64,000 bases of DNA from Flavobacterium sp. YJ01 (GTDB lineage: Bacteria > Bacteroidota > Bacteroidia > Flavobacteriales > Flavobacteriaceae), in assembly GCF_029320955.1 (NCBI RefSeq), contig NZ_CP119757.1, positions 4,402,001 to 4,466,000 on the forward strand, in the 5' to 3' direction. Of this stretch, positions 1 through 64,000 are shown piece after piece; the first letter of the stretch is position 1; each line of letters opens with the position of its first letter. A program made the position numbers and the translations under genes. The notes beneath the pieces were generated by a model, which saw only the letters and a program-made list of their open reading frames with translations, was not told the origin of the DNA and searched no databases.

Positions 1-629
1 ACTGGAGCTCTGTAACTTCTTCTCACATTTACATAGTTGTAGCTGTTGTGAACGTTTATACATACATTTACATTGTTTCTGTATCTGTAAACTGGATATG
101 GCGCCCAAGCTGTGTAATATGTAGGGTAATAACCCCAATACCAAGTTGAGTAATATGGTCTGTAATTGTTTACCCAAAATGAAGTATAAATTACCGGTGC
201 AACACTATAAACAGGCTCATAAATGTAATTTGCTCCATACAGGTAAGAGTTACCTACAATTTGAACACTAACTTTGTTGTAATTATCTCTTTCAACATCA
301 ATAGTGGCAACGTCTTGATAAACGTCACGGTCTAAAACAGCTTGTATAATTACTACGTGAGTTCTGTCTTCTACACTCTCGATTACACGAAGATAATCTA
401 CTTCATCATCGCCATTAAGGTCAAGGTTAGAAATTTGATATTTTGGATCATTTAATCTTCTTTCAAAATCTTGAAGATTAGCAGATTCTCCAAACATCGA
501 AGCGACTGCTCTTAAATCTAAATTATCGCTTATATCTGAGTTCTTTGCGTATACGGTAGTTTGATTTTGTGCTGCACAAGAACCAAAAACTAAGGCTATC
601 ATCGCTATTAAAAGTAATTTCGTTTTCAT
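1..629 (-). CDS. Putative Tyr/Trp-rich lipoprotein, C-terminus cut by window edge
   Basis: I translated this from the complement; it starts at 629 and runs off the left edge, so the C-terminus is missing. The N-terminus MKTKLLLIAMIALVFGSC is a lipoprotein signal with the lipobox Cys at residue 18, which implies an envelope lipoprotein. The middle is an ordinary soluble segment that includes DLNGDDEVDYLRV, reminiscent of a calcium-binding or dockerin-like loop. The end is very rich in Tyr, Trp and Asn. I do not recognise a named family; proteins of this style are annotated as hypothetical in flavobacteria. The gene is divergent from the next one, with about 240 bp of AT-rich intergenic DNA between them. 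Confidence 0.75.
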   Translation of the reverse strand, partial: MKTKLLLIAMIALVFGSCAAQNQTTVYAKNSDISDNLDLRAVASMFGESANLQDFERRLNDPKYQISNLDLNGDDEVDYLRVIESVEDRTHVVIIQAVLDRDVYQDVATIDVERDNYNKVSVQIVGNSYLYGANYIYEPVYSVAPVIYTSFWVNNYRPYYSTWYWGYYPTYYTAWAPYPVYRYRNNVNVCINVHNSYNYVNVRRSYRAP

Positions 630-871
630 GACTAAATTATATTAAATTATTTTTTCTATAAGTGAATATCCAATTACTGTGCCATAAATCTTTTGTATAA
701 CAATCTTGTTTTTAAACAGCTGAAAATCAATTTATTGAATATATGTTTCTGTTTTTTATTCTGTTTAAGAATAAAATAGTGTGTAAATTTTATTTTTTTG
801 AAAAAGAAAATAAACCTATTTGAAATTTTATAAATAATCGTATTTTAGCGTTAACCAAATTTTGATTTCCT

Positions 872-1933
872 ATGAAAAAACTAGCTTTATTTTGTGGTAT
901 TTTTATTTTATTGATGTCTTTTAGAACATTTACTCATAAAACCGAACTTCCTTATAGTAGTGGTTTTACATCAATGACAGTAGATACTCTTTTTAAAGAT
1001 AGGATTAGCATCAGAGCAATTTTGATTGATAAAAATAAAGTTTGGTACGGTGCAGATAATTCTCGTTTTGGTTATTATGATTTAACTAAAAAAGAAAAAT
1101 TTGAAGAACACATTTATCGTGATACTTTAAATTTGGAGTTTAGAAGTATTGCTCAAACCTCAAAAGATGTTTTTTTACTTAGTGTAGCAAATCCTGCGTT
1201 GCTTTATGCAGTTTCTAAAAAAGACAATAAAGTAAAATTGGTTTACAAAGAAATTAACCCCAAAGTTTTTTACGATAGCATGCAATTCTGGAATGACAAA
1301 GAAGGAATAGCGATCGGCGATCCAACAGAAGATACTTTCTCTATAATTGTTACACGTGATGGAGGAGAAACTTGGACAAAACTACTGTCAGATAAATTGC
1401 CAACAAATACAACCGGTGAAGCGGCTTTTGCAGCAAGTAACACCAATATTGTAATTAAAGGAAATGATACTTGGCTAGTTTCAGGTGGAAAAAAAGCCCG
1501 TGTTTTTTATTCTCCAGACAAAGCAAAAACATGGAAAGTGGTAGAAACTCCAATTGTTCAAGGAAAACAAATGACCGGAATTTTTACAGCTGATTTCTAT
1601 GATTCTAAACAAGGTTTTATTGCAGGTGGCGATTATGATTATCCAAATAAAAAAGTGGATAATAAAGCCTTTACAAAAGATGGCGGAAAAACTTGGGAAT
1701 TGATTGGGCAGAATATGGGCTTTGGTTACGCATCTTGTGTACAATATGTTCCTGGAGGAAACGGAAGAGAAATTGTTTGTGTTGGTTCTGAAGGGATACA
1801 ATATTCTCAAAATGGAGGTGAAAATTGGATGCAACTTTCTACAGATTCGACACTTTTTACGATTCGTTTTGTAAATAGAAATACTGCAATCGCAGCTGGT
1901 CACAATAAAGTGGTTAAACTTAATTTTAAATAA
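872..1933 (+). CDS. Secreted beta-propeller protein with Asp-box (BNR/YCF48-like) repeats
   Basis: This is a 353-residue protein with an N-terminal signal peptide (about residues 1-21). Four Asp-box type motifs are visible: TRDGGETW near 161, SPDKAKTW near 214, TKDGGKTW near 268 and SQNGGENW near 312. This spacing is typical of a beta-propeller of the sialidase/YCF48 superfamily. Bacteroidota annotations often call such proteins oxidoreductase or glycosyl hydrolase without biochemical support. I see no catalytic signature, so the role is unknown; it is probably periplasmic or secreted. It is a single gene, followed by a hairpin terminator and then convergent genes. Confidence 0.75.
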   Translation: MKKLALFCGIFILLMSFRTFTHKTELPYSSGFTSMTVDTLFKDRISIRAILIDKNKVWYGADNSRFGYYDLTKKEKFEEHIYRDTLNLEFRSIAQTSKDVFLLSVANPALLYAVSKKDNKVKLVYKEINPKVFYDSMQFWNDKEGIAIGDPTEDTFSIIVTRDGGETWTKLLSDKLPTNTTGEAAFAASNTNIVIKGNDTWLVSGGKKARVFYSPDKAKTWKVVETPIVQGKQMTGIFTADFYDSKQGFIAGGDYDYPNKKVDNKAFTKDGGKTWELIGQNMGFGYASCVQYVPGGNGREIVCVGSEGIQYSQNGGENWMQLSTDSTLFTIRFVNRNTAIAAGHNKVVKLNFK

Positions 1934-1936
1934 AAA

Positions 1937-1984
1937 ATAAGAACCCTAAATAATAAAGTAAGTATTATTATATAGGGTTCTTAT
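1937..1984. terminator. Bidirectional hairpin terminator
   Basis: A 12-bp stem (ATAAGAACCCTA at 1937-1948 with TAGGGTTCTTAT at 1973-1984) encloses a 24-nt AT-rich loop. It lies between the convergent genes ending at 1933 and 2009. Confidence 0.6.
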
Positions 1985-2008
1985 CGCTGTTGTTTCTTTA
2001 TTTATCGC

Positions 2009-2467
2009 TTAATCTTTATTGGCTTTGTCACGATATTGCTGCAATAATTTTCGGCTAAAATCATCTTCAGATTTTTTAAGTAATAAAATTTTCTTTGCAG
2101 AAAGTACTTTTTTCACATTACTCATAAATTTTTCCCTTAGCTGATACAATTCTTTATCTGTGGTTTCAATTTGAGATAATAAAGTTGCAGCTTCTTTTTC
2201 TGAAAGATTTTTAAGATTGTCATCGTTTAATTTTTTCAGATAAGTTTTCATTTTAAAATGCCTTAATTCGAATTGTTTGTCGTCGTAAGCATTATAAATT
2301 GGCCAAAATTTTTCAGCTTCTGTAGAAGTTAATTCCAATTCTGTCGTTAAAAATGAAACTTTAAAAGCTTTGATCTTTTCACGTTTTTCATCAATTTTTC
2401 CGTTTTGTGCAAAAAAGGAAATACTTGTCAGAAAGAGCAGTAGCGGTAAAATGTTTTTTATTTTCAT
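2009..2467 (-). CDS. Spy/CpxP-like periplasmic protein linked to an ECF sigma factor
   Basis: This is a 152-residue secreted helical protein with a signal peptide ending near FFAQ (residue 21). It is rich in Lys and Glu. The segment LELTSTEAEKFWPIYNAYDDK resembles the LTxxQ-type helical repeats of Spy/CpxP-like periplasmic chaperones and sensors. It is the last gene of a three-gene minus-strand operon: sigma factor, single-TM protein, then this one, with gaps of about 32 bp. Bacteroidota homologues are often labelled sensor of ECF-type sigma factor. The position suggests feedback on the sigma factor from the periplasm, but that role is inferred. Confidence 0.7.
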   Translation of the reverse strand: MKIKNILPLLLFLTSISFFAQNGKIDEKREKIKAFKVSFLTTELELTSTEAEKFWPIYNAYDDKQFELRHFKMKTYLKKLNDDNLKNLSEKEAATLLSQIETTDKELYQLREKFMSNVKKVLSAKKILLLKKSEDDFSRKLLQQYRDKANKD

Positions 2468-2499
2468 TGCTAAGTTAAGTTGTTGAGTTAAGTTGAGTT

Positions 2500-2919
2500 T
2501 TAATTTTGTTCTGAAATCAGATGTTCTATATTCGGACTTGTGGATAAAATGTCTTCTAAAGTTTCATCTTCCAGAGTTATATCATTGTTTAGTTTTTCGA
2601 TGTCGCTATCATCTAACTTTTGAATTAAATCGTACTGGCTCAAATTAGATTGATAAGATAAATACGTTTCTAATGTGGCTTCATCAAGTTCATTTGATGT
2701 TGCTCTGTAATTGTTTACAATCGGAATCATTAAAGCAAAACCAATTAACGCCGCTGCCGCCAGAGAAAGTTTTTTTTTGCGTTTGTAAAAAGGAATTACC
2801 TTAACTTCTTTTTGATTTACTTGCTGTAAGACTTTCTCTGAAAAATCATCAAAATAATTTTCTGGAGTTTTAAATCCAGATTTTATTTTTGGTTCGTTTT
2901 CTAATTTAAATGCTTTCAT
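2500..2919 (-). CDS. Single-pass membrane protein, putative anti-sigma factor
   Basis: This is a 139-residue protein with a basic N-terminal cytoplasmic half, one transmembrane segment (about residues 51-68, LSLAAAALIGFALMIPIV), and an acidic extracytoplasmic tail. There is no zinc-binding HxxxCxxC motif, so it is not a classical ZAS anti-sigma. Its place directly after an ECF sigma gene and before a Spy-like gene, with short gaps, makes an anti-sigma or sigma-modulating role the most likely one. That function comes from context only. Confidence 0.6.
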   Translation of the reverse strand: MKAFKLENEPKIKSGFKTPENYFDDFSEKVLQQVNQKEVKVIPFYKRKKKLSLAAAALIGFALMIPIVNNYRATSNELDEATLETYLSYQSNLSQYDLIQKLDDSDIEKLNNDITLEDETLEDILSTSPNIEHLISEQN

Positions 2920-2952
2920 AATATCTATAAGATAGTTTTAGTTACCAAAGGT

Positions 2953-3495
2953 TTAATTTGAAGTAACATATAATTCAATTTTTTTTACTGCGTGATGATA
3001 AGATGCTTTTAAGGCACCTACCGAAGTTCCTAAGATTTCGGCTATTTCTTCGTATTTTAATTCTTCAAAATATTTCATTTTGAAAACCAATTGCTGTTTT
3101 TCTGGAAGCGTTACGATTGCTTTTTGAAGTTTGATTTGAATTTCATCTCCATCAAAATAAAGATCAGCTTTTAGATTGTCAATTGTCTTATTTTGAAGAT
3201 CTTCAGACGAGATACCGCTCAATTTTGCTTTTTGAGACAGAAAAGTCAAAGCTTCATTTGTGGCAATACGATACATCCAGGAAAAAAGTTTACTTTCTCC
3301 TTTAAAGTTTTTAAGATATTGAAAGACTTTTATAAAAGTATTCTGCAAGACATCATCTACATCATCATGATTCAAAACAATATTTCGAATATGAGAATAC
3401 AGCGGACGCTGATAATCAGACAAGAGTTTTTGAAACGCTGTATTTTGCGTTTGAGGGTTTAATAATTGTTTTATAAATTCCTTCTCGTCTATCAA
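2953..3495 (-). CDS. ECF-type RNA polymerase sigma factor
   Basis: This is a 180-residue sigma-70 family protein of ECF length. Region 2 is clear (DDVDDVLQNTFIKVFQYLKN, followed by the FSWMYRIATNEALTFL helix), as is the region 4 helix-turn-helix (LPEKQQLVFKMKYFEELKYEEIAEILGTS... to YHHAVKKIE). It directs RNA polymerase to a stress or envelope regulon that cannot be named from sequence. It is the first gene of an operon with a one-TM protein and a Spy-like periplasmic protein, which is the usual layout for an envelope-sensing switch. Confidence 0.92.
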   Translation of the reverse strand: MIDEKEFIKQLLNPQTQNTAFQKLLSDYQRPLYSHIRNIVLNHDDVDDVLQNTFIKVFQYLKNFKGESKLFSWMYRIATNEALTFLSQKAKLSGISSEDLQNKTIDNLKADLYFDGDEIQIKLQKAIVTLPEKQQLVFKMKYFEELKYEEIAEILGTSVGALKASYHHAVKKIELYVTSN

Positions 3496-3570
3496 ACTTT
3501 TTTGTTGTAAACCTTCTTAATATACATTAGACTGAATTTGAAACAAAAGGTTAAAAAAAACTTTTGAAAT

Positions 3571-4761
3571 TTAGAATTCAGAGTCTTCTTCTTGCGTAGG
3601 AGCAGGAGTTGGTGCAGGAGCTGGTTTCTTTTTAACAGGCTCTTTTCGTGGTTCTGTACGAGGTTCGCTTGTTGGAGTTTCTCCTTGTGTTTCGCTCGAT
3701 GTTTGCGGTGCGTAAACAGGTTCTGCTACAACAGGAACTACTTTTGGTTTTATTGGAAAATAGATTTCTGTAACCAATTTAGATGATGCTTTTACATCTA
3801 ATTTGCTTAGTGTCCAAATTTCTAAATGTGACCAGCTTAAGTCTGGAATTATTTTTTGATTATTGATGTAAGCCGTTGTTTTTGTAATAGCTTCATTTCG
3901 ATGCGAGTAATCCCCGTTAAGTGTCGTTTTTACAGCATCAAAACCATTTAATTTTCCTGATAAAATATCGCTTCCAGAGCTAATAGAAATTTCTTTATTG
4001 ATTGGTAAGCAGATTGAAATCTTTGCTAAACCTGTTTTAGTATCGTAAGTATGATAAATAATAAAAGGTTTTCCGCTTTCAGATAAGCCATTTGCCTCGC
4101 TAAACTGAATCAATTTCGGAATAACAATTCTAGCATTCTTGTTTACTTTTGAAATTTCACTTGTAAAAGTCTGACGAATATAAGGTGTTTCTGTTTTCTT
4201 CACTACGCCATCCACTTTAACTGCATAAGTTTTAGTTTCGTAGTCTAGATTTTTGTCAATATTTACCAAGCTTTTTTCATAAATAGTTCCGATAACTTTA
4301 TCAGAACCTCCATGCAAAGAAGTATAGATTTTAAATAGAAAACTCATTGTACCTTTTGCTCGCCAAGTAACTTTTGTTTTTCCGTTTAAAGTATCTTTCA
4401 AAGTCCAGCTTACATCGGCCTCTGTACCGTCATATTGCATTTTTTGAGCAATGCTTTCGCCTTCTTTTGTTTTAAGTGTAATTGCATTTCCTTTTCCATC
4501 AGCGCCATCCCAATAAAATGAAGCGCCATTTCCGCTTGTCTTATTAGCAAAAGTCATTTTTATAGAAGGATCTTCAACCGACCAAGATTCAAAATCTTCG
4601 TAATTTCTAAAATCATTAAGATAATTGTAAACTGTTGCGCGAGGCGAATTGATAACTTTACTTCTTTCTACAGAAAAATTTCCCTTTTGAGTAGCAACAA
4701 AAACAGTAAGAGCAACAAAGCTTAATAACGCAAAAAGAAATAAATACTTAAGAATTTTCAT
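3571..4761 (-). CDS. SRPBCC / GyrI-like two-domain protein with Pro-rich tail
   Basis: This is a 396-residue protein. An N-terminal hydrophobic anchor or signal (residues 1-24) is followed by a polyketide-cyclase-like SRPBCC domain (about 30-175, with the NSPRATVYNYLNDFRNYEDF start). A second domain of about 190-340 resembles the GyrI-like ligand-binding fold. The last 50 residues are low-complexity, rich in Pro, Glu, Lys and Thr. SRPBCC and GyrI-like domains bind small hydrophobic ligands, but no substrate can be inferred. The gene is monocistronic and lies upstream of a small membrane protein gene on the same strand. The tail is unusual and may be cell-surface exposed or disordered. Confidence 0.72.
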   Translation of the reverse strand: MKILKYLFLFALLSFVALTVFVATQKGNFSVERSKVINSPRATVYNYLNDFRNYEDFESWSVEDPSIKMTFANKTSGNGASFYWDGADGKGNAITLKTKEGESIAQKMQYDGTEADVSWTLKDTLNGKTKVTWRAKGTMSFLFKIYTSLHGGSDKVIGTIYEKSLVNIDKNLDYETKTYAVKVDGVVKKTETPYIRQTFTSEISKVNKNARIVIPKLIQFSEANGLSESGKPFIIYHTYDTKTGLAKISICLPINKEISISSGSDILSGKLNGFDAVKTTLNGDYSHRNEAITKTTAYINNQKIIPDLSWSHLEIWTLSKLDVKASSKLVTEIYFPIKPKVVPVVAEPVYAPQTSSETQGETPTSEPRTEPRKEPVKKKPAPAPTPAPTQEEDSEF

Positions 4762-4889
4762 TGGTAGATTGTTTGGTTCGTAAAGTTATAAATTTATTGT
4801 CAGTCTTACTAATAACCGCTAATTATTAGGTTTTATTATGATGATTAATTTTTTGTTTAAAAACGAAATTTTTTAAGTTTCAAAAAAAC

Positions 4890-5078
4890 TTATCTTTTAA
4901 AGAATATTTTAATCAAAAACAAAATAGCAATAAAGAGTAAAAAAACAAGAAGTACTTTGTAATTTCCTTTGTAAAAGATTTTGTGCAGTGCTAAATCTTT
5001 TCGATAAGCAAAAATCATTATGATTACAAATGCAATAAAAAAACACACTCCAAATAGTATTTGTCCTTGACTAAACAT
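4890..5078 (-). CDS. Small two-TM membrane protein
   Basis: This is a 62-residue protein with two hydrophobic segments (about 5-24 and 41-59) separated by a short basic loop (YRKDLALHKIFYKGNYK). No family is recognised. It is bounded by AT-rich spacers. The composition and length look like a genuine small inner-membrane protein rather than a chance ORF. Confidence 0.5.
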   Translation of the reverse strand: MFSQGQILFGVCFFIAFVIIMIFAYRKDLALHKIFYKGNYKVLLVFLLFIAILFLIKIFFKR

Positions 5079-5213
5079 AGTTTTAAAATTATTTTTGACA
5101 AATTTAGAGAATTGTATACGATTTGCTGCTAAATTGGCTTTTCATTTCATGGAATAAATTTTCGAATTTATCCTAAAGTCACTTATATTAGCAAAAAAAA
5201 GGAAAACTATAAT

Positions 5214-5594
5214 ATGAAAAAACAACTCGACGCCGTAACAGAATTTCACACTGCTTTTAAAATTGGCCATAGCGCAACTCCAGTTGCTGATGTAGGAGCA
5301 GAAAAAAAATTACTTCGTTATAACTTAATGAAGGAAGAAAATGAGGAATATTACGAAGCGGTTCAGAATAATGATTTAGTTGAAATTGCTGATGCGCTTG
5401 GCGATATGATGTATATTTTGTGCGGAACAATTATTGAACACGGACTTCAGGATAAAATTGAAGCTGTTTTTGATGAAATTCAGCGTAGTAATATGAGTAA
5501 ACTTGGTGAAGACGGAAAACCAATTTATAGAGAAGACGGAAAAGTAATGAAAGGTCCAAATTATTTTAAACCTGATTTTTCTAAATTGTTGTAA
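5214..5594 (+). CDS. MazG-like nucleoside triphosphate pyrophosphohydrolase
   Basis: This is a 126-residue all-alpha NTP-PPase domain protein. It shows the family's acidic Mg-binding pattern: EENEEYYEAV then EIADALGDMMYILCG (EExxE...ExxD). The C-terminal part (SNMSKLGEDGKPIYREDGKVMKGPNY) matches the phosphoribosyl-ATP pyrophosphohydrolase-like subfamily seen in bacteria and phages. The family hydrolyses NTPs or modified nucleotides to NMP and pyrophosphate; the substrate is not determinable here. It is a single gene, followed by a palindromic repeat. Confidence 0.82.
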   Translation: MKKQLDAVTEFHTAFKIGHSATPVADVGAEKKLLRYNLMKEENEEYYEAVQNNDLVEIADALGDMMYILCGTIIEHGLQDKIEAVFDEIQRSNMSKLGEDGKPIYREDGKVMKGPNYFKPDFSKLL

Positions 5595-5677
5595 AGAAGA
5601 TTAAACGCAAAGAACGCTAAGTTTTTTTTCTGTAGTTCTTATAAAAAAACAAAGTCCGCAAAGCTTTACGTTATTTT

Positions 5678-5806
5678 TGTCATTTCGACGAAGGAGAAAT
5701 CTTCGCAAGAAACTCCACATAGCAAATCGATAATCTTTGTCGAGCTACTTACGAAGATTTGCTTCGCCTATTCGCTATCGCTCGGGTCTCCTTCGTCGAA
5801 ATGACA
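5678..5806. repeat. Dispersed hairpin repeat, copy 1 (with 30-nt insert)
   Basis: An imperfect palindrome begins TGTCATTTCGACGAAGGAGA and ends with its near complement (TCTCCTTCGTCGAAATGACA). It belongs to a family with other copies at 28862, 30574, 36727 and 47956. This copy is longer because its right arm is interrupted at about 5759-5788 by a 30-nt segment that also occurs, in reverse orientation, at 49726-49755. With the terminator at 5861, this accounts for the gene-free stretch 5595-5911; I see nothing else there. Confidence 0.8.
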
Positions 5807-5860
5807 AGATTGAGTTTATATCTTATCTTCACGATAAAATTTTATAATAAAGCCAAATAA

Positions 5861-5898
5861 AAAAACCGATAAAACTAAATTTATCGGGTTTCTTTTTT
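5861..5898 (-). terminator. Terminator of ilvE
   Basis: A hairpin (AAACCGATAAA paired with TTTATCGGGTTT, one bulge) with A-rich and T-rich flanks lies just beyond the ilvE stop codon. Confidence 0.65.
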
Positions 5899-5911
5899 GT
5901 ATGTTTTTAGA

Positions 5912-6982
5912 TTATTGAACTTTAACTGTCCATCCAAAAGTGTCTTCAGAAAGTTTGTTTTGAAGATTTGTTAGTTTTTCTTTTAAGAATGAAGCATATG
6001 AATTCTCAATTGGAGTCATTTCATAATATTCGTCTTTATATGAGAATCCTTTAATAACACTAATTACGGCAGCAGTTCCTGCGCCGAAGATTTCTTTCAA
6101 AGATCCGTTTTTAGCTGCTTCTACTAATTCTGAAACAATTACTGGACGGACATCAACTTTTAATCCTTCTTTTTCAGCCATTGCAATTAAACTTTTTCTG
6201 GTAACACCATCTAAAATTCTTTCGCTTGTTGGAGCTGTTAATAAAGTATCGTTAATTCTGAAGAAAACGTTCATTGTACCGGCTTCTTCTAATTTTGTAT
6301 GCGTTGCATCGTCAGTCCAAATAACTTGTTGGAAACCATCTTTGTTTGCCAAGTTAGTCGGGTAAAATTGTGCAGCGTAGTTTCCGGCAGCTTTTGCAGC
6401 ACCGATACCACCATTTGCAGCTCTACTGAAATGTTCAGCGATAATTACTTTTACTTCGCCTCCGTAATATGCTTTTGCAGGAGAAAGTAAAATCATAAAT
6501 TTATATTCGTCAGAAGGATTTGCAATTACTCCAGGTCCTGTAGCAATCATAAAAGGACGAATGTACATACTTGCTCCGTTTCCTCTTTGAATCCAGTCTT
6601 TGTCTAATTTCAATAATTCATTTAAACCATCCATAAAAATAGACTCAGGAACTTCTGGCATCGCCATTCTTACAGCAGATTTATTAAAACGGATGAAGTT
6701 TTCATCTGGTCTAAACAACCAAACATCATTATTGTCATCTTTATAAGCTTTCATTCCTTCAAAAATAGCTTGTCCGTAGTGGAAGACTTTTGAAGATGGA
6801 TCCATTAGAATAGGAGCATAAGGCTTAATGACAGGATTTTGCCATTGTCCGTCTTTAAAATCGCATTCGAATAAATGGTCTGTAAATACAGCGCCAAAAC
6901 TTAAGTTTTCAAAATCTACTTCGTTTATTTTTGTAGAAGTAGCTTTTATGATTTCAATTTTGCTTGTTTGAGTTGTACTCAT
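5912..6982 (-). CDS. ilvE: Branched-chain amino acid aminotransferase
   Basis: This class IV PLP enzyme makes or degrades Leu, Ile and Val by transamination with 2-oxoglutarate. I place the start at 6982 (MSTTQTSKIE, 356 residues), the usual family length; the 11-residue upstream extension is unlikely. The PLP lysine is K197 in GIGAAKAAGNYAA. The substrate-side motif is LEEAGTMNVFF, and TSERILDGVTRKS is the conserved C-terminal segment. A perfect -7 box (TAATTTTG) lies upstream on the minus strand. It is divergent from mnmD. Confidence 0.95.
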   Translation of the reverse strand: MSTTQTSKIEIIKATSTKINEVDFENLSFGAVFTDHLFECDFKDGQWQNPVIKPYAPILMDPSSKVFHYGQAIFEGMKAYKDDNNDVWLFRPDENFIRFNKSAVRMAMPEVPESIFMDGLNELLKLDKDWIQRGNGASMYIRPFMIATGPGVIANPSDEYKFMILLSPAKAYYGGEVKVIIAEHFSRAANGGIGAAKAAGNYAAQFYPTNLANKDGFQQVIWTDDATHTKLEEAGTMNVFFRINDTLLTAPTSERILDGVTRKSLIAMAEKEGLKVDVRPVIVSELVEAAKNGSLKEIFGAGTAAVISVIKGFSYKDEYYEMTPIENSYASFLKEKLTNLQNKLSEDTFGWTVKVQ

Positions 6983-7065
6983 AGTTCTGTAAGTTTTTTG
7001 TGAGATATCTTTCACTATAGGAAATCTAAAGTAATGATATCATGGAAAATAGAATTTATTGAATG

Positions 7066-7073
7066 CAAAATTA
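7066..7073 (-). promoter_or_regulatory. ilvE -7 promoter box
   Basis: The minus strand reads TAATTTTG, a perfect match to the Bacteroidota TAnnTTTG -7 element, about 85 nt upstream of the ilvE start. Confidence 0.6.
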
Positions 7074-7228
7074 AGTAAAAATATGTAAAAAGCTTAGTGA
7101 AAATTCATTATTTAATGGTTTTGACTGAGATTTATTTATCCTATAATAAACTCAAATATTTAGTTGATTTTTATAAAGAATTTATGAAAAAAGTATCGAT
7201 TTTTAAGGCTTTACGCATTAGTTTTGAC

Positions 7229-7236
7229 TAAATTTG
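7229..7236 (+). promoter_or_regulatory. mnmD -7 promoter box
   Basis: TAAATTTG matches TAnnTTTG perfectly, about 54 nt upstream of the mnmD start. No clean TTTG -33 element is visible. Confidence 0.55.
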
Positions 7237-7289
7237 AATATTAAAACGGCTTGAAAATCAATAAAAAGCTATTGTAAATTTCTAAAAAA

Positions 7290-7952
7290 GTGAAAAGAGA
7301 AATAATTAAAACGTTAGATGGTTCAACTACAATTCGTTTGCCAGAATGGGACGAATGTTATCATTCTAAACACGGAGCAATTCAAGAAGCAAAACACGTA
7401 TTTATAAAAAATGGACTTTCATTATTTGAAAATCCTATAAGTATATTAGAAATTGGTTTTGGAACTGGTTTAAATGCATTTATTACTTTTTTGGAAGCCA
7501 TTCGAAAAAATCAGAAAATAGATTATGTTGGAGTAGAAGCTTATCCTGTTGATGCAGATGAAATTTTAGAAATGAATTATGCAGAAGAATTAGAAGCATT
7601 GGAATTTAGTAACATTTTTGAAAAAATGCATAAATCAGTTTGGAATGAAAAAGTAGAAATTTGCGATCAGTTCTCGTTAACCAAAAGGAAACAATTTTTT
7701 GATGAAATTGACGATTTTGAAACATTTGATTTGATTTACTTTGATGCCTTCGGATATAGAGTGCAACCGGAGCTTTGGAGTACAGAAATTTTTCAGAAAA
7801 TGTACAATAGTTTAAAGCCTAATGGAGTTTTGGTTACTTATGCAGCTCGCGGAGTTGTTAAAAGAAGCATGATTGCTGTAGGATTTACCGTGGAAAAATT
7901 AGCTGGACCTCCTGGTAAACGAGAAATGTTTAGAGCCTTTAAAAACCTTTAG
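7290..7952 (+). CDS. mnmD: tRNA 5-methylaminomethyl-2-thiouridine methyltransferase
   Basis: This 220-residue DUF752 methyltransferase corresponds to the methyltransferase half of E. coli MnmC. It methylates the wobble uridine of tRNAs to complete mnm5s2U. The SAM-binding motif ILEIGFGTGLNAF is visible near residues 55-67, YFDAFGYRVQPELW follows near 150, and the end GPPGKREMFRA is typical. The start codon is GTG at 7290, with no upstream ATG in frame. As in many flavobacteria, the gene is stand-alone and divergent from ilvE. Confidence 0.9.
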   Translation: MKREIIKTLDGSTTIRLPEWDECYHSKHGAIQEAKHVFIKNGLSLFENPISILEIGFGTGLNAFITFLEAIRKNQKIDYVGVEAYPVDADEILEMNYAEELEALEFSNIFEKMHKSVWNEKVEICDQFSLTKRKQFFDEIDDFETFDLIYFDAFGYRVQPELWSTEIFQKMYNSLKPNGVLVTYAARGVVKRSMIAVGFTVEKLAGPPGKREMFRAFKNL

Positions 7953-8120
7953 AAACGAGTTGTTTAGAACGATTCTATATTGATTTATATGTTTTAAGAA
8001 AACGTATTCGTTGCTAAAGTTTTTAAAATAATTAGTTAAAAATGGAATTTATGTTGGTTAATTGTTTAAATTTGGCTCGAGTTTAAAAAAATAGATAACC
8101 CCCGAAAATCTTATTTTATT

Positions 8121-8318
8121 ATGTCAAAAATGATGTTTGATTACACGAAATCAATACTTGAGAGAGTTAGTTTCGATCCGATACTTTTCTGCAAAGAGCT
8201 AGAAAAAGCTATCAAGACACTGTTACCTTATGAAATGGAACAATTACAAGAATGGTTATTAAGTTTTGTAATCGAAAAGCCAGAATTAAAACAAAGTCTA
8301 CTACTTATTAAAGCATAA
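8121..8318 (+). CDS. Small conserved hypothetical protein
   Basis: This is a 65-residue predicted helical cytoplasmic protein with no signal or TM segment. No family name can be supported. It has its own perfect -7 box (TAAATTTG at 8067-8074) and shares a strong terminator with oxyR, so it is probably a real short gene. Confidence 0.6.
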   Translation: MSKMMFDYTKSILERVSFDPILFCKELEKAIKTLLPYEMEQLQEWLLSFVIEKPELKQSLLLIKA

Positions 8319-8347
8319 AAAAAGGAGCCAATTTGGCTCCTTTTTTA
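8317..8347. terminator. Bidirectional terminator
   Basis: A perfect 8-bp hairpin (GGAGCCAA 8324-8331 / TTGGCTCC 8333-8340) flanked by A-run and T-run serves the converging 65-aa gene and oxyR. Confidence 0.85.
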
Positions 8348-9292
8348 TTACGCTTTCTTTTGCAGCGGACTTATGATTTGAACATTCTGAAAAACAATTG
8401 CGCCTTTTACAACGCCAGCAATTGTAGATCGAATTGCGTCAATGATTTGCATCTTTAATTCGCTTTTTGGGTAAATTAAACTTACCTCGCGAGCAGGTTT
8501 AGGTTCCTTAAAGTTTCGAAGTTTCAGTTTATCGGATTCTTTTAAGTCTAAGGTGTGCAAGTACGGAAGTAATGTTGTGCCCAAGCCTTCGTCGGCTAAT
8601 TTAATCAGGGTTTCAAAACTACCGCTTTGAATCTGGAAATTACTTTGATCGGCATCTGAAACGCTTTTGCAAAGATTTAAAATTCCATCTCTAAAACAAT
8701 GTCCGTCTTGTAAAAGCAGGATTTCATTCAGATTTAAATCAGAAACTTCAATTTCTTGTTTTCCAAAAATGGCATGTTGTTCTGGAATGTAGGCTACAAA
8801 CGGTTCAAAATACAAAACGATTTCTTTAATCTTCTCATCTTCCAAAGGCGTTGCTGCAATTGCGGCATCTAAATGTCCGTTTTTAAGCTTAACAATAATT
8901 TCTTCTGTATTTAATTCTTCAATTAAAAGTTTAACTTTTGGATATTTTTTAATGAAATTATTTAAAAACATAGGCAAAAGTGTCGGCATAATCGTCGGAA
9001 TTATTCCTAAACGAAATTCTCCTCCAATAAAACCTTTCTGTTGTTCTACAATATCTTTGATACGATCGGCTTCGTTTACGATATTCTTAGCTTGATTTAC
9101 TATTTTCTGACCAATATCAGTAAGCTGAATAGGTTTTTTGCTTCTGTCAAATATTAAGATATTAAGTTCTTCTTCAATCTTTTGTATTTGCATACTTAAG
9201 GTTGGCTGAGTTACAAAGCATTTTTCGGCGGCAAGTGTGAAGTTTTTGTGTTCGGCAACTGCTAACACATATTGTAATTGAGTTATAGTCAT
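8348..9292 (-). CDS. oxyR: Hydrogen peroxide sensor, LysR family OxyR
   Basis: This is a 314-residue LysR-type regulator. The N-terminal winged HTH (residues 1-60, including NFTLAAEKCFVTQPTLSMQI) is followed by the effector domain. The redox pair is exactly placed: C199 and C208 in DGHCFRDGILNLC match the E. coli OxyR cysteines that form the H2O2-induced disulfide. It is divergently arranged with dps, the classic OxyR target in which ferritin-like Dps protects DNA from peroxide and iron. That supports local control of dps by this protein. Its own -7 box is TATTTTTG at 9313-9320 on the minus strand. Confidence 0.93.
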   Translation of the reverse strand: MTITQLQYVLAVAEHKNFTLAAEKCFVTQPTLSMQIQKIEEELNILIFDRSKKPIQLTDIGQKIVNQAKNIVNEADRIKDIVEQQKGFIGGEFRLGIIPTIMPTLLPMFLNNFIKKYPKVKLLIEELNTEEIIVKLKNGHLDAAIAATPLEDEKIKEIVLYFEPFVAYIPEQHAIFGKQEIEVSDLNLNEILLLQDGHCFRDGILNLCKSVSDADQSNFQIQSGSFETLIKLADEGLGTTLLPYLHTLDLKESDKLKLRNFKEPKPAREVSLIYPKSELKMQIIDAIRSTIAGVVKGAIVFQNVQIISPLQKKA

Positions 9293-9312
9293 GTTGATAG
9301 TAATTTGTGATG

Positions 9313-9372
9313 CAAAAATAAGAAAATATAATTTTTATTTATATTTATTTTATGAAACTTACTTTAATTTTG
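9313..9372. promoter_or_regulatory. Divergent oxyR/dps promoter region
   Basis: Two perfect TAnnTTTG boxes face apart: TATTTTTG (minus strand, 9313-9320) for oxyR and TAATTTTG (plus, 9365-9372) for dps. The 44 nt between them is almost pure A/T and would be the expected place for OxyR binding; no site is certain. Confidence 0.6.
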
Positions 9373-9398
9373 TAGTAAATTAGTGTAAAAAAGAGATT

Positions 9399-9878
9399 AT
9401 GAAGACAAATATTTTAGGATTACCTATAAAAGAATCAGAATTATTAGTAAAAGAATTAAATGTGCTTTTATCCAACTTTCAAGTGTATTATCAAAATTTG
9501 AGAGGAATTCATTGGAACATTCGCGGAAAGCGTTTTTTTGATTTACATGTAAAATTCGAAGAATTATATACAGATGCTCAATTAAAAATAGATATGATAG
9601 CCGAAAGAGTTTTGACAATTGGAGGAACACCTTTGCATACTTTTGAAGATTATATCAAAAACAATAAATTAATCGTTGGAAAGAATATTTCTAATGATGA
9701 AAAAGCGGTTCAATTAATTGTTCATTCTTTGTCAGATTTATTAAAAATTGAAAGAGAAATATTAAACAAATCAGACGAAATTAACGATGAAGGAACCAAT
9801 TCAATGATGAGCGACTTCATTTCTGAGCAAGAAAAAACAATCTGGATGATGAATGCTTGGTTAGAAGAAACGCTTTAA
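9399..9878 (+). CDS. dps: Dps ferritin-like DNA protection protein
   Basis: This 159-residue Dps/ferritin-like protein forms dodecamers that oxidise Fe(II) with H2O2 and shield DNA. The inter-subunit ferroxidase residues are visible: H39 in GIHWNIRG, then the FFDLHVKFEELYTDAQLKIDMIAER helix supplying His, Asp and Glu ligands. Length is normal for the family. It is divergent from oxyR, with a perfect -7 box 27 nt upstream of the ATG, and is followed by a hairpin terminator. Confidence 0.95.
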   Translation: MKTNILGLPIKESELLVKELNVLLSNFQVYYQNLRGIHWNIRGKRFFDLHVKFEELYTDAQLKIDMIAERVLTIGGTPLHTFEDYIKNNKLIVGKNISNDEKAVQLIVHSLSDLLKIEREILNKSDEINDEGTNSMMSDFISEQEKTIWMMNAWLEETL

Positions 9879-9899
9879 CTTGTTGTTTTTTAATGAAAT

Positions 9900-9937
9900 A
9901 AAAGCAGAATGCGGTAAAAATTGCATTCTGCTTTTCT
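9900..9937 (+). terminator. dps terminator
   Basis: A stem of 12 bp (AAAGCAGAATGC with GCATTCTGCTTT) is followed by a short T-run. Confidence 0.8.
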
Positions 9938-10000
9938 GTTTATGTTAAATTTCTATAAAAATCTCTTTGATTTTATTTGTTTAACGCTATTTTTGTTTTG

Positions 10001-10282
10001 ATGAAATTCGTAGCCCGCATATTATTATTCATATTTATTGCCTTCTTATCTACCCCGACAATTGTTCAGGCGTTAAAGAAAGGGAATGGTGCGGTTGTGT
10101 CTTTTAGTATTGCTGAAGAAGAAGTACATAAAGAACTTAAAAATGTAGTTCATCCAACAGTTTTAGAGCATGAAGTTTTAATTCCGGTTTGCATCGAGAA
10201 AAAAACAATCATTTCTGAAAATATTGTAAAACTTGACAATATTTCTCCGAGCATATTTGCTCCACCTCCCAATTTAGTATAA
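10001..10282 (+). CDS. Small protein with N-terminal membrane segment, upstream of SulP
   Basis: I take the ATG at 10001 (MKFVARILLFIFIAFLSTP, 93 residues) over an upstream TTG at 9977. The N-terminus is a signal or single TM helix and the rest is a short soluble domain ending PSIFAPPPNLV. No family is recognised. It precedes the SulP transporter by 84 bp on the same strand and may share its transcript. Confidence 0.5.
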   Translation: MKFVARILLFIFIAFLSTPTIVQALKKGNGAVVSFSIAEEEVHKELKNVVHPTVLEHEVLIPVCIEKKTIISENIVKLDNISPSIFAPPPNLV

Positions 10283-10366
10283 TACTTCCGATTATTTTGA
10301 TCTTTAACCACATTTCATTCTGAGATGAGGGAAATCTTTAATGAATAATTTTTTTAGTATTGTATT

Positions 10367-12013
10367 ATGACAAAAAAAATCAATCTTTTTGCCAACCTTA
10401 AATCTGATTTTGCTTCAGGTTTAGTGGTTTTTTTGGTAGCTCTTCCGTTGTGTTTAGGTATTGCAATGGCTTCAGGAGCGCCATTATTTTCTGGAATTAT
10501 CGCTGGTGTTATTGGTGGTATCGTAGTAGGATATCTAAGCCAGTCGCACATTAGTGTATCAGGTCCAGCTGCAGGGTTAACTGCTATTGTTTTAACCGCA
10601 ATTACTGATTTAGGAGCTTTCGATGTATTTTTAATGTCTGTTTTTATCGCTGGATTAATTCAATTAGCATTAGGATTCTTAAGAGCCGGAAGTATATCAA
10701 ATTATTTTCCGACAAATGTGATTGAAGGTATGCTGGCAGGTATTGGAATTATTATTATTCTGAAACAAATTCCTCATGCATTTGGTTATGATGCAGATTA
10801 TGAGGGAGATCAAGCTTTTGTACAAAATGACGGAAGTAATTCTTTTTCATTTCTGTTTGATGTTTTAAATCATATTCAACTAGGAGCTGTTGTAGTAACT
10901 TTAGTTTCGCTAACAATTTTGCTTTGTTGGGAAAGAGTTTCTTTTCTAAAAAGAATAAAACTAGTTCCAGGTGCTTTAATTGCTGTTATTGCGGGAGTAG
11001 TTTTAAACGAGATATTTGTATCAACAGGAAGTTCTTTGGCAATTGGAAAAGAACATTTGGTTTCTTTGCCAGTTCCAAAATCTTTTGATGATTTCAAATC
11101 CATTATTATAATGCCAAACTTTGCATCGGTTACCAATCCGCAGGTTTGGGTTGTGGCTCTCACAATTGCAATTGTGGCTTCTATTGAAACACTTTTGTGT
11201 ATTGAAGCTTCTGATAGAATGGACGTTCAGAAACGATATACTAACACCAATGTAGAGCTTAAAGCTCAAGGAATTGGAAATGTTGTAAGTTCACTTTTAG
11301 GAGGTCTTCCGATGACATCTGTTGTAGTGCGTTCGTCAGCAAATAATAATGCAGGAGCAAAATCAAAAATGTCTACCATTATTCATGGTGTACTTTTATT
11401 AATAAGTGTTTTATCTATTCCGATGATTTTAAACAAAATTCCATTGGCAACTTTGGCAACTGTTCTAATCTTGGTCGGATATAAATTAGCAAAACCAGCA
11501 ACTTTTATGCATTTCTGGAAAAAGGGGAAATACCAGTTTGTCCCTTTTATTGCAACTTTGGTCTTTGTCGTTGCGACAGATTTGCTAAAAGGTGTTGCGT
11601 TGGGAATTATCATCAGTATTATTTTTGTTTTGAGAGGAAATCTTAAGAGAGCTTATATCTTCAAAAAAGAAGAATATGAAGACGGAGATATTATTCATAT
11701 TGATTTGGCGCAAGAAGTTTCATTTTTAAATAAAGCAGCAATCAAACAAACTTTGAATGAAATTCCTGAAAATTCTAAAGTAATTATAAATGCTCATGAT
11801 ACGGAATATATTGCGCACGATGTTTTGGATTTAATACGGGAATTCAAGGGGACTAGAGCAATTGATGAAAACATAAAAGTAAAGCTTAAAGGTTTTAAAG
11901 AAGCTTACGAACTAGAAAATACACCTGAAAATAATAATCATGTTACTATTGAACATTATTATGATGTAGCGAAAAGAGAAGTAGTTAAGAAAGAAGTTGT
12001 TAGAGGAGAATAA
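10367..12013 (+). CDS. SulP family inorganic anion transporter (probable bicarbonate)
   Basis: This is a 548-residue SLC26/SulP transporter. Multiple TM helices (about residues 10-420) include the conserved N-terminal signature (SGLVVFLVALPLCLGIAMASGAP). A C-terminal STAS domain spans about 430-520 (IIHIDLAQEVSFLNKAAI...). The family moves sulfate, bicarbonate or other anions. A beta carbonic anhydrase gene follows 112 bp downstream on the same strand, so bicarbonate (BicA-like uptake coupled to CO2 hydration) is the best guess. Substrate assignment is inference from context. Confidence 0.88.
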   Translation: MTKKINLFANLKSDFASGLVVFLVALPLCLGIAMASGAPLFSGIIAGVIGGIVVGYLSQSHISVSGPAAGLTAIVLTAITDLGAFDVFLMSVFIAGLIQLALGFLRAGSISNYFPTNVIEGMLAGIGIIIILKQIPHAFGYDADYEGDQAFVQNDGSNSFSFLFDVLNHIQLGAVVVTLVSLTILLCWERVSFLKRIKLVPGALIAVIAGVVLNEIFVSTGSSLAIGKEHLVSLPVPKSFDDFKSIIIMPNFASVTNPQVWVVALTIAIVASIETLLCIEASDRMDVQKRYTNTNVELKAQGIGNVVSSLLGGLPMTSVVVRSSANNNAGAKSKMSTIIHGVLLLISVLSIPMILNKIPLATLATVLILVGYKLAKPATFMHFWKKGKYQFVPFIATLVFVVATDLLKGVALGIIISIIFVLRGNLKRAYIFKKEEYEDGDIIHIDLAQEVSFLNKAAIKQTLNEIPENSKVIINAHDTEYIAHDVLDLIREFKGTRAIDENIKVKLKGFKEAYELENTPENNNHVTIEHYYDVAKREVVKKEVVRGE

Positions 12014-12125
12014 TAAAATTTAGGTGCTTTTGAGATCAAAAAAATGTCAAAATTTAGGTAACTTTACATCAAGTTCATTTTTTGAGACTATTATAACTTA
12101 GAAATTACCACAAAAAATAAAAAAA

Positions 12126-12761
12126 ATGAGAAAATTTTATGAGCAGTTGCTAGAAAACAATAAAAAGTGGGTTGAAACTTCATTAGCAAAAGATCCGAAT
12201 TATTTTGCTGATTTGGCAAAAGGACAACAGCCACCATTATTATGGATTGGATGTTCTGATAGCCGTGTTCCTGCAAACGAAATTGTTGGTGCAAAACCAG
12301 GTGAAGTTTTTGTGCACAGAAACATTGCGAATATGGTTGTTCACTCTGATATGAATATGTTAAGTGTTCTGGATTATGCTGTAAATGTTTTGAAAATTAA
12401 ACATATTATCGTGTGCGGACATTACGGATGCGGTGGTGTTAAAGCTGCAATGGGACATCAATCTGTTGGAATTATTGACAACTGGCTTCGTCATATTAAA
12501 GACGAATATCGTTTGCATGACAAATATTTGAATTCAATTGAAAACGAGGAAGAGCGTTTTAATGCTTTTGTTGAAATCAATACTAAAGAACAGGTTTACA
12601 ACTTAGCAAAAACGTCAATTGTTCAGAATGCTTGGAAAAATGGACAAGATTTAATGCTTCACGGTTGGGTTTACGGATTAAATTCAGGTTTTGTAACTGA
12701 CTTAGATGTAAATATCGCTTCGAATGACGAACTTGATGAAGTTTATCAATTAGATCTTTAA
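12126..12761 (+). CDS. can: Beta-class carbonic anhydrase
   Basis: This 211-residue zinc enzyme interconverts CO2 and bicarbonate. The zinc ligands are visible: C43 (with the D45/R47 dyad in CSDSRVP), H99 and C102 in CGHYGCGGV. Length fits cytoplasmic beta-class enzymes. It lies just after a SulP transporter, supporting joint control of the bicarbonate pool. A bidirectional terminator follows. Confidence 0.95.
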   Translation: MRKFYEQLLENNKKWVETSLAKDPNYFADLAKGQQPPLLWIGCSDSRVPANEIVGAKPGEVFVHRNIANMVVHSDMNMLSVLDYAVNVLKIKHIIVCGHYGCGGVKAAMGHQSVGIIDNWLRHIKDEYRLHDKYLNSIENEEERFNAFVEINTKEQVYNLAKTSIVQNAWKNGQDLMLHGWVYGLNSGFVTDLDVNIASNDELDEVYQLDL

Positions 12762-12770
12762 TAAATAGAT

Positions 12771-12806
12771 AAAAAAATCGCCCTCATAAAAGGGCGATTT
12801 TTTTTT
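12771..12806. terminator. Bidirectional terminator
   Basis: The hairpin ATCGCCCT / AGGGCGAT with a 6-nt loop, flanked by A7 and T9 runs, lies between can and the converging LETM1-related gene. Confidence 0.85.
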
Positions 12807-14007
12807 ATTCGTTTTCGTCAAGATTCTCATTAAATGCCGATGGCAGCATTGTTGGAATAAACTTAATTAATATCGGCAATAGCAAACTTCCTCCAGGAAG
12901 TAAAAAGATAGTCAACGATGGGATGGTTTTGCAAATATCTAAAAGCTGTTTTTTGACTTTCTTCTTTTCCTTCGCATCCAAATCTCTTGTTGTAGAATAA
13001 GCAAGCAATACTACAAGCTCTTTGCTCTGCATAATTTCTCTAACCAATCTGTTTTTATTTCTAACAATCAGCTTTATAACGCTATGCGTCATTTGGTCGT
13101 AAAAATGTTTTACAGGATTTGAATAATTAAAATAAGGAATCTTCTTTCTATGTGTTGTAATAAAAGTATTGGTTGTGTCCATACTCTGAGTTACAAAATT
13201 GTCAGAAACTCCCATTGTAGAACCTAAAGCGTATAAGAAATACGATTCTTCATTTTCGACAACACCATCGCTCCATAATGCCATACCGGCCATGTCGATC
13301 AAGTAATATTGTTCTAATTTATTTTTAAAATAATCAAGATTCAAAGTTTCTAAAGTTTCTACAGTTACTTTTGAGAATTTTGAATAGCGTATTGAAGCTT
13401 CGAAAAGTTTGATCAATAAATCATCATGTTGCGATTTTACAGTTTTGGTTTTCAAAGCCAAGCCAACAATTCCAAGAACGGTTTCTTCAATGCGTTTTAG
13501 ATATTTTTCTGGAATTTGACCGTGTTCTAAATATTGTCTAAAAGCCAAAACATCAATAAATAATAAAGCATTGGTTACTAAATGCGAAAAGTTTTTACTG
13601 ATAATGCTATCGTTTGTCTGAACTCTTTGATCAATTATATTTTCTAGAGATAGGGAAGGGGTATCTTTAGGCAATAAGATTTTAAACAAATTAAACCCTT
13701 CTGGATTCATCTGTTTATAAAACTTTAAAACTTCTGAAATAAAATTTTTAGGTTCCGAATTTCTTTTTTCTAAACAAAAAACATGATAAAGCGTATTGAG
13801 TAACGCTGTTTTAGAAATTTCGGTTTTAAACCAACCTTTTATCGGAATCGGAATCTGTGAATCTATAGCAATAATATGACCATATATAAATCCTGTTTCT
13901 CTTACTTTATAGTAAAATGAATCTACAGTTTCAAAAGGAATTGCTTCTGAAAACTTCTGTTCACTAAAAAACTTATCGATCCAGCCTGGTGCTGATGGGT
14001 TAATCAT
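12805..14007 (-). CDS. LETM1-related biofilm-associated protein
   Basis: This is a 400-residue protein. Its C-terminal section (about 345-385, TRDLDAKEKKKVKKQLLDICKTIPSLTIFLLPGGSLLLPILIKFIPTMLPSAF) has the hydrophobic PGG-containing core typical of the LETM1 domain. The larger N-terminal part is helical and matches the Bacteroidota family annotated as LETM1-related biofilm-associated. That family is conserved in flavobacteria but biochemically uncharacterised. It is monocistronic and ends at a shared terminator with can. Confidence 0.75.
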   Translation of the reverse strand: MINPSAPGWIDKFFSEQKFSEAIPFETVDSFYYKVRETGFIYGHIIAIDSQIPIPIKGWFKTEISKTALLNTLYHVFCLEKRNSEPKNFISEVLKFYKQMNPEGFNLFKILLPKDTPSLSLENIIDQRVQTNDSIISKNFSHLVTNALLFIDVLAFRQYLEHGQIPEKYLKRIEETVLGIVGLALKTKTVKSQHDDLLIKLFEASIRYSKFSKVTVETLETLNLDYFKNKLEQYYLIDMAGMALWSDGVVENEESYFLYALGSTMGVSDNFVTQSMDTTNTFITTHRKKIPYFNYSNPVKHFYDQMTHSVIKLIVRNKNRLVREIMQSKELVVLLAYSTTRDLDAKEKKKVKKQLLDICKTIPSLTIFLLPGGSLLLPILIKFIPTMLPSAFNENLDENE

Positions 14008-14068
14008 TGACTTAATTTTGCTGATGCAAAGCTATGTCTTTTTCTTGTTTTAGAATTAATTTTAAATG

Positions 14069-14108
14069 AAATAACCGCTATTTTTTGTGAAAATATAGCG
14101 GTTATTAT
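14069..14108 (-). terminator. sodC terminator
   Basis: An 11-bp stem (ATAACCGCTAT / ATAGCGGTTAT) lies immediately after the sodC stop codon on the minus strand. Confidence 0.7.
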
Positions 14109-14116
14109 GATTTTTC

Positions 14117-14644
14117 TTATTTGATAATTCCTGCACAAGCTACTCTTCCTCCCGCATTTCCAGTTGGTTGAGTGGTAAAATCATCTGTTCCTGCGTGTAC
14201 AATTAGGCCTTTTCCTAGAATGTCTTTGTTGCTGTCTCCGCATCCGATGCACCATTCATCTGTAGTAAGTGTAATCGATCCGTTACCTTTTGCATCTGCA
14301 GTAAAGTTTCCGATATCTCCTTTATGGTATTCTCCAACTCCCCATTTTCCATGTTTTTTAAAAGTTGGATTCCAGTGTCCTCCAGCAGAACTTCCGTCGG
14401 CAGAACTACAATCAGCTTTTTCATGAATATGGATAGCGTGAACTCCTGGTTCTAAACCGGTCATTTTTGCAACAACAGTAACTTTACCATTTTTTTCAGT
14501 AAAAACAGCTGTTCCGCCAACTTTGCTATTGCTTTTTGGTTCTAATGCAACAGTTAAAGTTTTTGCGTCATTTGATTTGTTATTAGTCTTACAGCCAATG
14601 ATTAAAGCTGTAATTATAGCGAAAGAAACGATTAATTTTTTCAT
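14117..14644 (-). CDS. sodC: Cu/Zn superoxide dismutase, lipoprotein
   Basis: I start at 14644 (MKKLIVSFAIITALIIGC, 175 residues) because it gives a clean lipoprotein signal with the lipobox Cys at residue 18; a 4-codon longer start would spoil it. Copper and zinc ligands are present: HAIHIHEKADC, then GGHWNPTFKKHG. The C-terminal GNAGGRVACAGII carries the active-site Arg and the disulfide Cys. The enzyme dismutates superoxide in the envelope. Confidence 0.94.
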   Translation of the reverse strand: MKKLIVSFAIITALIIGCKTNNKSNDAKTLTVALEPKSNSKVGGTAVFTEKNGKVTVVAKMTGLEPGVHAIHIHEKADCSSADGSSAGGHWNPTFKKHGKWGVGEYHKGDIGNFTADAKGNGSITLTTDEWCIGCGDSNKDILGKGLIVHAGTDDFTTQPTGNAGGRVACAGIIK

Positions 14645-14858
14645 ATATACGGGCATTTTTAATTAAAGATTAAGTAAATTTAACATAAAATAACGGAATA
14701 CTTTAACTCTAAAAGTTAAAAAAAAGTCAAACTATACGTTATAATTTAATATCGATTGAGCACAAAACCGAAAAATATTGCTTAAATTCGTTATGGTTTC
14801 AAAGCATTTTTTCAGAAGCCAAACTTCTCTAATTCGTTCATATTTAATATTTAAGGTT

Positions 14859-15299
14859 ATGATGAAAAAGATTCTTACTCTCGTTTTTTTTAGTGTAATG
14901 TTGCTTGCTTGTACTGCTTCTAAAAATAAAAAAAATAATGCCGCTTCACAACTCGATGGTACTTGGGAACTGAACTATATTACTGGACCACGAATTACAT
15001 TCGATGGTTTATATCCAAACAAAAAGCCAACAATAAATTTTGATACAAAAGAAAATAGAGTTTCAGGAAATAATAGCTGTAATTCTTACACAGGAAAATT
15101 GATTATAACAGACAATAAGATTGATTTTACTCAGCCAATGGCAGTTACAAAAATGATGTGTCTAGATAATCAAGGAGAACAAGTCTACATGACTACACTT
15201 CAAAAGATAACCTCTTTTGATATTACCGATGACGGAAAAACTTTAAATTTTATTTCTGGTGATATTGCCATGATGCGATTTAGCAAAAAAGAAAAATAA
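14859..15299 (+). CDS. META-domain lipoprotein (HslJ-like)
   Basis: The start is set at 14859 (MMKKILTLVFFSVMLLAC, 146 residues), where a lipoprotein signal begins; the 27 upstream codons look non-coding. The mature part is a META domain, with DGTWELNYITGP near the start, NSCNSYTGKL and MAVTKMMCLD in the middle, and DDGKTLNFISGD at the end. Family members include E. coli HslJ, linked to stress and drug resistance, but the molecular role is unclear. It is followed 23 bp later by a DUF4251 gene, probably in one transcript. Confidence 0.82.
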   Translation: MMKKILTLVFFSVMLLACTASKNKKNNAASQLDGTWELNYITGPRITFDGLYPNKKPTINFDTKENRVSGNNSCNSYTGKLIITDNKIDFTQPMAVTKMMCLDNQGEQVYMTTLQKITSFDITDDGKTLNFISGDIAMMRFSKKEK

Positions 15300-15322
15300 T
15301 TCTACTTTAATTTATATTTTTT

Positions 15323-15838
15323 ATGTCAGTTAGACTACCTATTTTATTACTAATATGTCTATTAAGTTTTCCAACTTTTGCACAGCAAAAAACGAAAAAA
15401 GAACTTAAGGCAGAACAAGCTCAGGAAAAACAGAAGGAAATTGAAGAATTAATTGATGCTAAGACTTTTGTTTTTGAAGCTCAAAAAGTTACACCGCAAG
15501 GCGGTAGATTAATTATTTTAAATGATTATTCCTATTTTTTAAAATTTAATATTGATAGTACTTCTTGTGATTTACCATTTTTTGGACGTGCTTTTAATGT
15601 GGCATACAATGGTGATGGCGGAATGAAGTTTGAAGGTAAACCAGAAAATATTAAGGTCGGAAAAAAATCGAAAAACATTAATTTTCAGGCAACTGTAAAA
15701 GGTGACAACGATACTTACGATCTGATGTTTCGAATTTTTTATAACGGATCGGCAACATTATCTATCAACAGTAATAATAGAGCTCCTATTAGTTACGATG
15801 GAATTATTCGTGCTCCAAAAGATAAGGAAAAAAAATAA
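15323..15838 (+). CDS. DUF4251 secreted protein
   Basis: This is a 171-residue protein with a signal peptide cleaved near TFAQQ (residue 21). The body matches the Bacteroidota DUF4251 family: LIDAKTFVFEAQKVTPQGGR, LPFFGRAFNVAY and the closing SINSNNRAPISYDGII. Function is unknown; it is probably periplasmic. It is preceded by a META lipoprotein gene and followed by another small secreted protein. Confidence 0.8.
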   Translation: MSVRLPILLLICLLSFPTFAQQKTKKELKAEQAQEKQKEIEELIDAKTFVFEAQKVTPQGGRLIILNDYSYFLKFNIDSTSCDLPFFGRAFNVAYNGDGGMKFEGKPENIKVGKKSKNINFQATVKGDNDTYDLMFRIFYNGSATLSINSNNRAPISYDGIIRAPKDKEKK

Positions 15839-15944
15839 AGAACTTACCCCAATCTCATCCTATTAAATATGTTTTAATGTGTTAAAAATCAATATTTTTT
15901 GAAGTATATAAATTTTTAAAAACAACCCAAAACAAATTTTAATT

Positions 15945-16430
15945 ATGAAAAAATTAAGTCTTATTCTTATTTTGGCAATTGCCTCGTTTTCATCATATGC
16001 GCAATCTTCTTTTACAGAAGATTTGGAAGTAGTGCAAAGTGTTTATGGAAAATCTAAAAGTGAACTAGTGAAACAATACATGAATTTGTCTGATGTTCAA
16101 GCTACTGCTTTTTCTAAAGTATATGATGATTATGAAACACAACGAAAAGCATTAGGCCAAACCAAATTTAAATTGATAAATGATTATGCTGCAAATTACG
16201 AAACTCTGACAGATGCAAAAGCAGATGAATTGGCAAAAGGAACTTTGAAAAATCATATTGCTTACGAAAAACTATATTGCAAAACGTATTCAAAAGCAAA
16301 AAAAGCAATTGGATCAATTAATGCAGCAAAATTTATTCAGTTAGAAGTTTATTTGCAGACCATTATTCGCAGTGAAATTTTAGAAGCTATTCCTTTTATT
16401 GGAGAATTAGACAAATCAAAAGTTCAATAA
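15945..16430 (+). CDS. Small secreted helical protein
   Basis: This is a 161-residue protein with a signal peptide (to about residue 19, SYAQ) and an all-helical mature region. The segment KQYMNLSDVQATAFSKVYDDYETQRK resembles the Spy-like helical repeat also seen in the protein at 2009-2467. No named family is recognised, and a periplasmic location is inferred. It ends at a strong terminator. Confidence 0.65.
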   Translation: MKKLSLILILAIASFSSYAQSSFTEDLEVVQSVYGKSKSELVKQYMNLSDVQATAFSKVYDDYETQRKALGQTKFKLINDYAANYETLTDAKADELAKGTLKNHIAYEKLYCKTYSKAKKAIGSINAAKFIQLEVYLQTIIRSEILEAIPFIGELDKSKVQ

Positions 16431-16451
16431 AATTAGCATTATATAAAACAG

Positions 16452-16490
16452 AAAAAGGCAGTTGTTTAGAAAATCAACTGCCTTTTTTTG
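16452..16490. terminator. Bidirectional terminator
   Basis: The hairpin AAAAAGGCAGTTG / CAACTGCCTTTTT with a 10-nt loop separates the converging secreted-protein gene and chitinase gene. Confidence 0.82.
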
Positions 16491-16504
16491 TATGTTAAAC
16501 AAAA

Positions 16505-17599
16505 TTATTTTTCTGTTTTTACTTTGTAAATTTCATTTACCATTCCATCTCGGAAACTGTCTAAAGTAAGTTCCCAAAACATAATTCCGCCTAATTTTTT
16601 AGTTTTTACATATTCAGCTTTTGCCTTAATGGATTTTAAATCATCTGATGTTGCAAAAGTTTTTGTTGTTGCATTGTACCAATATGGCGCTTTAGCTTTA
16701 TCATCCCAGAAATATTTCCATCCGTTAGCTTCTGTGTAAGTTTTAGCATAGTTTTTAAAATCAACACCTTCAAAATGTTCTCCAGCTTGATACAATCCGT
16801 TATTGATATTTTCTACATTTTTCCATTGTCTTGTATAAAATGCCCCTCCAATTACTAGTTTTTCAGCAGGAACTCCTGCTTTCAATAAAAATTCGACAGC
16901 TCTATCTGTAGATTCTTCTTTCGGATTTGTGCTGTATAATGGAGTGTGATGACCTGTTATTTTTGAATATCCATTTACTAAATCATAACTCATGATGTTA
17001 ATACGGTTTACCAATGGAGTGACCGCTTTCCAATCGATAGATTCATCTAGATATTTTTGGAAACCACCAGCAGCAAAACTTAGTTCATATTTTTTACCTA
17101 AAGTTGTACGTAATATTTTAACCAATTCTGTAAAGTTTGGTTTATCAACAGCTTGATATAAGTGACCAGGAAGTCCTTCAATTGCAGGATATTCCCAATC
17201 TAAATCTAATCCGTCAACTTTATAGGAATCACTTAATTCTTTTACTGATTTTGCAAATTTCAAGCGCCCTTCAGCAGTTGAAAAAGCAGCAGAACAAGGT
17301 TCACATCCGCCCCAACCTCCAAGAGATACAATAATTTTTAATTGTGGATTTTTAGCCTTTAAAGAAACTAAATGTTTCATAGTAATTGAATCTTTTGGAG
17401 AATCAACGGTCAATTTTCCATCTTTTAAATGACAGAAACTGAAAATGATTTGATTTAATTTACCAACTTCGTATTCATCAATAAGTTTAGAATCGCCTGT
17501 GTAGTAGGCAATAATATCCATTTTTTTATTTTTTTGAGCAAAAGTATTGGAGATACCAAAGCAGATTAAAAATAAAGCAATTAGAGTAGTTTGTTTCAT
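16505..17599 (-). CDS. Glycoside hydrolase family 18 chitinase
   Basis: This is a 364-residue secreted enzyme with a signal peptide of about 21 residues. The GH18 catalytic motif DGLDLDWEYP runs from D129 with catalytic acid E136, preceded by the SLGGWGG strand. KLGGIMFWELTLD near the C-terminus completes the TIM barrel. It hydrolyses beta-1,4-GlcNAc linkages of chitin or related glycans. No carbohydrate-binding or T9SS C-terminal domain is present, so it is likely periplasmic or freely secreted. Confidence 0.93.
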   Translation of the reverse strand: MKQTTLIALFLICFGISNTFAQKNKKMDIIAYYTGDSKLIDEYEVGKLNQIIFSFCHLKDGKLTVDSPKDSITMKHLVSLKAKNPQLKIIVSLGGWGGCEPCSAAFSTAEGRLKFAKSVKELSDSYKVDGLDLDWEYPAIEGLPGHLYQAVDKPNFTELVKILRTTLGKKYELSFAAGGFQKYLDESIDWKAVTPLVNRINIMSYDLVNGYSKITGHHTPLYSTNPKEESTDRAVEFLLKAGVPAEKLVIGGAFYTRQWKNVENINNGLYQAGEHFEGVDFKNYAKTYTEANGWKYFWDDKAKAPYWYNATTKTFATSDDLKSIKAKAEYVKTKKLGGIMFWELTLDSFRDGMVNEIYKVKTEK

Positions 17600-17765
17600 T
17601 TTTCTGGTTTTTTAGTGTTTTTTAGAAAGCTAAAAGTACTGCAATAAATTTGATATTTTGCTATGTCATCTTAAGGGGAATAACAATTTTAACGAATATT
17701 TTGCAAATTAGTGCAAAAAACTTGCGTCTTGTAGTTAAAATCTTTCGTCTTTAAAAATAAAAAAT

Positions 17766-17800
17766 AAACCCGCACAGTTTCGGACTTGTGCGGGTTTATA
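17766..17800 (-). terminator. Terminator of the fad operon
   Basis: The stem AAACCCGCACA / TGTGCGGGTTT lies just past the fadE stop on the minus strand. Confidence 0.8.
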
Positions 17801-17830
17801 ACAAATTAAAAGCTAAAAACTATCTTTATA

Positions 17831-19636
17831 TTAGAAGCAGTATGAATTTTCTGCTACTAATTTTTCTGCAATTTTTTCTCTAAGTGCCACAACATTTGGC
17901 AGGTTAGTATATTTAGTGAAACGTTTAAGTCCCATTAACATCATACGTTGTTCGTCTCCTTCAGAGAAAGAAGCGATTCCTTCTTTTCCTCTTAAGTTTA
18001 CGATATCAACCGCTTTGTATAAGTATAATTTAGCCATAGCGATTTGCTCCTGAACTTTTTCTTCTCCTTGAGTTTTTGCTAATTTCTCAGTTCTAAGAAT
18101 AGTACTTTCAGCCATATAGATTTCAATTAAGATATCGGCAGCAGCCATCAATAATTGTTGGTGAGAATCTAAATCCGGGCCGTATTTTTGAACAGCGCTT
18201 CCGGCAACCATTAAAAACACTTTTTTCAAGTTCGCTACGATTACTTTTTCTTCTGCAAATAATTCAGAGAAATCAGGCGTATCAAAAGATGGAATTCCCA
18301 TTAATTCTTCCTGAACTTTCATTGCTGGTCCAAGTAAATCAACGTGTCCTTTCATTGCTTTTTTGATCAACATACCTACAGAAAGCATTCTGTTGATTTC
18401 GTTTGTTCCTTCGTAGATACGAGCGATACGAGCATCTCTCCAAGCACTCTCCATTGGAGTATCTTCAGAGAATCCCATTCCACCAAAAACCTGAATACCT
18501 TCGTCAGAACAGTTTTGAACGTCCTCAGAAACCGCTACTTTCAAGATAGAACACTCGATAGCATATTCTTCAACACCTTTTAATTCAGCTTCTTGGTGAC
18601 TTGTTCCTTCTGCTTCACGAGCAGCGATTCTGTCTTCGATGTCTTTTGCAGCACGGTAAGAAGCACTTTCTCCAGCGTAAGCGTTAGTTGCCATTTCAGC
18701 TAATTTAGAACGGATTGCTCCAAAAGATGAAATAGAAGTATTAAACTGAATTCTTTCGTTAGCATATTTTACAGCTCCAGAAGTAACTCTTCTTTGAGCA
18801 TCTAAACAAGCAGCAGCCAATTTAATACGTCCAACGTTAAGAGCATTCATAGCTATTTTGAAACCGTTTCCTCTTTCAGATAACATGTTTTCAACCGGCA
18901 CTTTTGTTTCGTTGAAGAAAACCTGACGAGTAGAAGAAGCACGAATTCCTAATTTATGCTCTTCTTCATTCATAGAAATTCCGTTTGAAGGATCGTTTTC
19001 TACGATGAAACCTGTAATATTTTTATCATCTCCAATACGAGCAAAAACGATGAAAACGCTGCAGAAACCTGCATTCGAAATCCACATTTTTTGACCTGTG
19101 ATAGAGTAGTATTTTCCGTCTTCAGATAAAACTGCTTTAGTTTTTCCTGAGTTAGCATCAGATCCTGCGCCTGGCTCAGTTAAGCAATAAGCACCAAACC
19201 ATTCTCCAGAAGCCAATTTTGGAACGTATTTTTTCTTTTGTTCTTCTGTACCGTAAAGTGTAATTGGCATAGTTCCAATTCCTGTATGAGCACCAAAAGC
19301 AGTTGAGAACGAACCCGTTGCTCCAGAAATGTAGTCACAAACCAACATTGTAGAAACAAATCCCATTCCTAATCCGCCGTATTCTTCCGGAACTGCAACT
19401 CCAAGAAGTCCAAGTTCACCTGCTTTACGCATAGAAGCTTCTGTGTAAGCGTAATCTTTTTTCTCAAAACGATCTTTATGCGCCCATAATTCTTTGTCAA
19501 CGAACTCTTTTACAGATTCACGCATCATTAACTGCTCTTCCGAGAAATCTTCTGGTGTGAAGATGTCCTCGCATTTTGTTTCTTTAACTAAAAACTGACC
19601 ACCACGAGTCACGTTTTTTTCGATTGTATCTGCCAT
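17831..19636 (-). CDS. fadE: Acyl-CoA dehydrogenase
   Basis: This is a 601-residue acyl-CoA dehydrogenase with the extra C-terminal domain of the long FadE type (B. subtilis FadE is similar in length). It catalyses the first, FAD-dependent step of beta-oxidation. Visible signatures are YCLTEPGAGSDANSG (FAD/substrate region) and GGMGFSEDTPMESAWRDARI followed by IYEGTNEINRML near residue 415-430. It is the last gene of the minus-strand operon marR-fadN-fadA-(four-helix gene)-fadE, the same gene order as Bacillus fadNAE. Confidence 0.93.
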   Translation of the reverse strand: MADTIEKNVTRGGQFLVKETKCEDIFTPEDFSEEQLMMRESVKEFVDKELWAHKDRFEKKDYAYTEASMRKAGELGLLGVAVPEEYGGLGMGFVSTMLVCDYISGATGSFSTAFGAHTGIGTMPITLYGTEEQKKKYVPKLASGEWFGAYCLTEPGAGSDANSGKTKAVLSEDGKYYSITGQKMWISNAGFCSVFIVFARIGDDKNITGFIVENDPSNGISMNEEEHKLGIRASSTRQVFFNETKVPVENMLSERGNGFKIAMNALNVGRIKLAAACLDAQRRVTSGAVKYANERIQFNTSISSFGAIRSKLAEMATNAYAGESASYRAAKDIEDRIAAREAEGTSHQEAELKGVEEYAIECSILKVAVSEDVQNCSDEGIQVFGGMGFSEDTPMESAWRDARIARIYEGTNEINRMLSVGMLIKKAMKGHVDLLGPAMKVQEELMGIPSFDTPDFSELFAEEKVIVANLKKVFLMVAGSAVQKYGPDLDSHQQLLMAAADILIEIYMAESTILRTEKLAKTQGEEKVQEQIAMAKLYLYKAVDIVNLRGKEGIASFSEGDEQRMMLMGLKRFTKYTNLPNVVALREKIAEKLVAENSYCF

Positions 19637-19655
19637 TTTGTCTTTTGTTTTTTAT

Positions 19656-20201
19656 GAAAGAAAATAGAAAATAGAGTATAGAAAATAGACTTTTACTTTA
19701 GTCCGTTTTGAAAACTCATTGTCATTCTTTGGAATTCTTCTATTTTAATTTCTAATTGGTTAAATTGTATCTCGTTTATATATTTTCTATGTTTAGCAAT
19801 CAATAATTGTGTAACTAGTTCGAATGAAGAACCAAGAGAAATGTCTAAAAAATGACTAAAAGACTTATCAGTTCTTGAAGATCCTTCGGCAATATTACTA
19901 GGCATCGAAACCGAACATCTGCTTATTTGAGAACTCAAATCGTATCGTTCGTGTTTTGGAAATTCTATTAATACATCTGAAATTTCATTAGCAATTGAAA
20001 TTCCAATCTTCCAAATCTTTAAGTTTTTATAATTGTGTCTCATTTTTTTTTGAGTCAATTTAAGAAATTAAAATAAAAAAGTAAGATTAATACTATATTT
20101 ATTTTGTTTTTTGAAACATTTTATAACTCCAAAAAAGTCACTCTCTATATATTCTCAAAGAAAAACATCTATTTTCTTTATTCTATATTCTATTCTCTTT
20201 T
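19656..20201. repeat. Repeat-flanked insertion carrying the four-helix gene
   Basis: The left arm contains ATAGAGTATAGAAAATAGAC (19671-19690) and the right arm TCTATATTCTATTCTCTTT (20182-20200). Both are identical to the two arms of the gene-less copy at 21403-21475. The arms are roughly inverted relative to each other. Between them here lies a four-helix-bundle gene, so this looks like a filled version of a small element. Confidence 0.7.
19693..20058 (-). CDS. Four-helix bundle protein (S23 / 23S rRNA IVS-type)
   Basis: This is a 121-residue protein of the S23 family first found inside 23S rRNA intervening sequences. The pattern matches: NLKIWKIGISIANEISDVLIEFPKHERYDL, SQISRCSVSMPSNIAEGSSR, then FLDISLGSSFELVTQL. 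Members fold as pentameric four-helix bundles; the fold is also used by Avd of diversity-generating retroelements. The role is unknown. It interrupts the fatty-acid operon between fadA and fadE and is enclosed by identical repeat arms, which suggests insertion as a unit. No rRNA or reverse transcriptase is nearby. Confidence 0.82.
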   Translation of the reverse strand: MTQKKMRHNYKNLKIWKIGISIANEISDVLIEFPKHERYDLSSQISRCSVSMPSNIAEGSSRTDKSFSHFLDISLGSSFELVTQLLIAKHRKYINEIQFNQLEIKIEEFQRMTMSFQNGLK

Positions 20202-21383
20202 TTAAAGAACCTCGTAAACCCCTGCAGAACCTTGTCCAGTCCCCACACACATCGAAACGATTCCGTATTTATTACCTCTACGTTTCATTTCATCAAATAA
20301 CTGAACAGAAAGTTTAGCTCCTGTACATCCTAGAGGGTGACCTAAAGCGATAGCTCCACCGTTTACGTTTACGATTTCTGGGTTTATGTTTAGTTCGCGG
20401 GTTACTGCTAAAGCTTGTGAAGCAAAGGCCTCGTTTAACTCAATTAACTCAATATCGTTTAATGTTAATCCCGCTTGTTTTAAGGCTTTCGGAATTGCTT
20501 TTACCGGACCAATACCCATAATTCTTGGCTCAACACCAGAAGAAGCAAAGTTTACTAATCTTGCGATTGGTTCAAGGTTTAATTCTTTTACCATTTCTTC
20601 GCTCATGATTAAAACAAAAGCTGCACCGTCACTCATTTGAGAAGAGTTACCAGCAGTTACACTTCCGTCAGCAGCGAAAACTGGTTTTAAACCTGCCAAA
20701 GCCTCTTTAGAAGTTCCTGCTCTTGGTCCTTCGTCTTTGTTTACAACGTATGATTTAGTTTCTTTTTTACCATTTTCATTGATGAAAGTCTGCTCAACAG
20801 TAATCGGAACGATTTGTTTGTCGAATTTTCCTTCTGCTTGTGCTTTTAAGGCTTTCATATGAGAGTTGTAAGCAAACTCATCTTGATCTTCTCTAGAGAT
20901 TTTGTATTGATTGGCAACCGCTTCAGCAGTTAAACCCATTCCCCAGTAGTAATCTTCGTGACCTGCAGCAGCAACTTTATAATCCGGAGTTGGTTTGTAA
21001 CCTCCCATCGGAATATAACTCATACTTTCAGCTCCACCTGCAATGATACAATCTGCCATTCCTGATTGGATTTTAGCCGTCGCCATTCCGATAGTTTCTA
21101 ATCCAGATGCGCAGTAACGGTTAACTGTAACACCAGGAACATCTTCTACTTTTAATCCCATTAAAGAGATCAAACGTCCAACGTTAAGACCTTGTTCTGC
21201 TTCCGGCATGGCATTTCCTACCATAACGTCGTCGATACGTTTTTTATCGAAATTAGGCAGTTCGTCCATCATAAACTGAATGGTTTCTGCAGCTAATTCA
21301 TCAGGTCTTTTAAATCTAAAAACACCTTTTGGAGCTTTTCCAACTGCTGTTCTATATGCTTTTACTATATATGCTGTTTTCAT
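20202..21383 (-). CDS. fadA: Acetyl-CoA acyltransferase (3-ketoacyl-CoA thiolase)
   Basis: This 393-residue thiolase releases acetyl-CoA in the last step of beta-oxidation. The nucleophile is C91 in VNRYCASGLE; the catalytic His is in GGAIALGHPLGCTGAK and the second Cys in CVGTGQGSAG near the C-terminus. It lies between fadN (upstream) and fadE (downstream), separated from both by the same AT-rich repeat family. Confidence 0.95.
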   Translation of the reverse strand: MKTAYIVKAYRTAVGKAPKGVFRFKRPDELAAETIQFMMDELPNFDKKRIDDVMVGNAMPEAEQGLNVGRLISLMGLKVEDVPGVTVNRYCASGLETIGMATAKIQSGMADCIIAGGAESMSYIPMGGYKPTPDYKVAAAGHEDYYWGMGLTAEAVANQYKISREDQDEFAYNSHMKALKAQAEGKFDKQIVPITVEQTFINENGKKETKSYVVNKDEGPRAGTSKEALAGLKPVFAADGSVTAGNSSQMSDGAAFVLIMSEEMVKELNLEPIARLVNFASSGVEPRIMGIGPVKAIPKALKQAGLTLNDIELIELNEAFASQALAVTRELNINPEIVNVNGGAIALGHPLGCTGAKLSVQLFDEMKRRGNKYGIVSMCVGTGQGSAGVYEVL

Positions 21384-21402
21384 TTGTTTTGTTTTTTAAG
21401 AG

Positions 21403-21475
21403 TATAGAAGATAGAGTATAGAAAATAGACTTTACGAAGTCTCAAATCTATATTCTATTCTCTTTGTTCTATTTT
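21403..21475. repeat. Gene-less copy of the fad-operon repeat
   Basis: It carries the same left 20-mer (21411-21430) and right 19-mer (21447-21465) that bracket the four-helix gene at 19.7-20.2 kb, here separated by only 16 nt. It occupies the fadN-fadA gap. Confidence 0.75.
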
Positions 21476-23866
21476 CTAATTACGAAGTGGTTTTCCTTTA
21501 GTTAACATATATTGAATTCTTTCTAAAGTTTTTCTCTCTGTACAAAGAGATAAGAAAGCTTCACGTTCGATATCTAATAAATATTGTTCAGATACTAAAG
21601 TTGCTTCAGATAAATCACCACCAGCCATTACATAAGCCAGTTTGTTAGCAATTTTCTTGTCGTGCTCAGAAATGTATTTTCCAGCCTGCATTTGATCTGT
21701 TCCAACTAAGAACATACCCAAAGCTTGTTTTCCTAGAACTTTAATATCGTTTCTTCTGATGGGCTGCGTATAACCAGCTTCCGCCATTAACAAAGCATGT
21801 TTTTTAGCTTCAGCAATCTGACGATCTTTGTTTACTACGATAATGTCTTTACCATGTTGAAGAAGTCCAGTATCAAAAGCTTCGTAACCAGAAGTCGAAA
21901 CTTTAGCCATTGCGATTGTCAAGAAATACTCTTGAAGAACATTCAATTCCACGTCGTTTTTGCGAAATAAATCTGAAGCTCTTAAAGTCATTTCTTTAGA
22001 ACCACCACCACCAGGGATAACTCCAACACCAAACTCAACTAATCCCATGTACGTTTCTGCGGCAGCAACTACTTTATCAGCATGTAAACTCATTTCGCAT
22101 CCACCTCCAAAAGTCATTCCGTGAGGCGCTACTACAACTGGAATAGAAGAGTAACGAACACGCATCATAGTATCTTGGAACAATTTGATCGCCATGTTCA
22201 ATTCGTCATATTCCTGCTCAACCGCCATCATGAAAATCATTCCGATATTAGCTCCAACAGAGAAATTCGCTGCTTGGTTACCAATAACTAAACCTTGATA
22301 TTCTTTTTCAGATAAGTCGATTGCTTTATTGATAGCTTGTAGAACGTCACCACCAATTGTATTCATTTTAGATTGGAATTCTAAGTTTAAGATTCCATCT
22401 CCTAAATCCTGAATAATTGCTCCACTGTTGCTCCAAACTTTTTTGCTTTCGCGGATGTTGTTTAGGATAATGAATGAATCTTGTCCAGGAACTTTTACTT
22501 GTGATTTTGTCGGAATGTTATAGAAATAAGTCGCTCCTTCTTTTACAGAATAGAAACTATCGCTTCCAGAAGCCAGCATTTCAGTAACCCATGCAGCAGG
22601 TTCTAAACCTTCGGCTTTCATGATTTCAATTCCTTTGGCAACACCAATTGCATCCCAGATTTCGAATGGACCATTTTCCCATCCAAAACCAGCTTTCATG
22701 GCATCGTCAATTTTGTATAATTCGTCTGAGATTTCAGGAACTCTGTTTGACACATAAGCAAACATTCCAGCGAAACTCTTACGGTAGAATTCTCCCGCTT
22801 TGTCTGTTCCTTTTACTAAAACTTTAAAACGATTGATTGGTTTATCGATAGTTTTTGTTAGTTCAAGCGTAGCAAAATTTGCTTTTTTCGCAGCGCGGTA
22901 TTCTAATGTATCTAAGTCTAAAGAAAGAATATCTTTATCTACTTTTTTATAAAAACCTTGTCCAGTTTTGCTTCCTAACCAATTATTTTCCATCATTTTG
23001 TTGATGAAATCAGGAAGTTTGAACAATTCGTGTTGCTCGTCGTTCGGGCAGTTTTCGTAAATACCGTTGGCAACGTGTACCAAAGTATCCAATCCAACAA
23101 CGTCAACAGTACGGAAAGTAGCCGATTTTGGACGACCAATTACTGGACCAGTCAATTTATCAACTTCTTCAATTGTTAATCCCATTTCTTTTACCAAGTG
23201 GAATAAACTTTGGATTCCGTAAATACCAATTCTGTTTCCAATAAACGCCGGAGTATCTTTAGCAACAACCGAAGTTTTTCCTAAGAATTTAGATCCGTAT
23301 TCGTTTAAGAAATCCAATACTTCAGTAGAAGTTTTTGGACCAGGAATAATTTCAAATAATTTTAAGTAACGCGCAGGGTTAAAAAAGTGAGTTCCGCAGA
23401 AGTGCTGTTGGAAATCTTCGCTTCTTCCTTCACTCATAAAGTGAATTGGAATACCAGAAGTATTAGAAGTAACCAAAGTTCCCGGTTTACGGAATTTCTC
23501 GATTTGTTCAAAAACTAATTTCTTAATGTCTAAACGCTCAACAACAACCTCGATAATCCAGTCAACATTAGCAATTTTAGCCATATCATCTGTCGTATTT
23601 CCAGTTGTAATTCGGTTTGCGAATTTCTGACTGTAAATAGGAGATGGTTTTGATTTTAATGAATTCGCCAAATGTTCGTTTACCACACGGTTGCGAACGG
23701 CTTTACTTTCAAGTGTTAATCCTTTTTTAGCTTCAGCTTCGGTCAGTTCACGCGGTACAATGTCCAGAAGTAAAACTTCGACACCAATGTTAGCAAAATG
23801 ACAAGCTATACCTGAACCCATAATTCCGGATCCAATTACAGCAACTTTTTTAATTGTGCGTTTCAT
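21476..23866 (-). CDS. fadN: 3-hydroxyacyl-CoA dehydrogenase / enoyl-CoA hydratase
   Basis: This is a 796-residue bifunctional beta-oxidation enzyme. The N-terminal Rossmann domain (AVIGSGIMGSGIACHFANIG) and the following HCDH domains (GTHFFNPARYLKL, DTPAFIGNRIG) perform the dehydrogenase step. The C-terminal crotonase domain (VGANIGMIFMMAV, HGMTFGGGCEMSLHAD, GVGVIPGGGGSKEM) hydrates enoyl-CoA. This domain order and length match Bacillus FadN, not E. coli FadB. It sits directly downstream of marR and upstream of fadA. Confidence 0.94.
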   Translation of the reverse strand: MKRTIKKVAVIGSGIMGSGIACHFANIGVEVLLLDIVPRELTEAEAKKGLTLESKAVRNRVVNEHLANSLKSKPSPIYSQKFANRITTGNTTDDMAKIANVDWIIEVVVERLDIKKLVFEQIEKFRKPGTLVTSNTSGIPIHFMSEGRSEDFQQHFCGTHFFNPARYLKLFEIIPGPKTSTEVLDFLNEYGSKFLGKTSVVAKDTPAFIGNRIGIYGIQSLFHLVKEMGLTIEEVDKLTGPVIGRPKSATFRTVDVVGLDTLVHVANGIYENCPNDEQHELFKLPDFINKMMENNWLGSKTGQGFYKKVDKDILSLDLDTLEYRAAKKANFATLELTKTIDKPINRFKVLVKGTDKAGEFYRKSFAGMFAYVSNRVPEISDELYKIDDAMKAGFGWENGPFEIWDAIGVAKGIEIMKAEGLEPAAWVTEMLASGSDSFYSVKEGATYFYNIPTKSQVKVPGQDSFIILNNIRESKKVWSNSGAIIQDLGDGILNLEFQSKMNTIGGDVLQAINKAIDLSEKEYQGLVIGNQAANFSVGANIGMIFMMAVEQEYDELNMAIKLFQDTMMRVRYSSIPVVVAPHGMTFGGGCEMSLHADKVVAAAETYMGLVEFGVGVIPGGGGSKEMTLRASDLFRKNDVELNVLQEYFLTIAMAKVSTSGYEAFDTGLLQHGKDIIVVNKDRQIAEAKKHALLMAEAGYTQPIRRNDIKVLGKQALGMFLVGTDQMQAGKYISEHDKKIANKLAYVMAGGDLSEATLVSEQYLLDIEREAFLSLCTERKTLERIQYMLTKGKPLRN

Positions 23867-23912
23867 ATTTGTTATTATTTGTTTTTTACAGAATCAGGAC
23901 AATCAAAATTGA

Positions 23913-24371
23913 TTACTTTTCTTCTGTGTTTTCTGTTTGATTAAATATGTTTTTATCGTGAATCAGTTCATTGATGATTTCTGAAACTTCAATAAAATGA
24001 TTCAGTTTTTCTTCCGAAACATGTTTTCTAACGGTTTCATTAAACTTTAGAACTGTATTTTTAGATAAATCTCTTTTTTCTTTTCCAAAATCGGTTAGAT
24101 AAATCAAAACACCTCTGCCGTCGCTTGGGTTCTTTTTGCGAACAATTAAACCTTTTTCTTCCATAGATTTCAAGGTTCTTGTTAAGCTGGTGGCTTCCAT
24201 TCCCATTCTTGGGCCAAGAGCCGTTGACGGAGTTCCTTCTTCCTTGTCCATACTTAAAAGAGCAAATCCTGTTGCCATTGTTGCGTCATATTTAGCAGCT
24301 TCTTCGTTATACATTCTTGAAACAGCCTGCCATGTCGCTCTCAAAATATAATCTATCGTTTTGTCTTTCAT
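23913..24371 (-). CDS. MarR family regulator of the fad operon
   Basis: This 152-residue winged-HTH MarR protein has the recognition-helix region TALGPRMGMEATSLTRTLKSMEEKGLIVRK and wing NPSDGRGVLIYLT. It heads the beta-oxidation operon, 47 bp upstream of fadN, so it most likely represses the operon and is released by a fatty-acid-derived ligand. A 12-bp perfect palindrome overlaps the upstream part of its promoter. The ligand and the regulatory sign are inferred. Confidence 0.88.
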   Translation of the reverse strand: MKDKTIDYILRATWQAVSRMYNEEAAKYDATMATGFALLSMDKEEGTPSTALGPRMGMEATSLTRTLKSMEEKGLIVRKKNPSDGRGVLIYLTDFGKEKRDLSKNTVLKFNETVRKHVSEEKLNHFIEVSEIINELIHDKNIFNQTENTEEK

Positions 24372-24389
24372 AGTTAACTATATCGATTT

Positions 24390-24421
24390 CAAATATAATT
24401 AAAAAATACTATGCATGCATA
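24390..24421 (-). promoter_or_regulatory. marR-fad promoter and palindromic operator
   Basis: The minus strand carries TATATTTG (24390-24397), a perfect -7 box. Twelve nt upstream is the perfect palindrome TATGCATGCATA (24410-24421), positioned over the -20 to -31 region. This is a plausible MarR autoregulatory site. A second short palindrome, TAGTTAACTA, lies at 24371-24380 over the start codon. Confidence 0.6.
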
Positions 24422-24592
24422 TAATTTTTTAATAATTTTTTGGTTAGTTATAAAATATCCCTGATTTAGAGGGTTTTGGTTGTTTATTTTAAGTGTAATA
24501 TACTATTCTTTTTTTAGATTTTAACATTTTTAATGCTGTAAAAATCCTTTTTTAGTTTTTAAAACGCATTTAATTCTGTATTCTGTAAAAAA

Positions 24593-25630
24593 TTATGCAT
24601 TTATTTCAGTTGGTTTTTCAGAATCATAGCGCGAAATGGCGTCTTGAAGTATCTTTTTCATACGATTTCTCAGACCTTCTGGTCTTAAAATTTCAACACA
24701 GCTTCCAAAACCTAATAAAAGCCGTTCCATTTCGTAATTTGGAATTACATATATATGTATAATGACACTTCTGTCTTCATTTTCCTTGATTAATCGCTGA
24801 GAAGTATGCAAAGGTTTTGTAAGTACATAAGGTGCATTCGAAGCGTCAACCCATAATTCGATTCTTCTAGCTTTTAATCCTGAATTAACGGTAACGCCAA
24901 TTATATCTTTATAATAATCATCGGAATCAAAATCTTCTTCTAAATAGGGAAGATTAAAATCGTAATCAATAGAAATAATTCTGTCTAAAGCTAAATTTGT
25001 AATCGGCTGAGAAGCTTTTTTCTTTCCGACCAAAAACCAACGATTATTAAATTCCTTTAATATAAAAGGATGAAAATGAAATTTTGTTTCTTCTCTGGAT
25101 TTAAAAGATTTATAAGTAATAATTAGAACCATTTTCTTGATAATCGCCTGATATATTTCATCTAAATAATGAAGTCCTTTTAAGTTTTCATTTTTGTCCA
25201 GATAAATAACTGGTTTGGTATGTGATTTTTCGGCGTAGATTTTATCTTCCAAACGTTGTAGAATATCCGAAACATCATTAAATAAAGAGAAATCTTTAAA
25301 TTGCTTCAACATCGAAACGGTTTCAGTCAAAACATTCATATCTGTTTCCGTTAGCGGAATATCGGTTATCGAAAAATCTTCGTCTTCATATTTATAATAC
25401 TTTTTATCGTAAACCACGATTGGCGCATTATAACCCAATTTCTCACTTCGCATCAACTGAATATCCATTTGAATAGTTCGCTTGCTAATTGGGTTTTGGC
25501 GTCCTTCGTATTCAGATAAAGCTCCAGAACATTCTTCGATTAAATCTTCTAATGTCCATTGTCTATATTTGTTCTGAAGGCATTTATCGATGGTTTTGTA
25601 TCGGATTAAGGCGTTTTTGTTTTGTGACAT
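24593..25630 (-). CDS. WYL-domain transcriptional regulator
   Basis: I start at 25630 (MSQNKNALIRYKTIDKCLQ, 345 residues); the longer reading runs back into repeat DNA. The N-terminal HTH spans about 1-70. The central WYL domain (about 160-240, KKMVLIITYKSF...HFHPFILKEFNNRWFLVG) is followed by a WCX-like C-terminus (about 255-340). WYL proteins sense nucleic-acid-related ligands and often control DNA-damage, defence or RNA-repair loci. It lies next to the HD/rsr/Y-RNA/rtcB genes and is the obvious candidate to bind the shared palindrome at 26595 and 28212. This link is inference. Confidence 0.85.
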   Translation of the reverse strand: MSQNKNALIRYKTIDKCLQNKYRQWTLEDLIEECSGALSEYEGRQNPISKRTIQMDIQLMRSEKLGYNAPIVVYDKKYYKYEDEDFSITDIPLTETDMNVLTETVSMLKQFKDFSLFNDVSDILQRLEDKIYAEKSHTKPVIYLDKNENLKGLHYLDEIYQAIIKKMVLIITYKSFKSREETKFHFHPFILKEFNNRWFLVGKKKASQPITNLALDRIISIDYDFNLPYLEEDFDSDDYYKDIIGVTVNSGLKARRIELWVDASNAPYVLTKPLHTSQRLIKENEDRSVIIHIYVIPNYEMERLLLGFGSCVEILRPEGLRNRMKKILQDAISRYDSEKPTEINA

Positions 25631-25644
25631 GTTTTTATGATTTT

Positions 25645-25738
25645 GGGCGTGTCCCTCCGGGCCGGGCTTTACGTTCCCGCTTTTTTTAAGGCGAAGAAAA
25701 ATCGCCTTAAAAAAGAGCTCCACTTCAATCCCTCACGC
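25645..25738. repeat. Dispersed GC-rich repeat with internal hairpin
   Basis: A 94-nt segment from GGGCGTGTCCCTCCGGGCC to ATCCCTCACGC is much more G+C-rich than its surroundings. It contains a hairpin (TTTAAGGCG / CGCCTTAAA, 25685-25712). Its look is that of a common Bacteroidota intergenic repeat; no second copy is visible in this window. Confidence 0.5.
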
Positions 25739-25740
25739 AT

Positions 25741-25776
25741 TTACGTTAATAATGAAATCTCGTTTTCAATGATTTT
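25741..25776 (-). pseudogene. Relic of a duplicated HD-gene 3' end
   Basis: On the minus strand 11 codons plus stop read KIIENEISLLT, nearly the same as the end of the HD gene (RINIEKEISILT) that stops at 25946. This looks like a leftover from duplication of the gene end, separated from it by palindromic repeats. Confidence 0.45.
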
Positions 25777-25795
25777 ATTTTCGTTCCAATTTTCC

Positions 25796-25935
25796 GTAGA
25801 GACGCACCGTAGAGGCGCACAGCAGTGCGTCTCCGCAACGATTAGCCACAACGCATAGCAAAACCCGACATGTTTAATTATTTCGTTATATTGGTGTCGA
25901 ATTACTTTGCGTAGACGCACTGCAGTGCGTCTCTA
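25796..25935. repeat. Pair of GTAGAGACGCAC palindromes
   Basis: One copy (25796-25833) reads GTAGAGACGCAC ... CAGTGCGTCTC with an insertion. The second holds a perfect 20-bp palindrome, AGACGCACTGCAGTGCGTCT (25914-25933). They flank the 3' gene relic and precede the HD gene stop. With the GC-rich repeat, they fill the 25631-25945 gap. Confidence 0.7.
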
Positions 25936-25945
25936 CAGACATACT

Positions 25946-26560
25946 TTATGTTAATATTGAAATTTCCTTTTCAATATTAATTCTCCCTTTCTCCTCATAT
26001 AAATTCCGAAATTCCTCAGTCTGAAAAATAAACTCATTCTCCAGAAAATGTTTCAAAGCTTTTGCACGTCCAGGTTTGTATAGAAAATCGGGATAGATGC
26101 TATATTCTTTTCTAATTTGTTCAAAATAGATTTTATAATCGTTCCAATCTTTACCGAGAATTTTCAAATCAAAATCGATTAACCAATTAATATCTTCAAT
26201 TTCATTTTGGTGATGTTGCTGTGTGGCGCAGATTGTATCAAACACTAATTGTTTATTTAGATTGACATTTTCAGGTAAAATAGCCAAAGCAAACTCAGCA
26301 CTTTTGAGTTCGTTATCTTTTTTAGAAGCCGAATAAACAAAATCATGATAAAAAATAGAAAATAATATTTCATTCGAGTTTTGAAGTTGATCACGATACG
26401 TTTCAAAACTGTCAATCATTTCTTCTAAATGCATGAGATTATGATAATGCCTTGATTTTGTTGAATATGTATTTTCTAGATCCTTCCAGTTTTGCTGAAT
26501 TTCATTCGCTGAAAAGCCAATATTCGAAAGCAAATCAGAATAGATTTTCTCTAAATTCAT
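25946..26560 (-). CDS. HD-superfamily metal-dependent phosphohydrolase
   Basis: This 204-residue protein matches the predicted HD phosphohydrolase family COG4339. The motifs are HYHNLMHLEEM (about residues 38-48) and the metal-binding HD pair in FYHDFVYS, followed by TQQHHQNE. The family's substrates are not established; nucleotides or phosphate esters are likely. It is divergent from rsr, and its promoter's TTTG element lies inside the palindrome shared with the Y-RNA array. It may therefore be co-regulated with RNA repair. A role in trimming nucleotide or RNA-end phosphates would be speculation. Confidence 0.82.
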   Translation of the reverse strand: MNLEKIYSDLLSNIGFSANEIQQNWKDLENTYSTKSRHYHNLMHLEEMIDSFETYRDQLQNSNEILFSIFYHDFVYSASKKDNELKSAEFALAILPENVNLNKQLVFDTICATQQHHQNEIEDINWLIDFDLKILGKDWNDYKIYFEQIRKEYSIYPDFLYKPGRAKALKHFLENEFIFQTEEFRNLYEEKGRINIEKEISILT

Positions 26561-26573
26561 GTTGTTTTTTACT

Positions 26574-26645
26574 CAAATTTAAAATTCTTTTTTTACTGCG
26601 CAAAATAATTGCGTAGTGGTTTTGAAATCTTTGTTCAAGAAATAA
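26574..26645. promoter_or_regulatory. Divergent HD/rsr control region with palindromic operator
   Basis: The 23-bp inverted repeat ACTGCGCAA-N5-TTGCGTAGT (26595-26617, one arm mismatch) lies between the genes. On the minus strand TTTG within it is followed after 19 nt by TAAATTTG (26574-26581), a complete promoter for the HD gene. On the plus side the block continues TTTGAAATCTTTGT...AAGAAATAA to 26645. It matches the block upstream of the Y RNAs at 40 of 51 positions. Confidence 0.75.
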
Positions 26646-26682
26646 AACAATAATCATTGTCTAATTTTAAAAACCAGAAATT

Positions 26683-28200
26683 ATGAAATTCAATTTTTTA
26701 GCAAAAGAGAAAAACAATATAGTTAATCACGAAAACGCACCAGCTTTTTCTTTAACATCAGAATACGAATTGTACACAGCAGTCGTAACAACAAGTTTGA
26801 GTGCTTCATTTTATGAAAAAGATACAACTCGTTTAGAGCGAATCAAAAACTTGATTAAAAAATGCAATCCGGTATTTGTTGCAAAATTGGCAGTTTATGC
26901 CCGTAACGAAATGCATATGCGTTCTGTGCCATTAGTTTTGGTTGTAGAATTGGCTAAGATTTATTCTGGCGATTCTTTAATCAGTAAAATGATAATTAAT
27001 GTTATACAACGTGCAGACGAAATAACAGAATTGTTAGCGTATTACCAAATGGCAAACGAACGAAATGGCGTTAAGAAATTAAATCGTTTATCAAAGCAAA
27101 TCCAAAAAGGTTTAGCGGTTTCATTCAATAAATTTGACGAATACCAATTCGCAAAATACAATCGTGATGGTGCTGTAAAATTAAAAGATGCGTTGTTTTT
27201 GGTTCATCCAAAAGCAAAAGACGAAGCGCAACAAACCATTTTTAATAAAGTTGTGAGTAACACTTTGCAAACGCCATATACTTGGGAAACTGAGTTGTCG
27301 CAATTAGGTCAAATAAAGTTTTATAACGAATTTGAAAAACAAAAAGCATTCACCCAAAAATGGGAAGAATTGATTGATAGCGGTAAAGTAGGTTACATGG
27401 CTTTGTTGCGTAACTTACGAAATATCTTAGAAGCGAATGTTTCGGGTTTTCATATGCAAAAAGTATGCGATTACCTTTCTAACGAAAAAGCAGTCGCAAA
27501 CTCAAAACAATTGCCATTCCGATTTTTAGCAGCGTATCGTGAAGTGAAAGATTTGAATTTCAAATATACTTCAATGGTTTTAGATGCTTTGGAAGATGCT
27601 GTTACGGCAAGTTCACAAAACATAAAAGGTTTTGATTTGAATACATCTATTGTAATTGCGTGTGACGTTTCGGGTTCGATGCAACAGCCAATTTCAGCAA
27701 AAAGTAAAGTATTGCTTTACGATATTGGTTTGATGTTGGGTATGTTAATGCAAAGGCGTTGTAAAAATGTGGTTAGCGGTATGTTTGGTGATCGTTGGAA
27801 AATAATCAATATGCCAAAGCGAAGCATATTGGCCAACGTTAATGAATATTACAAACGCGAAGGTGAAGTGGGTTACGCTACAAACGGTCATTTGGTTTTG
27901 GAAGATTTAATTGGCCGAAAAGAAATTGTAGACAAAGTAATGTTGTTTACAGATGTTCAAATGTGGAATAATGCGTACGCAAAAGACTCATTTGCAAACT
28001 CCTGGAGCCGATACAAAAAGATCGCTCCAAATGCAAAATTGTATTTGTTTGATTTGGCTGGTTACGGTCAGGCGCCAATTAACATCGAAAAAAACGATGT
28101 ATATTTAATAGCCGGTTGGTCAGATAAAGTGTTTGATGTTTTGAATGCTTTAGACGATAAAAACAGCGCATTAAATTACATCAATCGAATAGAATTGTAA
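26683..28200 (+). CDS. rsr: Ro60/TROVE-domain RNA-binding protein
   Basis: This is a 505-residue bacterial Ro60 orthologue (Rsr). The TROVE HEAT-repeat ring covers about residues 15-315 (for example NPVFVAKLAVYARNEMHMRSVPLVLVVEL). A vWA-like domain follows with the MIDAS motif DVSGS at 328-332 and FTDVQMW near 427. Ro proteins bind Y RNAs on the outer ring surface and ends of misfolded RNAs in the central hole. They work in RNA quality control, in Deinococcus with PNPase. Directly downstream are five Y-RNA-like modules and then rtcB, as in the Salmonella rsr-yrl-rtcBA arrangement. Confidence 0.95.
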   Translation: MKFNFLAKEKNNIVNHENAPAFSLTSEYELYTAVVTTSLSASFYEKDTTRLERIKNLIKKCNPVFVAKLAVYARNEMHMRSVPLVLVVELAKIYSGDSLISKMIINVIQRADEITELLAYYQMANERNGVKKLNRLSKQIQKGLAVSFNKFDEYQFAKYNRDGAVKLKDALFLVHPKAKDEAQQTIFNKVVSNTLQTPYTWETELSQLGQIKFYNEFEKQKAFTQKWEELIDSGKVGYMALLRNLRNILEANVSGFHMQKVCDYLSNEKAVANSKQLPFRFLAAYREVKDLNFKYTSMVLDALEDAVTASSQNIKGFDLNTSIVIACDVSGSMQQPISAKSKVLLYDIGLMLGMLMQRRCKNVVSGMFGDRWKIINMPKRSILANVNEYYKREGEVGYATNGHLVLEDLIGRKEIVDKVMLFTDVQMWNNAYAKDSFANSWSRYKKIAPNAKLYLFDLAGYGQAPINIEKNDVYLIAGWSDKVFDVLNALDDKNSALNYINRIEL

Positions 28201-28211
28201 ATTTTAAATCT

Positions 28212-28262
28212 ACTGCGCAAAATAATTGCGCAGTATGATTTGAAAATTTGTAAAAGAAATAA
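28212..28262 (+). promoter_or_regulatory. Palindromic operator/promoter of the Y-RNA array
   Basis: A perfect inverted repeat ACTGCGCAA-N5-TTGCGCAGT (28212-28234) is followed by TTTGAAAATTTGTAAAAG and AAATAA. It starts 12 nt after the rsr stop and ends 23 nt before the first Y stem. The same block precedes rsr (26595-26645), with the downstream TTTG at the same distance. This points to one activator or repressor controlling both units. Confidence 0.75.
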
Positions 28263-28284
28263 GTTCATTGAAAATAAGAATAAA

Positions 28285-28433
28285 AAACAAGTGTCGTAGA
28301 TAAGTGTTACTTCGCTGTTAACGACGTTGTCACGGGTTCGAGTCCCGTCACTTCCGCAAGAAAAAAAATATAAAAGGAAGTGTAGCTCAGTGGTAGAGCA
28401 CGTAAATTTCACTTATCGTTTGTTGCCTTGTTT
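28285..28433 (+). ncRNA. Y-RNA-like ncRNA 1 with permuted tRNA-like module (YrlA-type)
   Basis: The lower stem is AAACAAG (28285-28291) with CTTGTTT (28427-28433). TGTCGTA follows, then the upper stem GATAAGTG (28299-28306) / CACTTATC (28410-28417), then CTTCG. Inside is a complete tRNA-like fold in permuted order: variable loop, T arm ACGGG-TTCGAGT-CCCGT (28332-28348), acceptor strand CACTTCC, a 20-nt linker, acceptor strand GGAAGTG (28376-28382), TA, D arm GCTC-AGTGGTA-GAGC, A26. A 3-bp remnant of the anticodon stem joins it to the Y stem. The acceptor stem is 7 perfect base pairs. This is the architecture known for bacterial YrlA, which binds Ro and mimics tRNA. Confidence 0.88.
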
Positions 28434-28443
28434 AAAAAATAAA

Positions 28444-28579
28444 AAAAAGAATGTCGTAAATAAGAGTTACTTCGTCTCAAATTTGGGGAGGAATAGCGAA
28501 GTTGTAAAATCAGCAAGGTTATCCAGTTCGACTCTGGCAAGACAAGCCCCGTTTCTCTTATTGCTTTTTACTTCTTTTT
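28444..28579 (+). ncRNA. Y-RNA-like ncRNA 2 with degenerate tRNA-like module
   Basis: The lower stem is AAAAAGAA (28444-28451) / TTCTTTTT (28572-28579). TGTCG follows, then the upper stem ATAAGAG (28460-28466) / CTCTTAT (28555-28561) and ACTTCG. The interior retains a T arm (CCAG-TTCGACT-CTGG, 28523-28537) and a GGGG/CCCC closing pair (28485-28488 with 28547-28550). The D-arm region (AGCGAAGTTG...) is weak. Here the halves are in normal, not permuted, order. It starts 10 nt after module 1. Confidence 0.8.
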
Positions 28580-28585
28580 AAAAAC

Positions 28586-28655
28586 TGAAAAATGTCGTGT
28601 GTGAGAGCTACTTCGTAAAGGTTTCAAAATACTCTCATCAATTATTACTTTTTCA
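28586..28655 (+). ncRNA. Y-RNA-like ncRNA 3, minimal
   Basis: The lower stem is TGAAAAA (28586-28592) / TTTTTCA (28649-28655). TGTCG follows, with the upper stem TGAGAG (28602-28607) / CTCTCA (28632-28637) and CTTCG after it. The interior loop is only 24 nt, with no tRNA-like elements. At 70 nt this is a bare Y stem, similar in plan to animal Y RNAs. Confidence 0.78.
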
Positions 28656-28660
28656 AAAAA

Positions 28661-28742
28661 TAAGATGCCGTGTATAAGTGTTACTTCGTCGGTTGATTTA
28701 TTAGGTTCGAATCCTAAAGTCACTTATCAATTATTGCTCTTA
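28661..28742 (+). ncRNA. Y-RNA-like ncRNA 4 with isolated T arm
   Basis: The lower stem is TAAGA (28661-28665) / TCTTA (28738-28742). TGCCG is followed by the upper stem ATAAGTG (28674-28680) / CACTTAT (28721-28727) and ACTTCG. The interior keeps one perfect tRNA T arm, TTAGG-TTCGAAT-CCTAA (28701-28717), and no D arm or acceptor stem. The module is 82 nt long, 5 nt after module 3. Confidence 0.8.
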
Positions 28743-28746
28743 AAAA

Positions 28747-28818
28747 AAAAGAGTGTCGTCAGGAAATGGTTCCTTCGTTCCAAAGAAATTTAAACCATTC
28801 CTAAATGTTACCTCTTTT
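28747..28818 (+). ncRNA. Y-RNA-like ncRNA 5, minimal with a bulged stem
   Basis: The lower stem is AAAAGAG (28747-28753) / CTCTTTT (28812-28818). TGTCGTCA is followed by the upper stem GGAAATGGT (28762-28770) / ACCATTCC (28794-28801), with one bulged A, then CTTCG. The interior is a short A-rich loop. Module 5 has the most diverged upper stem, yet it keeps pairing, the TGTCG/CTTCG frame and GTTAC before the 3' lower strand. Confidence 0.75.
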
Positions 28819-28861
28819 AAAATTATGAATTAAAAAAAGGATGTTGAAAAAACGTATTATT

Positions 28862-28964
28862 TGTCATTTCGACGAAGGAGAAATCTCCACGAGAGGCTCT
28901 ACAAAGATTAGTGATTTTGATTGCGGAGTTACTTGTGAAGATTTCTCCTTACGTCGAAATGACA
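28862..28964. repeat. Dispersed hairpin repeat, copy 2
   Basis: This imperfect palindrome of about 103 nt begins TGTCATTTCGACGAAGGAGA and ends CGTCGAAATGACA. It lies between the Y-RNA array and rtcB, followed by oligonucleotide-repeat DNA (ACTTTGCG, CTTTGTC and similar) up to the rtcB start. Confidence 0.85.
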
Positions 28965-29092
28965 AACTGTATGTTGATCCTTTTAAATAAAAACTTTGCG
29001 TCTTAGCGACTTTGCGAGAAATATGTCTTCGCTTGGCAAAAAACCTTTGCGACTTTGTCACTTTGAACCTTTGTCCCTTAAAAAACAAAAAA

Positions 29093-30514
29093 ATGAAAAC
29101 ACAAATAAGCGGAACAGATATATTAGAATTAGGATTTCCAGAAGGAAAAATAATTGGGATTGCCTTAAAAATAAATAGCAAAAGAAACGGATTTACAAGA
29201 GACGAAATGATTACAAATTTCAAAAACGTCCTAGAAACTCCGGAAAATTATATAGACGATAAAATCTTCAGCAAACTGGCTGTGGCTTTAATCGAAAAAT
29301 CGAATGAAAAACCAGAAGATTTCATTGCTTTAAATCAGAATCCAAATGCATATTCGGCTTACGGATTAGATCATATCGAAGACGGAGCCAGAAAACAAAT
29401 GGAAGTTGCCATGAAATTGCCGGTTACGGTTGCGGGAGCTTTAATGCCAGACGCGCACCAAGGTTACGGATTACCAATTGGAGGAGTTTTAGCCACAAAA
29501 AATGCCATTATTCCGTATGGAGTTGGGGTTGATATTGGGTGTAGAATGGCGTTGTCAGTTTATGATATTCCAGAAGATTTTTACTTTGAAAACGAAGCTA
29601 AATTCAAAAGAGAATTAATTGCCAATTCCATTTTTGGAGCAGGTCACGGATTTCACGGTCAGTACAAATCAGATCATGCGGTTTTGGAGAACGATACATT
29701 TAATATGAATCCGTTTGTGAAGAATTTGAAAGATAAAGCTTGGTCGCAATTAGGATCTTCGGGTGGTGGAAATCACTTTGTGGAATTCGGAATCATGGAA
29801 TTTGCCAAAGACGATGTGGTTTTAAATATTCCAAAAGGAAAATACGTCGCTTTGTTAACGCATTCGGGTTCACGCGGAATGGGTGCCACAATCGCTGGAC
29901 ATTATACTAAAATCGCCAAAGACGAATGTAAACTTCCAGAAGTGGCAAAAAACTTAGCGTATTTGGATATGAATTCGCAATTAGGACAAGAATATTGGTT
30001 GGCGATGAATTTGGCGGGAGACTACGCTTCGGCTTGTCACGAGATTATCCATAACAAAATGGAACGCGCTTTGGGTGCGACGATTTTAGCCAAAGTCGAA
30101 AACCACCATAATTTTGCCTGGAAAGAAATCTGGAACGGCGAAGAAGTGATCGTACATAGAAAAGGAGCAACTCCAGCCGGAAAAGGCGTTATGGGAATCA
30201 TTCCGGGAAGTATGACCGCACCTGGATTTTTGGTGAGAGGAAAAGGCGAGGAGAACGCCATCAATTCGGCTTCGCATGGAGCAGGAAGACAAATGAGCAG
30301 AACCCAAGCCATAAAAAACATCACACAAACCGAAATGAAATCGATCCTGAGAGATCATGGCGTTACGCTTATCGGTGCAGGTCTAGACGAAGCTCCAATG
30401 GCGTATAAAGATATCAATCAGGTGATGGAAGCGCAACAGGATTTAGTAGATGTTATAGCGAAGTTTACGCCAAAATTAGTGAGAATGGCGGATGATGGGA
30501 GTCGAGAAGATTAG
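29093..30514 (+). CDS. rtcB: RNA-splicing ligase RtcB
   Basis: I choose the ATG at 29093 (MKTQISGTDI, 473 residues) because the upstream codons lie in intergenic repeat DNA. RtcB joins RNA 2',3'-cyclic phosphate or 3'-phosphate ends to 5'-OH using GTP and Mn. Metal ligands are visible: D147 and C150 in GVDIGCRM, H228 in GGGNHFVE, H257 in THSGSRG, and the ENHHN His pair near 338. The guanylylated His is H395 in SASHGAGRQ. With rsr and Y RNAs upstream it forms an RNA-repair operon. No RtcA cyclase or archease is present. Confidence 0.96.
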   Translation: MKTQISGTDILELGFPEGKIIGIALKINSKRNGFTRDEMITNFKNVLETPENYIDDKIFSKLAVALIEKSNEKPEDFIALNQNPNAYSAYGLDHIEDGARKQMEVAMKLPVTVAGALMPDAHQGYGLPIGGVLATKNAIIPYGVGVDIGCRMALSVYDIPEDFYFENEAKFKRELIANSIFGAGHGFHGQYKSDHAVLENDTFNMNPFVKNLKDKAWSQLGSSGGGNHFVEFGIMEFAKDDVVLNIPKGKYVALLTHSGSRGMGATIAGHYTKIAKDECKLPEVAKNLAYLDMNSQLGQEYWLAMNLAGDYASACHEIIHNKMERALGATILAKVENHHNFAWKEIWNGEEVIVHRKGATPAGKGVMGIIPGSMTAPGFLVRGKGEENAINSASHGAGRQMSRTQAIKNITQTEMKSILRDHGVTLIGAGLDEAPMAYKDINQVMEAQQDLVDVIAKFTPKLVRMADDGSRED

Positions 30515-30573
30515 TTTTTTTAGAGGTTCAAAGTGACAGAGAAACAAAGGTGCAAAGGTTTTTCCGCATTTTA

Positions 30574-30675
30574 TGTCATTTCGACGGAGGAGAAATCACA
30601 CGCGGGATTCGACAAAGATTGGCGACATTCTTTGCAGAGTTTCTAGTGCGATTTCTCCCTTCGGTCGAAATGACA
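30574..30675. repeat. Dispersed hairpin repeat, copy 3
   Basis: It begins TGTCATTTCGACGGAGGAGA and ends TCGGTCGAAATGACA. It is slightly diverged from other copies in the centre. With flanking short-word repeats (CTTAGCATCTTAGCC...), it fills the rtcB-tatD gap. Confidence 0.8.
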
Positions 30676-30817
30676 AACAGTACGAAAAAACTTTGCGACT
30701 CAGCGACTTTGCGAGATTAAAAAGAAAAATTTAGCAACTTAAAAAAAAATTAAAGGTTCCAAAGAGAAAAAAAACTTAGCATCTTAGCCTCTCAGAACCT
30801 TAGCAACTTTACAAAAT

Positions 30818-31615
30818 ATGAATTACATAGACATAGGAATCAATCTAACCAACAAACAATTCCAAAACGACATAGACGATGTCGTACAAGACGCGCTCGA
30901 CGCCGATGTATCGCAAATGATACTTACGGGAACTAGCGTAAGAAACAGCGAAACTTCATTAGAAATCGCCAAACAATATCCGGAAATATTATATTCGACG
31001 GCGGGAATACATCCGCATGATGCGAAGAGTTTTGATGAAAAAAGCATTTTAAAACTGCGAAATTTATTAAAGCAGAAACATGTCGTTTCGGTTGGCGAAT
31101 GCGGACTCGATTTTGATCGTGACTTTTCGCCCCGAAACAAACAGGAAGAATGTTACAAAGCCCAATTAGAATTGGCGATTGAAGTACAGAAACCTTTGTT
31201 TTTGCACGAAAGAAGCGCTTTTAATTCTTTTATGAATATTACCAAAGACTATTTACCGCAATTGCCCAAAGCCGTTGTGCATTGTTTTACGGGAACGTTG
31301 CAAGAAGCCAAAACCTATCTCGATAACGGATTTTATCTGGGTTTTACGGGAGCGATTTCAGATGCCAAACGTTTCAGTCATTTAAAAGAAGTCATTGAGT
31401 ACGTACCGCTCGACCGAATGATGATTGAAACCGATGCGCCGTTTATGCTTCCTAAAAATGTCCCGAACAGCCTTTTGAAGAAATACCACGAACGCCGTTG
31501 CGAACCTGCTTTTCTGCCGTATGTTGCCGGAACTATTGCACAGTTTAAAGGAATTACTTTGGCTAAAGTGGTGGAGGAAACGACTAGGAATTCTAAAAAC
31601 TTTTTTGGGATTTAG
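30818..31615 (+). CDS. tatD: TatD family metal-dependent nuclease
   Basis: This is a 265-residue TIM-barrel hydrolase. The metal and catalytic motifs are in order: DIGINLTN (H replaced in the first motif, as in many TatD-like enzymes with N), TAGIHPHDAK, VGECGLDFDRDFSPR, LHERSAF, VVHCFTG and IETDAPFMLP. TatD enzymes are 3'-5' exonucleases on DNA and RNA. Its place downstream of rtcB makes an RNA-processing role reasonable, though TatD genes occur in many contexts. The intergenic repeat makes co-transcription uncertain. Confidence 0.88.
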   Translation: MNYIDIGINLTNKQFQNDIDDVVQDALDADVSQMILTGTSVRNSETSLEIAKQYPEILYSTAGIHPHDAKSFDEKSILKLRNLLKQKHVVSVGECGLDFDRDFSPRNKQEECYKAQLELAIEVQKPLFLHERSAFNSFMNITKDYLPQLPKAVVHCFTGTLQEAKTYLDNGFYLGFTGAISDAKRFSHLKEVIEYVPLDRMMIETDAPFMLPKNVPNSLLKKYHERRCEPAFLPYVAGTIAQFKGITLAKVVEETTRNSKNFFGI

Positions 31616-31668
31616 GTCTTAATTATAAAGATCATTTGTTGGCTTTTAAATCAGGGGTTTGTACTTGG

Positions 31669-31697
31669 TTTGAGGGCTTTTTGTTTATATATATTTG
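31669..31697 (+). promoter_or_regulatory. Promoter upstream of the OLD/helicase pair
   Basis: TTTG (31669-31672), 17 nt, then TATATTTG (31690-31697) match the Bacteroidota -33/-7 pattern. The transcript would contain an 18-codon ORF (31723-31779) before the nuclease gene; that ORF could be a leader or chance. Confidence 0.5.
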
Positions 31698-31853
31698 GAG
31701 GCAAAGAATATTTTAAATTATAATGATTATGGAAAACCGTAAAGAATTCAATGAAATAATAGCCAATTTTGAAAATTAACTTTTTATCTGAAATAATACA
31801 ATTAATAAGGAAATGTAAATTGGCAAGTTAAGATGACCACAAAATAAAAAATT

Positions 31854-33932
31854 ATGGAAATAAGGAAAATACGCATTAAGAATTTCAGATTATTAAAAGA
31901 TTTTAAATTAGATCTCGAAAATAATCTTTCATTAATAATTGGAAAAAATAACACAGGGAAAACTTCTCTTTTGTCAGTTTTAGAAAAGTTCTTAACAGAC
32001 AAGAGTACTTTTTCTATTAACGATTTTCATATAGATCAAATAAAAAAACTTGAAAAACTTGAAAAAAGAAATGTAATTAATATTGGTAATGATTTTGATT
32101 TTAAAATTCAATTATTTTTTGAAATTTTTTACGACAAAGAAGATAGTCTGAAAAATATATCATCTCTTATTTTAAATCTTGAAGATGAAAACAAGGTCAT
32201 TCTAGGTTTTGAATATTATTTAAATCCAGATAGCTACAGCAATCTAATTCGAGAATATGGACTTTATAAATCAGAAAACACTAAAAAAAATATTACTGAT
32301 TTTCTAAGAAAAACAGATAATAAAAGATTTTTCAAAATGGAGATTAAATCCTTCATATTTGATGGAGATGAAGTTATAAGTTCTCAAGTAATTAAAGATA
32401 AGAATATAATTTCAAAAATTATAAATTTTCAAAGTATAAAGGCAAAACGAGATGTCAATAATTCTGATAGTAATAGACCAGATAAGACATTATCAAAACT
32501 ATCTTCAGATTATTATGAAAGTATCGAAAATAGTCAACAAGAACAAGAAACTATAAATAGACTTAATAAAGAATTAGGAAGTACTGATGAGAAATTAAAT
32601 AAAATATATCCATCTGTCTTTAAAGATGTCATTAAAAAGGTAGAACTTTTCGGAGGAAAAATGCCTGGAGAATCTTCAATTAAAATATTATCATCATTAC
32701 AGAGTAAAAACATTTTAAAAGAAAACACGTCTGTTTTTTATGACCAATCAAATTTTCAATTGCCCGAAGATTATCACGGCTTAGGATACATGAATCTATT
32801 TGCGATGATTTTTGAGATAGAACTCAAGTGTAAAAAGTTTAGAAGAGAAAATGAAAAATTGGATAATCAAATTCCAGCAGATATAAATTTATTATTCATA
32901 GAGGAACCAGAAGCACATATGCATCCTCAAATGCAACACATTTTTATAAAAAATATATCAAAAATTTTAGAGAATGAAAAGAAAGGTCTTGATTCAGATG
33001 GCAGTAGAGTTTCGGATAGATCACAATTTAACCTTCAAGGAATAGTAACTACTCATTCTTCACACATTACAGCAGAAAGCGATTTTGATACGGTAAAATA
33101 CTTCTATAAAATTGCAAGCGAAAATAAAGTTATATGCAAAAATTTAAAAGATTTAAAGAACGAGTACTCAAAAGAAACAAACCAATATGAATTTTTAAAG
33201 CATTATTTGACTTTAAATAGAGCAGAATTATTCTTTGCTGATAAAGCGGTTTTAATTGAAGGAGATACAGAAAGATTGTTATTGCCCGTTATGATGGTAA
33301 AATTGGACAACGAAAACAAATTTGATTTACCATTATTATCGCAAAATATTTCAATTATTGAAGTTGGAGCTTATTCTCATATTTTTGAAAAATTCATTGA
33401 CTTTATAGGTGTTAAATATTTGATTATTACGGATTTTGATACATGCAAGAAAGTAAAAACAGGTGAGTTCAATAAAAAAAATGAGCCCATATTTGAAAAT
33501 AAATTATGTAGGGTTGATGATCCAGAGGCTAGTGGTAGTTTAAATAATGCAATCAAACATTTTTTAAAAGGAAACTCATTTAGTGAATTGAAAACATCTG
33601 AAGAGAATTTTTATTTAAAAAAGAATTCATTATGTATTGCTTTTCAACACCGTGAAAACAGTTATCATGCAAAAAGTTTTGAAGATGCATTCATAAATTT
33701 AAACAGAAAATTTATTTCGGATAATAAATCTGTTTTTAAGGGATTGAAAAATATTAAACATTTCGATTTAAAAGGCGATGCGATTAAAGATGCATACGAT
33801 TTAGCTGAACATTGTATTGATAAAAAAACGCATTTTGCATTGGATATTATTTATTATAGTTCTGCTGAGAATTATACTACTTGGGAAATTCCATTATATA
33901 TAAAAGAAGGATTATTATGGCTACAGAAATAG
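31854..33932 (+). CDS. OLD-family ATPase/TOPRIM nuclease (GajA-like)
   Basis: This is a 692-residue protein. The N-terminal ABC-type ATPase has Walker A GKNNTGKT (30-37), a GLGYMN signature near 309, Walker B LLFIEEPEAHMHP (346-358) and THSSH near 400. The C-terminal TOPRIM nuclease has VLIEGDTE (E469) and ITDFDT (D527/D529). This is the architecture of class 2 OLD nucleases. The partner gene overlaps it by 16 bp and is a UvrD-like helicase, as in the Gabija anti-phage system. It is longer than Bacillus GajA (578 aa), so Gabija-like is safer than Gabija. The gene is visibly AT-rich, which suggests transfer. Confidence 0.88.
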   Translation: MEIRKIRIKNFRLLKDFKLDLENNLSLIIGKNNTGKTSLLSVLEKFLTDKSTFSINDFHIDQIKKLEKLEKRNVINIGNDFDFKIQLFFEIFYDKEDSLKNISSLILNLEDENKVILGFEYYLNPDSYSNLIREYGLYKSENTKKNITDFLRKTDNKRFFKMEIKSFIFDGDEVISSQVIKDKNIISKIINFQSIKAKRDVNNSDSNRPDKTLSKLSSDYYESIENSQQEQETINRLNKELGSTDEKLNKIYPSVFKDVIKKVELFGGKMPGESSIKILSSLQSKNILKENTSVFYDQSNFQLPEDYHGLGYMNLFAMIFEIELKCKKFRRENEKLDNQIPADINLLFIEEPEAHMHPQMQHIFIKNISKILENEKKGLDSDGSRVSDRSQFNLQGIVTTHSSHITAESDFDTVKYFYKIASENKVICKNLKDLKNEYSKETNQYEFLKHYLTLNRAELFFADKAVLIEGDTERLLLPVMMVKLDNENKFDLPLLSQNISIIEVGAYSHIFEKFIDFIGVKYLIITDFDTCKKVKTGEFNKKNEPIFENKLCRVDDPEASGSLNNAIKHFLKGNSFSELKTSEENFYLKKNSLCIAFQHRENSYHAKSFEDAFINLNRKFISDNKSVFKGLKNIKHFDLKGDAIKDAYDLAEHCIDKKTHFALDIIYYSSAENYTTWEIPLYIKEGLLWLQK

Positions 33933-35914
33933 ATGATATATTTAATGCTATCGAATCAGGAAATCATTTTCTTTTAAGTGGTGGTGCAGGTAGTGGAAAA
34001 ACTCATACCTTAATTGAATTATTAAATAAACTATATAAAGACAATCCTAAAGTTAGTATAGCATGTATAACATTTACGAATGTTGCTGCTGACGAAATTC
34101 AGGAACGTACGAATTATGATAATTTAGTGATCTCAACAATTCATGATTTTTTGTGGATGAATATTAGTCCATATCAAATTAACTTGAAAAAATCGCTTAT
34201 AGAATTAAATCCAGATGATGGTTTAAATTTTGATGAAATTGAAAGAATAGATTATCGTGAATATCGGAACTTTAAAAAAGGTATTATCAAACATGAAGAT
34301 GTACTTGTTATAGCAGAACATTTATTTATAACATATCCTCTATTGTCTAAAATTATAAAAGATAAATACGATTATATTTTTATCGATGAGTATCAAGATA
34401 CTTATAAGCCTGTAATTGAGATATTCTTTAACCATTTAAATAAAACAAGTAAAAGGAATGTGATTGGACTTTTTGGAGATAGGATGCAATCAATTTATCA
34501 AGATGGGGATAATTTGTCAGAATATATTGAAGATAAGAGAGTTGATATTCCTCTAATTATTGAAGTACCAAAAAAAGTTAATCGTAGAAATCCACAAAGT
34601 GTAATTGATTTAGCTAACAATATTAGATTAGATCCATTAGAGCAAAATGCAGAAATAAATCCATATGCGCCAAATAATAAAGATGGAGCTATCAAACAAG
34701 GGAATACAAAATTTGTATTCACTAAAAAAGCAAATAAAGATGCTTATAATATTATAAAAGCAAAGTTCTGTAAAAATTGGAATTTTAAAGATTCAAAAAA
34801 CACCAAACTTCTTTTTTTGTCTCACTCACTTATTGCAAGTGAGGCTGGTTTTGCTAGTTTAATTGATATATACGATAAAGACAAAATTGTAGGAAGTGGA
34901 GGGTATGTCGAAAGAATAAAAAAATATGTTGCAAAGAATTCAATAAAAGATGATTTAACAGATATGTCATTTATTGAAGTTATTAATACTTTACTAAAAA
35001 GAATAGACGAAGGATTAGAGTTTGAAAAAGGCCTAGATGAATTAAAAAATATTCTAAATAACGAATCTACTTTAAGCTATCTTAAGGCTATTAACATACT
35101 TAACAGAAAATATTCTGAAATTAAAGAGATATTACCTACGGAAGGAATTTATGATTTTTTATCTGCTAATGTAGCAATATTTAATTTTGCAAAAAGCATG
35201 AATTTTGAAGAATTAAAAAGTATTTATTTAAGTAAAGATAAATTAATTGGAAAAAAGAAAAGTAAGAATGAAGAATCAAACAAAAGAAATGATGAAAGAG
35301 ATTATTTGATAAGATATTTAATAAGAATACAGGAAATAATATCACTATATGAAAGTAAAAATTATTATGCCTTAATAAATAAAAGTGATTTTAAAATTAA
35401 TAGAGGGATAGACAAAGCTGAATTAAATAAAAAATTAAGAGATCTTCATTTAGTTAAAGAAGAAAGTATAGAAACAGTGATAAGAAAAGCAGATGAGCTT
35501 ATGTTATGTCAGATTGATGAGAGGACTAAACATTTTTTAGATAAAAATAAGTTTCTATTTGAACGTGTAAAAAAAGTTAATTTTAAAGAAGTCGAATGTT
35601 TATATAAATATGTTGAAAATGAAACAGTTTATTCTACTCAGCACGGTATAAAAGGTGCAGAATTTAATAATGTTTTAGTTTTTCTTGATAAAAGTGCCAA
35701 TACAAAATTAAATTATAAAGCACTTTTTGAAAAAACGGTTGATAAAGAATCTATAATTGAGAGAACGCAAAAGCTATTTTATGTTTGCTGTACTAGAGCG
35801 ATGGATGATTTAATTGTTTTTTATAATGATGAATATAGTGAAGAAGTAATAGAGCAGGCTAAAATTTGGTTTGGAGAAAAGAATATATTTAACATTGATG
35901 ATTTGGTATCTTAA
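33917..35914 (+). CDS. UvrD/Rep-like SF1 helicase (GajB-like)
   Basis: I start at 33917 (MATEIDDIFNAIESGN, 665 residues), giving a 16-bp overlap with the nuclease gene, usual for translational coupling. Helicase motifs in order are Walker A GAGSGKTHT (23-31), motif Ia ITFTNVAADEI, Walker B YIFIDEYQDT, motif III GLFGDRMQSIYQ, motif V TQHGIKGAEFNNVLVFLD and motif VI FYVCCTRAMDDL. In Gabija the helicase-like subunit senses DNA termini or nucleotide depletion and works with the OLD nuclease. It is larger than B. cereus GajB (494 aa), with a charged 2B-like insertion around residues 330-540. Confidence 0.88.
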   Translation: MATEIDDIFNAIESGNHFLLSGGAGSGKTHTLIELLNKLYKDNPKVSIACITFTNVAADEIQERTNYDNLVISTIHDFLWMNISPYQINLKKSLIELNPDDGLNFDEIERIDYREYRNFKKGIIKHEDVLVIAEHLFITYPLLSKIIKDKYDYIFIDEYQDTYKPVIEIFFNHLNKTSKRNVIGLFGDRMQSIYQDGDNLSEYIEDKRVDIPLIIEVPKKVNRRNPQSVIDLANNIRLDPLEQNAEINPYAPNNKDGAIKQGNTKFVFTKKANKDAYNIIKAKFCKNWNFKDSKNTKLLFLSHSLIASEAGFASLIDIYDKDKIVGSGGYVERIKKYVAKNSIKDDLTDMSFIEVINTLLKRIDEGLEFEKGLDELKNILNNESTLSYLKAINILNRKYSEIKEILPTEGIYDFLSANVAIFNFAKSMNFEELKSIYLSKDKLIGKKKSKNEESNKRNDERDYLIRYLIRIQEIISLYESKNYYALINKSDFKINRGIDKAELNKKLRDLHLVKEESIETVIRKADELMLCQIDERTKHFLDKNKFLFERVKKVNFKEVECLYKYVENETVYSTQHGIKGAEFNNVLVFLDKSANTKLNYKALFEKTVDKESIIERTQKLFYVCCTRAMDDLIVFYNDEYSEEVIEQAKIWFGEKNIFNIDDLVS

Positions 35915-36017
35915 ATATCAGAATTAATAATTTCTATCTTTGTTTTCAACCTAAAATCAAAATAAAATTTTAAAAAATTAAAAAGTAAGTTATTTCTTTC
36001 TTTTTGAAATAAAGACT

Positions 36018-36025
36018 TATATTTG
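36018..36025 (+). promoter_or_regulatory. Perfect -7 box upstream of a structured RNA
   Basis: TATATTTG matches TAnnTTTG. An upstream hairpin (AAGTTATTTC / GAAATAAAGACTT, about 35987-36018) may be the terminator of the helicase gene or overlap the promoter. The expected transcript start is near 36032. Confidence 0.5.
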
Positions 36026-36031
36026 TTCTGT

Positions 36032-36180
36032 CAAAATAAATCTAGGATTATATCCTGAAAACTTAATATAAGTTAATAATAAGCGAATCCCTCATTCACG
36101 TTGAAGGTGCTAGTGATAGCCCTAATCTCATTCGATAAGAATGTTTTGTCACAACCGAAGATGAGGGTTTCGTGCGTTTA
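36032..36180 (+). ncRNA. Candidate structured RNA of unknown class
   Basis: A long-range stem pairs CGAA-T-CCCTCAT (36084-36095) with ATGAGGG-T-TTCG (36161-36172): 11 pairs and one T-T mismatch. Inside are a perfect hairpin CATTC-GATAA-GAATG (36129-36143) and a possible GTGA/TCAC closing stem. Two small hairpins (AGGAT/ATCCT, ACTTA/TAAGT) lie upstream. It is preceded by a perfect -7 box and ends 15 nt before a small gene, so it could be a stand-alone RNA or a 5' leader. I cannot match it to a known Rfam class by eye. Confidence 0.5.
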
Positions 36181-36194
36181 ATATTTTCAGAAAA

Positions 36195-36464
36195 ATGACA
36201 AAAGAAAATCAAAAACCAACACATCGTGATGTAGTGCCATCCGTAATTAATTTCCTTTCAGACGAATTGTTTGAGGGAGATTACAAAGAACAGCCCCTGT
36301 ATTTGCAGGAAATCTTCGAGCTTTTAATGCATACAGAGTTTGGCGACGATATCAATTTAAGGCAAAAAATACTGAGCTGTTTAAGAACCAGCCGAAATCT
36401 GGCAGAAACGTTATCGCCATTTTCAGAGAAGCAGATTCAGAAGGCTTGTCTCAATAACAGTTAA
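36195..36464 (+). CDS. Small hypothetical protein
   Basis: This is an 89-residue soluble, acidic, probably helical protein (HRDVVPSVINFLSDELFEGDYKEQ...). It has no signal peptide, TM segment or recognised motif. It follows a structured leader RNA candidate and the Gabija-like pair, so a defence accessory role is possible but unsupported. Confidence 0.55.
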   Translation: MTKENQKPTHRDVVPSVINFLSDELFEGDYKEQPLYLQEIFELLMHTEFGDDINLRQKILSCLRTSRNLAETLSPFSEKQIQKACLNNS

Positions 36465-36494
36465 TTTGTTATAAAAAATATATTTTGAGTATAT

Positions 36495-36527
36495 TTTGTT
36501 AAATTAATATAAAATATACTACATTTG
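36495..36527 (+). promoter_or_regulatory. Canonical promoter of short transcription unit A
   Basis: TTTG (36495-36498), 21-nt spacer and TACATTTG (36520-36527) form a full Bacteroidota promoter. The predicted start is about 30 nt before a 32-codon ORF. Confidence 0.65.
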
Positions 36528-36557
36528 TATCTGTAATTAATAAACAGAAAAATACAT

Positions 36558-36656
36558 ATGATACTTTCAGTAAGCAAAAATTTTGAACAATCGGCAGGAG
36601 ATTCTCCAGTTGAGATGTTTGGATGCAATATGTATTTTTATGAAATTGAAATGTAG
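36558..36656 (+). CDS. Putative 32-residue peptide (unit A)
   Basis: The ORF runs from ATG at 36558 to TAG at 36656, with an aromatic/Met-rich end containing one Cys (GCNMYFYEIEM). It is flanked by a canonical promoter and a strong terminator, so transcription is likely. Translation is less certain, because the ribosome site is weak and the unit could instead be a small RNA. No family is recognised. Confidence 0.35.
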   Translation: MILSVSKNFEQSAGDSPVEMFGCNMYFYEIEM

Positions 36657-36687
36657 ATTTTAGAGTTCAACTCAACATAAAATATAA

Positions 36688-36718
36688 AAGCGTCCTAATT
36701 TCGGGACGCTTTTTTTTG
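36688..36718 (+). terminator. Terminator of unit A
   Basis: The perfect hairpin AAGCGTCC / GGACGCTT with an 8-nt loop is followed by eight T. Confidence 0.85.
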
Positions 36719-36726
36719 TTTTTGTT

Positions 36727-36826
36727 TGTCATTTCGACGAAGGAGAAATCTCCACGAGAAGCTCGACAAAGATTGGATTTTCGTTGCGGAGTTACTTGCG
36801 AAGATTTCTCCTTCGTCGAAATGACA
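36727..36826. repeat. Dispersed hairpin repeat, copy 4
   Basis: This 100-nt imperfect palindrome is bounded by TGTCATTTCGACGAAGGAGA and TCTCCTTCGTCGAAATGACA, with a diverged centre. Of the gene-poor 36465-37659 stretch, this repeat, two small units (A and B) and a 52-codon ORF account for most. A further 24-codon ORF at 36915-36989 is not supported. Confidence 0.85.
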
Positions 36827-37030
36827 TACTAATCGAAAAAAACTAAAAAAATATTTAACCAAAAAGTTTAATGATTAATAAAAATAGAGAAATATAGTCT
36901 TGGAAAGTAATCTAATGAGTAACAGTCATTTGATACAAAACGAGATCTGCACCAGTTTGCGGACAGGAATTTCTTTGTCTTTATTTTAGAATTAACTAAT
37001 TGATAGTCAGAAAATTAATCTTAAAAAATA

Positions 37031-37063
37031 TTTGGAAATATGAATTTTTCTATCATATCTTTG
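37031..37063 (+). promoter_or_regulatory. Canonical promoter of short transcription unit B
   Basis: TTTG (37031-37034), a 21-nt spacer and TATCTTTG (37056-37063) have the same spacing as the promoter of unit A. The following leader is built of CAATnACAAT-type repeats (about 37076-37121). Confidence 0.65.
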
Positions 37064-37135
37064 CCAGACAAAATTGAAACAATTACAATAACAATCGCAA
37101 TGACAATTGCAATAACAATATAAAAAATAAATAAA

Positions 37136-37231
37136 ATGAGTTTTAAATTATACATACACAACCCAGGATTAGTAGCCGCGGCTTCGGACCGTGAATGCTT
37201 TTACATGTCGGTGCATCAATATAGGCAATAG
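37136..37231 (+). CDS. Putative 31-residue peptide (unit B)
   Basis: It runs from ATG at 37136 to TAG at 37231. The end contains a Cys followed by aromatic residues (ECFYMSVHQYRQ), loosely like unit A. It lies between a canonical promoter with a 66-nt repeat-rich leader and a strong terminator. No homologue is known to me; it may be a peptide, an sRNA, or both. Confidence 0.35.
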   Translation: MSFKLYIHNPGLVAAASDRECFYMSVHQYRQ

Positions 37232-37255
37232 GATAGTGATATCGTATTTGTAATG

Positions 37256-37284
37256 AAGCACCTTTGATCGGGTGCTTTTTTTTG
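37256..37284 (+). terminator. Terminator of unit B
   Basis: The hairpin AAGCACC / GGTGCTT with an 8-nt loop is followed by a T8 run. Confidence 0.83.
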
Positions 37285-37391
37285 TCTTAGGGACAAAGGT
37301 TCAAAGGAGCAAAGGGACAGAGGTTAAAAAAACTTAGTGTCTCAGCATCTTAGTACCTCAGAAGCTTAATAAAAACAATAAAAATTTAAGG

Positions 37392-37550
37392 ATGAATCAA
37401 AAAATAGGACTTAGGTCAGACGATAGTGGTCAAACAGATAAAGTGGAATTTAGTGAGCCGCCATTTGCCTCGAGTAGCGAGATGGATTTGGAGCTTATTA
37501 ACCTATGGAATGGAAAGGTGAATTTTAGGAAAATTATATATATCATTTAG
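37392..37550 (+). CDS. Putative 52-residue protein
   Basis: The ATG at 37392 has a purine-rich site (TTTAAGGATG) close upstream and reads to TAG at 37550. The composition is acidic and Ser-rich with a hydrophobic end (NFRKIIYII). No family is recognised. It lies downstream of short-word repeat DNA and could be a fragment. Confidence 0.35.
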   Translation: MNQKIGLRSDDSGQTDKVEFSEPPFASSSEMDLELINLWNGKVNFRKIIYII

Positions 37551-37659
37551 AGATATTTCTCTGGTAAAGCAATGGTGCTTTTGAATTGATGTGATATTGG
37601 ATTTCTTAGAAAAGCCTTCGATTTCCTGAGATCCCAAGAATTACAAAACCAAAAACACC

Positions 37660-38148
37660 ATGCAAAACAATACATTACAACAATATAAAACCGCAATTAG
37701 AAAAAAATACGAAATCGAAAAAGAAGGGAAATACTTTGATTATTTGTACAAACCTTCTCGTGGAAAACTTCGTGATTTGTGCTGGTTGATTTTCGAAAAT
37801 AACCCAACAAAAGAGGATCTGTATGTTTTCAGTAACCTTTTGGGCTTAGATTTTGATCATAATAAAAAAAATAAGTTTAAGGAGAAAAAAGATAAGTTTA
37901 GACCTATCGAAACATTCCTTAAAGGTGAAACAGATCCGTCAAACATTGACGCTATTAACATGGCAGCAATTTTGGTTGACTTTCATCCGAGACCTTTCAA
38001 AAAGTTTTACGAAATCTCTAAAACGGAAGAAATAAAACCGTTTAAACGGATTGAGAAAACTAAAGCTGTTTTTGAGAAAAAGAAAAAGGCTGAAAAAAAG
38101 TCTAAGAAAAGAAGTTTCTTTCGAGATTTTAAAAACTTTTTCTTCTAG
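37660..38148 (+). CDS. Hypothetical basic protein
   Basis: This 162-residue protein has a folded N-terminal region (about 1-125) with KPSRGKLRDLCWLIFENNPTKEDL. A very Lys-rich tail follows (EKKKKAEKKSKKRSFFRDFKNFFF), which could bind nucleic acid or membrane. No domain is recognised. It is the last gene of the accessory region and ends at a terminator shared with the acyl-CoA ligase gene. Confidence 0.6.
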   Translation: MQNNTLQQYKTAIRKKYEIEKEGKYFDYLYKPSRGKLRDLCWLIFENNPTKEDLYVFSNLLGLDFDHNKKNKFKEKKDKFRPIETFLKGETDPSNIDAINMAAILVDFHPRPFKKFYEISKTEEIKPFKRIEKTKAVFEKKKKAEKKSKKRSFFRDFKNFFF

Positions 38149-38211
38149 AAAACAAAACATTAAAATAGTGAGAATGACATTTGTCATTGAGTGATATACT
38201 CGTAAATTAAA

Positions 38212-38238
38212 AACGGCTGTCTATTGACAGCCGCTTTC
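38212..38238. terminator. Bidirectional hairpin terminator
   Basis: The perfect stem CGGCTGTC / GACAGCCG with a TATT loop lies between convergent genes. Confidence 0.75.
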
Positions 38239-38262
38239 TTTTGGTTATATTATTTTGATTTA

Positions 38263-40041
38263 TTAATTGTTCCCGTAGATTTTTGCGTAAAGATCTTTGT
38301 AAATCTCTTTAATAATTTTACGCTTTAATTTCAAGGTAGGAGTAAGCTGTCCGCCATCGATAGACCAAACATCTGGCGTAAGCTCAAAACGTTTGATTTG
38401 TTCCCAATGTCCAAATTTCTTGTTGATGCTTTCTACTTCTTCATCAATACGTTTGATAACGTCTTTATTTTCACTGATTTCTTTATCTGTACTGCCTAAA
38501 GTAATTCTATGGATTTTAGCCCATTCTTTTACAAATTCAAAATTGGGTTGAATAAAAGCTGCTGGCATTTTTTCTCCTTCACCAATTACCATAATCTGCT
38601 CGATAAAACGAGATTGTTTCATCGCATTTTCGATCATTTGAGGCGCGATATATTTACCTCCAGAAGTTTTGAACATTTCTTTCTTACGATCTGTAATTTT
38701 CAAGAAACCTTCGCCGTCAATTTCTCCGATATCTCCTGTATGGAAATAACCGTCTTGTAAAGCCTCAGCTGTTTTTTCAGGATCGTTAAAGTAGCCTAAC
38801 ATTACGTTTGGACCTTTTATTAAAATTTCACCGTCTTGAGCAATTTTAACTTCAAGATTACGAATTGGTTTTCCAACAGTTCCAATTTTAAAACCTTTGT
38901 TTCTTTGATCGTTAACCGCAATTACCGGAGAAGTTTCAGTTAATCCGTAACCTTCCATAACCGGAATTTCTGCCGCAGCAAAAACTCTTGTTAAACGTGG
39001 TTGCAAAGCCGCACTTCCAGAAACCATTAAATCTAGATTTCCGCCCAAACCTTCTTTCCATTTGCTGAAAATCAGTTTGCGTGCAATTTTCAATTGAAAT
39101 TCGTACCAAGCTCCATTTGCTCCGTATGGCTCATATTTTAAACCTAAATCAATTGCCCAGAAAAACAGTTTTTTCTTAATTCCAGTTAATTCTGCACCTT
39201 TTGCATAAATCTTATCGTAAACTTTCTCTAAAAGCCTCGGAACAGCCGTAATTACAGTCGGACGAACTTCTTTTAAGTTATCGCTGATTTTGTCAATAGA
39301 TTCTCCAAAATAAACTGAAACACCATAATATTGATAGATGTACAAAATCATTCTTTCAAAAATATGGCAAATAGGCAAGAAGCTCAATGCTGTACTTTTT
39401 CCTGGATCAAACGGAATTCTTGGCGCGCTGTCCAAAACGTTTGAAACAATATTTTTATGCGAAAGCATTACACCTTTAGGTCTTCCAGTTGTTCCAGAAG
39501 TATAAATAATGGTTGCTAAATCGTCTGTTGTAATGCTATCTTTTCTGGCTTCAACTTCGTTTTGATTGCTTTCATCTTCACCTGATAACAAAAGATCAGA
39601 CCAATGTTTGCAACCTGGAATTTCATTAAAAGAATATACTTCTTTCAAAGTCGGAACATTAGCTCTAATAGCTTGAACTTTTTGATAGACTTCATCATCA
39701 GATACAAAACAGTAAATACTGCCGCTGTGATTTAAAATATATTCGTAATCTTCCTCAGCAATTGTTGGATAAATTGGAACGTTTTGAGCACCGGTCTGCA
39801 AAATACCAATATCCATGATATTCCATTCGGTTCTATTATTTGAAGTAATTAAAGCAATTTTATCATCTTTCTGAACGCCCATGCGCAATAATGCTCTCGA
39901 AACAGCATTTGCTTTTGCAATATATTCCTGGCTAGATGTTTTTTCCCAAGCTCCATTTTTTTTGGTTGCAAGAGCGACTGGAAGGTTGTAAGTTTCTTGT
40001 TGATAGTAGGGAAAATCAAAAAGGCGTGTGATTGGAACCAT
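38263..40041 (-). CDS. Long-chain acyl-CoA synthetase (AMP-forming)
   Basis: This 592-residue adenylate-forming enzyme activates fatty acids to acyl-CoA with ATP. The P-loop motif TIIYTSGTTGRPKGVMLSH, the A5 motif EGYGLTETSP, and the hinge region YFHTGDIGEIDGEGFLKITDRKKEMFKTSGGKY are all present. It supplies substrate to the beta-oxidation operon at 17.8-24.4 kb, although it is not linked to it. The role as FadD-like rather than a specialised lipid ligase is likely from length and motifs. Confidence 0.93.
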   Translation of the reverse strand: MVPITRLFDFPYYQQETYNLPVALATKKNGAWEKTSSQEYIAKANAVSRALLRMGVQKDDKIALITSNNRTEWNIMDIGILQTGAQNVPIYPTIAEEDYEYILNHSGSIYCFVSDDEVYQKVQAIRANVPTLKEVYSFNEIPGCKHWSDLLLSGEDESNQNEVEARKDSITTDDLATIIYTSGTTGRPKGVMLSHKNIVSNVLDSAPRIPFDPGKSTALSFLPICHIFERMILYIYQYYGVSVYFGESIDKISDNLKEVRPTVITAVPRLLEKVYDKIYAKGAELTGIKKKLFFWAIDLGLKYEPYGANGAWYEFQLKIARKLIFSKWKEGLGGNLDLMVSGSAALQPRLTRVFAAAEIPVMEGYGLTETSPVIAVNDQRNKGFKIGTVGKPIRNLEVKIAQDGEILIKGPNVMLGYFNDPEKTAEALQDGYFHTGDIGEIDGEGFLKITDRKKEMFKTSGGKYIAPQMIENAMKQSRFIEQIMVIGEGEKMPAAFIQPNFEFVKEWAKIHRITLGSTDKEISENKDVIKRIDEEVESINKKFGHWEQIKRFELTPDVWSIDGGQLTPTLKLKRKIIKEIYKDLYAKIYGNN

Positions 40042-40193
40042 GTTTAATATATTGAATTTTACTGCAAATTAAATAAAATTTAGGAATGATTTTTAATTTT
40101 ATATAATTAAATGGCAAAATTTATGAGTACTATTAAAATTCAACGAAAACGTTTTCTTTTTAGTAGTAAATTTTAGAAAAAATAGAGAAAAAT

Positions 40194-40646
40194 TTATTTG
40201 GAATATTGTTTTTGCATCTCATTATAATCTTCGTAATCTTTCATACGTTCGCCCATAATGAACATTTTCTTCTTATTGAAGTGAATTGAAAACTGCGTGT
40301 AATTCCAGTCTTCTTTATTTTTATCTCTATACCAAAAAGTATAAGTAGCGCTATTAAATCCTTCTTTAAAAGTAGGTACACCTTCTTCAGTACATTCAAT
40401 TCCCCAGACAATATTTTCTTTCGTTAAATCTTCAAACTGAAAAATACCGCTTCCATCTTGATTCAATTGTACAATTGGTTCTTTTTTGCCTTCAGACATA
40501 AAAGTTCCCGTTACAGGATATCCGATTGTGGTGGTAATATAATGATCGTGAACTTTATAAGTAATCTGATCGACTTTGATTTGAGAATAAGATTGAAAAA
40601 CAGTTAAAAATAAACTGCTTAAAAAAAGTAATTTTAAAAATTTCAT
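40194..40646 (-). CDS. Secreted hypothetical protein
   Basis: This 150-residue protein has a signal peptide (to about residue 21, QSYSQ) and a beta-rich mature domain. No named family is recognised. It is presumably periplasmic. It sits downstream of a TonB-dependent receptor gene on the same strand, with a gap of about 140 bp. Confidence 0.6.
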   Translation of the reverse strand: MKFLKLLFLSSLFLTVFQSYSQIKVDQITYKVHDHYITTTIGYPVTGTFMSEGKKEPIVQLNQDGSGIFQFEDLTKENIVWGIECTEEGVPTFKEGFNSATYTFWYRDKNKEDWNYTQFSIHFNKKKMFIMGERMKDYEDYNEMQKQYSK

Positions 40647-40789
40647 TCTATGTAGGTTTAATGTTTTTGGGACTAAAAAATCTAATGGCCGATTTTTGGT
40701 TTGGCGAATATAAATTAAATTTTCAATAGAATCGAACCTTAAAAATACAAGAATGAAATTTTTACTTTTTAATGATATTTGGTAAGTTT

Positions 40790-43201
40790 TTACTCCGTAG
40801 AAAACTGATTTTCTAGTAATTTTTCTTTAAAATCAGATTTAAAAGTATAGGCAAAAGTTAGCATCAAGGCGCGTGTGTCAGATTTAGAAGTTCTGTTGTT
40901 TCTAAATAATAAAGTATTGTTTTTGTAACCGCTTTCTAAAGTGTTAAGCATATCGGTAACAACTAATCCAAGTCGAGCATTTCCATTTCCTAACTTTTGC
41001 TGAAAACCCATGTCAACATTGTAAATCGGAATTCTTTTTCCTTGTGGAGTTGCCACGGCAGAATTGTAATTTCCGATAACTTGAAGTTTTCCGCCTTTCC
41101 AAGGAACAAAATTATTAATCATTTTTCCGTACCAGCTGAAAGCACTTTTGACAACATCTTCCGTTTGTGCTAAATTGCCGGCATCGATTTTTTGCTCAAA
41201 AGCAGTTACGCTGATATTTGCATCATAAAAATGAAAAGGCTTAAAACTGAAAATACTTTCCAAACCGTAAGTAACTGTGTTTCCGATGTTTTGAGGTTGC
41301 AATAAAATTACTCCGTTATCTTGCAGTGTGCCATATTGACGAATAGTATTGTTGGCATTTCTATAAAAAGCATTTCCAGAAAGAGAATATTTATCCCATT
41401 CTTTATTATAATTTAATTCTACAATATGAATAATTTCTGGCTTCAAATACGGATTTCCACCATGAGGATTTAAAGCATCTGTAATATCAATAAACGGATT
41501 CAAATCATCTAAATCAGGACGGTTAATACGCTTACTGTAACCGAATTTTAAAGATTCATCCGATTTTAAATTCAATTGTACAGAAGCTGAAGGGAAAAGT
41601 TTTAGGTAATTGTTTGAAAAACTATCGCTTCCTGTTTGTGTTTTTCCACTATTGTTGACTTGCTCCGCACGAAGTCCTAAATTGTATTTCCATTTTTGAT
41701 TTTCCTTAGAACCAGAATATGAATTCCAAAGCCCATAAACGGCATTTATCTGTTCATTAAAATCGAAAATATTACTAACCAGAGGATTTATTACATATTC
41801 ATTATTGATTAAATCTGCGCTTTGAAAATCAGAATTAAAAAAACGGAAAGTTCCTTTATATCCAGTTTCAATTATAGATTTTTCTGAAATAGGAAATGCA
41901 TAATTTAAAATCGCATTCGAGATATTTTCTTTTTCATAATTATGTGTTCTCTGCCAAAAGGTATCGCCAATTATTGTATTATTTTCGTCATAGTTGTCGG
42001 TATCAATATTCGTGTTTTCTCTGTGAAAATTATAAGAAGTCGTAATATTTGCGTTCAAACTTTTTCCATCATCAGAAAATTTACGATCGTAATTAAAACC
42101 AAATTCTGCGGCTTTTGAACGTTCTAATTCTAATGAATGGCGTTTATTGCTAGAATAAAATTGATTTGAACTGTTGAAAACATCTGTTTTTAAAGTTTCA
42201 TCATTATCTTGACTTTCCATATTTCCAAGTGCTTCAAATGAAAAGGTATTTCTGTCATTTGGGGAAAAATCTGCATTGAATTTTAAGTTTTGCAAACCTT
42301 CAGTTCTTTCATCATGTCTATTTTGATTGATAAAATGTTGATCATCAATAAAATAATTGGTTCTTTCGCCTTTGATGCTTTTAGTTCTTCCTGCAAAACG
42401 ATTATCATACGCAAGACCAACATTCCATTTATCAGTTTTATTGTTTAAAAGAATAGAACTGTTCATTCTTCCTTTTGCGCCAAAACCACCTCCAAGAACT
42501 GCAGCGCCATTTAAACCATTTAAATTGTTTTTCTTAAGTTTAATATTGATAATTCCGCTTTCGGCATTGGCATCGTATTTCGCAGTTGGACTTGTAATAA
42601 TTTCGATACTTTCAATACTGCTTGCCGGAATCTGATTCATATTGGTAATAGCAGAATTTTTTCCATTAATTAAAATTAAAGGTGTTTTTCCTCTTAGCGA
42701 AATCGCGTCGTCTGCATCTACAGCCACAGTAGGAATGTTTTTAAGCATATCAATTGCTGTTCCGCCAGATTGCGAAATATTAGAAACGGCATTAAAAACA
42801 AAGCCTTCAGCAGTTTTTTGAATTTGTTTTTTCTGAGAATTTACAACAACTGTATTTAAAAGATTGGCATCTTCTTGTAAAGTTATATTTCCAAGTGAAA
42901 TTGAATTTCCAGTATATTTTATTTTTTGAGTGAATGTTTTAAAACCAATCAATCTAAGTTTTATGATATAATCGGAAGGATTTATATTTTCGAGAATAAA
43001 CTTTCCTGAAGCATCTGTAACCGTATATGCAGTTGTTTTGGTAGTATCGCTTACAGGTTTCAAAACCACATCAACAAATTCGATAGGAGTTTTTCCGTCC
43101 GAAACAGTTCCGTTTATCGAATTTGTTTTTTGACTAAATGAGTTTTGACTAAAGGCAAATAATAAAATTGCAGCGACTAAAATTTGTTTCCATTTTTCCA
43201 T
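40790..43201 (-). CDS. TonB-dependent outer-membrane receptor
   Basis: This is an 803-residue outer-membrane protein. A signal peptide (about 23 residues) precedes a carboxypeptidase-regulatory-like beta-sandwich (about 28-112). A plug domain follows (about 125-215, SGGTAIDMLKNIPTVAVDADDAISLRGKTPLILINGK), and then a barrel of the OMP_b-brl_3 type ending RALMLTFAYTF. It imports an unknown ligand. No SusD partner or transport gene lies next to it, so the substrate cannot be guessed. Confidence 0.88.
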   Translation of the reverse strand: MEKWKQILVAAILLFAFSQNSFSQKTNSINGTVSDGKTPIEFVDVVLKPVSDTTKTTAYTVTDASGKFILENINPSDYIIKLRLIGFKTFTQKIKYTGNSISLGNITLQEDANLLNTVVVNSQKKQIQKTAEGFVFNAVSNISQSGGTAIDMLKNIPTVAVDADDAISLRGKTPLILINGKNSAITNMNQIPASSIESIEIITSPTAKYDANAESGIINIKLKKNNLNGLNGAAVLGGGFGAKGRMNSSILLNNKTDKWNVGLAYDNRFAGRTKSIKGERTNYFIDDQHFINQNRHDERTEGLQNLKFNADFSPNDRNTFSFEALGNMESQDNDETLKTDVFNSSNQFYSSNKRHSLELERSKAAEFGFNYDRKFSDDGKSLNANITTSYNFHRENTNIDTDNYDENNTIIGDTFWQRTHNYEKENISNAILNYAFPISEKSIIETGYKGTFRFFNSDFQSADLINNEYVINPLVSNIFDFNEQINAVYGLWNSYSGSKENQKWKYNLGLRAEQVNNSGKTQTGSDSFSNNYLKLFPSASVQLNLKSDESLKFGYSKRINRPDLDDLNPFIDITDALNPHGGNPYLKPEIIHIVELNYNKEWDKYSLSGNAFYRNANNTIRQYGTLQDNGVILLQPQNIGNTVTYGLESIFSFKPFHFYDANISVTAFEQKIDAGNLAQTEDVVKSAFSWYGKMINNFVPWKGGKLQVIGNYNSAVATPQGKRIPIYNVDMGFQQKLGNGNARLGLVVTDMLNTLESGYKNNTLLFRNNRTSKSDTRALMLTFAYTFKSDFKEKLLENQFSTE

Positions 43202-43446
43202 GCAACAAAGTTATTTATCGCATGAAATAGAGGCGAATAAACCGCCTTAAGATATTATTAAATTAGGCTTAGCATTAATTAATGATTTCCTTTGAATAAA
43301 ATTAAGCTCAATAAAAAGGGGATTTTTCCCCTTTCAAAAACGGGAAATTTCATAGAATAATTCAAAAACCTAAATCTTACTTTTATCCCAGTCATAATGC
43401 GGAAGCCGAAAAGCAAAAGAGTAGGCTTTATATAAATTAAAATAGT

Positions 43447-43728
43447 ATGGAAACTGCTTTTTTCTTAGCGATGGGTTGGTGCGGAACTAAATATCCTGGC
43501 TGGTGGCGCGAATTATTAAAGAAACATCCAATTCCAGAACCAGAACCTTGGTGGATTATTTCGACAATTGGTCTAGGTTTAATTGCCGGATTAGCTGGCG
43601 GAACAATTTTTAGTATTATAGTTCGCGAAAGTCAATATTTCTCTGGGCAAACGGCAATCGCTTCTGGATTGTTTGCTTTTGGAACTGCCAATATTGTAAC
43701 TGGAATTGCATCAGCTTTTAAAGATTAA
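43447..43728 (+). CDS. Small membrane protein
   Basis: This 93-residue protein has an aromatic N-terminal section (GWCGTKYPGWWRELLKKHPIPEPEPWW) followed by two Gly/Ala-rich TM segments (about 37-60 and 69-90). Family and role are unknown. It looks genuine from composition and is monocistronic. Confidence 0.55.
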   Translation: METAFFLAMGWCGTKYPGWWRELLKKHPIPEPEPWWIISTIGLGLIAGLAGGTIFSIIVRESQYFSGQTAIASGLFAFGTANIVTGIASAFKD

Positions 43729-43777
43729 AATAAATAATGTCCTAGCGATGTGGGGATAGCGTTGGGATGTTTTTTTT

Positions 43778-43906
43778 GCCACGAATTACACGAATTTTCA
43801 CGAATTGTTTTTTATGCCACAGATTAACGGATTAAAAAGATTTTTAATTAATTCGCTTTTATCAATAATGGAAAATTAATTCGTGGAAATTCGTGTAATT
43901 CGTGGC
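43778..43906. repeat. CACGAATT-type inverted repeat
   Basis: The left arm begins GCCACGAATTACACGAATT and the right arm ends with its complement, AATTCGTGTAATTCGTGGC. A short GCCACAGATTAACGGATT segment, a second repeat family, lies within. Confidence 0.8.
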
Positions 43907-43914
43907 TATAAAAA

Positions 43915-43944
43915 AAAAGCGCCCGATAAATTCGGGCGCTTTTC
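43915..43944 (-). terminator. purL terminator
   Basis: The hairpin AAAAGCGCCCGA / TCGGGCGCTTTT with a 5-nt loop lies just beyond the purL stop. Confidence 0.85.
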
Positions 43945-43958
43945 ATAAAATATATTTC

Positions 43959-46900
43959 TTAGTTTTTCTCAATCCATTTTCTTGCATTGACAAAAGCTTC
44001 GTGCCAAGGCGTAACCTCGTCATTTCTATCTTTTGGATAATGAGCCCAGTTCCATTGGAAAGTAGAACGTTCAATGTGAGGCATCATTACTAAATGTCTT
44101 CCTGTTTTGTCACACATCATTGCTGTGTTGTAATCTGAACCGTTAGGATTTGCAGGATAACCTTCGTAAGCATATTTAGAAACAATATTGTACTGATCTT
44201 CTGCGTAAGGTAATTTGAATTTACCTTCTCCGTGAGAAACCCAAACTCCTAAAGTGCTTCCAGCCAAAGTCGATAACATAACCGAATTATTTTCCTGAAC
44301 AGTTACAGAAGTAAAGATACTTTCGTGTTTCTGGCTTTCGTTATGGTGCATTTTTCCGTGAACTTCGTGCTCAGGATTAATCACTTCTAATTCCATAAAC
44401 AACTGGCATCCATTACAGATTCCAACAGATAAAGTATCTTCTCTTTTGAAGAAATTATCTAAAGCTGTTTTTGCTTTTTCGTTGTATAAGAAAGCTCCAG
44501 CCCAACCTTTAGCCGAACCTAAAACGTCAGAGTTAGAGAATCCTCCAACTGCACCAATAAACTGAATATCTTCAAGAGTTTCACGGCCAGAAATTAAATC
44601 CGTCATGTGAACGTCTTTTACGTCGAATCCGGCTAAGTACATTGCATTTGCCATTTCACGCTCAGAATTACTCCCTTTTTCACGGATAATCGCCGCTTTT
44701 GGTCTCTCGACTCCGCTCGAGATGACAGGCGCTTTTCCTGTAAAATGTGCAGGGAAAGTATAATTTAAAACCTGATTTTTATAGTTTTCGAAACGTGCCT
44801 GAGCTCTTCCGTTTTTAGATTGTTTTTGATCTAACAAATAAGAAGTCTCGAACCAAACATCTCTGTAGGTTGGAATGTCTAATTTATAATCTGCAATTTC
44901 TAAAGTTGCTGTAGAAGTTACAGATCCAATTTTGAAGAATTCAATATTATTAGCATTTAATTTAGCTTCAACAGCTTCGTCAGATTGAGCTTGGAATACA
45001 ATTCCGATGTTTTCTGCGAAAAGGATTTTCAATAAGTCTTTTTCAGCAAATGCAGAGAAATCAATTTTTGCTCCCAAATTCACATCAGCAAAACACAATT
45101 CTAATAAGGTAGTGATTAAACCACCGCTTCCAATATCGTGACCTGCTAAAATTTGGTTTTCACCGATTAAATCTTGGACTGTATTAAAAGCATTTTTGAA
45201 GAAAGAAGCATCTTTAATGGTAGACGTTTCGTTTCCGATTGTATTTCTGATTTGTGCAAAAGAAGAACCTCCTAATTTGAAATCATCTTGAGACAAATTG
45301 ATATAATAGATTGAATCTCCGTTTTTCTGTAAAACAGGCTCCACTACTTTTCTAATATCTGTACAGTTTCCAGCTGCTGAAATAATAACCGTTCCTGGCG
45401 CGATTACTTCGCCGTTTGGATATTTTTGTTTCATCGAAAGTGAATCTTTTCCTGTCGGAATATTGATTTTCAATTCAATTGCAAATTCTGAACAACCTTC
45501 AACAGCAGCGTACAAACGAGCGTCTTCACCTTCGTTTTTACAAGCCCACATCCAGTTTGCAGATAATGAAATACCTTTTAAACCATCTTTAATTGGTGCC
45601 CAAACAATGTTTGATAACGATTCTGCAATAGCATTTCTACTTCCTGCAACCGGATCAATCAAAGCAGAGATAGGAGCGTGCCCGATAGAAGTTGCAATTC
45701 CTTCTTTCCCTAAATAATCCAGAGCCATAACTCCAACATTATTTAAAGGCAATTGTAACGGTCCTGCATTTTGCTGTTTGGCCACTTTTCCACCAACGCA
45801 ACGGTCCACTTTGTTAGTCAACCAGTCTTTTGAAGCAACAGCTTCTAAACGTAAAACGTCTTTTAAATAACTTTCGAAATCATTTGCTGAATAAGCAACA
45901 TCTGCATATTTTCTATCGATAGTTTTGTCTGTCATAACCGTTTTTGGAGAACTTCCGAAGAAATCTTCTAAAGCATAATCCATCGGTTTTGAACCATTTG
46001 ATTTTGATTCGAATGTAAAACGGTGATCTCCCGTTACATCTCCAACTTCGTACATTGGTGAACGCTCTCTGTCGGCGATTCTTTGCAACGTATCAATATC
46101 TTTTTGACCAATAACCAATCCCATTCTTTCCTGAGATTCGTTACCGATAATTTCTTTTGCAGAAAGTGTTGGATCTCCAACTGGTAATTTATCTAAATCG
46201 ATTAAACCTCCAGTTTCTTCCACTAATTCAGAAAGGCAGTTTAAGTGTCCTCCAGCTCCGTGATCGTGAATAGAAACAATTGGATTGTTGTCGCTTTCTA
46301 CTAAACCACGAATCGCGTTTGCAGCACGTTTTTGCATTTCTGGATTTGAACGCTGAATGGCATTTAATTCGATTCCTGAACCGAAAGCTCCTGTATCTGC
46401 AGATGAAACCGCAGCTCCACCCATTCCGATTCTATAATTTTCTCCACCAAGAATTACGATTTTATCGCCTTCTTGTGGTTTCTTTTTAATGGATTGATCT
46501 AGTTTTCCGTATCCAATTCCTCCTGCTTGCATGATTACTTTATCATAACCAATTTTACGGTCGTTTTCTGAATGTTCGAAAGTTAAAACAGAACCTGTAA
46601 TAAGCGGCTGTCCAAATTTATTTCCGAAATCTGAAGCTCCGTTTGAAGCTTTGATTAAAATATCCATTGGTGTTTGGTACAACCATTTTCTTTCTTCAAC
46701 TGCATTTTCCCATTTTCTGTCTTCTTTCAAACGAGAGTAAGAAGTCATGTAAACAGCAGTTCCAGCTAAAGGCAATGAACCTTGTCCACCAGCTAAACGG
46801 TCACGAATTTCTCCTCCTGATCCTGTTGCAGCTCCGTTGAAAGGCTCAACTGTTGTTGGGAAATTGTGTGTTTCGGCTTTTAATGAGATTACAGAATCAA

Positions 46901-47612
46901 ATTCTTTTATTTCGTAAAAATCAGATTTATCAGCTGATTTTGGTGCAAACTGTTGCACTTTTGGTCCTTTTACAAAAGCAACGTTGTCTTTGTAAGCAGA
47001 TACAATATCGTTAGGATTTTCCTGAGATGTTTTTTTGATTAATTTGAAAAGAGAAGTTTCTTTTTCTTCGCCATCAATAACAAAAGTTCCGTTGAAGATT
47101 TTGTGACGGCAGTGTTCTGAATTCGCTTGCGAGAAAGCAAAAATTTCAGAATCAGTTAATTTTCTTCCTAGTTTAGTCGAAAGATTATTTAAGTATTCTA
47201 CTTCTTCTTCGCTTAAAGCTAAACCTTCTACTTTGTTGTAAGCAGCAATATCATCAATCTCCAAAATTGGTTCTGGCTGAATGTTGATAGTGAAGATTTC
47301 TTGATCTAATTCGTTGAATTTTTGAGAAAGCATTGGGTCAAAATCAGTAAAATCTTCCGTTGCAGGATGAAATTCTTCAATTCTGATAATGCCAGAAATT
47401 CCCATGTTTTGAGTAATTTCTACAGCATTTGTACTCCAAGGTGTAATCATTGTTGCGCGAGGACCAACAAAGAAACCTGTCAATGCAGATTTTTCAATCT
47501 TATTCGCGTCGGCAAAAAGCCAGTTTAATTTTGAAATGTCTTGAGCTGAAATTTCGTTTTGCGTTTGTACGGCAAAAACAGTTTTGCTTTGGTTTTCAAA
47601 GAAATGGATCAT
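43959..47612 (-). CDS. purL: Phosphoribosylformylglycinamidine synthase
   Basis: This 1217-residue large-type FGAM synthase catalyses step 4 of purine synthesis using glutamine and ATP. The synthetase half shows [18 protein letters not shown] and [29 protein letters not shown]. The C-terminal glutaminase has the nucleophile Cys in [10 protein letters not shown] and the catalytic His in [12 protein letters not shown]. At about residues 961-972, in the linker before the glutaminase domain, [12 protein letters not shown] is encoded by a palindromic sequence like the dispersed intergenic repeats (see findings). The upstream -7 box TAAATTTG (47638-47645, minus) is perfect. Confidence 0.96.
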
Positions 47613-47637
47613 TTGTGTAGTTTGTTGTATTGAGGTG

Positions 47638-47645
47638 CAAATTTA
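47638..47645 (-). promoter_or_regulatory. purL -7 promoter box
   Basis: The minus strand reads TAAATTTG, a perfect TAnnTTTG match about 26 nt upstream of the purL ATG. No purine riboswitch is apparent. Confidence 0.6.
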
Positions 47646-47955
47646 GTCAATCTAAACCGAAAAAAAAAGAGAGAATCTGTGCCTTTTTAATAATTTATTT
47701 TCACTCTTTTTTGTCATAAAAATGCAATTTTTTTGCTCATTTTATCGTTCAAAATTTAACATTTTTTGAACTTCAATTTTTCTTTGTAAACGTTTGTTTC
47801 TTTTCGATTTTATGTCAAAAAAAGACTTCATCAAAAGCAAGCGAGTCTTAAAATTGCGTTACAAATTTTTCTAAAGTAAATACGAGGAATTTGCAGAATG
47901 GAGAAAATTTAATCTCGCTAAGACGCGAAGGCGCAAAGTTTTTTTTGCCTTTTTT
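47646..47955. other. Gene-free AT-rich stretch
   Basis: This is AT-rich DNA upstream of purL with T-rich runs. I see no convincing ORF, RNA fold or further promoter. The end (from about 47915) contains the short-word repeat CTCGCTAAGACGCGAAGGCG. Confidence 0.4.
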
Positions 47956-48055
47956 TGTCATTTCGACGAAGGAGAAATCTCCACAAGTAGCTCGACAAAG
48001 ATTGGATTTGCGTTACGGAGTTTCTTGCGAAGATTTCTCCTTCGTCGAAATGACA
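47956..48055. repeat. Dispersed hairpin repeat, copy 5
   Basis: At 100 nt, it is nearly identical to copy 4 at both ends (TGTCATTTCGACGAAGGAGA and its complement). The two share AGCTCGACAAAGATTGGATT in the centre. Confidence 0.88.
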
Positions 48056-48161
48056 AACTGCATGGGTACTATGTCAAAATACTTTGCATCTTTGAGAGCA
48101 AAATTCAGCTAAAACTTAAATTTTCTTATATCACTTATATGTTGAAATAAACTTAATGTTT

Positions 48162-49670
48162 TTATTTAGGGAAATCTTGACTCTGATATGCACCCAAATC
48201 TGGCGGAGAAGTTCTTGTAATTCCTAAAATATCCAACGAAATTACATAGGCCTGACTCCCTTTCGCAAAAGCGGCAGAAGTTTTATCGATATTAAACTTA
48301 TTTTGAGAAACATTATAAAACTTCGGATTTTCATTTAGAATAATGTTGTTGTAATGTGTTGGATCTGTTTTAAACTGATAATCAGGATTTGAAGTACTTC
48401 CGAATTTCAGCAAACAATTATTTAATTGAAAAACAAAAGCGGAGGCCGTGTTTTTACTGATATTGAATTCGTTAAAATTCGAGCCATAAATAATACAATT
48501 ATTGAAAGTAGCTTGAGTTAACGGATTTGTTTCTGGTGTTGCCCCGCTCAAACTATTGCTCAAATTGACTGCGAAATGAGAAGGGTTTGACCAATTGTTG
48601 TAAAAAGTGCAATGTGTAAATTTGTAATCGCCACCATAAATACAAGATAAACTTGATAAACCTGCATAATTAATCACGATATTTTCGCCGATGATTTTAC
48701 TGTTTTGAGCCAAAATGCCATATTCTACACAATTATAAATCTGAGTGTTTTTAATTTGTGCTGTATTTAGGGGACTTCTAAAGTCTAAACCAGTCGTTGC
48801 ATTTTTTAAAGTTAAATGGTTGATTGAATGATTTGTACTTCCTTTTTCAAAAATTACCGATTTCCATTGTCCAGGAATATCTGAGTAAAGAGATTCTAAA
48901 CGATCGCCTTCAAAAACAACTTCGTTTTCGAGTTTTTCTGTTGTTGAAGCACTTCCGTTAATTTGAAGAGTTGCATTTTTCCCAACGTATAAACCTGAAT
49001 TAGCGTGAAAATGAACTCTTGAACCGGCTTCAAAACTTACAATTTTGTTTTCTGGAACGCCTGCGTAACCATAAATTACGTAGGGTTTTTGTTTGGTAAA
49101 AAGAAGTTCGTTTCCGTTTACAGGATCATTCTCACTTAAATAAAACCCGTCAACCTCTTTACTGTCAATTGTAATTTTTTCTTTTGTTCCGTCCGGATTT
49201 TGATTTGGATATAAGAAAACGGCATCTTGAATTAAAGTCACCAAAGCCACTTCTTGAAGATTTGCACCGCTGTCAAACTGAATTTCATCAGTATATAAAA
49301 AATCAGTCGGATTAGCATCTGTAATATCGGCTGTAGTTTCTATAAAAATGTACAAACTGTCTTTCGCTAAAAGCGTTACATCTTTAAAAATCTTTCCATT
49401 ATTTCCCGTCATTCCGTCAACGGTCATTCTGTATTTAGAACTTAAACCTTTTTTTAGCTGTACAATTGGAATCGAAATATCATTTTTACTTCGATTATAA
49501 ACTTTTAATTGATAGGTGCTTGAACCGATATTTTTAAAAACGGTATCCAAATAAACGGTGTCTTTTGAAAACTTTAAATCTCCAGAACTGGCAACAGTAT
49601 CAAAGTCAGTTCGGCAAGAACTTAAAACTAATATTAAACCCAGAACAAAGATTGCAAAGTATTGACGCAT
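48162..49670 (-). CDS. Parallel beta-helix lipoprotein
   Basis: I start at 49670 (MRQYFAIFVLGLILVLSSC, 502 residues), which gives a lipoprotein signal with Cys19; the longer reading runs into repeat DNA. An N-terminal Ig-like segment (about 30-150) is followed by right-handed beta-helix style repeats (about 220-460: KNATLQINGSAST, KSVIFEKGSTNHSINHLTLKNATTGLDF, IKNTQIYNCVEYGILAQNS). It is probably surface-exposed. The function is unknown; relatives are annotated as hypothetical or right-handed parallel beta-helix proteins. Confidence 0.75.
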   Translation of the reverse strand: MRQYFAIFVLGLILVLSSCRTDFDTVASSGDLKFSKDTVYLDTVFKNIGSSTYQLKVYNRSKNDISIPIVQLKKGLSSKYRMTVDGMTGNNGKIFKDVTLLAKDSLYIFIETTADITDANPTDFLYTDEIQFDSGANLQEVALVTLIQDAVFLYPNQNPDGTKEKITIDSKEVDGFYLSENDPVNGNELLFTKQKPYVIYGYAGVPENKIVSFEAGSRVHFHANSGLYVGKNATLQINGSASTTEKLENEVVFEGDRLESLYSDIPGQWKSVIFEKGSTNHSINHLTLKNATTGLDFRSPLNTAQIKNTQIYNCVEYGILAQNSKIIGENIVINYAGLSSLSCIYGGDYKFTHCTFYNNWSNPSHFAVNLSNSLSGATPETNPLTQATFNNCIIYGSNFNEFNISKNTASAFVFQLNNCLLKFGSTSNPDYQFKTDPTHYNNIILNENPKFYNVSQNKFNIDKTSAAFAKGSQAYVISLDILGITRTSPPDLGAYQSQDFPK

Positions 49671-49683
49671 TTGATTTATTTTT

Positions 49684-49862
49684 TTGCCACAGATTAAATG
49701 GATTAAAATGATTTTTTTTCTCCACGACCCGAGCGACAGCGAACAGGCGAAGCAATTACACAAATTTTCACAAATTTTTATTCAATTTAATTCGTGAAAA
49801 TTTGTGCAATTCGTGGCTATCTCAAAAAAGTAAATCCTTTTAATCTGTGTAATCTGTGGCAA
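49684..49862. repeat. Composite inverted repeat (CCACAGATTAAA and CAAATTTTCAC families)
   Basis: The outer arms are TTGCCACAGATTAAATGGAT and AATCTGTGTAATCTGTGGCA. Inside is a second inverted repeat (ATTACACAAATTTTCACAAA / ATTCGTGAAAATTTGTGCAA). Between the left arms sits a 30-nt segment (49726-49755) that is the reverse complement, with two differences, of the insert in hairpin repeat copy 1. This explains the 49671-50004 gap. Confidence 0.78.
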
Positions 49863-50004
49863 AAAAAGCCAAAGATTAATTTTGATTGTTTTTGTAAAAA
49901 TAGCAAAAAACTGACAAGTTCATAATTGATTTTTAATTTTAAAATCCGATTTTTCGATTTGTGTCTTATCTTTCTTTAATTTTACGATTTTAAAGATTAT
50001 TTTA

Positions 50005-50436
50005 ATGAATTATACAAAAGAGCAGATTTTAGCGCGCTGTAATGAGTTTTCTAAAAACACATTAATGGAAACGCTCAAAATTGAATATATTGACGCTGGA
50101 GAGGATTTTTTAACTGCAAAAATGCCTGTAAATCCGAGTGTTCACCAACCAATGGGATTGCTTCACGGTGGCGCTTCTGTAGCTTTGGCAGAAAGTGTCG
50201 GAAGTGCGGCTTCTTTCTTTTTTATCAATCCGAAAGAGCAGGAGGTAAGAGGTATCGAAATTTCGGCAAATCACCTAAAAAGTATTCGCGAAGGTTATGT
50301 TTTTGGAACTGCGAGAATTATTCATAAAGGAAGAAGTCTTCATTTATGGGAAATTAAAATTACCGATGAAGCAGGGAATTTAATTTCGCTTTGCAAACTG
50401 ACGAATATGGTTTTGGAAAGAAAGAAAAATGAATAA
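50005..50436 (+). CDS. menI: Hotdog thioesterase, probable DHNA-CoA thioesterase
   Basis: This 143-residue PaaI/YdiI-type hotdog protein has the HQPMGLLHGGASVALAESVGSAAS helix with its catalytic Glu/Asp position, and GRSLHLWEIKI near the C-terminus. It is followed after 3 bp by isochorismate synthase, so the likely substrate is 1,4-dihydroxy-2-naphthoyl-CoA in menaquinone synthesis. The gene symbol rests on that context; a general acyl-CoA thioesterase is the alternative. Confidence 0.78.
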   Translation: MNYTKEQILARCNEFSKNTLMETLKIEYIDAGEDFLTAKMPVNPSVHQPMGLLHGGASVALAESVGSAASFFFINPKEQEVRGIEISANHLKSIREGYVFGTARIIHKGRSLHLWEIKITDEAGNLISLCKLTNMVLERKKNE

Positions 50437-50439
50437 ATT

Positions 50440-51504
50440 ATGAATCCATTTTTCTTAAAAATTAAAAGTCATAAAGAACAGAATTTACCTTTTGTGCTTT
50501 ATTCAAAACCAAACTCAACAGACTTTGTTGGCATTTTACAGCAAAATAATACATTATATAAAGTTGCTGATTATAGCGAAAAAGGATTTGTTTTCGCTTC
50601 TTTTGATGAAAAACAATTAGTTCTCATTCCAGAAAACGAATCTGAGATTATCACTTTAGAAAAAGAAGCAACTTCATTTGAATCAGTTGAAATTGATGAT
50701 TTGACTTTTGATCCTGAAGCTAAATTTCAATATGAATATTTAGTTGCGCAGGGAATTCAAGCAATTAAAAATGAAGAATTCAAAAAAGTAGTTTTATCAA
50801 GAAGTGAAGAAGTTTCTTTGGCCGAATTCGACTTTATTGAAACTTTTCAGCATTTGGTTCAATTATATCCAGCAACATTTTGTTATTGTTTCTTTCATCC
50901 GAAAATTGGACTTTGGATGGGAGCAACGCCAGAAAAATTGCTAAAAGCAAACAGAAATGTTTTTGAAACAATGGCTTTGGCTGGAACGCAAAAAGATAAT
51001 TCTCAAAATGAACTTGTCTGGCAACAAAAAGAAAAAGATGAACAGCAATTTGTGACTGATTTTATCGTAAAAAGACTGAGAGAATTTACAGCTTCAGTTG
51101 TAGTTTCAGAACCTTACAGTTTAAAAGCGGGATCTATTTGGCATATTAAAACGGATATTTCTGGAGTTTTAAAAGAAAATTCAACTTTAGAAGAAGTGAT
51201 CGATACTTTGCATCCGACGCCAGCGGTTTGCGGTTTGCCAAAGAAAAAATCAAAAGCTTTTATTTTAGAAAATGAAAATTACGATAGAACTTTCTATACA
51301 GGTTTTCTTGGCGAATTGAATAGCACTTTTACGGGAAATAATTCAAGTTCTGATTTATTCGTAAATTTACGATGCATGCAGATTAAGGATGATAAAGCCA
51401 TATTATATATGGGCTGCGGCATTACAAAAGAAAGTATTCCCGAAAAAGAATGGGAAGAAAGCGTCAACAAATCGATGACGATGAAGAGAGTTTTGAAAAA
51501 ATAG
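50440..51504 (+). CDS. menF: Isochorismate synthase
   Basis: This 354-residue chorismate-utilising enzyme converts chorismate to isochorismate, the entry to menaquinone. Visible family motifs are KVVLSRSEEV, LWMGATPEKLLK, TMALAGTQ, LHPTPAVCGLPKKKS and the end YDRTFYTGFLGE with the CMQI strand. It starts 3 bp after the thioesterase stop, so it is surely co-transcribed with it. EntC (siderophore) is the other option, but no siderophore genes are nearby. Confidence 0.9.
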   Translation: MNPFFLKIKSHKEQNLPFVLYSKPNSTDFVGILQQNNTLYKVADYSEKGFVFASFDEKQLVLIPENESEIITLEKEATSFESVEIDDLTFDPEAKFQYEYLVAQGIQAIKNEEFKKVVLSRSEEVSLAEFDFIETFQHLVQLYPATFCYCFFHPKIGLWMGATPEKLLKANRNVFETMALAGTQKDNSQNELVWQQKEKDEQQFVTDFIVKRLREFTASVVVSEPYSLKAGSIWHIKTDISGVLKENSTLEEVIDTLHPTPAVCGLPKKKSKAFILENENYDRTFYTGFLGELNSTFTGNNSSSDLFVNLRCMQIKDDKAILYMGCGITKESIPEKEWEESVNKSMTMKRVLKK

Positions 51505-51513
51505 TTTATAAAT

Positions 51514-51585
51514 TGTTTCAAGTTTCAGGTTTCAAGTTTCACGTTCTGTTGACAACTTTAAACCTGAAACTTGAAACTTGAAACA
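51514..51585. repeat. TTTCAAGTTTCAGG inverted repeat
   Basis: The left arm TGTTTCAAGTTTCAGGTTT (51514-51532) is repeated in part, and pairs with AAACCTGAAACTTGAAAC (51560 onward). It forms a hairpin in the menF-bshB1 gap. Confidence 0.75.
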
Positions 51586-51592
51586 AAAAATA

Positions 51593-52309
51593 ATGAAATT
51601 AGATATATTAGCCTTTGGCGCGCATCCAGACGATGTAGAATTGGGTTGTGCAGGAACCATTTTAAAAGAAGTATCACTTGGTAAAAAAGTAGGGATTGTA
51701 GATTTAACGCGTGGCGAATTAGGAACACGCGGAACAGCAGAAACTAGAGATCAAGAAGCAAAAGACGCGGCGAAGATTTTAGGCGTTGTAGTACGCGAAA
51801 ATTTAGCGATGCGTGACGGATTTTTTGTTAATGACGAAAAACATCAATTAGAGGTCATAAAAATGATTCGTAAATACAAACCTGAAATTGTATTATGCAA
51901 TGCAATCGACGATCGACATATTGATCACGGAAAAGGAAGTAAATTAGTTTCTGATTCTTGTTTTCTTTCTGGTTTAATGAAAATCGAAACTTCAATTGAC
52001 GGCGAGAAACAAGAAGCTTGGAGACCAAAGATTGTTTACCATTATATTCAATGGAAAAATATTACTCCAGATTTTGTTGTTGATATTACAGGATTTGAAA
52101 AAAAGAAAGTGGAAGCGATTTCTGCTTATAAAACGCAATTTTACGATCCAAATTCGAAAGAACCTGCAACGCCAATTACAAGTAAAAACTTCTTTGAGAG
52201 TTTAAATTATCGTGCGCAGGACTTAGGAAGACTAGTTGGAAAAGATTTTGCAGAGGGTTTTACGGTTGAAAGGTGTTTGGCAGTCAATAGCTTAGAAAAT
52301 TTGATTTAA
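51593..52309 (+). CDS. bshB1: Bacillithiol biosynthesis deacetylase BshB1
   Basis: I start at 51593 (MKLDILAFGAHPDD, 238 residues). This zinc LmbE-like deacetylase removes acetyl from GlcNAc-malate in bacillithiol synthesis. The zinc and catalytic motifs AHPDDVELGCAGT and DDRHIDHGKGS are present, and the end (YRAQDLGRLVGKDFAEGFTVERC) is family-typical. It is a stand-alone gene after a hairpin repeat. Confidence 0.93.
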   Translation: MKLDILAFGAHPDDVELGCAGTILKEVSLGKKVGIVDLTRGELGTRGTAETRDQEAKDAAKILGVVVRENLAMRDGFFVNDEKHQLEVIKMIRKYKPEIVLCNAIDDRHIDHGKGSKLVSDSCFLSGLMKIETSIDGEKQEAWRPKIVYHYIQWKNITPDFVVDITGFEKKKVEAISAYKTQFYDPNSKEPATPITSKNFFESLNYRAQDLGRLVGKDFAEGFTVERCLAVNSLENLI

Positions 52310-52336
52310 TTTTTATAAAAATTTTTCATTTTTTTC

Positions 52337-52367
52337 TTTGTAGAACTGAACCTTTGTTCTATATTTG
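52337..52367 (+). promoter_or_regulatory. tRNA-His promoter
   Basis: TTTG (52337-52340), 19-nt spacer and TATATTTG (52360-52367) are a textbook Bacteroidota promoter 20 nt upstream of the mature tRNA. Confidence 0.8.
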
Positions 52368-52387
52368 CACTCGCTAAGCAGAAAAAT

Positions 52388-52462
52388 GGTGGTTGTAGCT
52401 CAGCTGGTTAGAGTAGCGGTTTGTGGTGCCGCGGGTCGCCGGTTCGAACCCGGTCAGCCACC
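52388..52462 (+). tRNA. tRNA-His (GTG anticodon)
   Basis: A full cloverleaf is visible: acceptor GTGGTTG / CAGCCAC, D arm GCTC-AGCTGGTTA-GAGT, anticodon arm GCGGT-TTGTGGT-GCCGC with GTG at the centre, and T arm CCGG-TTCGAAC-CCGG. The extra G at 52388 opposite discriminator C is the G-1 mark of tRNA-His. CCA is not encoded. Confidence 0.96.
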
Positions 52463-52469
52463 CAGATTT

Positions 52470-52500
52470 AAAGCCTTGAAGAAATTCAAGGCTTTTTTTG
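52470..52500 (+). terminator. tRNA-His terminator
   Basis: The hairpin AAAGCCTTGAA / TTCAAGGCTTT with loop GAAA is followed by a T-run. Confidence 0.85.
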
Positions 52501-52541
52501 TGCGTTTATATTTCTTTGAAATCATAATTAAAATTTCAAAT

Positions 52542-52623
52542 ATAGCCCGTGGTTTCAACCACGGAGACAATCGGGATATGCGTTGCGTAATGTTACATTC
52601 CCGTGGTTGAAACCACGGGCTAT
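52542..52623. repeat. CCCGTGGTTTCAACCACGG inverted pair
   Basis: The 23-nt arms starting ATAGCCCGTGG and ending CCACGGGCTAT are exact complements. Each arm also has an internal palindrome (GTGGTTTCAACCAC), so alternative hairpins are possible. It resembles REP-type elements common in Bacteroidota. Nothing else is seen in 52501-52800. Confidence 0.8.
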
Positions 52624-52800
52624 GTTTCTTAATGTTGGTTCATAATTGATTTTGTCTTTAAAATTTTTAATATTCCATAGGAATATCTCGTCGGTAGCAA
52701 AAATGATATTATATTGTATGGTATCCTGTAGGGACACTTGTTTACATGTATATATAATTCGAATTTAAGTCATTCCTTCGGAATAAATTTTTTTCATTAA

Positions 52801-52830
52801 AAAAGCCCAACGGCAAAGTTGGGCTTTTCT
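52801..52830 (-). terminator. Terminator of the metallopeptidase gene
   Basis: The hairpin AAAAGCCCAAC / GTTGGGCTTTT has a 6-nt loop. Confidence 0.8.
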
Positions 52831-52857
52831 GGTGGTTATTATATTTGGTTTATTATG

Positions 52858-53709
52858 CTATCTAATTTCTTCAAATGTAGTTCCTTGTTTAATATCTCCA
52901 GTTTTAAAACCTTTATTAAACCAATACATTCTCTGTTCTGAGCTTCCGTGTGTAAAAGAATCAGGAACTACATGTCCTTGCATTTTGCTTTGTATCGCGT
53001 CGTCTCCAACTGCATTTGCAGCGCTTAATGCTTCTTCAATATCTCCCGAATCTAAGTTTTCCTGATTATAATGGGCCCAAACTCCAGCATAAAAGTCTGC
53101 TTGTAATTCTAATGCAACAGATAATTTATTTGCTTGAGCTTCGCTTTTTCCTTGTTGGTCTTGACGCATTTTTGCAGATGTTCCCAATAAAGTTTGTATG
53201 TGATGACCAATTTCATGCGCAATTACATAAGCAATGGCAAAATCGCCTCCTTTTGCTCCAAATTTATTTTTTAATTCTTCAAAAAAAGCCAAGTCCATAT
53301 ATACTTTACGATCGCCAGGGCAATAAAATGGTCCAGAAGCCGATGATGCACCACCACAAGCAGTTTGTACAGAACCTTTAAAAAGTACCAATTTTGGTTT
53401 TTCGTATGTCATGCCGTGCTCAGCAAAAATTTTACTCCAAATATCTTCGTTATCTGCCAAAATAACTCTAACGAAATTCCCCATTTCTTCATCTTCTTTG
53501 CTTAAAGGAGCAGCAGTTTCAGTCTGTTGGTTTTGTCCACCTTGCAATTGCTCTAAAACAGGAGTGATCATTTGAGCATTTTCACCTCCAAAAACATTTA
53601 CCAAAAGGATAATGATACCGATTATTCCTCCACCAATAACGGCTTTTCCGCCAGATATACCTCTTCGGTCTTCTACATTATCACTTTGTCTTCTGCCTTG
53701 CCATTTCAT
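52858..53709 (-). CDS. Neutral zinc metallopeptidase, YpfJ/KPN_02809 family
   Basis: This 283-residue protein has one N-terminal TM segment (about 22-42, AVIGGGIIGIIILLVNVFGG) and a peptidase domain. The zinc motif HEIGHHIQ is near residue 167, with the family's ACGGASSASGPFYCPGDRKVY before it and ELQADFYAGVWAH after it. Cellular role is unknown; the domain probably faces the periplasm. The start (MKWQGRRQSDNVEDRRG) matches the family's typical N-terminus. Confidence 0.92.
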   Translation of the reverse strand: MKWQGRRQSDNVEDRRGISGGKAVIGGGIIGIIILLVNVFGGENAQMITPVLEQLQGGQNQQTETAAPLSKEDEEMGNFVRVILADNEDIWSKIFAEHGMTYEKPKLVLFKGSVQTACGGASSASGPFYCPGDRKVYMDLAFFEELKNKFGAKGGDFAIAYVIAHEIGHHIQTLLGTSAKMRQDQQGKSEAQANKLSVALELQADFYAGVWAHYNQENLDSGDIEEALSAANAVGDDAIQSKMQGHVVPDSFTHGSSEQRMYWFNKGFKTGDIKQGTTFEEIR

Positions 53710-53871
53710 ATTGAATTGTTTTTAAACTTAATATCTAAAAGGTTGTACGAATTTATAGATTTTTTGTGATAAATTTTACATTTGAAAGATTTATGTTTAG
53801 TTTTTAATCACAGTCTAAGTCTTAATTGGAGATTTAGACTGAAATATGGGACTGGAATTGAAAACTATAAA

Positions 53872-56800
53872 TTATCCTAGCCATTTTGTTAATGCTTCTT
53901 CAACAATTCCTTTCATGATTGGTTTAGAAATATAATCGTCCATTCCAGCAGAAATGCATTTATTTCTTTCCTCTTTTTCTGTTCCAGCGGTCACTGCGAT
54001 TATTGGAATATCACGGCCTTTTGGACTATTTCTGATGGCTTTCGCAGTTTCGTAACCATTCATAATTGGCATTTGAATATCCATGAAAATTATCGTCGGA
54101 TTTATCTCTTCAAATTGTTGTATCGCTTCATATCCATTTTCACATTCGTATATAAAGGCATTGTTGTAAAGATTTTTAATAATCGTTTTTAGAAGCAACA
54201 TATTTACTTTATTATCTTCTACAATCAAAAATGTAATCTTATTGCCGTCGCGCTCTATATTTTCAGAGTCCAATTCGATATTTAAACTTTTAAGTTCAGT
54301 ATTGTATTTATCATTAATACTTTGATTGCTTGTTTTTAGATTTAAATCAAAAAAGAAAGTACTTCCTTCATTTATTTTGCTTTCAAGCTGTAATCGGCTT
54401 TCCATCAAAGCTAATAACTGATTTGAAATTGTCAATCCTAATCCAGTTCCTCCGAATTTTCTCGTTGTAGAACTATCTTCTTGTGAAAAAGCTTTGAAAA
54501 TTTTCTTTTGGTTTTTTTCTAAAATTCCAATTCCAGTGTCAATTACTGCAAAACGAATTAGATGATAATTATTTTTCTTTTTTTCTAAAACAGAAACATT
54601 TAATTTGATAGAACCTTCAGTTGTAAATTTTATCGCATTAGAAAGTAGATTAATTAAGATTTGTTTGATTCGAACAATATCGGTCCAAATGAATTTCGGA
54701 ACATCGGTATCAATGTTCAGTTCCAAGCTCAGATTTTTTTGATTGGACTCGTAAACAATTAAATCGAAAACCTGCGCCAAGACCTTTTTTATATCGTAGA
54801 GATCGATAAACAATTCTAATTTTCCTGCTTCGATTTTAGAGAAATCTAGAATATCATTTACAATTTCAAGCAGTGAATGCGCCGATTGATTTATCGTTGT
54901 CATGTATTTTTCCTGAATTTCTTCCAAATCAGTTTTCATCAATAAATGAGTAAAACCAATAATTCCGTTTAGCGGTGTTCTAATTTCGTGCGACATATTT
55001 GCCAAGAAATCAGATTTAGATTTGCTGGCTGCTTCTGCCAATTGTTTGGCTTTTATGGCATCTTCAATTTCTTTTTTGTTAGTAATATCAAAGTAAATTC
55101 CGCCAACAAATTCAATTTCATCATCTCTTTTTATAACATCTCCAAACTCTTCAATCCAAATATATTCTCCAGTTTTTCGCTTAATTCGATAAACATTATG
55201 CAATGGCATTCCGTTTTGCAAATTATCAATTTGATTATTGATAACTTCTTCTTTATCATCGTGATGAATTAAAGAAAGAAACGACAAATTATTCTCTATA
55301 AATTCAGATTTTGAATATCCAGTTAAATTTAGAACTTCATCATTTAAGAAAATCTTGGTAGAAAAAGCATCAAATTTTGATAGATAAACCGTTCCAGGAA
55401 TATTGTTGGCTATTAATTTAAATTTCTCTTCACTTTCGAGTATTTTACTTTCGTTACGATTTCTTTCAAGTGCAGACGAAATATTATTGGCTAATACCTG
55501 AAAAATATTGATTTCGTCTTCAGACCATTTTCTTTCATTAAAACAATCATCAAAACCAATAAAACCAGTAAAAAGATCATTGATGTAAAGCGGTAAAATT
55601 AAAATAGATTGAATTTCGTTATTGATTAATAACGTTCTAAAGAAACCTTCGTTAAGTTGTCTTGTCAAAGTATTTACAATTTTCTTTTGCTGAGCGGCGT
55701 CGTAAATTTCTTTTAAATTTTCTTCCGTCATATGGCGCAAAGGCGTAATCTGGTGAGCGACACCTTCGCGAGACCATTTGTATTTTTGGTAGACAGTATT
55801 ATAAATTGGATCTTTTTCGTAATAATACATATGATCTACTTTTGCAGCTCTTCCGATAATGTTGTAGGTTTCCTGAAACATCTGTTCGGTAGTTTTGCTA
55901 AGTAAAAATTTTTCTGTGCATAATGAAAGTGCAGATAAAAGATCACTTTTGAATTCTAGTTTTCTTTCGGCCTCCAATCTCATTTGCGAAGAAATTGCTA
56001 ATGAAATTACATCAGAAATTGTTCTCGCATAATTGATGTCTTCATTGTCCCATTCTCGTTTTTTTTCGGTGCTTTCAAAACAAACAACTCCAGCCAATTG
56101 TCCCGTTAGAAAAATTGGAACATCTAACATTGACTTTATGTTATTTTGCGTAAAATATAATTTTTGAAATTCAGAAGTTTCTAATTTATTGAAAACGTCT
56201 GGGGCATTAATGATGGCTTTGTTGTTTAAAGTTTCAAAATATATTGGATACGATTCTTTGTTTAGAATATTTTTATCGTTTAAATTTTGATTATCAAGAC
56301 TGTAAAGGTTTTGGCAAGTAATTAAATCGCTATCATATTTCCAAAAACTAACGCGATTAGCATTGCTTATTGTTGAAGCTTCTTTTAGAATCAGATTAAT
56401 TACAATATTTAATTTGTCATATTTGCTGAAATCGGTTGTCGATAATTTTTTTGTCGAATTATTGTAAGCTTCAATTTTTTTAAGTCGTCTTTTTTTCTCC
56501 TTTTCGATGTTCTTTTTTTCAGTAATATCTCTTGCTATTCCAGAAAAACCTGCAAATTGGCCGAATTCATTTCTTCGCACAGTAATTTTTTGAGAAATCC
56601 ACATTTCTTTTCCATTTTTCTTGAAAATAGGAATTTCTATTACTGAGTTATTAGTTTCATTTAAAACTAGATTGGAGTAAAAATCTGCAGCACTTTTAAT
56701 ATATTGCTCTTGAATAAAACTTGAATAATGCTTCTTTATAATTTCATTTTCTGAATATCCTAAAATTGAAATTCCAAATTCATTTATGAAAGTAAAATTA

Positions 56801-57924
56801 CCATCAGTATCAAACTCAAAAATGATATCGGTTGCTGTCTGGATTAGATTTTTGTATTGATTTTGAACAAGAATTTGTTCTGTAACATCCTGACCTATAC
56901 TTATAATTAAATCTTCTGAGAATTTTTTGTCTTTCCATTGAATGTATTTAAACTCTCCATTTTTACATTTCAATTTTCTGATGTAAATCTTGTCTTCTTC
57001 ATTTTTTACAGAGTTTAATGTTGTCGAAAATTCAGAATCCTGAGTTAATTCCCAGAATTTTATCCCCATAACTTCTTCAGGCTGATAACCCAAAATAGAA
57101 GTAATTGTTTCGCTGCAAAATAAAATTTCTCCGTTCTGATTGGATGCAATTGTAAGTGAATTTCCTTTGTGGACAATTTCATTAGCAAATCTAAAATTGT
57201 CACGATTATTTAATAAAACCGCATATTTTACTTGGTTTATGATGAAAATTAGAATGCAAAAATTAATCAGTAAAATAGAAGATTTTATTGGAATTAGCTG
57301 AAAAGCCACCGTAAGGATTAGAAATGTAAAGACCAAACCAACAAAAATCCAATATATTCTTATGGGTTTTAGAATATTGTACGAAAAGAAAAAAGAAATT
57401 AGAAAAACTATTATAGGTACAACATCGTTACGAAGCAGTATAATATTTGAGCCTACATAACTCATGTATATAAAGAAACAAAAGATAAAAATCTGCTGAA
57501 TTTTATCTCGAAGCCATTTTATTTTATCTGTAATTGCATAAATAAGGAGTACGCCAATACCAATAGAAACATTTAAAATTAAAAGACTTTTAGGCCTGAT
57601 TTTGAAGATTTCATTGATAATCTCGATTACAATTACCGCAATTCCAAAAAATAAAATATAAAGCTGATATTCTTTGCTAACGGTATCTTGTTCTTTCTTT
57701 TTTTCTATAAAATATCCAATTTTAGCCTTTATTCTAAAAAACTGATAAACAAGCAGTGAAAGAAATGCAAAAAGAGATAAACCTAAGACAATAAGTTTTG
57801 GGTTATTGTAGAAAATAATGTCAGAAGAAAATAGTTGCCAACTTGCCATAATAGCCTCTAAGGCATTTCCAATACTGAAAATTCCTGAAATTACCGATTT
57901 GAAAAAACTACAGTCCACGGCCAT
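53872..57924 (-). CDS. Hybrid sensor histidine kinase with PAS and GAF domains
   Basis: This is a 1350-residue membrane sensor. It has about seven TM segments (30-240), two PAS domains (about 250-360 and 360-480), and two GAF domains (about 505-655 and 680-835). A third PAS/PAC (about 845-970) is followed by HisKA with the phospho-His in FLANMSHEIRTPLNGI (near 1000). HATPase_c (about 1090-1215, with DTGIGI and GGTGLGLTIS) leads to a C-terminal receiver with the phospho-Asp in IIFMDIQMPIMNG. No response-regulator gene is adjacent, so signalling probably leaves through a phosphotransfer protein or ends at its own receiver. The signal is unknown. Confidence 0.92.
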   Translation of the reverse strand: MAVDCSFFKSVISGIFSIGNALEAIMASWQLFSSDIIFYNNPKLIVLGLSLFAFLSLLVYQFFRIKAKIGYFIEKKKEQDTVSKEYQLYILFFGIAVIVIEIINEIFKIRPKSLLILNVSIGIGVLLIYAITDKIKWLRDKIQQIFIFCFFIYMSYVGSNIILLRNDVVPIIVFLISFFFSYNILKPIRIYWIFVGLVFTFLILTVAFQLIPIKSSILLINFCILIFIINQVKYAVLLNNRDNFRFANEIVHKGNSLTIASNQNGEILFCSETITSILGYQPEEVMGIKFWELTQDSEFSTTLNSVKNEEDKIYIRKLKCKNGEFKYIQWKDKKFSEDLIISIGQDVTEQILVQNQYKNLIQTATDIIFEFDTDGNFTFINEFGISILGYSENEIIKKHYSSFIQEQYIKSAADFYSNLVLNETNNSVIEIPIFKKNGKEMWISQKITVRRNEFGQFAGFSGIARDITEKKNIEKEKKRRLKKIEAYNNSTKKLSTTDFSKYDKLNIVINLILKEASTISNANRVSFWKYDSDLITCQNLYSLDNQNLNDKNILNKESYPIYFETLNNKAIINAPDVFNKLETSEFQKLYFTQNNIKSMLDVPIFLTGQLAGVVCFESTEKKREWDNEDINYARTISDVISLAISSQMRLEAERKLEFKSDLLSALSLCTEKFLLSKTTEQMFQETYNIIGRAAKVDHMYYYEKDPIYNTVYQKYKWSREGVAHQITPLRHMTEENLKEIYDAAQQKKIVNTLTRQLNEGFFRTLLINNEIQSILILPLYINDLFTGFIGFDDCFNERKWSEDEINIFQVLANNISSALERNRNESKILESEEKFKLIANNIPGTVYLSKFDAFSTKIFLNDEVLNLTGYSKSEFIENNLSFLSLIHHDDKEEVINNQIDNLQNGMPLHNVYRIKRKTGEYIWIEEFGDVIKRDDEIEFVGGIYFDITNKKEIEDAIKAKQLAEAASKSKSDFLANMSHEIRTPLNGIIGFTHLLMKTDLEEIQEKYMTTINQSAHSLLEIVNDILDFSKIEAGKLELFIDLYDIKKVLAQVFDLIVYESNQKNLSLELNIDTDVPKFIWTDIVRIKQILINLLSNAIKFTTEGSIKLNVSVLEKKKNNYHLIRFAVIDTGIGILEKNQKKIFKAFSQEDSSTTRKFGGTGLGLTISNQLLALMESRLQLESKINEGSTFFFDLNLKTSNQSINDKYNTELKSLNIELDSENIERDGNKITFLIVEDNKVNMLLLKTIIKNLYNNAFIYECENGYEAIQQFEEINPTIIFMDIQMPIMNGYETAKAIRNSPKGRDIPIIAVTAGTEKEERNKCISAGMDDYISKPIMKGIVEEALTKWLG

Positions 57925-58012
57925 AGAATTTGGGGTAGTTGGTTTACTAAAAAGCCTTTGAAAATTCTTTAAAAGAGTTGGTCAGTCTCCTTGAGAATAA
58001 GAATTTTCTATT

Positions 58013-58816
58013 TTAATCTACACTAGAATTTCCAATTGAATTAATTGAATCTTCTTGTTTTATTCCAAATATTGCGTAATATGTTGCATAAATCATTGAG
58101 GAATTAAAGACGATAGTAAAAAGTACAAGGATACCACATCCAATAAGACCGACAAGAGAGCCGATAAATCCTAAAATGAAAAAAGCAAATATGGTAAGCG
58201 GGTTTTTGGTAACGATGATGAAACTTGATTTTATAGCCTCAATTCCTTTTAATTTTCCAAAGACAACTAACGGAATTGATAAAAACATGAAGTAGGATAT
58301 AAAGTACGGTATTACAATTGCAATAGTATTTCCTATGGAAGAACTGTCAATGTTTTTTACTATCTCGGAAATACCTGTTCCTACTAAAGCAGGAATAAAA
58401 GCATTTATAAATAATTGTACGAAATAAGGAGCCTTATAATAGCTGAAAATTGTTGAAACATTAAATTCTACATCTCTGTCTGCAGAATCTGCCATTTTTA
58501 AAAAACCGGCCATAAAAGGTGCTAGTAAACCAGCCAATGTAGCCAATCCGAGAGAATGTATTAAAATTTCGTCTCCAGATAATTTTCGTTTGCTATATTC
58601 TCCAATGAAATCTTTTTTGATATTCTCTATTCCGAAAACAGCTGTAATTGTTCCCATATAAACTAAAGCAATAAATACGGAAAATACCAAAAAGATAAGT
58701 CCTGAATATATTGCTATTTTTTTATAATTTTCAAAGGCGTGATCAAAAGTTGTAGCAAAATCAAGAGAATAGCCATTTTTTTTAATGTCCTCAATTTGAT
58801 CAAGTGTAGATTTCAT
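58013..58816 (-). CDS. Multi-pass membrane protein
   Basis: This 267-residue protein has about six TM segments, beginning with a soluble N-terminus (LDFATTFDHAFENYKK). The topology resembles the membrane domain of glycerophosphodiester phosphodiesterases and DUF975-type proteins, but no catalytic motif is present. Function is unknown. It sits just downstream of an ALDH gene on the same strand, after about 120 bp. Confidence 0.65.
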   Translation of the reverse strand: MKSTLDQIEDIKKNGYSLDFATTFDHAFENYKKIAIYSGLIFLVFSVFIALVYMGTITAVFGIENIKKDFIGEYSKRKLSGDEILIHSLGLATLAGLLAPFMAGFLKMADSADRDVEFNVSTIFSYYKAPYFVQLFINAFIPALVGTGISEIVKNIDSSSIGNTIAIVIPYFISYFMFLSIPLVVFGKLKGIEAIKSSFIIVTKNPLTIFAFFILGFIGSLVGLIGCGILVLFTIVFNSSMIYATYYAIFGIKQEDSINSIGNSSVD

Positions 58817-58935
58817 TTTTGCGTAAAATTGTTTTATAGACTTGTAATATTATATATGTATCTTGACGTAAATATAATATTTTAAATCAAATCCGAATAA
58901 AAATCTACAAAACATTCCGCAGGAAAGTAACTATT

Positions 58936-60327
58936 TTAAAGCCAGTCTAAAATGCGTTTTATTGAAGCTAATTTATCTTTGTAAGGAGCATATCGCATTG
59001 GCAAATCAAGCCAATTTCCTTTTTTGACAATCGGTTTGTGATGAGAAAAAGTATCAAAGCTACGCTGGCCGTGATATGCGCCAATTCCGCTATGACCGAC
59101 ACCGCCAAAAGGAAGTCTTTTATTTGAGAAATGAATTACAGTATCATTTACGCATCCTCCTCCAAAAGAGTACTTTGAAATTAATTTCTTAACAAATGAA
59201 TTATTTTCACTAAAAATATAAAATGAAAGAGGTTTCTCATAACGGCTCACCACATTTTCAATATCATTTTCATTTTCATATGTAAGAATTGGGAGTATCG
59301 GACCGAAAATTTCTTCTTTCATAACCGGACTATCTAAATCAGGTTCTTCTAATAAAGTTGGCGCAATGTAGAGTTTATTAGCGTCACTTTCTCCTCCAAA
59401 TAAAACATGCTCATTTTGAATCATATTAGTAAGTTGATACCAATTTTTGGTATTAATAATGCGCGCAAAATCAGGAGATTTGTCTATTTTTTTTCCATAA
59501 GCCTTAATGATTTCTTCAATTAGGCAGGTAATAAAATTGACTTTCATATTTTTTTGAACCAAAATATAATCGGGTGCAATGCAAGTCTGGCCCGCATTAA
59601 TAAATTTTCCCCAAACAATACGTTTTGCAGCAAGTCTTAAATTGGCAGTTTCGTCGACTATACATGGATTTTTTCCGCCTAATTCTAAAGTTATTGGAGT
59701 CAAGTTTTCTGCTGCGGCTTTTGCAATTATTTTTCCAACTGCAACACTTCCAGTAAAAAATATATAATCCCAGCGTTGTGCCAACAATTTATTTGAAACT
59801 TCTACGCCGCCTTCAAAAACTTCAACATGATTAATGTGGAAAGTTTTTTCTATAATTTTAGCAATAATTGCCGAAGTGTGAGGAGTAAGTTCTGATGGTT
59901 TTACTGTAACCCTGTTTCCAGCGGCAACTGCAGCAATCAAAGGGCATAAGGCCAGTTGAAAAGGATAATTCCAAGGTGCAATAATCAAGACATTGCCGTA
60001 AGGTTCTTTGTAAATATAATCGCTAGAAGGAAAATTTATAAGTGAAGGAAAAACACGTTTGGGTTTCGCCCAAGAATTTATGTTTTTGATAGTGTCTTTA
60101 AGTTCTGAAATTACATAATGAGTTTCTGTAACAACAGCTTCAAACTCAGGTTTTTTAAAATCATCATGTAAAGCTTGAATTATTAAATCTTCACTTTTCT
60201 GAATGTTGTATAATAACTTTTTCAGTGTTTCTTTTCGATACCCGATGTCACTTTTATAATCCATTTTTCCGATCAGCTTGTTTTTTACTCTATGCAAGTT
60301 AATCGATAAAATTTTAAAAATTAACAA
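58936..60327 (-). CDS. Aldehyde dehydrogenase (class 3-like)
   Basis: This 463-residue NAD(P)-dependent enzyme oxidises an aldehyde to its acid. The general base Glu is in TLELGGKNPC, the nucleophile Cys in NAGQTCIAPDY, and FTGSVAVGKIIAKAAAENL is the cofactor loop. The compact length and the end LPFGGVGHSGIGAYHGQRSFDTFSHHKPIV fit the ALDH3-like group acting on fatty or aromatic aldehydes. I keep the upstream start because the first 20 residues align with the usual N-terminal helix. An RluA gene is just upstream, 14 bp away. Confidence 0.92.
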   Translation of the reverse strand: MLIFKILSINLHRVKNKLIGKMDYKSDIGYRKETLKKLLYNIQKSEDLIIQALHDDFKKPEFEAVVTETHYVISELKDTIKNINSWAKPKRVFPSLINFPSSDYIYKEPYGNVLIIAPWNYPFQLALCPLIAAVAAGNRVTVKPSELTPHTSAIIAKIIEKTFHINHVEVFEGGVEVSNKLLAQRWDYIFFTGSVAVGKIIAKAAAENLTPITLELGGKNPCIVDETANLRLAAKRIVWGKFINAGQTCIAPDYILVQKNMKVNFITCLIEEIIKAYGKKIDKSPDFARIINTKNWYQLTNMIQNEHVLFGGESDANKLYIAPTLLEEPDLDSPVMKEEIFGPILPILTYENENDIENVVSRYEKPLSFYIFSENNSFVKKLISKYSFGGGCVNDTVIHFSNKRLPFGGVGHSGIGAYHGQRSFDTFSHHKPIVKKGNWLDLPMRYAPYKDKLASIKRILDWL

Positions 60328-60341
60328 TTAAATCATAAAAA

Positions 60342-61037
60342 TCATACAGCATTCCAAATCGGATCTTCTGGAGTTGGAGCGATAATTGTAATGTTTTCTT
60401 TTGAAACCGGATGAACAAAAGTTAGTTTTCTGGCATGAAGATGAATACCGCCGTCAGGATTACTTCTGTCTGCGCCATATTTTAAATCGCCTTTTATTGG
60501 AGATCCAATAGCAGATAATTGTGCACGAATTTGATGATGACGTCCAGTATGCAGGTTGATTTCCAACGCCGTATAATTATGAAGTTCTTTGATTATGGTA
60601 TAATCTAAACTTGCTAATTTGCTGTCAGGAACTTCTTTTAAATGTGCCTTTGAAGTATTGTTTTTTTCGTTTCTTTTTAAATAATGAACCAATTTTGCTT
60701 TCGCTTCTTTTGGTTTATTTTTGACAACCGCCCAATATGTTTTTTGTGTTTCGCGATTGCTAAACAATTCGTTCATTCGCGAAAGCGCTTTACTAGTTCT
60801 CGCAAAAACTACAATTCCAGTTGTTGGACGATCCAAACGATGGATTACACCCAAAAAAACATCTCCAGGTTTGTTGTATTTAGCTTTAATATATTCTTTT
60901 ACAATATCAGAAAGAGGTTTATCGCCAGTTTTATCTCCTTGTACAATATCGCCAACACGTTTATTAACCACAATAATGTGATTGTCTTCGTGAAGAATTT
61001 GCAAATTATTTTTATCAGATAGTATTTTCACAATCAA
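60342..61037 (-). CDS. RluA family pseudouridine synthase
   Basis: This 231-residue RNA pseudouridine synthase has the catalytic motif HRLDRPTTGIVVFARTSKAL (Asp in RLD). It continues with INLHTGRHHQIRAQLSAIGSPIKGDLKYGA, and GGIHLHARKLTFVHPV near the end. There is no S4 domain. It modifies uridines in tRNA or rRNA; the target cannot be told from sequence. It lies between panB and the ALDH gene. Confidence 0.92.
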   Translation of the reverse strand: MIVKILSDKNNLQILHEDNHIIVVNKRVGDIVQGDKTGDKPLSDIVKEYIKAKYNKPGDVFLGVIHRLDRPTTGIVVFARTSKALSRMNELFSNRETQKTYWAVVKNKPKEAKAKLVHYLKRNEKNNTSKAHLKEVPDSKLASLDYTIIKELHNYTALEINLHTGRHHQIRAQLSAIGSPIKGDLKYGADRSNPDGGIHLHARKLTFVHPVSKENITIIAPTPEDPIWNAV

Positions 61038-61090
61038 TCAGTTAGTTTGATGAAATTTGGCTAAAGCCTATAATGTGTCTTAAAAATAAA

Positions 61091-61110
61091 CCTCCAGCTA
61101 AAGCTGGAGG
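61091..61110. repeat. CCTCCAGC short palindrome
   Basis: CCTCCAGCTAAAGCTGGAGG is a hairpin with 8-bp arms, of a type common between flavobacterial genes. The rest of the 61038-61216 gap is short-word repeat DNA (CTTAGTATCTTAGAATCTTC and similar). Confidence 0.7.
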
Positions 61111-61216
61111 CAATTCATAAAAAAAATCTTTGAATTTTTGAGACTTTGTTACTTTGGACCTTTGTGCCTAAAAAAACTTAGTATCTTAGAATCTTCGCAA
61201 CTTAGAACCTCAAAAA

Positions 61217-62035
61217 TTAATATTGTTCCTTTTCGTTCGGGAAATCACTAGATTTAACATCAGCCGCATATTGACCAATTGCTTTTGTCATTTCTTCATA
61301 AAGATTTAAGTAACGACGTAAGAAACGCGGACTGAATTCATTATTCATTCCAAGCATATCGTGAATAACTAAAACCTGACCATCAACACCGCCTCCAGCA
61401 CCGATACCGATAACAGGAATCGAAATACTATCAGCAACTTTTTTTGCAAGTTCTGCTGGAATTTTTTCTAAAACAACAGCAAAACAGCCAATTTTTTCCA
61501 ACATTTGAGCATCTTCAATCAATTTTTCTGCTTCTTCTTCCTCTTTTGCACGAACGCTGTAAGTTCCGAATTTGTAGATAGATTGCGGTGTTAAACCCAA
61601 ATGCCCCATTACTGGAATTCCAGCGTGTAATATTTTTTTAATCGATTCTTTAATTTCTTTTCCGCCTTCTAATTTTACTGCGTGTCCACCGCTTTCTTTC
61701 ATAATTCTGATAGAAGAACGTAAAGCTTCTTTAGGATCAGATTGGTAACTTCCAAAAGGTAAATCTACAACCACTAAAGCTCTTTCGACAGCACGAACTA
61801 CAGACGAAGCATGATAGATCATTTGATCTAGCGTAATTGGCAGTGTTGTTTCGTGACCTGCCATAACATTTGATGCTGAATCGCCAACTAAAATTACATC
61901 AACACCCGCAGTGTCAACGATTTTTGCCATTGTATAATCGTAAGCGGTAAGCATAGAGATTTTTTCTCCGTTGCTTTTCATTTCAATTAATGACTTTGTT
62001 GTGATTCTTTTATAATCTTTCTTAGCTACTGACAT
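61217..62035 (-). CDS. panB: 3-methyl-2-oxobutanoate hydroxymethyltransferase
   Basis: I start at 62035 ([16 protein letters not shown], 272 residues). PanB adds a hydroxymethyl group from methylene-THF to ketoisovalerate in pantothenate synthesis. The motifs [40 protein letters not shown] and [21 protein letters not shown] include the Mg ligands Asp and Glu. The substrate 2-oxoisovalerate links it to IlvE metabolism elsewhere in the window. No panC is adjacent. Confidence 0.95.
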
Positions 62036-62266
62036 TTTTTTTGTTTTTGATATTGTAAAAGTATTGAATAATTGTAAAATGGGAATCAGCAATAATAGAA
62101 TATTTCAACAGAATACAGTTTTCTATCTTTAAATTCCAATCTAAACTGACTGTCTACCATTATTATAGAATAAATATGTGATGTTTTTAGAGAAGCTTCA
62201 AGATAACTTCCATGTTTTTCAATGAAAGCTTTTTCAGACAGTAAATTAAGTCATTTTGAGTTTTTT

Positions 62267-62409
62267 TTAGCCACAGATTAAAAGGATTAAAAGGATTCGA
62301 ACAAATTTTTATCTTATGTCGATCAAAAAAATAATCAGATTTAATTTTAAACAAAATCTGCTTAAATCTGCCAAATCTGCGTGAAAAAATCATTTTAATC
62401 TGTGGCTAA
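62267..62409. repeat. CCACAGATTAAAAGGATT inverted repeat
   Basis: The arms are TTAGCCACAGATTAAAAGGA and TTTTAATCTGTGGCTAA, the same family as at 49684. The rest of the 62036-62418 gap holds nothing I can identify. Confidence 0.78.
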
Positions 62410-62418
62410 AAAATATAT

Positions 62419-63846
62419 TTAACAATCCGCCATATTTACGGCAATTGCAAGTCCGCCTTCTGAGGTTTCTTTATATTTAGAATTCATATCTTTTGCCGTT
62501 TCCCACATTGTATTAATTACTTTGTCTAAAGGTACTTTAGCATTTTTAGAATCAGTTTCTAAAGCCAATTCCGCGGCATTAATCGCTTTTATTGCGCCCA
62601 TCGTATTTCTTTCAATACAAGGAATTTGAACCAAACCGCCAATAGGATCACAAGTTAAACCTAAATGATGTTCCATTGCAATTTCTGCCGCCATAAGAAC
62701 CTGAGCTGGAGTTCCGCCCATTAATTCGCAAAGTGCAGCCGCTGCCATTGATGACGAAACGCCGATTTCTGCCTGACATCCGCCCATTGCAGCAGAAATA
62801 GTGGAGCCTTTTTTGAAAATACTTCCAATTTCGCCCGCGACCATCAAGAATTGTTTGATTTCTTTTTCGCCTGCATCATGGTTTTCAATTACCATATAAT
62901 ACATCAAAACGGCCGGAATTACGCCCGAACTTCCGTTTGTTGGAGCTGTAACAACGCGACCTAAAGAAGCATTTACTTCATTCACGGCAAGTGCAAAACA
63001 GCTAACCCATTTTAAAATCTGGCGAAATTTAACTTCGGTTTTTCTAATTTCTTGAAGCCAGCTTTGAGGATCGTTATAATTTGATAATCCGATTAGGTTT
63101 TGGTGCATATCAAAAGCTCTTCTACGCACGTGAAGTCCGCCAGGAAGAATTCCTTCAGAATGACAACCGATATACATGCATTCTAACATCGTATTCCAAA
63201 TACGCATTAATTCAGAATGAACTTCCGCTTCTGGACGCATTGAGATTTCATTTTCATATACAATTTCAGAAATCGATTTGTTTTCAGAAATGGTATAATT
63301 CAATAACTCCGCCGCATTTTGAACCGGATAAGGAAAGGCACATTTTATTTCTTCTTTTAATTTGGCATTTGTGCGTTCTTCTTTCACCACAAATCCGCCG
63401 CCTATAGAATAAAAAGTAGATTCGTATTCAGAATCGTCTGATTTATAAGCTGTAAATTTCAATCCATTTGCATGGAAAGGAAGAAAGTCTTTGTTGAAAA
63501 CAATGTCTTGAAGAAAGTAAAACGGAATCATTTTTTGGTTTCCCAAATTGATTTCATTAGTAGTTTCAATCTTTTTGATAATTCCTGCAATATCTTCAAC
63601 AGGAATATATTCAGGATCTTGCCCGCTTAAACCCAGCATAACGGCAAGATCGGTTGCGTGCCCTTTTCCAGTGAGAGAAAGAGATCCGTATAAATCGACT
63701 TTTACTCGCGTAATATTGTCTAAAATTGCTTCGTCTTTTAGCTCTTCCAAAAAGCGTTCGGCAGCACGCCAAGGTCCTAAAGTATGTGAACTTGAAGGAC
63801 CAACGCCAATTTTAAGCATATCAAAAACAGAGATACATTCTTCCAT
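62419..63846 (-). CDS. sdaA: L-serine ammonia-lyase (single-chain)
   Basis: This 475-residue iron-sulfur serine deaminase converts L-serine to pyruvate and ammonia. The fused beta domain (about 1-155, [20 protein letters not shown]) precedes the alpha domain ([62 protein letters not shown]). The Cys residues of the 4Fe-4S site lie in the last two of these motifs and near the C-terminal end (NMADC). It is a stand-alone gene. Confidence 0.94.
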
Positions 63847-64000
63847 TGTTCGTTTTTTGTTAAGACAAAGATAATTGAATAATGCAATGAAGATTCATCT
63901 TTGAATGTTAATCTTGCGTATTCGTTAAAAAATATATTAAATTTTAATAATTCGGCAACAAAATAAATTTAAATCCTTAATATGCACTTTCCGTCAAAAG
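63847..64000. other. Intergenic end of window
   Basis: This is AT-rich DNA upstream of sdaA. I see no gene or clear element in this last stretch. Confidence 0.4.

What the first reader, a model, noticed from the sequence alone, without database searches (positions are those of the whole stretch)
28285..28818. Tandem array of five Y-RNA-like ncRNAs between rsr (Ro60) and rtcB
Five modules follow each other with gaps of only 4-10 nt. Each has a 5' lower stem, TGTCG (TGCCG once), an upper stem, then CTTCG. The TGTCG-to-CTTCG distance is 23 nt in four modules and 24 in the fifth, which has a bulged A. The upper and lower stems differ in sequence in every module but still pair (AAACAAG/CTTGTTT, AAAAAGAA/TTCTTTTT, TGAAAAA/TTTTTCA, TAAGA/TCTTA, AAAAGAG/CTCTTTT), which is covariation visible within one locus. 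TTGC or TTAC precedes the 3' lower strand each time. Bacterial Y RNAs next to Ro are known (Deinococcus, Salmonella YrlA/YrlB). A dense five-member array with graded tRNA modules in a Bacteroidota RNA-repair locus is, as far as I know, not described.
Basis: partly seen in the sequence, partly recalled or inferred. Interest (0 to 1): 0.95.

Follow-up and report, generated by a model that had tools for sequence, protein, structure and literature searches.

The report
Array of Ro60-linked tRNA-mimic RNAs
Beside the gene for a Ro60-like RNA-binding ring protein, this Flavobacterium genome carries five different small RNA genes in a row that look like bacterial Y RNAs, each with its own head (two of them imitating parts of tRNA), a set that recurs with 2 to 11 copies in related bacteria and has parallels in some phages.

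Summary
Real. Five RNA modules (28285-28818, gaps 10, 6, 5, 4 nt) lie 85 bp behind rsr (TROVE/Ro60), before rtcB. Each 5' strand pairs with its own 3' strand; in relatives 390 of 438 do, against 281 of 2204 swapped. 79 of 80 related rsr loci carry 2-11 copies of the 5' motif behind rsr. Of 392 Bacteroidota genomes, 18 match the module-2 model, all among the 32 with rsr. Module 1 is YrlA-like (43.5 bits, E 2.5e-8, below Rfam's cut-off 69): a permuted tRNA. Module 2 has no Rfam match: a conserved head (62 of 80 loci) with a T-arm-like hairpin and a covarying pseudoknot. Module 4 has only a T-arm; 3 and 5 are short. Relatives add heads resembling tRNA-Gln, -Glu, -Leu D-arms and a 23S rRNA segment; some phages carry similar arrays. 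A 23-bp palindrome, found twice in this genome, precedes rsr and the array, with a -7-like element at fixed distance; a WYL regulator is often linked. Best reading: a coordinately controlled panel of Ro60-tethered Y RNAs with interchangeable tRNA/rRNA-mimic heads. Expression, Ro60 binding and regulation are untested.

The parts
24593..25633 (-). WYL + WCX domain transcriptional regulator, candidate regulator of the locus
   Evidence: Pfam PF13280/PF25583; homologue at E up to 1e-20 in 18 of 22 rsr genomes tested, among them all 17 with R1 matches, and within about 7 kb of rsr in 14 of those 18; within the fetched 4 kb upstream flank in 30 of 80 loci
26595..26617 (+). palindromic operator-like site upstream of rsr (1 mismatch), with AATCTTTG (-7-like) at 26626-26633
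   Evidence: one of only two sites with up to 3 mismatches in the 5.48 Mb genome
26683..28200 (+). rsr: Ro60-like protein, TROVE plus vWA
   Evidence: PF05731 105.8 bits, cut-off 23; PF25045 (Ro60 vWA) 23.4 bits, below its cut-off 27.7; phmmer to solved TROVE proteins 9l5y/9kop E 8e-23, to Ro60 1yvp only E 0.16 and Rsr 2nvo E 0.28
28212..28234 (+). palindromic operator-like site ACTGCGCAAAATAATTGCGCAGT upstream of the array, with AAAATTTG (-7-like) at 28243-28250
   Evidence: perfect site; in 81 sources a strict form of the site has a -7-like octamer 29 or 30 nt on in 52 of 55 cases
28285..28433 (+). Y module 1: permuted tRNA-like head (T-arm 28332-28348, acceptor 3' strand 28349-28355, loop, acceptor 5' strand 28376-28382, D-arm 28385-28399)
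   Evidence: Rfam YrlA 43.5 bits, E 2.5e-8 over 28303-28432; sequence
28444..28579 (+). Y module 2 (class B): GGGG/CCCC helix 28485-28488/28547-28550, long arm 28493-28522, T-arm-like hairpin 28523-28537, pseudoknot GTC/GAC 28474-28476/28541-28543
   Evidence: 35 pairs on 23 sequences: 98.5% of cells paired, 21 pairs with changes on both sides; no Rfam match over it at E up to 5; R1 152.5 bits but it is a training sequence
28586..28655 (+). Y module 3: short, no tRNA-like head
   Evidence: R2 65.5 bits, but it is a training sequence of R2; counterparts in the same order in relatives
28661..28742 (+). Y module 4: head with a T-arm-like hairpin only
   Evidence: R2 49.1 bits, E 1.5e-10, not a training sequence
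28747..28818 (+). Y module 5: short, one extra (bulged) nucleotide in the upper 5' strand
   Evidence: R2 63.7 bits, but it is a training sequence of R2
29093..30514 (+). rtcB RNA ligase (frequent but not constant neighbour)
   Evidence: PF01139 277 bits; within the fetched flank in 26 of 80 loci

Best explanation
The array encodes five Y RNAs, made together with the Ro60-like ring protein. Shown: each RNA has the same base (outer stem, bulged U, G-Y facing R-C, inner stem, then YUACUUCG), in class B conserved by compensatory changes, and a different head; most heads are conserved by position between species. Inferred from the Ro60/Y RNA family: the base is the handle bound on the outside of the Ro60 ring. 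Inferred: the heads are interchangeable effector modules. Heads imitating tRNA (D-arm/T-arm elbow, different isotypes) or 23S rRNA bring to Ro60, or occupy, enzymes that act on tRNA and rRNA (nucleases, modifying enzymes, PNPase, repair factors), while short heads may simply cover the ring's RNA-binding surface. Inferred: a WYL regulator at the shared palindrome turns on rsr and the array together when RNA is damaged, and one transcript is cut into separate RNAs.
For: YrlA match of module 1. Own versus swapped stems of at least 5 bp, 390 of 438 v 281 of 2204. Class B covariation with slide controls. 433 motif copies behind rsr in 80 loci, against 6 on the minus strand and 6 in the first 5400 bases, 4 of these in L078, which has modules on both sides of rsr. 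All 18 R1-positive genomes are among the 32 rsr-positive of 392. In six Flavobacterium loci 25 of 30 window-module comparisons reach 0.78-1.0, paralogues in the window 0.36-0.65. Operator twice in the genome, control none; fixed -7 spacing; palindromes also upstream of rsr in more distant loci; WYL linkage. Heads resembling Gln, Glu and Leu tRNA D-arms and 23S rRNA. Parallel arrays beside rsr in viral contigs and phages.
Against: No expression, processing, Ro60-binding or regulator-binding data. Module 1 is below Rfam's gathering score and modules 2-5 have no credible Rfam match. Single-sequence folding is weak and often better on the other strand. In 4 of 18 genomes the WYL homologue is not near rsr, and 50 of 80 loci show none in the fetched upstream flank. 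18 of 55 operator sites have no parsed module within 400 nt, 8 of them lie just upstream of rsr. My permuted-tRNA score was also reached by 454 shuffled draws (10 draws per insert with a T-loop pattern, at most 197 inserts), against 131 of 197 real inserts. The rest of the 23S-like head shows no similarity to 23S above shuffles.
Confidence: 0.7

Rival explanations
1. Decoy panel: the RNAs are sponges that mimic tRNA elbows and anticodon loops, and rRNA, to absorb nucleases or toxins during phage attack; Ro60 only stabilises them.
For: A phage Y module encloses a tRNA-Lys-like insert with loop CTTTTAA and another phage module begins with a tRNA-Asn-like anticodon loop (by eye); tRNA genes lie between Y modules in L078 and L063; a Gabija system lies next door in the window; PMC7790460 raises the inhibitor idea for YrlA (passage).
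Against: The window's heads and the other heads I looked at in bacteria lack a clear anticodon arm; short heads mimic nothing I recognise; no attacking nuclease is known here.
Confidence: 0.2
2. Gate/tether only: as in Deinococcus, the RNAs tether Rsr to PNPase and gate its substrates, and the copies are redundant dosage.
For: Known for Deinococcus RYPER (PMC8394870 and PMC4726728, passages).
Against: Copies look non-redundant: paralogue identity 0.36-0.65 while positional counterparts are kept in order.
Confidence: 0.18
3. Leader or attenuator elements controlling rtcB.
For: Array precedes rtcB here, 275 bp to the ATG.
Against: rtcB found in the flank in only 26 of 80 loci (flanks were limited to about 4 kb); five dissimilar modules; own promoter-like site.
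Confidence: 0.03
4. Type III toxin-antitoxin RNA repeats or relics of tRNA duplication.
For: Tandem structured RNAs; T-arm sequences; a pseudoknot in class B.
Against: Type III antitoxin repeats are near identical and precede a toxin gene (recalled); here modules differ, stems covary and the neighbours are rsr and rtcB; recurrence across the phylum with covariation argues against relics.
Confidence: 0.02

Closest known systems
YrlA, bacterial Y RNA with tRNA-like domain (Rfam RF02553)
   Same: rsr-adjacent; long-range stem; T-arm, acceptor and D-arm in permuted order in module 1; 98 of 397 parsed modules have a T-arm followed by a D-arm pattern
   Different: several different RNAs in one array; most heads are not YrlA-like; module 1 scores below the family cut-off
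Deinococcus Y RNA / RYPER (Rsr-Y RNA-PNPase)
   Same: Ro60-family ring protein with a Y RNA whose base stem is the handle
   Different: PNPase link untested here; panel of heads; neighbouring rtcB and WYL regulator
Salmonella rsr-yrlBA-rtcBA operon
   Same: rsr, Y RNAs and rtcB in one locus
   Different: there RtcR regulates and rtcA is present (PMC7790460, passages); here a WYL protein and a palindrome with a Bacteroidota-type -7-like element, no rtcA among the eight neighbouring proteins scanned, and 2-11 motif copies per related locus
Phage-encoded Rsr with Y RNAs
   Same: rsr with Y-like arrays, e.g. Xanthomonas phage Olaya and Brevundimonas phage Kabachok
   Different: arrays lie upstream of rsr and have another sequence consensus (GTGG[TC]G..)

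Membership tests
YrlA (RF02553) | Rfam gathering score 69 bits | tested here: not met
   module 1 43.5 bits; no YrlA match listed for modules 2-5 at E up to 5
YrlA (RF02553) | permuted tRNA-like domain with T-arm, acceptor stem, D-arm | tested here: met
   module 1 only, full-length model match 1-114; not met by modules 2-5
bacterial Y RNAs (broad) | paired 5' and 3' ends with a conserved internal-loop base | tested here: met
bacterial Y RNAs (broad) | genomic association with a Ro60 orthologue | tested here: met
   79 of 80 loci fetched by Rsr; 18 of 18 R1-positive genomes have Rsr
bacterial Y RNAs (broad) | bound and stabilised by Ro60/Rsr | not testable with these tools
   needs pull-down
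Rsr/Ro60 protein | TROVE domain (PF05731) | tested here: met
   105.8 bits, cut-off 23
Rsr/Ro60 protein | Ro60 vWA (PF25045) and NCBIfam NF041674 cut-offs | tested here: not met
   23.4 v 27.7 bits; 31.6 v 900 bits: a divergent branch
Type III antitoxin RNA | near-identical tandem repeats before a toxin gene (recalled) | tested here: not met
   identity 0.36-0.65; neighbours rsr and rtcB

The most novel reading that the evidence does not exclude
Bacteroidota and several phages encode a display library of RNA mimics on Ro60: a set of Y RNAs sharing one Ro60 handle, each presenting a different imitation (several tRNA isotypes by D-arm, tRNA with anticodon loop in phages, a 23S rRNA H69-H71 segment, a pseudoknotted T-arm head), induced with the RNA-repair gene rtcB where present, to sense, sort or shield damaged tRNA and rRNA during conflict with phages or toxins.
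Probability: 0.35. Interest if true: 0.93.

Novelty: new variant of a known kind. Interest (0 to 1): 0.8.

Why it matters
Bacterial Y RNAs are known (recalled, and from the reviews seen in part) mostly as one or two RNAs per genome with one tRNA-like head. A conserved array with different heads on one handle suggests that Ro60 is a general platform whose job is set by the head, gives natural paralogues for testing what each head binds, and may tie Ro60 to a new regulator (WYL) and to RNA repair. The similar layout in phages offers a direct test of a role in tRNA/rRNA conflict. The class B head and the Bacteroidota Y base are missed at Rfam thresholds and would merit new families.

Tried and rejected
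Free-energy z-scores as proof of structure: weak, dropped as an argument. Mimicry of one particular host tRNA by module 1: my comparison was crude, because the tRNA strings carried trailing letters, and gave no convincing partner. A scored permuted-tRNA test had a poor control. Similarity of the remainder of the 23S-like head to 23S: none above 100 shuffles in 7 of 7. A first genome-wide pattern for the 5' motif had one N too many; of the array it found only module 5. The relaxed parser over-merged a few modules (9 rows with inserts over 135 nt; also L012 module 5). An AlphaFold job on Rsr had not finished at any of eight polls, so no model is used. rtcB-leader and type III antitoxin readings rejected (see rivals).

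Full report
What is there. The window lies in a 5.48 Mb genome that I take for Flavobacterium because the nearest named Rsr loci are. rsr (26683-28200) encodes a divergent Ro60-like protein: TROVE well above its cut-off, the Ro60 vWA model below it. 85 bp behind its stop begin five RNA modules of 149, 136, 70, 82 and 72 nt with gaps of 10, 6, 5 and 4 nt; the rtcB ATG is 275 bp further on.

Common base. Each module is: outer stem of 5-8 bp, TGYCG (U bulge, then G-Y facing R-C), TN, inner stem of about 8 bp, YUACUUCG or close to it, head, inner 3' strand, about 5 nt, TTRC, outer 3' strand. Among 397 parsed modules in 79 loci plus the window, the 8 letters before the head are TTACTTCG 187, ATACTTCG 81, CTACTTCG 36, TTCCTTCG 33, and others; the 3' tetramer is TTGC 184, TTAC 155, others 58 (the parser required pairing and a combined score of 11, so this set cannot prove pairing). 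A test without that bias: taking every 5' motif and the sequence up to the next, 390 of 438 pair at least 5 bp with their own 3' side, against 281 of 2204 when strands are swapped between modules of one locus; 48 of 438 do not.

Class B (module 2). Chosen by head sequence, not by pairing: 43 found, one more without the 3' anchor set aside (L080), 24 kept as non-redundant; with the window's own that made 25 aligned. I dropped two (L017, L028), misaligned at their 3' end, and trimmed the rest. On the remaining 23, 35 pairs have 98.5% of cells paired and 21 pairs with changes on both sides, against at most 6 for slid partners. RNAalifold alone, which cannot show pseudoknots, predicted a competing CUUC/GAGG helix with invariant sides in place of GGGG/CCCC; three of four GGGG/CCCC pairs never vary, so that helix rests on conservation, not covariation. 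The helix of alignment columns 33-35 with 106-108 crosses GGGG/CCCC, hence a pseudoknot; 2 of its 3 pairs show changes on both sides. The model R1 built from these finds 373 matches at E up to 0.01 in the 80 loci; the 300 rows shown are on the rsr strand, 73 weaker rows were not shown. 62 of 80 loci have a match above 75 bits, which I read as class B; 22 of these loci supplied the model. No Rfam family is listed over module 2 at E up to 5.

Other heads. Module 1 matches YrlA over its full length at 43.5 bits, E 2.5e-8, below the cut-off of 69; in 7 further loci scanned, YrlA matches reach at most 39 bits. Among 197 inserts of 55-135 nt outside class B, the D-arm pattern is generic in 111, Gln-like in 26, Glu-like in 7, Leu/Ser-like in 4 and unassigned in 49; among 50 tRNA strings of the host the three special patterns match only tRNA-Gln, tRNA-Glu and tRNA-Leu(caa); 25 of 76 sources have two or more types. 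No shuffle control was run for these patterns. In 11 loci, ten in the array behind rsr and one upstream of rsr (L078), CCTAA[AG]GTAGCG lies close behind CTTC. Seven of these heads were in the parsed set: 19-31 nt near their start match the host's 23S rRNA at 93-100% identity (E 5e-5 to 5e-11; helix names H69-H71 recalled). The rest of those heads is not similar above shuffles in 7 of 7. The window itself has no such module.

Distribution. Among 80 loci fetched with Rsr, the downstream motif count is 0 in one (L047, whose contig ends about 200 nt after rsr), 2 in two, 3 in five, 4 in 13, 5 in 28, 6 in 16 and 7-11 in 15; 433 in all, against 6 on the minus strand and 6 in the first 5400 bases, 4 of those in L078. 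These loci were the 80 best of 229 by Rsr similarity and are mainly Flavobacterium and Chryseobacterium. In an even draw of 392 Bacteroidota genomes, 18 have an R1 match and 32 an Rsr match; all 18 are among the 32. The R1 scan used stricter filters, so 18 is a lower bound. R2 matches 15 of 22 rsr genomes; G313 and G181, negative with R1, have one match each near rsr, while five R1-positive ones have none (G434, G185, G224, G310 and, R1-negative too, others). Within the genus, Rsr is in 11 of 150 genomes drawn, so the system is patchy.

Orthology. In six Flavobacterium loci (L012, L015, L022, L025, L028, L033) 25 of 30 window-module comparisons reach 0.78-1.0; the exceptions are module 1 in L022, L025, L028, L033 (0.58-0.70) and module 5 in L012 (0.57, mis-parsed). 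In eight more distant loci the best matches are 0.47-0.84. Paralogues within the window are 0.36-0.65 alike. In the four Chryseobacterium loci compared (L045, L065, L067, L072) the best matches of modules 1 and 2 are the last two modules, in the same order.

Regulation. ACTGCGCAAAATAATTGCGCAGT with up to 3 mismatches occurs twice in the genome, upstream of rsr and of the array, the reversed control not at all. A stricter form occurs 55 times in 47 of 81 sources, never on the minus strand, with a -7-like octamer at 29 or 30 nt in 52 of 55; 8 lie just upstream of rsr, 46 behind it, 1 elsewhere; 25 lie less than 150 nt before a parsed module, 12 within 150-400, 18 have none within 400. These loci are related, so the sites are not independent; the -7 pattern TAnnTTTG is recalled and my search also allowed any first base. 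Between the WYL gene and rsr, similar palindromes occur twice in six of eight more distant loci (L039, L048, L052, L054, L055, L063) and once in L040 and L042, and one upstream of rsr in L185, L189 and L190. Of the 31 other rsr genomes I tested 22 for the WYL protein, leaving out nine with weak Rsr matches: homologues in 18, in all 17 with R1 matches and in 1 of 5 without; within about 7 kb of rsr in 14 of 18, not near it in G357, G470, G506 and on another contig in G410. In the 80 loci it is in the upstream flank in 30, in none of the Chryseobacterium ones. That the WYL protein binds the palindrome is inference.

Phages. Seven IMG/VR contigs encode Rsr relatives. R1 matches six of them: five modules in L109, three each in L107, L110 and L112, two in L111, one in L108, none in L106; R2 matches L109, L111, L112 and weakly L110. 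Some of these matches overlap predicted tRNA genes (e.g. L112 3426-3497). Of 95 phage records with an Rsr match I fetched six, and of 78 plasmid records one: R1 matches three phages (L204, L205, L207), R2 weakly L208 and the Deinococcus plasmid L210, neither matches L206 or L209; Rfam reports no YrlA at threshold in any. By eye, Xanthomonas phage Olaya (L205) and Brevundimonas phage Kabachok (L206) carry about four or five YrlA-like RNAs each upstream of rsr, with different D-arms, and csAssE-Sib (L204) has Y stems around two annotated tRNA genes, Tyr and Lys. Free-energy folding does not support the two L204 structures (z -0.28 and 0.13) and supports the L205 one modestly (z -1.75).

Literature. 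Passages seen: PMC7790460, PMC8394870, PMC4726728, PMC12282133, PMC4012209, PMC8058203, PMC7765460; for the rest only search listings. Not held: PMC4201824 (Chen 2014), PMC3646564 (Chen 2013), PMC6281776 (Wang 2018), PMC6047535 (Sim and Wolin 2018) and doi 10.1093/nar/gkw722. PMC8394870 describes YrlA as a substrate of DusA and TruB and a tether of PNPase; PMC7790460 describes the Salmonella operon, RtcR control and the idea that YrlA may inhibit an anticodon nuclease; PMC12282133 suggests Y RNAs beside an Rsr-like gene in a Listeria phage. Multi-Y-RNA loci in Bacteroidota may be mentioned in the 2014 survey.

Verdict. A real, conserved array of Y-RNA-like genes that Rfam thresholds do not report. 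It looks like a set of Ro60 Y RNAs; module 1 is a divergent YrlA relative, module 2 a new head class. Function of the heads is inference. Confidence in the best explanation was lowered slightly (0.72 to 0.70) on rereading the folding and R2 results.

Noticed in passing
window 31854-35914: A Gabija anti-phage pair (GajA E 5e-230, GajB E 3e-180) lies just downstream of rtcB and a TatD-like DNase gene.
   Followed up: partly
window 25656-25751 (-): Flavo-1 RNA (RF01705, 48 bits) near the start of the WYL gene; Flavo-1 also lies just behind rsr on the other strand in L056 and L084 above the family cut-off, and in L090 below it.
   Followed up: no
window 43396-43427 (+): DUF805b RNA (RF02914) match.
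   Followed up: no
L078 1581-7373: Xanthocytophaga: 10 ARAGORN tRNA predictions lie among Y modules on both sides of rsr; one (Leu, 7083-7149) falls inside a Y module and one touches one.
   Followed up: partly
L204 3107-3383: Gut phage csAssE-Sib: Y-RNA stems appear to enclose sequences annotated as tRNA-Tyr and tRNA-Lys, so these annotated tRNAs may be Y RNA heads.
   Followed up: partly
Chryseobacterium loci, e.g. L060 8339, L090 8102: A recurrent head with GAATAACAGTA (string present behind rsr in 10 of 80 loci); what it might mimic was not found.
   Followed up: no
L090 7074-7301 and L041 from 5905: A small conserved protein (about 73-75 aa, GCSYCFPHG) is encoded between Y modules; no NCBIfam match for the L090 copy.
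   Followed up: no
L056 6827 and 6997: Two Y modules whose T-loop looks interrupted by an inserted hairpin or repeat-like stretch.
   Followed up: no
all module classes: YUACUUCG (with variants) is nearly invariant and, apart from a possible CUUC/GAGG pairing in class B, has no pairing partner I found; possibly a protein-binding single strand.
   Followed up: no
L206 7276-7531: Brevundimonas phage Kabachok carries a permuted tmRNA match (RF04321, 57 bits) near its rsr.
   Followed up: no
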